13,623 nucleotides of DNA from an uncultured Eubacteriales bacterium. Lineage in GTDB: Bacteria; Bacillota_A; Clostridia; Peptostreptococcales; Anaerovoracaceae. Made by a program: the position numbers and the translations under genes. Positions 1-13,623 of this stretch are shown in pieces. A model generated the notes under the pieces. The model saw only the letters and a program-made list of their open reading frames with translations. It ran no database searches and was not told where the DNA came from. Location of the stretch: assembly GCA_902774195.1 (NCBI GenBank), contig CACYHM010000012.1, forward strand, positions 1 to 13,623, given 5' to 3'. How positions within the stretch are numbered: the first letter of the stretch is position 1; every line of letters begins with the position of its first letter.

Positions 1-1017
1 TTAAGGAAAAACTATATACCTGTGTATCTCTTTACAGCTCCTGAAGAAGGGGAATACACCTTCAGCATAACGGATATAAATACCGAAGACGGAACATATA
101 TCACAATGACTGTATGTGATGAGGATCTCAACGAGTATTTTACTTCCGATAACTTTGAAGAGCATAACGGAGATGTGACCGGATCTGAGGTCATGGCTGA
201 AGGCGGTAAATGTCTGATTTTCACTGACGCTGTTTCTAAAAATGAAGGAAACAAGGACAGATATACCGGATCGCTCAAAGTGACTGTATCGAAGAAGCAA
301 GAAGATACAAAGCCTCTGGAACTTACTGAGGAGGAGCCTGTTACTGTAACTGCCGGCAATGCTGAGATCACTTCTGTGCACTTCGTTCCGAAGGAAACCG
401 GTTACTACAGATTTGATACAAAGATACTTTCCGAAAAAGATGAAAGCGGATTCTCATCGATCTCAGCGATAAAGGATTCGGACAATAAAGATGTGCCGTT
501 TACCGAAAACATCAGTTATCTTGAAGGAGAAAAGGAATACTACATATGGATCAGCGCTTCCGAACTCAATGAAAAGAGTGCGGATATATCCGTATCCTGC
601 AGCAGGCTGAACAAGATGAAAGCTGATTCAGCCGGGTCATTAAAAGTGGAAGGCGAGACTGTGATCCATTTCAAGCCGAAGAAAGGCGCAAATTATGCGA
701 TATATTCTGTGTCCGACGGTAATGTGAACGGAGCGGTATATGACGAAAACGGTTTCCCGCTGAACAAAGACAATAATTCCGGAGGGACGCTTAGCGAGAA
801 TAAAGATGACTTTGCTCTTGTGCTGCAGGCAAAGGATAAAACGCTGTATCTGATACATGTATCCGGAGAGCTCAAAGATTGTACCGTATATATTGCTGAA
901 TATACAGGCGACGGTACATCTCTGGGACCTGATGACATTGAGCTGCCGGCAGAACCAGCAGAAACACCGGAACAATCCGGGCAACCGGATGCCGCTGATT
1001 CAGAGCAGCAGCAATAG
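1..1017 (+). CDS. Secreted/surface protein with repeated beta-sandwich (PPC-like) domains, 5' partial
   Basis: The reading frame is open from the first base, so the gene starts outside the window; the GTG at 22 is probably internal. The visible 338 residues hold no catalytic motif I recognise. Residues about 8-100 (Y-L-F-T-A-P-E-E-G-E-Y-T-F) resemble the bacterial pre-peptidase C-terminal (PPC) type of beta-sandwich. Two looser repeats follow at about 115-200 (H-F-V-P-K-E-T-G-Y-Y-R-F) and 210-305 (H-F-K-P-K-K-G-A-N-Y-A-I-Y). The last 30 residues are rich in Pro, Glu, Gln and Asp, and no LPxTG motif or C-terminal membrane helix follows. The acidic, Cys-poor composition and domain type suggest an extracellular protein, but the signal peptide would lie upstream. 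A strong terminator follows at 1105. The coding call is firm; the function is inferred only as an adhesion or accessory domain protein. Confidence 0.8.
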   Translation, partial: LRKNYIPVYLFTAPEEGEYTFSITDINTEDGTYITMTVCDEDLNEYFTSDNFEEHNGDVTGSEVMAEGGKCLIFTDAVSKNEGNKDRYTGSLKVTVSKKQEDTKPLELTEEEPVTVTAGNAEITSVHFVPKETGYYRFDTKILSEKDESGFSSISAIKDSDNKDVPFTENISYLEGEKEYYIWISASELNEKSADISVSCSRLNKMKADSAGSLKVEGETVIHFKPKKGANYAIYSVSDGNVNGAVYDENGFPLNKDNNSGGTLSENKDDFALVLQAKDKTLYLIHVSGELKDCTVYIAEYTGDGTSLGPDDIELPAEPAETPEQSGQPDAADSEQQQ

Positions 1018-1104
1018 CAGGGGACATCTAGTTGCAGATGCTCTCAAAAAATACAACATCTTGTTAAATATGCTGCATAATGCAGCAAACATACTGAAAA
1101 CAGG

Positions 1105-1150
1105 AAAGATCCGTGGCCTCAAACCCTTGAAATTCCACGGATCTTTTTAG
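1105..1150 (+). terminator. Rho-independent terminator of the partial surface-protein gene
   Basis: A perfect 12-bp stem (AAAGATCCGTGG at 1105-1116 with CCACGGATCTTT at 1135-1146) and an 18-base loop are followed by T-rich sequence (TTTAGTTTTTGTTC). It lies about 90 bases after the stop codon at 1017. Positions 1018-1104 between them hold no recognisable gene. Confidence 0.85.
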
Positions 1151-1169
1151 TTTTTGTTCTTTTCTGAGG

Positions 1170-1175
1170 TATAAT
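1170..1175 (+). promoter_or_regulatory. Possible -10 element for the 3D-domain gene
   Basis: A perfect TATAAT lies 46 bases before the first ATG of the next gene and just after the upstream terminator. The matching -35 position (1147-1152, TTAGTT) is poor and overlaps the terminator T-tract. A small inverted repeat, GTAAC-N8-GTTAC at 1200-1217, lies between this element and the start codon. Weak evidence overall. Confidence 0.35.
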
Positions 1176-1221
1176 ACAGGAGTCTTAACAACGATTTAGG
1201 TAACGATAATATGTTACGGTT

Positions 1222-1767
1222 ATGCATATGAAAAAGATCCTGTCAAACAGAAAAAATCAGATAATATGTTTAATAATCGCTCTTGAGATCACTGCATGCA
1301 GTTTCACAGGCGCAGGCATATACAATATTTCCAATGAGAGATATATGAACGAACAGACACAGCTGAGCAACAGTGTTGTCACTATGACTCTAGCAAGCGC
1401 GGCAGGGAACCATAAGATTCTTCTTGATGCGAATCAGGTCCAGACAGTAGACAGCAAAAGGTGGAAAGGCCCGGTCCTTACTAAGAGCAGGGGAACGATC
1501 ACCGGTCCGTCCGGCAAAGAAACGTACTATAACCTGAACATGGACGGTGTAGTAAGCATAATGCGCGGCATCGGCAATGATGACGAATACTGGGTCAGAG
1601 ATGACGGATGCAAGATGCTGGGAGATTATATAATGGTAGCTGCTGACCTGAGCATACGGCCAAGAGGTTCTCTGGTCGATACATCGCTGGGGAAAGGTAT
1701 AGTTTGCGATACGGGTTCATTTACAAACAGTAATCCGTATCAGCTTGACATAGCAGTATCGTGGTAA
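1222..1767 (+). CDS. Exported 3D (Asp-Asp-Asp) domain protein, possible lipoprotein
   Basis: The protein has 181 residues. The N-terminus is basic (M-H-M-K-K) followed by a hydrophobic stretch at about 13-25. It ends in I-T-A-C at 23-26, which fits a lipobox, so it may be a lipoprotein; a plain membrane anchor is the alternative. The C-terminal third resembles the 3D domain, a double-psi beta-barrel named for three conserved aspartates. I see D142 (A-A-D-L-S-I-R-P-R-G-S), D163 (C-D-T-G) and D176 (Q-L-D-I-A) in the expected order and spacing. Such domains occur in Firmicutes cell-wall proteins, sometimes with lytic transglycosylase activity. Preceding sequence G-P-S-G-K-E-T-Y-Y-N is shared with wall-associated proteins of gut Clostridia as far as I recall. 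The ATG at 1228 is an equally good start; neither has a strong ribosome site. Wall location is inferred. Confidence 0.75.
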   Translation: MHMKKILSNRKNQIICLIIALEITACSFTGAGIYNISNERYMNEQTQLSNSVVTMTLASAAGNHKILLDANQVQTVDSKRWKGPVLTKSRGTITGPSGKETYYNLNMDGVVSIMRGIGNDDEYWVRDDGCKMLGDYIMVAADLSIRPRGSLVDTSLGKGIVCDTGSFTNSNPYQLDIAVSW

Positions 1768-1778
1768 AGGATAAAAAG

Positions 1779-1814
1779 AGACTTTCCGGCAATGCGGAAA
1801 GTCTTCTTTCTTTC
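1779..1814. terminator. Bidirectional terminator between convergent genes
   Basis: A perfect 10-bp stem (AGACTTTCCG at 1779-1788 and CGGAAAGTCT at 1795-1804) with a six-base loop lies 11 bases after the 3D gene and 25 bases after the end of the opposing zinc-ribbon gene. On the + strand it is followed by TCTTTCTTTC, on the - strand by CTTTTTATCC, so it can serve both genes. Confidence 0.85.
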
Positions 1815-1829
1815 ATATCCTTAACCGGA

Positions 1830-2024
1830 CTATTTAACGAATTTCTTATCAAATGCTTCGGCACCGTCTTTTATATCGAAGAAACTGTAATTCTTCATTT
1901 TAGCAGCCTCGGTCGGCCTGAAGCCAAGCTGCGTGAAGCAAGGTTCACAGATAGCAGAACCGTCCTTGAATTCAATATGACCGCGAGTAGATGTAGTAAG
2001 TCCGCAATTTACACACTTTGCCAT
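1830..2024 (-). CDS. Small double-CxxC zinc-ribbon protein (DUF4428-like)
   Basis: A 64-residue protein carries C4-x-x-C7 and C27-x-x-C30, the usual layout of a one-zinc treble-clef or ribbon, within a short basic-plus-acidic sequence (K-D-G-S-A-I-C-E-P-C-F). This resembles the N-terminal zinc module of DUF4428-type proteins. No catalytic domain follows; the last 25 residues (S-F-F-D-I-K-D-G-A-E-A-F-D) are unassigned. I chose ATG at 2024 rather than the in-frame GTG two codons upstream because GGAGG sits seven bases before that ATG and would be almost on top of the GTG. A good promoter lies at 2065-2093 and a shared terminator follows. The gene is short but has promoter, ribosome site, Cys pattern and terminator, so I regard it as real. 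Its role is unknown. Confidence 0.8.
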   Translation of the reverse strand: MAKCVNCGLTTSTRGHIEFKDGSAICEPCFTQLGFRPTEAAKMKNYSFFDIKDGAEAFDKKFVK

Positions 2025-2064
2025 TATCACACCTCCGAATATTAATACCAGGATCTATATAAAG

Positions 2065-2093
2065 AGTATAGCTTCATGAGTGTAATAGTTCAA
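2065..2093 (-). promoter_or_regulatory. Sigma-A-type promoter of the zinc-ribbon gene
   Basis: Read on the - strand: TTGAAC (2093-2088), a 17-base spacer, then TATACT (2070-2065). The spacing is ideal and the hexamers match consensus at 4/6 and 5/6. The ribosome site GGAGG and ATG follow about 40 bases downstream. Confidence 0.65.
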
Positions 2094-2127
2094 TACGAAA
2101 TGATGGAAGAGTACGTTTGCCAGATCC

Positions 2128-2161
2128 AACTATTCCTAAAATCATAATTTTCGGAATAGTT
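2128..2161. repeat. Inverted repeat (hairpin), 9 + 5 bp stem
   Basis: AACTATTCC (2128-2136) pairs with GGAATAGTT (2153-2161). After one mismatch, AAAAT (2138-2142) pairs with ATTTT (2147-2151), closing a CATA loop. No T-tract follows on either strand, so it is not an ordinary terminator. Confidence 0.6.
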
Positions 2162-2164
2162 ATA

Positions 2165-2207
2165 CACTGGAGATGCCATACTGAGCCGAATTGGCTCTGA
2201 TCCAGTG
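2165..2207. repeat. Inverted repeat with asymmetric interior loop
   Basis: CACTGGA (2165-2171) pairs with TCCAGTG (2201-2207). Inside it GAGCC (2183-2187) pairs with GGCTC (2193-2197) around a GAATT loop, leaving 11 unpaired bases on one side and three on the other. It starts four bases after the preceding hairpin, so the two may form one folded unit. Confidence 0.5.
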
Positions 2208-2462
2208 ATCCCAGGCCTTTCAAGCTATTATCCGTTCATCTTATATTTATGGCTATATCTTGCCATATTATTTCAGGAATAGTTTCTGTGCTGTCACCTG
2301 TCCTCTTTTATATGTATATTCAGTTTTCTATTTTATTATCTATTATTTATATATACAGGCAGCAGTTGTAATCTGTTTTAAATACATAATATCCGTACCC
2401 GTGCATTGTTTTATGCCGCCATCAGCTGTAACAGTACTTAGCTGACGGATGCTCTGATATTG

Positions 2463-2532
2463 AAAATCGCTGAAACCGTTGAAATTTCAACGAAAATCCG
2501 AGGCCGAAATTTTCGATTTAAGCGATTTTTTT
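2463..2532 (+). terminator. Branched inverted repeat ending in a seven-T tract; terminator or end of a small RNA
   Basis: An outer stem AAAATCGC (2463-2470) / GCGATTTT (2522-2529) encloses two inner elements: the perfect palindrome GTTGAAATTTCAAC (2478-2491), and CGAAAAT (2491-2497) with ATTTTCG (2509-2515). Position 2491 is shared, so the inner arms compete by one base. Seven T residues (2526-2532) begin inside the outer 3' arm. The T-tract favours termination on the + strand, yet no + strand gene lies just upstream, so the transcript it would end is unknown. Confidence 0.5.
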
Positions 2533-2613
2533 ATGCCTTAAGGTATTGGGATACCTTGTGATTTTCACTATTTTACGGACCTGGACCGCTTTCGGGGATG
2601 AGCGCAAAGTGAA

Positions 2614-2663
2614 GATCCGGGGTATGGCTGCAGGGATGCATTTCGCAGCCTATACCCCGGATC
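2614..2663. terminator. Long hairpin downstream of the yneA-like gene, possible terminator
   Basis: GATCCGGGGTAT plus GGCTGC (2614-2631) pairs with GCAGCC plus TATACCCCGGATC (2645-2663), giving 18 bp with a single-base bulge and a 13-base loop. It lies 58 bases after the stop of the - strand LysM gene. Neither side carries a classic T-run (- strand TTCACTTTGC, + strand ATTTATAAAA), so the strength as a terminator is uncertain. Confidence 0.5.
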
Positions 2664-2720
2664 ATTTATAAAACACACTTCCGGAAACATATATCCCGCA
2701 GGATATATGGGACCAGCTTA

Positions 2721-3035
2721 TCAGTATACCGGGATAAAGAGTTTGTCTCCCGGGTTGATGTCGCCCGCATCTATGTCGTTGATCTCACATACGTCATATA
2801 TCGCGCTGCGGACATTGACACGGCCGTCAGGATTATATTTTTCGATGAGGCCCCAGAGCGTATCGTCTTCGGATACGGTCACCTGGGCATATGTACGCGC
2901 TGACGAAGCTTCTGCCCGGCCTGAGCCAAGTACAGTAAAAGCGGCAAACGAGAGTATCATAGTACATATGAAGATGAATACGAAGAACCTTACCGGGTTC
3001 GCTATTCTGTAATGATGTCTTCTTTTCTCTTTCAT
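2721..3035 (-). CDS. yneA: YneA-like membrane-anchored LysM protein, predicted SOS division inhibitor
   Basis: The 104-residue product has a basic N-terminus (K-E-K-R-R), one hydrophobic segment at about 16-36 and a LysM domain at about 49-102 (V-S-E-D-D-T-L-W-G-L-I-E-K-Y through N-P-G-D-K-L-F-I-P). This size and architecture match Bacillus YneA, which blocks division during the SOS response while its LysM domain contacts peptidoglycan. I chose the ATG at 3035 over that at 3047 because GGTGATC, which pairs with the 16S rRNA tail, lies three bases before it. The other ATG has no spaced ribosome site. The promoter region carries three LexA-type boxes, which strongly supports the SOS assignment. 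Unlike in Bacillus, the upstream neighbour is ybaK on the same strand, and no lexA is present in the window. A generic LysM wall protein is the alternative. Confidence 0.85.
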   Translation of the reverse strand: MKEKRRHHYRIANPVRFFVFIFICTMILSFAAFTVLGSGRAEASSARTYAQVTVSEDDTLWGLIEKYNPDGRVNVRSAIYDVCEINDIDAGDINPGDKLFIPVY

Positions 3036-3057
3036 CCTGATCACCATCCTGCTGTTC

Positions 3058-3071
3058 TAAACATTTGTTCT
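3058..3071 (-). promoter_or_regulatory. LexA-type operator 1 (around the expected transcription start)
   Basis: On the - strand AGAACAAATGTTTA matches the Bacillus-type SOS box CGAACRNRYGTTYG at 12 of 14 positions. It lies seven bases downstream of the -10 element, at the predicted +1. Confidence 0.7.
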
Positions 3072-3077
3072 GATTGG

Positions 3078-3106
3078 ATTATAAACACTTGTTCGACATA
3101 TGTCAA
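3078..3106 (-). promoter_or_regulatory. Consensus sigma-A promoter of the yneA-like gene
   Basis: On the - strand TTGACA (3106-3101) and TATAAT (3083-3078) are separated by exactly 17 bases; both hexamers are perfect. Transcription would start near 3071, giving a short leader before the ATG at 3035. A promoter this strong needs tight repression, consistent with the three operators around it. Confidence 0.9.
3082..3095 (-). promoter_or_regulatory. LexA-type operator 2 (in the promoter spacer)
   Basis: On the - strand CGAACAAGTGTTTA matches CGAACRNRYGTTYG at 13 of 14 positions. It fills most of the -35/-10 spacer and overlaps two bases of the -10 element, so repressor binding would exclude RNA polymerase. 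Confidence 0.8.
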
Positions 3107-3114
3107 TACATTTT

Positions 3115-3128
3115 CGAACAAAAGTTTG
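3115..3128. promoter_or_regulatory. LexA-type operator 3 (upstream of the -35)
   Basis: CGAACAAAAGTTTG has both complete half-sites of the SOS box and matches CGAACRNRYGTTYG at 13 of 14 positions. It lies eight bases upstream of the -35 element. Centre-to-centre distances between boxes are 24 and 33 bases. Confidence 0.75.
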
Positions 3129-3137
3129 AAAATGTAG

Positions 3138-3170
3138 CAGGGCAATAAAAGTGCCCTGAAGCACAGGGCA
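3138..3170 (-). terminator. Terminator of the mutS-to-ybaK gene block, with alternative pairings
   Basis: On the - strand TGCCCTG (3170-3164) pairs with CAGGGCA (3158-3152) around a TGCTT loop and is followed by CTTTTATT. A third arm, TGCCCTG again (3144-3138), can also pair with the central CAGGGCA, so two exclusive hairpins are possible. It lies 52 bases after the ybaK stop and just upstream of the SOS promoter, insulating the two units. Confidence 0.65.
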
Positions 3171-3221
3171 TAATCGTTGGAATTTCAAGGCTTACACTCA
3201 CGTATGCCGTGATACGGCCGG

Positions 3222-3710
3222 CTATACTTTTGTGATATCAGCGTATTCTGCGCCGGTCACTTCGCATAATTTATCAGGATCGAGTATGATCTGGGCTCCC
3301 CTTCTGCCGGCCGAAAAATAGATCTCATCATACAGCTGAGCAGTCTCATCTATATATGTAGGATATGTTTTCTTCATGCCTATCGGAGAACACCCTCCTC
3401 TGACATAACCGGTAAGATCGAACAGTTCTTTTACGTGTATCATCTCTATCCTTTTATTTCCGGATGCGGATGCCGCTTTTTTGAGATCCAGATTTTCAGC
3501 AACAGGTATGATGAAAACGAAGAGTTCGTTCCCGTCTCCTCTGGCCACGAGCGTTTTGAAGACCGTCTCAGCCGGCACGCCGAGCTCATCCGCCGCATGC
3601 ACGCCGGAAAGGTCAGACTCGTCGACTTCATATTCAGCCATGCCGTAGTTTATGCCTGCAGCGTCAAGCATCCTCATTGCATTGGTCTTGGCGGAAGCTT
3701 TTTTAGCCAC
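3222..3710 (-). CDS. ybaK: Cys-tRNA(Pro) deacylase, YbaK/EbsC family
   Basis: The 162-residue protein is full length for YbaK. This cytoplasmic trans-editing enzyme hydrolyses Cys-tRNA(Pro) mischarged by prolyl-tRNA synthetase. Family landmarks visible are V-F-K-T-L-V at 50-55, with the conserved lysine K52, and the G-G-C-S-P-I-G loop at 105-111 followed by M-K-K. The N-terminal A-M-R-M-L-D-A-A-G-I is also typical. The start is GTG at 3710, overlapping the end of the TVP38 gene by eight bases, with a strong AAGGAGG nine bases upstream inside that gene; translational coupling is likely. It is the last gene of the block, followed by a hairpin terminator. The family is secure; the exact aminoacyl-tRNA specificity within the YbaK/ProX superfamily is inferred. 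Confidence 0.93.
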   Translation of the reverse strand: MAKKASAKTNAMRMLDAAGINYGMAEYEVDESDLSGVHAADELGVPAETVFKTLVARGDGNELFVFIIPVAENLDLKKAASASGNKRIEMIHVKELFDLTGYVRGGCSPIGMKKTYPTYIDETAQLYDEIYFSAGRRGAQIILDPDKLCEVTGAEYADITKV

Positions 3711-4452
3711 TTATCTTTTCCTCCTTCGCTGCCTTCTCTGCGCTTTTCCTTTCCATATCATCGAGCATCCTGAAGATGTCCTTTCTCTTTATGAATACCG
3801 TCAGCAGCATGAGTCCCATGATTATACAGACCGCAGCGACGCCGATGTAATTCTTTTCCCTGAAAAAGAAACCGAAGAAAAGGCTTCCCGCCATGCCGGG
3901 TATCCTGCCTACAGTAGATACCAGCAGGAACGGCAGAAAACGCATCTCGGATATGCCGGCAACATACGAGACCAGATCCTTCGGAATTCCCGGGATGAGG
4001 TATATGAGAAATGCGATCGTAAGTCCTTTCCCGGAATTCAGCTTTCTCTGATAATCGTTGACTCTCTCCTCGCCGAATATCATATGTACAGCATCCCTGC
4101 CGAGGATCTTAGCCGTGAAGAAAGAGATGACGACACCGATGACGGCTCCGGCGAGAGACAGCAGAAGACCGCCGAAAACGCCGAACATGTAGCTCGCTGC
4201 GAACTGTATCGGCTGTCCCGGAAGTATGCATACGACGACCTGGATCGTCTGTATGGCTATTATCAGAAGAGCGGCGATCGATTCGTTTGCCTTTAGATAT
4301 GCGACCATGCGCTCAGCGGCGTCAGCGCTGAATATCTCGCTGCCGTATCTGAAGTACAGAAATGCCGGTATCCCCGCTATGATAAACAGGAGCACCAGCA
4401 GTTTGAGTATGGCAAATATCTTCTTTGTCTTATCTGTTCCCTTGTCTTTCAT
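3703..4452 (-). CDS. TVP38/TMEM64 (DedA-superfamily, VTT domain) membrane protein
   Basis: The protein has 249 residues with hydrophobic segments at about 12-34, 58-77, 88-116, 143-166, 172-197 and 202-221. The VTT core is recognisable: L-P-G-Q-P-I-Q-F-A-A-S-Y-M-F-G at 78-92, with its re-entrant proline/glycine pattern, and I-P-G-I-P-K-D-L-V-S-Y-V-A-G at 153-166. G-R-I-P-G-M-A-G-S at 182-190 is also typical. The tail is charged and cytoplasmic (E-R-K-S-A-E-K-A-A-K-E-E-K). Members are integral membrane proteins; related DedA and VTT proteins have been linked to lipid scrambling or undecaprenyl-phosphate recycling, but the role of this one is not shown by sequence. Its ATG overlaps the stop of the lyase gene upstream by one base (TGATG), so the two are probably coupled. 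Confidence 0.9.
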   Translation of the reverse strand: MKDKGTDKTKKIFAILKLLVLLFIIAGIPAFLYFRYGSEIFSADAAERMVAYLKANESIAALLIIAIQTIQVVVCILPGQPIQFAASYMFGVFGGLLLSLAGAVIGVVISFFTAKILGRDAVHMIFGEERVNDYQRKLNSGKGLTIAFLIYLIPGIPKDLVSYVAGISEMRFLPFLLVSTVGRIPGMAGSLFFGFFFREKNYIGVAAVCIIMGLMLLTVFIKRKDIFRMLDDMERKSAEKAAKEEKISG

Positions 4453-5789
4453 CAGTCCAGTTCTATCATTCCCTTTTTGTATAAAGAATCAAGGCTTCTG
4501 ATTATGCCGTATCTTGAATGTTCATAAGTCAGGCCGCCCTGGAAATACGCGATATAAGGCTCGCGTATCGGAGAATCGGCACTCAATTCGATAGAAGATC
4601 CCTGGACAAAAGCGCCTGCTGCCATGACCACCTGGTCGGCATAGCCCGGCATGTCCCACGGCTCAGGCGATACGTAGGAGTCGATAGGAGCTGCAGCCTG
4701 AATGGCTTTGCAGAATTCAACAGTGCGTTCCGGCGAAGCGAATTTTATGGCCTGTATGATATCGCTTCTCTTCGCATCCGCCGCAGGCATGACTTCAAAA
4801 CCGAGAGAATCATATATGTTCCCGGCGAGCAGAGCGCCCTTAAGAGCCGAATTTACGACTCTGGGCGCGATGAAAAGGCCCTGCAGGACATTTCTGTTCT
4901 GACCGAATGTAAGTCCGCACTCAGCCCCGATACCAGGGCATGTGAGCCTGTAGGATATCTGTTCGATCAGATCTGCGCGGCCGACGATATATCCTCCGGA
5001 AAGCGCGAGACCGCCTCCGGGATTCTTGATCAGAGAACCTGCCATCACATCGACGCCGAATTCGGTAGGTTCGGTGATATCGACGAATTCGCCGTAGCAG
5101 TTGTCGAGCATGACTATGATGCCGGGATCTATGCCGTGAACCAGTTCGGTGACCTTTCTGAGGCTTTCAAGCGATATCGCGGGTCTCCAGTCATAACCTG
5201 TAGAGCGCTGGAGAGCGACAACTTTTGTATCCTTCGAAACTGCTTTTCTGATGGCATCCGTATCGACATCCATATCCGGACCGAGAGCAACCTCTTTATA
5301 TGCTATACCATAATCTCTTATCGTTCCCTTAAACGCACCTTCATTTAGCAGGCCGTGGCCGGTCCTGCCGTTTGCCTTGTTTTCAGAGTCACGTCCGATA
5401 ACGGTCTGAAGAGTATCATACGGTGTTCCCGTCACCTCGATCAGCTCATCTCCGGGACGGAGCATCCCGAGCAAGGTCGCTGCGATGGCATGCGTTCCGT
5501 TGACTATATTAGGTCTGACAAGAGCTGCTTCAGTCCCGAAAACAGAAGCATAGACCCTTTCTACGGCTTCTCTGCCGGCGTCATCATAGCCGTAGCCGGT
5601 GCTCCAGTCGAAATGCGTGGCGTTGATGTGATTGTCCTGAAAGGCCTTGAGGACCTTCATCTGACATATGGCTGTAATGTCATCTATTCCGGCAAAGCGT
5701 TCTGCAAGACGTCTTTCTGTGCTCTGCACCAGATCGATGACCCTTTCATCTATATCAAAGTTTTTTATCAAATATTCTCTGTGATCCAT
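4452..5789 (-). CDS. PLP-dependent lyase of the YnbB / 'aluminium resistance' (methionine gamma-lyase-like) family
   Basis: The 445-residue protein is a fold-type I PLP enzyme. The predicted Schiff-base lysine is K255 in A-G-S-L-I-K-N-P-G-G-G; D229 in M-L-D-N-C-Y-G-E-F should contact the pyridine nitrogen. Q-R-S-T-G-Y-D-W-R-P at 194-203 and N-G-T-H-A-I at 97-102 are further family signatures. Members are annotated as methionine gamma-lyase family or aluminium resistance proteins and are common beside hfq, miaA and mutL in Firmicutes; the true substrate is unclear. The start ATG lies 17 bases after the recombinase stop, with only a weak ribosome site. The length is normal and no lesion is seen. 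Family assignment is strong, physiological role uncertain. Confidence 0.93.
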   Translation of the reverse strand: MDHREYLIKNFDIDERVIDLVQSTERRLAERFAGIDDITAICQMKVLKAFQDNHINATHFDWSTGYGYDDAGREAVERVYASVFGTEAALVRPNIVNGTHAIAATLLGMLRPGDELIEVTGTPYDTLQTVIGRDSENKANGRTGHGLLNEGAFKGTIRDYGIAYKEVALGPDMDVDTDAIRKAVSKDTKVVALQRSTGYDWRPAISLESLRKVTELVHGIDPGIIVMLDNCYGEFVDITEPTEFGVDVMAGSLIKNPGGGLALSGGYIVGRADLIEQISYRLTCPGIGAECGLTFGQNRNVLQGLFIAPRVVNSALKGALLAGNIYDSLGFEVMPAADAKRSDIIQAIKFASPERTVEFCKAIQAAAPIDSYVSPEPWDMPGYADQVVMAAGAFVQGSSIELSADSPIREPYIAYFQGGLTYEHSRYGIIRSLDSLYKKGMIELD

Positions 5790-5806
5790 ATCTTTATGCT
5801 GCTATT

Positions 5807-6952
5807 CTAGGTTTCATCAGTCCTTTCCAGCTCCCATTCCATGTCGCTGACCAGATCTCGTTTTACGTTCATCTTGTGCTGAGCATACAGCTGCGTAGTA
5901 GTGACCTGTTCGTGGTCGAGAAGAGCTGCGACATCATATATGGAATTTCCTCTGCCTATAAGCGAGGTCGCGGCCGTAGCCCTCAGCTTATGCGGGCTGT
6001 ACCCTGACTTCCTGCTGGTGTTGAGAGCGATGGAAGTGTATTTCTTTACGAGTTCTCTTATGGCCCTTTCCGTTATGCGCTTTCCCTGAAGCGAGAGGAA
6101 GAGAGCGTCTTCTGCGGCATCGTCCTCGCTTATTACGGTAGTCCTCTCCTCTTTTATGTAGTCGTCAAGCACCATCTGTACGGAGCGGTTGAGAGGCATT
6201 ATGGATTCCTTGCCGCGCTTCCTGTATATCTTGAACTCCCCTCTCGAAAAATTGAAAGACGAAAGATTCAGTTCTCTCAGTTCGCTCAGCCTCAGACCGT
6301 AGGTGACGAACATGACCAGTATCGCCTTATCGCGAAGCTTCGTACGTTCCCAATAAGTTCTTTCGTGAGGAGTAAGTCCGTTTCCGGTGGTGACCGCATC
6401 GAGCATGATCATGACCTCATCATCCTGGAGGGCTTTTATCTCGCGTTCTCCTGGCTTGCTGACTCTTATCGGGTCGAAGCCGTCGGTAATGTTCTTTTCG
6501 AGTATGCCGTCGCGGTACAGCTGTTTGAACATGACGGATATCGAAGATTTCTTTCTGGCCAGCGAACGGTTGTTGTTTTCAAACACCGTCACGGTGCTGC
6601 CGTCATCGACCATGTACTTTCTGCAGTGATCGATGAAGAGGTTTATATCTGCGGCAACTATCCCGTTCATCTCTTCCGATGTGATGTCCTTTGTCTTTTC
6701 AGCCTTTGTCAGATCCGTCTCATTGATAAGGTAATTCATGAAGAATCTGATGTCGTGGAGGTATGCCAGTCTGGTCATCGGAAGGACATTGCCCTTCAGA
6801 TATGCAAAATACGAGCGCATGAAAGAAGGAAGCTCCTTCTGTATGCTCTCGCATTCCATGTAGATGTCGTTTTCTTTTTCGACTATATTGTCAGGCCTGT
6901 CACTCTTGTTGTGAGTCCTGAATTCCTTGCTGTCATATGTGGTCTTTGCCAT
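5807..6952 (-). CDS. Tyrosine recombinase, Xer/phage-integrase family
   Basis: The 381-residue protein has an N-terminal core-binding (SAM-like) domain at about 35-155 and a catalytic domain at about 170-365. All catalytic residues are visible: R221 (G-L-R-L-S-E-L), K245 (Y-R-K-R-G-K), H321 and R324 (H-K-L-R-A-T-A), H347 (L-L-D-H-E-Q) and Y356 (T-Q-L-Y-A-Q). It should therefore be active as a strand-exchange enzyme. I chose ATG at 6952, seven bases after the miaA stop, over the TTG at 6982 that would overlap miaA. Gene order in the block is unbroken and no attachment-site repeats or phage genes flank it, so it looks like a resident gene rather than part of a mobile element. It may be a Xer-type chromosome dimer resolvase; a domesticated integrase is the alternative. 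Confidence 0.92.
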   Translation of the reverse strand: MAKTTYDSKEFRTHNKSDRPDNIVEKENDIYMECESIQKELPSFMRSYFAYLKGNVLPMTRLAYLHDIRFFMNYLINETDLTKAEKTKDITSEEMNGIVAADINLFIDHCRKYMVDDGSTVTVFENNNRSLARKKSSISVMFKQLYRDGILEKNITDGFDPIRVSKPGEREIKALQDDEVMIMLDAVTTGNGLTPHERTYWERTKLRDKAILVMFVTYGLRLSELRELNLSSFNFSRGEFKIYRKRGKESIMPLNRSVQMVLDDYIKEERTTVISEDDAAEDALFLSLQGKRITERAIRELVKKYTSIALNTSRKSGYSPHKLRATAATSLIGRGNSIYDVAALLDHEQVTTTQLYAQHKMNVKRDLVSDMEWELERTDET

Positions 6953-6959
6953 GATAAAG

Positions 6960-7901
6960 CTATTCGCTTTCTTTGGATCCAATGATCCGGTCCACGATCT
7001 CGCCGACTGTCTCGCCCTTGTTGATATCTATCCAGTTGACGAAATCATATCTCTTGAGCCATGTGATCTGTCTTTTAGCGTAATGCCTGGTGTTCTTCAT
7101 GATCAGTTCCTTGGCATCGAAAAGATCGTACTCCCCGTCCAGGAAGCCTATGATCTCTTTGTATCCTATGGCTTTCATCGACGGGAGATCCTTGTCATAG
7201 CCTTTCTCGATAAGTTCATTGACCTCATCTACAAGACCGTCGGACAGAAGGCGAGATACTCTGCGGTTTATCCTGTCGTAGAGCCATTTCCTTTCCATGT
7301 TGAGGGCGAAGAACCTGAAATCGTAGTCCGGGTTCATCGGGCACTCCGAAAGATCGCGTATGCCGCGTCCGTACTCAAAAGCTTCGATCGCTCTTACGAC
7401 CTTGCGCGTATTGTTAGGATGTATGCGCGAAGCCGCGTCAGGATCTATTGCCTGAAGGTACTGATGCATATATTCTCCGCCGCGTTCTTCTGCAAGATCT
7501 TCGAGTTCCTTCCTTCGTTCGCCGTCATCGGACTGACCTCCGAAATCCATATCATAGAGTATGGAGTTCAGATAAAGTCCTGTGCCTCCGCATACTATCG
7601 GTGTCCTTCCCCTGACAAGTATGCCGTCTATAGCTTCGAGCGCAAGTTTACGGTATGAAGCTACGGTCATGTTCTCTGCCGGATCGACTATAGAATACAG
7701 ATGATGTCTGACGGCTTTCATCTCTTTATCCGAAGGCTTGGCGCTCCCGATGTCCATGTATTTATAAAGTTGTACCGAATCGCAATTGACTATCTCTCCT
7801 CCGATGCGTTTTGCGAGATAATATGCGATCAGACTCTTTCCTACGGCCGTAGGGCCCGAAATAATGTAAACTGTCCTTTTGTCCTTTTCTGATCTGCTCA
7901 T
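6960..7901 (-). CDS. miaA: tRNA dimethylallyltransferase MiaA
   Basis: MiaA adds a dimethylallyl group to N6 of A37 in tRNAs reading codons that begin with U. The 313-residue length is typical. The P-loop G-P-T-A-V-G-K-S is at 16-23, followed by N-C-D-S-V-Q-L-Y-K-Y-M-D-I-G with D41, the general-base candidate. H-H-L-Y-S-I-V-D-P is at 66-74 and the substrate-channel motif G-G-T-G-L-Y-L-N-S at 105-113. R-K-V-V-R-A-I-E (166-173), I-G-Y-K-E-I (245-250) and T-R-H-Y-A-K-R-Q-I-T-W (271-281) are also conserved. The ATG follows the mutL stop by eight bases; an AAGGAAG ribosome site lies 11 bases before it, inside mutL. No anomaly was seen. The hfq gene that often follows miaA is absent, and a recombinase stands there instead. 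Confidence 0.97.
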   Translation of the reverse strand: MSRSEKDKRTVYIISGPTAVGKSLIAYYLAKRIGGEIVNCDSVQLYKYMDIGSAKPSDKEMKAVRHHLYSIVDPAENMTVASYRKLALEAIDGILVRGRTPIVCGGTGLYLNSILYDMDFGGQSDDGERRKELEDLAEERGGEYMHQYLQAIDPDAASRIHPNNTRKVVRAIEAFEYGRGIRDLSECPMNPDYDFRFFALNMERKWLYDRINRRVSRLLSDGLVDEVNELIEKGYDKDLPSMKAIGYKEIIGFLDGEYDLFDAKELIMKNTRHYAKRQITWLKRYDFVNWIDINKGETVGEIVDRIIGSKESE

Positions 7902-7909
7902 TTTATCTG

Positions 7910-9694
7910 TTACTTCCTTCTGAACGATCTTTCGATTTCATAGCTCGTCACTTTTATGAATGTAGGCCTTCCGTGCGGGCACGAAAAAGGATTGCTGCAT
8001 TCCGAGAGCTTTTTCATAAGATCGTTTATTTCGATCTCAGATAAGCTGTCGTTCGCTTTGACTGCCGATTTGCAGGATCTCATGATGAGTTTGTCACGTA
8101 CGGCTTCATTGCCTCCGCGAAGCTCATCGGTACCCTCGAACCAGCCTCTGGCGAATCCGTCAGCTTCTTCAAGTGTCATGTATTCAGGAACCGCTCTTAC
8201 GATGAATGTTCTGTCACCGAAATCTTCGATATCGTAACCCATCGAACGCAGTCCGTCCAGATTATGTCTTTCGCTTAAGTATACATCAGCGCTCACGTTA
8301 ATTGTGAAGGGTGTGAGAACAGGCTGAGGAATATGGGTGGAATTCCTGTATCCTTCCATGAATTTTTCGTAGAATACGCGTTCGTGAGCAGCATGCTGAT
8401 CGAAAACGTAAAGGCTGTCTCCGCTCTGCATTATTATGTATGTGTCAAAAACATAGCCCCTGTAAACGAGTTCCGAAAAATCAAAAGGCGCCGGAGGCCT
8501 GCTCTCAAATGAAGGGATCTCCTCTCTGACCTCAGCGGCCGCGGCATACGGCCTGTCTGAAGAAGCAGCTGTTTCTTCAGGTCGTTCAAGAGTTTTGAGA
8601 TATTCCTTTATGAATCTTTGTCCGTTTCCGGAGCCGCTGATGTTTTTCTCCATTTCCGGACGCGGTACTCCGGGATCAGCAGTTTCAGATGAAGCCGTTT
8701 CCGGAGCGAAGACCTCCGGGACTCCTCTCCCGCTCATGACGGCCTTGTTCACTGCATCGGTGATGCTCTGTCTGACATCATCCTGTCTTAAGAACCTTAT
8801 CTCTCTTTTGCCGGGATGGATATTTACATCTATTTCCCTCGGATCCTGATCGATGAAGAGGATCGCCAGAGGAAATCCGCTGAAAATACGGCCGGAATAG
8901 CCGTCTATAAGTCCCTTTTCTATGACATTGCTGTCTACCAGCCTGCCGTTCACGAAGAAAAACTGTCCTTTCCTGCTGGTTCGTGTAGTCCCGGGATCCG
9001 ACACATAGCCTCTGACGCTGTCTCCCTCGACAGGGATCAGTCTGTGCGCGTGGAGATCCGGATAAAGCGCGTCGGCAGCAGCCAGCACATCTCCGTCTCC
9101 GCTGGTCGTGAAAACGGTCTGCCCGTTGCTTATCATCATGAACTTTATCCCGGCGTAGTAGATCGCAAACTGCTGTATGAGCTCTATGACCGCAGAAGCT
9201 TCCCTGGCGTCGCTTTTCATGAATTTGCGTCTTGCCGGAGTGTTATAGAAAAGGTCTTCGACTATGATAGTCGTTCCTTTGTTGGCGCCGGTCCTTTCGC
9301 TTGAGATGACCTTGCCTCCGTGCATTACGAGTTTTATACCGCTTGCTTCTTCTGCCGTACGGCTGACCATAGTAAGCCTGGATACTGCCGCGATGCTTGC
9401 AAGGGCTTCGCCCCTGAACCCGAGAGATACGATCTCATCGAGGTCCGCTATGCTGCTTATCTTGCTGGTCGCATGCCTTAAAAAAGCGGTCTCCGCTTCT
9501 TCCGGAGCTATGCCGCATCCGTCATCAGTGATGCGCATATATGACTTGCCGCCGCCTCTGATCTCTACTATGATCTGCGAAGCGCCTGCATCTATTGAAT
9601 TCTCGACTAATTCCTTCGCAGCAGAAACCGGCCGTTCGATGACCTCGCCGGCCGCGATCTTGTCTGCTGTAAAACTGTCGAGTACTCTTATCAT
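7910..9694 (-). CDS. mutL: DNA mismatch repair protein MutL (endonuclease type)
   Basis: MutL couples mismatch recognition by MutS to strand incision. The N-terminal GHKL ATPase carries K-E-L-V-E-N-S-I-D-A-G-A at 27-38, D-D-G-C-G-I at 57-62, R-H-A-T-S-K-I at 73-79 and G-F-R-G-E-A-L-A-S-I at 92-101. A linker of about 80 low-complexity residues (325-405) leads to the C-terminal dimerisation domain. That domain contains the metal-binding endonuclease motif DQHA(x)2E(x)4E at 432-443 (D432, H434, E438, E443), S-C-K-S-A-V-K-A at 540-547 and C-P-H-G-R-P at 572-577. It should therefore nick DNA itself, as in bacteria without MutH. The ATG directly abuts the mutS stop codon, so coupling is likely. No lesion was seen in its 594 residues. 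Confidence 0.97.
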   Translation of the reverse strand: MIRVLDSFTADKIAAGEVIERPVSAAKELVENSIDAGASQIIVEIRGGGKSYMRITDDGCGIAPEEAETAFLRHATSKISSIADLDEIVSLGFRGEALASIAAVSRLTMVSRTAEEASGIKLVMHGGKVISSERTGANKGTTIIVEDLFYNTPARRKFMKSDAREASAVIELIQQFAIYYAGIKFMMISNGQTVFTTSGDGDVLAAADALYPDLHAHRLIPVEGDSVRGYVSDPGTTRTSRKGQFFFVNGRLVDSNVIEKGLIDGYSGRIFSGFPLAILFIDQDPREIDVNIHPGKREIRFLRQDDVRQSITDAVNKAVMSGRGVPEVFAPETASSETADPGVPRPEMEKNISGSGNGQRFIKEYLKTLERPEETAASSDRPYAAAAEVREEIPSFESRPPAPFDFSELVYRGYVFDTYIIMQSGDSLYVFDQHAAHERVFYEKFMEGYRNSTHIPQPVLTPFTINVSADVYLSERHNLDGLRSMGYDIEDFGDRTFIVRAVPEYMTLEEADGFARGWFEGTDELRGGNEAVRDKLIMRSCKSAVKANDSLSEIEINDLMKKLSECSNPFSCPHGRPTFIKVTSYEIERSFRRK

Positions 9695-12277
9695 TCAGTC
9701 GTTTTCTTTCGCTTCTTCTGTTATCTCCTGAAGCGCCACAAGAGCAGCTACAGGAGTCATCGTATTGATATCTATCGATCTCAGCTTCGCCTCGATCCTG
9801 CTGTATTTTTCAGACCGGGCATCATTGACTTCATCAGGCATGAAACTGATCTGCTCTGCCGGCTTTTCCTCAGGAGATGTCATGAGCTCTACAGATTCGA
9901 GTTCGCGCAGCTTCTTTCTCGCCGCGCTTCTGATAGTCTCGGGGATGCCTGCTATCCTTGCTACATGTATGCCGTAGCTCTTGCTTGCGGGACCTTCGAT
10001 TATGTTGTGAAGGAACACCACATCATTGCCGTCTTCAGCGGCCGCGACCGAGAGATTATGTATTCCCTCGTGCCCGGCTGCAAGTTCCGTCAGCTCGTGA
10101 TAGTGCGTGGCGAACATCGTCCTGACTCTGTGGCCCGGCTCAGCGAGATATTCAGCTGTGGCCCAGGCGATCGACAGGCCGTCAAACGTGCTCGTTCCTC
10201 TTCCGATCTCATCGAGTATGATAAGGCTCCTTTCGGTAGCGTTCCTGAGTATGCCCGCAAGCTCGCTCATCTCGATGTAGAATGTGGACTGACCGTATGA
10301 CAGATTATCCGACGCGCCTATCCTGGTGAATATGCGGTCGACGGTGCCTATGACCGCCGAATCGGCCGGAACGAAGCAGCCGATCTGCGCCATCAGTACT
10401 ATGACAGCCGTCTGGCGCATGTATGTCGACTTACCGGACATGTTCGGGCCTGTGATTATGAGCATGCTTCGCTCAGTCATGTCCATGTACGTATCGTTGG
10501 ATACGAACATGCCTGCTCCGAGGAGCTTTTCTACCGCCGGGTGCCTCCCGCCTCTGATGTCTATCACATCGCCGCTGTTGACGACAGGCCTCACATATGA
10601 ATTATCGGAGGCGACTTTTGCAAATGCGGCAAGCACATCGAGGCATGCTATCGCGGACGATGCAGTCTGCAGAGCTCCTATGTAGGGCTCGACTGCCTGC
10701 CTTATCTTTCTGAACTCCTCATACTCGAGCCTGTTGATCTTGGCCTCGGCTGTGAGAACGAGATCTTCTTTTTCCTTGAGTTCCGGAGTGATATATCTTT
10801 CGTTGTTGACAAGAGTCTGTTTGCGGATATAGTCGTCAGGCACCTTATCGGCCATCCCCTTGCTTACGTCTATGTAATATCCGAAGACCTTGTTGAAGCC
10901 GACTCTGATGGTCTTTATGCCTGTCCGTTCCTTTTCGCGGGGCTCAAGCTCCGCTATCCATTCTTTTGCGTCGGCGATACTGTTTTTCAGTCCGTCGAGT
11001 TCCTTTGAATACCCGTTTCTGATGATGCCGCCCTCTGTGACAGCAAGCGGCGGATCGTCTGTTATCGCCCTGTCTATCAGCTGGTAAAGATCATCGAATG
11101 AAGCTATGTCTTCGTTGATGGTCCTGAGTAAAGACGTATTGAATGACGCCAGCTCTGCCTTGATATCAGGAAGCTGCGCAAGTGTTTTTTTGAGGCTCCA
11201 ATATGCATTTTGCATATGCATTTTGCATAATGTTATTACCGGCTCATTCTTGAGAGCCTCGACGGCATCGAGCCTTGCATTTATTTCGTCCGCTCCGGTA
11301 AGAGGTTCTCTGAGCCATGATCTCAGGAGCCTGCCTCCCATTGCAGTCTTTGTCTTTCCTATGACACCGAGCAGCGAGCCGTTCACATCATGATCGTAGA
11401 TCGTCTCGAGCAGCTCAAGGTTGCGGAGTGTCGAGCGGTCAAGGTGCATGCTGCCGTCCTGCCGGCGTATGTTTATGTTCCTGATCTGGCCGGGATCGCT
11501 CATCTGCATCTCTCTGAGGTACATGATCAGAGAACCTGCAGCAGATGTCATCTCTTCTCTTCCCTCCAGATCAAGAGGTATGAGAGACGTGACGCCGAAA
11601 TGGTTCATAAGAACGTCTCTGCATGCCTGGTATCTGTACCACGAATCATCCACACGGTCGAGATATACTCCCGGCATATGCTCAGAAAGCGTTTTTTCGA
11701 GTTCTGGAGCGCTTTTTTCGTTTATAACGAGCTCTTTTATGCCCAGGACCGATATCTCGTTCAGAAGGCGGTCAGAGCCCGACAGCGGATCGCCTTTTTT
11801 ATCGTTTTCAAATTCATAAGCGCTGAGCTCGCCTGTAGTTATGTCGGCTACTGCCAGCCCTGTCATTTCATCCGAAAAAGATACCGAAGCGATATAGACG
11901 TTTTCATCGCTCCTGCCGGCATCGCTGATGTCGAGAGTCCCGGGTGTATAGATGCGTGTGATCTCGCGCTTTACTATGCCTTTTGCCTCGGCGGGATCCT
12001 CCATCTGTTCGCATATGGCCACCTTATGTCCGTTGTTCACGAGCCTGACGATGTACTGGTCGACCGAATGATGCGGAACTCCGCACATCGGCGCTCTTTC
12101 TTCGAGCCCGCAGTTGCGTCCGGTCAGTGTGAGCTCAAGCTCCCTTGAAGCAAGCAGCGCATCATCAAAAAACATCTCGTAGAAATCTCCGAGACGGTAC
12201 ATCAGGATAGTATCTTTGTACTCATCCTTGATCGCCATATACTGCTGCATCATTGGGGAAAGTTTAGCTTCTGCCAT
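9695..12277 (-). CDS. mutS: DNA mismatch recognition protein MutS, with an apparent domain III deletion
   Basis: MutS binds mispairs and small loops and recruits MutL. In its 860 residues I see the mismatch-wedge F-x-E (F32-Y33-E34 in G-D-F-Y-E-M-F), Walker A G-P-N-M-S-G-K-S-T at 610-618, the S-T-F signature at 664-666, Walker B with D-E-I-G-R-G-T-S-T-F-D-G at 689-700, and T-H-Y-H-E-L at 724-729. A likely sliding-clamp motif, Q-I-S-F-M, is at 809-813. Domain III is abnormal. Between L-D-A-V-E-A-L-K-N-E-P-V (336-347) and L-P-D-I-K-A-E-L (369-376) the usual D-L-E-R...R-D-L segment is missing, and residues 348-360 are atypical and encoded by a 13-base tandem repeat. From memory of E. coli MutS the gap is about 16 residues. 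Domains I, II, IV and the ATPase look intact, so the protein may be folded but impaired. The start lacks a well-spaced ribosome site. Confidence 0.95.
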   Translation of the reverse strand: MAEAKLSPMMQQYMAIKDEYKDTILMYRLGDFYEMFFDDALLASRELELTLTGRNCGLEERAPMCGVPHHSVDQYIVRLVNNGHKVAICEQMEDPAEAKGIVKREITRIYTPGTLDISDAGRSDENVYIASVSFSDEMTGLAVADITTGELSAYEFENDKKGDPLSGSDRLLNEISVLGIKELVINEKSAPELEKTLSEHMPGVYLDRVDDSWYRYQACRDVLMNHFGVTSLIPLDLEGREEMTSAAGSLIMYLREMQMSDPGQIRNINIRRQDGSMHLDRSTLRNLELLETIYDHDVNGSLLGVIGKTKTAMGGRLLRSWLREPLTGADEINARLDAVEALKNEPVITLCKMHMQNAYWSLKKTLAQLPDIKAELASFNTSLLRTINEDIASFDDLYQLIDRAITDDPPLAVTEGGIIRNGYSKELDGLKNSIADAKEWIAELEPREKERTGIKTIRVGFNKVFGYYIDVSKGMADKVPDDYIRKQTLVNNERYITPELKEKEDLVLTAEAKINRLEYEEFRKIRQAVEPYIGALQTASSAIACLDVLAAFAKVASDNSYVRPVVNSGDVIDIRGGRHPAVEKLLGAGMFVSNDTYMDMTERSMLIITGPNMSGKSTYMRQTAVIVLMAQIGCFVPADSAVIGTVDRIFTRIGASDNLSYGQSTFYIEMSELAGILRNATERSLIILDEIGRGTSTFDGLSIAWATAEYLAEPGHRVRTMFATHYHELTELAAGHEGIHNLSVAAAEDGNDVVFLHNIIEGPASKSYGIHVARIAGIPETIRSAARKKLRELESVELMTSPEEKPAEQISFMPDEVNDARSEKYSRIEAKLRSIDINTMTPVAALVALQEITEEAKEND
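11201..11229. repeat. 13-base tandem repeat (2.2 copies) inside mutS
   Basis: ATATGCATTTTGC occurs at 11201-11213 and again, perfectly, at 11214-11226, followed by ATA. The unit itself contains the inverted repeat ATGCA-N3-TGCAT, and the junction contains TGCATATGCA. It encodes the atypical residues K-M-H-M-Q-N-A-Y at the point where conserved MutS sequence is missing. Thirteen is not a multiple of three, so gain or loss of one unit would shift the mutS frame. Confidence 0.9.
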
Positions 12278-12296
12278 ACCCTTTTTTACATAAGTG

Positions 12297-12321
12297 TAGG
12301 GGGAAATGTGATTTCCCCCTA
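12297..12321. repeat. Perfect 11-bp inverted repeat in the mutS leader
   Basis: TAGGGGGAAAT (12297-12307) and ATTTCCCCCTA (12311-12321) flank a three-base loop. The hairpin ends 19 bases before the mutS ATG and 47 bases after the aminotransferase stop. On the transcribed strand it is not followed by a T-run (CACTTATGTAAAAAAG), so it is not a classic terminator. It could attenuate read-through into mutS, protect an RNA end, or affect mutS translation. Confidence 0.7.
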
Positions 12322-12367
12322 CCGCCCTTTTACTATTAAGAAATGATCGTTAAGTGACGACGGAAGC

Positions 12368-13568
12368 TTATTTCTTCTTGTTGTTGTAAGCCTCTACGCC
12401 GAGCTTTATGAGTTCGCACGCTCTCTTCATCTTGTCAGGTGTCAGAACGTATGCGATACGCATCTCGTTGCCGCCAAGGCCCTTTGTCGCATAGAATCCA
12501 GGAGCCGGAGCGAACATCGCCGTCTCGCCGTTGTCGTCGAATTCCTTGAGCATGAACATGAGGAAGTCCTCGATGTTGTCTACAGGAAGCTTGCATGTCA
12601 TGTAGAACGCGCCTGCAGGCTTCTGGCAGACCACTCCAGGGATCTTGGAGATCTCTTCGTAAGCGGCGTCTCTTCTTGCTTCGTACTCGGCCTTTGCCTC
12701 GTCATAATAGCTCTTGTCCATTCTGTAAAGAGCCGCAGCTCCAACCTGCTCGAGGGTAGGAACACAGAGTCTGCCCTGTGCGAGCTTCAGAAGTGCGCTC
12801 ATGAAATCCTTGTTCTTGGAGATCGCAGCACCGATACGAGCGCCGCATGCCGACCATCTCTTGAACGGAGTCGATGATGACGACTCTGTCAGCGATGTCA
12901 GGAAGCTGTCCGAATGAGTGAGCTTCAGCTCCGTCATATACGAATTCTCTGTATACCTCGTCGGAGATGATCCAGAGGTCGTGCTCCTTGGCGATGTCGC
13001 CGATGAGTCTCATGTCTTCCATCGTGAGAACTCTTCCTGTAGGGTTTCCAGGCGAGAGGCAGCAGATGGCCTTTGTCTTAGGAGTGATGGCTGCTTCGAT
13101 AAGGTCTCTCTTGGCCCAGTTGTAGCCATCCTCTGCGGAAGTGGTAAGCGGTACGAGAACTCCGGATACCTCGTTGCAGAATGTGTTGTAGTTCGTGTAG
13201 AACGGCTCGGCGATAAGAGCCTCATCGCCAGGGTTCAGAAGAGCCGTGAACGCGAGGATGAGAGCCTCGGAACCTCCGTTTGTGATGAGGATGTCGTCTC
13301 TCTCATACTCCATGCCGAAGTCTCTCTTCATGTAGTAGATCATTGCGTCGCGCAGTTCGTCGATACCCTGGGACTCAGCATATGCTATGACCTTTCTGTC
13401 GAACTTTCTGATAGCGTCCATGAAGCAGTCAGGTGTCTCGATGTCCGGCTGGCCGATGTTGAGGCGGTAGACCTTCTTGCCGTGCTCTCTTTCAGCCTCA
13501 AAAGCAAAAACGTTGAATCTTCTGATTGGCGAGAACTGCATTGCTGCACATCTTTTTGATACTTCCAT
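12368..13568 (-). pseudogene. Class I/II PLP aminotransferase (aspartate/aromatic type), frameshifted at the catalytic lysine
   Basis: Two overlapping frames together encode one roughly 400-residue aminotransferase. Frame 1 (from ATG 13568, 235 codons) carries L-N-I-G-Q-P-D-I-E-T-P, T-N-G-G-S-E-A at 95-101, S-P-G-N-P-T-G-R and the PLP-binding S-D-E-V-Y-R-E, ending at D-S-V. Frame 2 resumes at 12862 with K-R-W-S-A-C-G-A-R-I-G and runs to the stop at 12368. Relatives read D-S-V-S-K-R-x-S-A-C-G-A-R-I-G, where K is the Schiff-base lysine. One serine codon is therefore reduced to a single C at 12863, a net loss of two bases (or +1). Unrepaired, frame 1 ends at 12702 without the lysine and should be inactive. 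No other decay is visible, so the event is recent or an assembly error. A good ribosome site (AAAGGAG, 10 bases upstream) precedes the ATG. Confidence 0.85.
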
Positions 13569-13589
13569 AAGTCTTCAACTCCTTTGAAA

Positions 13590-13606
13590 ATTATAGTTAT
13601 AACTAT
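13590..13606 (-). promoter_or_regulatory. Possible -10 element overlapped by a 14-base palindrome
   Basis: On the - strand TATAAT (13595-13590) lies 21 bases before the aminotransferase ATG, close for a -10 but possible. It overlaps the perfect palindrome ATAGTTATAACTAT (13593-13606), which could be an operator. No good -35 at the right distance was found, and the window ends 17 bases further on. Confidence 0.3.
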
Positions 13607-13623
13607 GATTTACAATATCGTTT

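Follow-up and report, generated by a model that had tools for sequence, protein, structure and literature searches.

The window analysed here is the whole 13,623-nt stretch of contig CACYHM010000012.1, and the features that bear on its mutS gene are collected in Table 1. Downstream of mutS lie mutL and a gene that is probably miaA. This gene order, together with domains I to V of MutS, is the same as in the Mogibacterium relatives P0001-P0004, and the host is a gut Mogibacterium-like bacterium. The window MutS matches PF01624, PF05188, PF05192, PF05190 and PF00488, each above its cut-off, and it retains the mismatch-binding F-x-E motif and the Walker motifs. Around mutS, the window is 82-88% identical by blastn to the related loci L101 and L102. 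At the other end, positions 1-2464 gave no blastn match to the syntenic locus L103 except for 46 nt at 2122-2167 (97.8%), and the match resumes at 2465; this part of the window varies between strains, apart from one short piece that is conserved. The minus-strand gene at 4452-5789, whose product is presumably methionine-gamma-lyase-like, differs in length by 39 nt, but the loop concerned (about residues 135-153) varies in length among relatives, and the difference was put down to natural variation.

Table 1. Features of the window around the altered mutS gene.
Feature	Position	Strand	Description
miaA	6960-7901	-	After mutS and mutL; relatives in L101/L102 at 89-91%
mutL	7910..9694	-	Open frame of full length, 594 aa; immediately downstream of mutS
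mutS	9695..12277	-	860-aa open frame; domains I-V all above Pfam cut-offs
Replacement block	11195..11233	-	39 nt, residues 349-361; relatives have 99 nt, 33 residues (P0001 349-381)
13-nt direct tandem repeat ATATGCATTTTGC	11201..11229	.	2.2 copies, period 13, 100% matches
Class I/II aminotransferase	12368..13568	-	Upstream of mutS; two frames, split at about 12865-12866; 2 nt shorter than in L101 and L102

A segment of domain III is replaced in the window MutS

The protein alignment shows that 13 residues (39 nt) of the window MutS stand where relatives have 33 (99 nt), a net loss of 60 nt that keeps the reading frame. The protein text is exactly as a preliminary description of this DNA had given it: E-P-V ends at residue 347, the atypical residues I-T-L-C-K-M-H-M-Q-N-A-Y-W occupy 348-360, and the conserved text resumes at S361 with LKK from 362. 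The 13-base tandem described there is also present, with ATATGCATTTTGC standing twice without a mismatch (11201-11213 and 11214-11226) and followed by 3 more matching bases. In 40 simulated windows, drawn from a Markov chain with a 3-base context, tandem runs peaked at 10 matches in 2 windows and at 9 in 2, and the other 36 had none, compared to 16 in the real window. The G+C content of 11196-11233 is 32%, compared to 48% window-wide, and DNA alignment to L101 and L102 leaves a few bases flanking the block as possibly native. Since 12-17% of random 39-nt fillers would keep the frame and contain no stop, the open frame of the block is no evidence of function.

Relatives of MutS were collected by searching 5.8 billion proteins, in which 7998 relatives were scored and the best 120 of the 7998 were listed. 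Between EPV and LKK, all 120 of these listed nearest proteins carry 34 residues, compared to 14 in the window MutS. A mutS match was found in 102 fetched loci, and 34 residues together with D-x-x-R are kept in all 101 alignments that span the segment (L086, which does not span it, was left out); this count includes duplicates, because some loci come from a contig that was fetched repeatedly: of 133 loci in all, counting 30 that were added afterwards, 25 are contained within another locus. The genus genomes gave the 34-residue segment in 30 of 30 loci, which were drawn from 44 genomes with a mutS match and some of which overlap the loci already counted. The lists of relatives were ranked by MutS similarity and are therefore biased toward intact copies. 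Every compared relative has a D-x-x-R segment in domain III, whereas the window MutS has none and, with 13 residues in place of 33, falls 20 residues short of its nearest kin. These counts bear out the claim that a conserved segment of domain III is missing, with the correction that the motif in this genus is D-F-Q-R ... A-R-D-L instead of D-L-E-R. In E. coli, D-L-E-R falls at positions 347-350 by counting in the alignment. Compared with P0001-P0004 and with E. coli MutS (PDB 1e3m, 7ai5), the window protein has 13 unrelated residues in place of 33 residues of domain III that include D-x-x-R.

In a survey of the genus, mutS was found in 44 of 47 genomes, 40 times as a full-length single match without stops; the exceptions were three partial matches (G006, G022 and G040) and one gene split in two, with a stop (G027). 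The two parts of the G027 gene (G027:C175:1213-3788) correspond to residues 1-465 and 483-879, and one TGA is present. Elsewhere in the genus, mutS is well kept. Damaged or cut mutS copies occur in such assemblies, and the window lesion is not among them. Two Lachnospiraceae MAGs (L042:6001-9438 and L079:6001-9394) have mutS matches about 800 nt over the usual length, possibly due to an insertion or an intein.

The lost stretch comprises the D-x-x-R motif and helices of the lever domain (domain III). Residues Y360, D361 and R364 of P0001 are invariant across a 49-sequence alignment down to 45% identity. The model of P0001 has predicted helices at 346-356, 362-370 and 376-396, with predicted block confidences of 96, 96, 89 and 86 over residues 341-380. 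In the model of the window MutS, residues 348-360 fall below pLDDT 50 and the means are 66 (341-350) and 41 (351-360), compared to 96 and 96 in P0001, a low confidence that arises partly because the novel segment is uncovered by other rows of the alignment. The preliminary description had proposed an in-frame but probably impaired MutS and had suggested modelling to look for a loss of domain III helices. The models agree with both: P0001 has helices where the window model drops below pLDDT 50, and the predicted confidence collapses at the core segment of domain III that is replaced. Taken together, the sequence and the models suggest that the MutS protein as written is probably dead or impaired, and mismatch repair would likely be lost.

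Searches for the source of the filler

The 26-base tandem, with up to 2 mismatches allowed, was found in 0 of 47 genus genomes and 0 of 297 order genomes, two sets that have some genomes in common. An exact 28-mer of the filler gave 0 matches in viral_contigs. With 56 bases as the query, blastn returned 1 record from plasmids (E 1) and 24 records from phages, of which 10 were shown at E 1 to 4, all at chance level. A scan of the window and of L101-L103 for exact matches of 11 bases or longer turned up a single one, of 11 bases, at position 6800 of the window. A mobile-element or foreign origin of the filler was therefore set aside, as no source appeared in viral_contigs, plasmids, phages, or the genus or order genomes. 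A protein search with the junction (residues 341-381) gave 14 candidates and none scored, a weak result for a 41-residue query against a very large database; in addition, the proteins were clustered at 90%, so that a second copy of the allele could hide in the cluster of P0001 (9 members).

Two other readings were considered and rejected. The repeat units resemble short inverted repeats, yet shuffled sequences fold as well as the 51-nt strand does (z -0.41), and the idea of a hairpin was dropped. A cross-species chimera at the lesion would fit the step in identity to L101 and L102 (81-82% on one side, 87-88% on the other), yet P0001-P0004 match both sides at 99%, which shows that the step reflects gene conservation. 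Deletion with filler DNA, or short-patch illegitimate recombination, also swaps a short native stretch for a short sequence of other origin; the window differs from such cases in that the donor of its filler was not found in the sets searched. A literature search on short-patch recombination found no paper on deletion with filler DNA.

A second private lesion and the age of the change

The split in the aminotransferase gene falls at its S-x-S-K motif, presumably the pyridoxal-phosphate lysine site. The gene is in one frame in 12 of the 12 related loci that have both halves, which represent 10 genomes (L001, L082 and L102 are one). This frameshift is a second window-private lesion, 1.6 kb from the mutS block. 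No other net frame break was found when the mgl-like, recombinase, miaA, mutL and mutS genes were compared with L102. The presence of two private lesions within 1.7 kb suggests a local fault or a damaged strain. Among kin aminotransferases, P0121 (a partial sequence from an NCBI Mogibacterium MAG) has an internal duplicated stretch and P0145 has an internal gap, and both are probably misassembled.

Outside the block, the window MutS is 99.05, 99.52, 99.28 and 99.16% identical to P0001-P0004 and 97.1-97.5% identical to P0005-P0008. It has 0 private residues there relative to the first 10 relatives and 0 relative to all 120. Given the near identity and the lack of private residues, the lesion either arose long after these sequences diverged or is not real. 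The change in the window mutS is private and disruptive, in a gene that is otherwise conserved. With regard to a raised mutation rate, the observations are the lack of private residues in the remaining MutS and the one frameshift next door.

Discussion

The reading that we prefer, at a probability of roughly one half, is that the window carries a recent, strain-private mutS lesion of the loss-of-function type, that is, a real null allele. The DNA would then be present in a living strain, in which one illegitimate event (a break or stalled fork, a deletion, filler synthesis and a slip doubling the 13-mer) may have removed about 99 nt encoding the lever-domain stretch D-x-x-R ... A-R-D-L and inserted 39 nt of AT-rich filler with the 13-nt tandem repeat, in frame by chance. 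The resulting MutS would be unable to couple mismatch binding to the ATPase, which would make the strain a mutator. Against the null allele, the lesion is known from one contig only, the absence of private residues elsewhere in MutS gives no hint of prolonged decay or of a long-standing mutator, and one artefact could explain both this lesion and the frame-breaking one in the aminotransferase. Because of that second private lesion, we consider it nearly as likely, both weights being a matter of judgement, that a chimeric or low-coverage metagenome junction placed junk sequence inside a mutS that is in fact intact. Such an artefact is favoured by two private disruptive differences less than 1.7 kb apart, in conserved places of conserved genes and beside a MutS with no other private residue, as well as by the misassembled appearance of the two kin aminotransferases, by a filler whose source was not found in the sets searched, and by the absence of the lesion allele from every relative compared. 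However, the five neighbouring genes compared with L102 are otherwise free of net frame breaks, a short-read graph assembler normally requires reads that contain the junction, and a perfect 13-mer tandem is a pattern that real filler DNA can have. A shortened MutS that still functions, with the 13-residue segment tolerated or altering its function, seems very unlikely. The open frame, the F-x-E and Walker motifs and the five matched Pfam domains are compatible with it, but the invariant residues are gone, the predicted segment has no confidence, and the short form is shared by none of the 120 listed proteins, none of the 101 spanning alignments and none of the 30 genus loci.

The preliminary description had also named slippage as a cause of the loss, and had proposed that the repeat acts as a reversible contingency switch that toggles mutS. 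Slippage is not supported as the cause of the loss, as relatives have no 13-base unit at this place and the change exchanged about 99 nt, not a single repeat unit. For the switch, the part of the proposal that stands is the frame: 13 is not a multiple of 3, and one unit gained or lost shifts it, with 0, 1, 3 and 4 units leading to stops at codons 362, 387, 375 and 400 while 2 and 5 units leave the gene open. In addition, a precedent exists in the repeat-based conversion of mutL in Salmonella, with candidate repeats in mutS too (PMC2955026). However, no copy number restores the lost residues. Since the same 33 residues are absent at every repeat length, there is no on/off switch of a working MutS, and a toggle would run between a damaged and a truncated protein; no change in copy number converts a working form to a non-working one. 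Moreover, just 2.2 copies are present, the repeat was found in none of the 47 genus or 297 order genomes, and the block is in none of the 120 proteins or any other mutS relative. The Salmonella mutL repeat, by contrast, is part of a functional gene and is conserved across the Salmonella-E. coli-Shigella complex (PMC2955026). The 6-bp allele conversion of mutL in Salmonella and E. coli likewise involves a tandem repeat within a mismatch-repair gene, but there the conserved repeat has three 6-bp copies and one unit alters function (PMC2955026), whereas the 13-nt repeat of the window exists only in the lesion. We give the switch almost no credence, and the 13-nt repeat is a by-product of the lesion. 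It is also very unlikely that the short MutS works in part (for example, by binding mismatches without proper ATPase coupling) and that an unstable repeat lets the lineage alternate between partial and null repair.

Overall, the window mutS appears to be either a single damaged copy of an ordinary kind or an error in the sequence, and whether it is real or not, knowledge of MutS and of repeat-based switches is unchanged. Loss-of-function alleles of mutS occur in natural and laboratory mutators, and variation in mutation rate has reportedly been described among gut E. coli. The window shares with such mutator alleles a disrupted mutS next to an intact mutL, and differs from them in its cause, a deletion with filler, and in that the allele here is known from the sequence of one contig. 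If the lesion is not real, it shows that an assembly error is able to pass for a working repair gene. If the lesion is real, it is a case of filler DNA that left an open frame by chance, so that automatic annotation would still label the gene intact, and it would make this uncultured gut anaerobe a candidate for a natural mutator.
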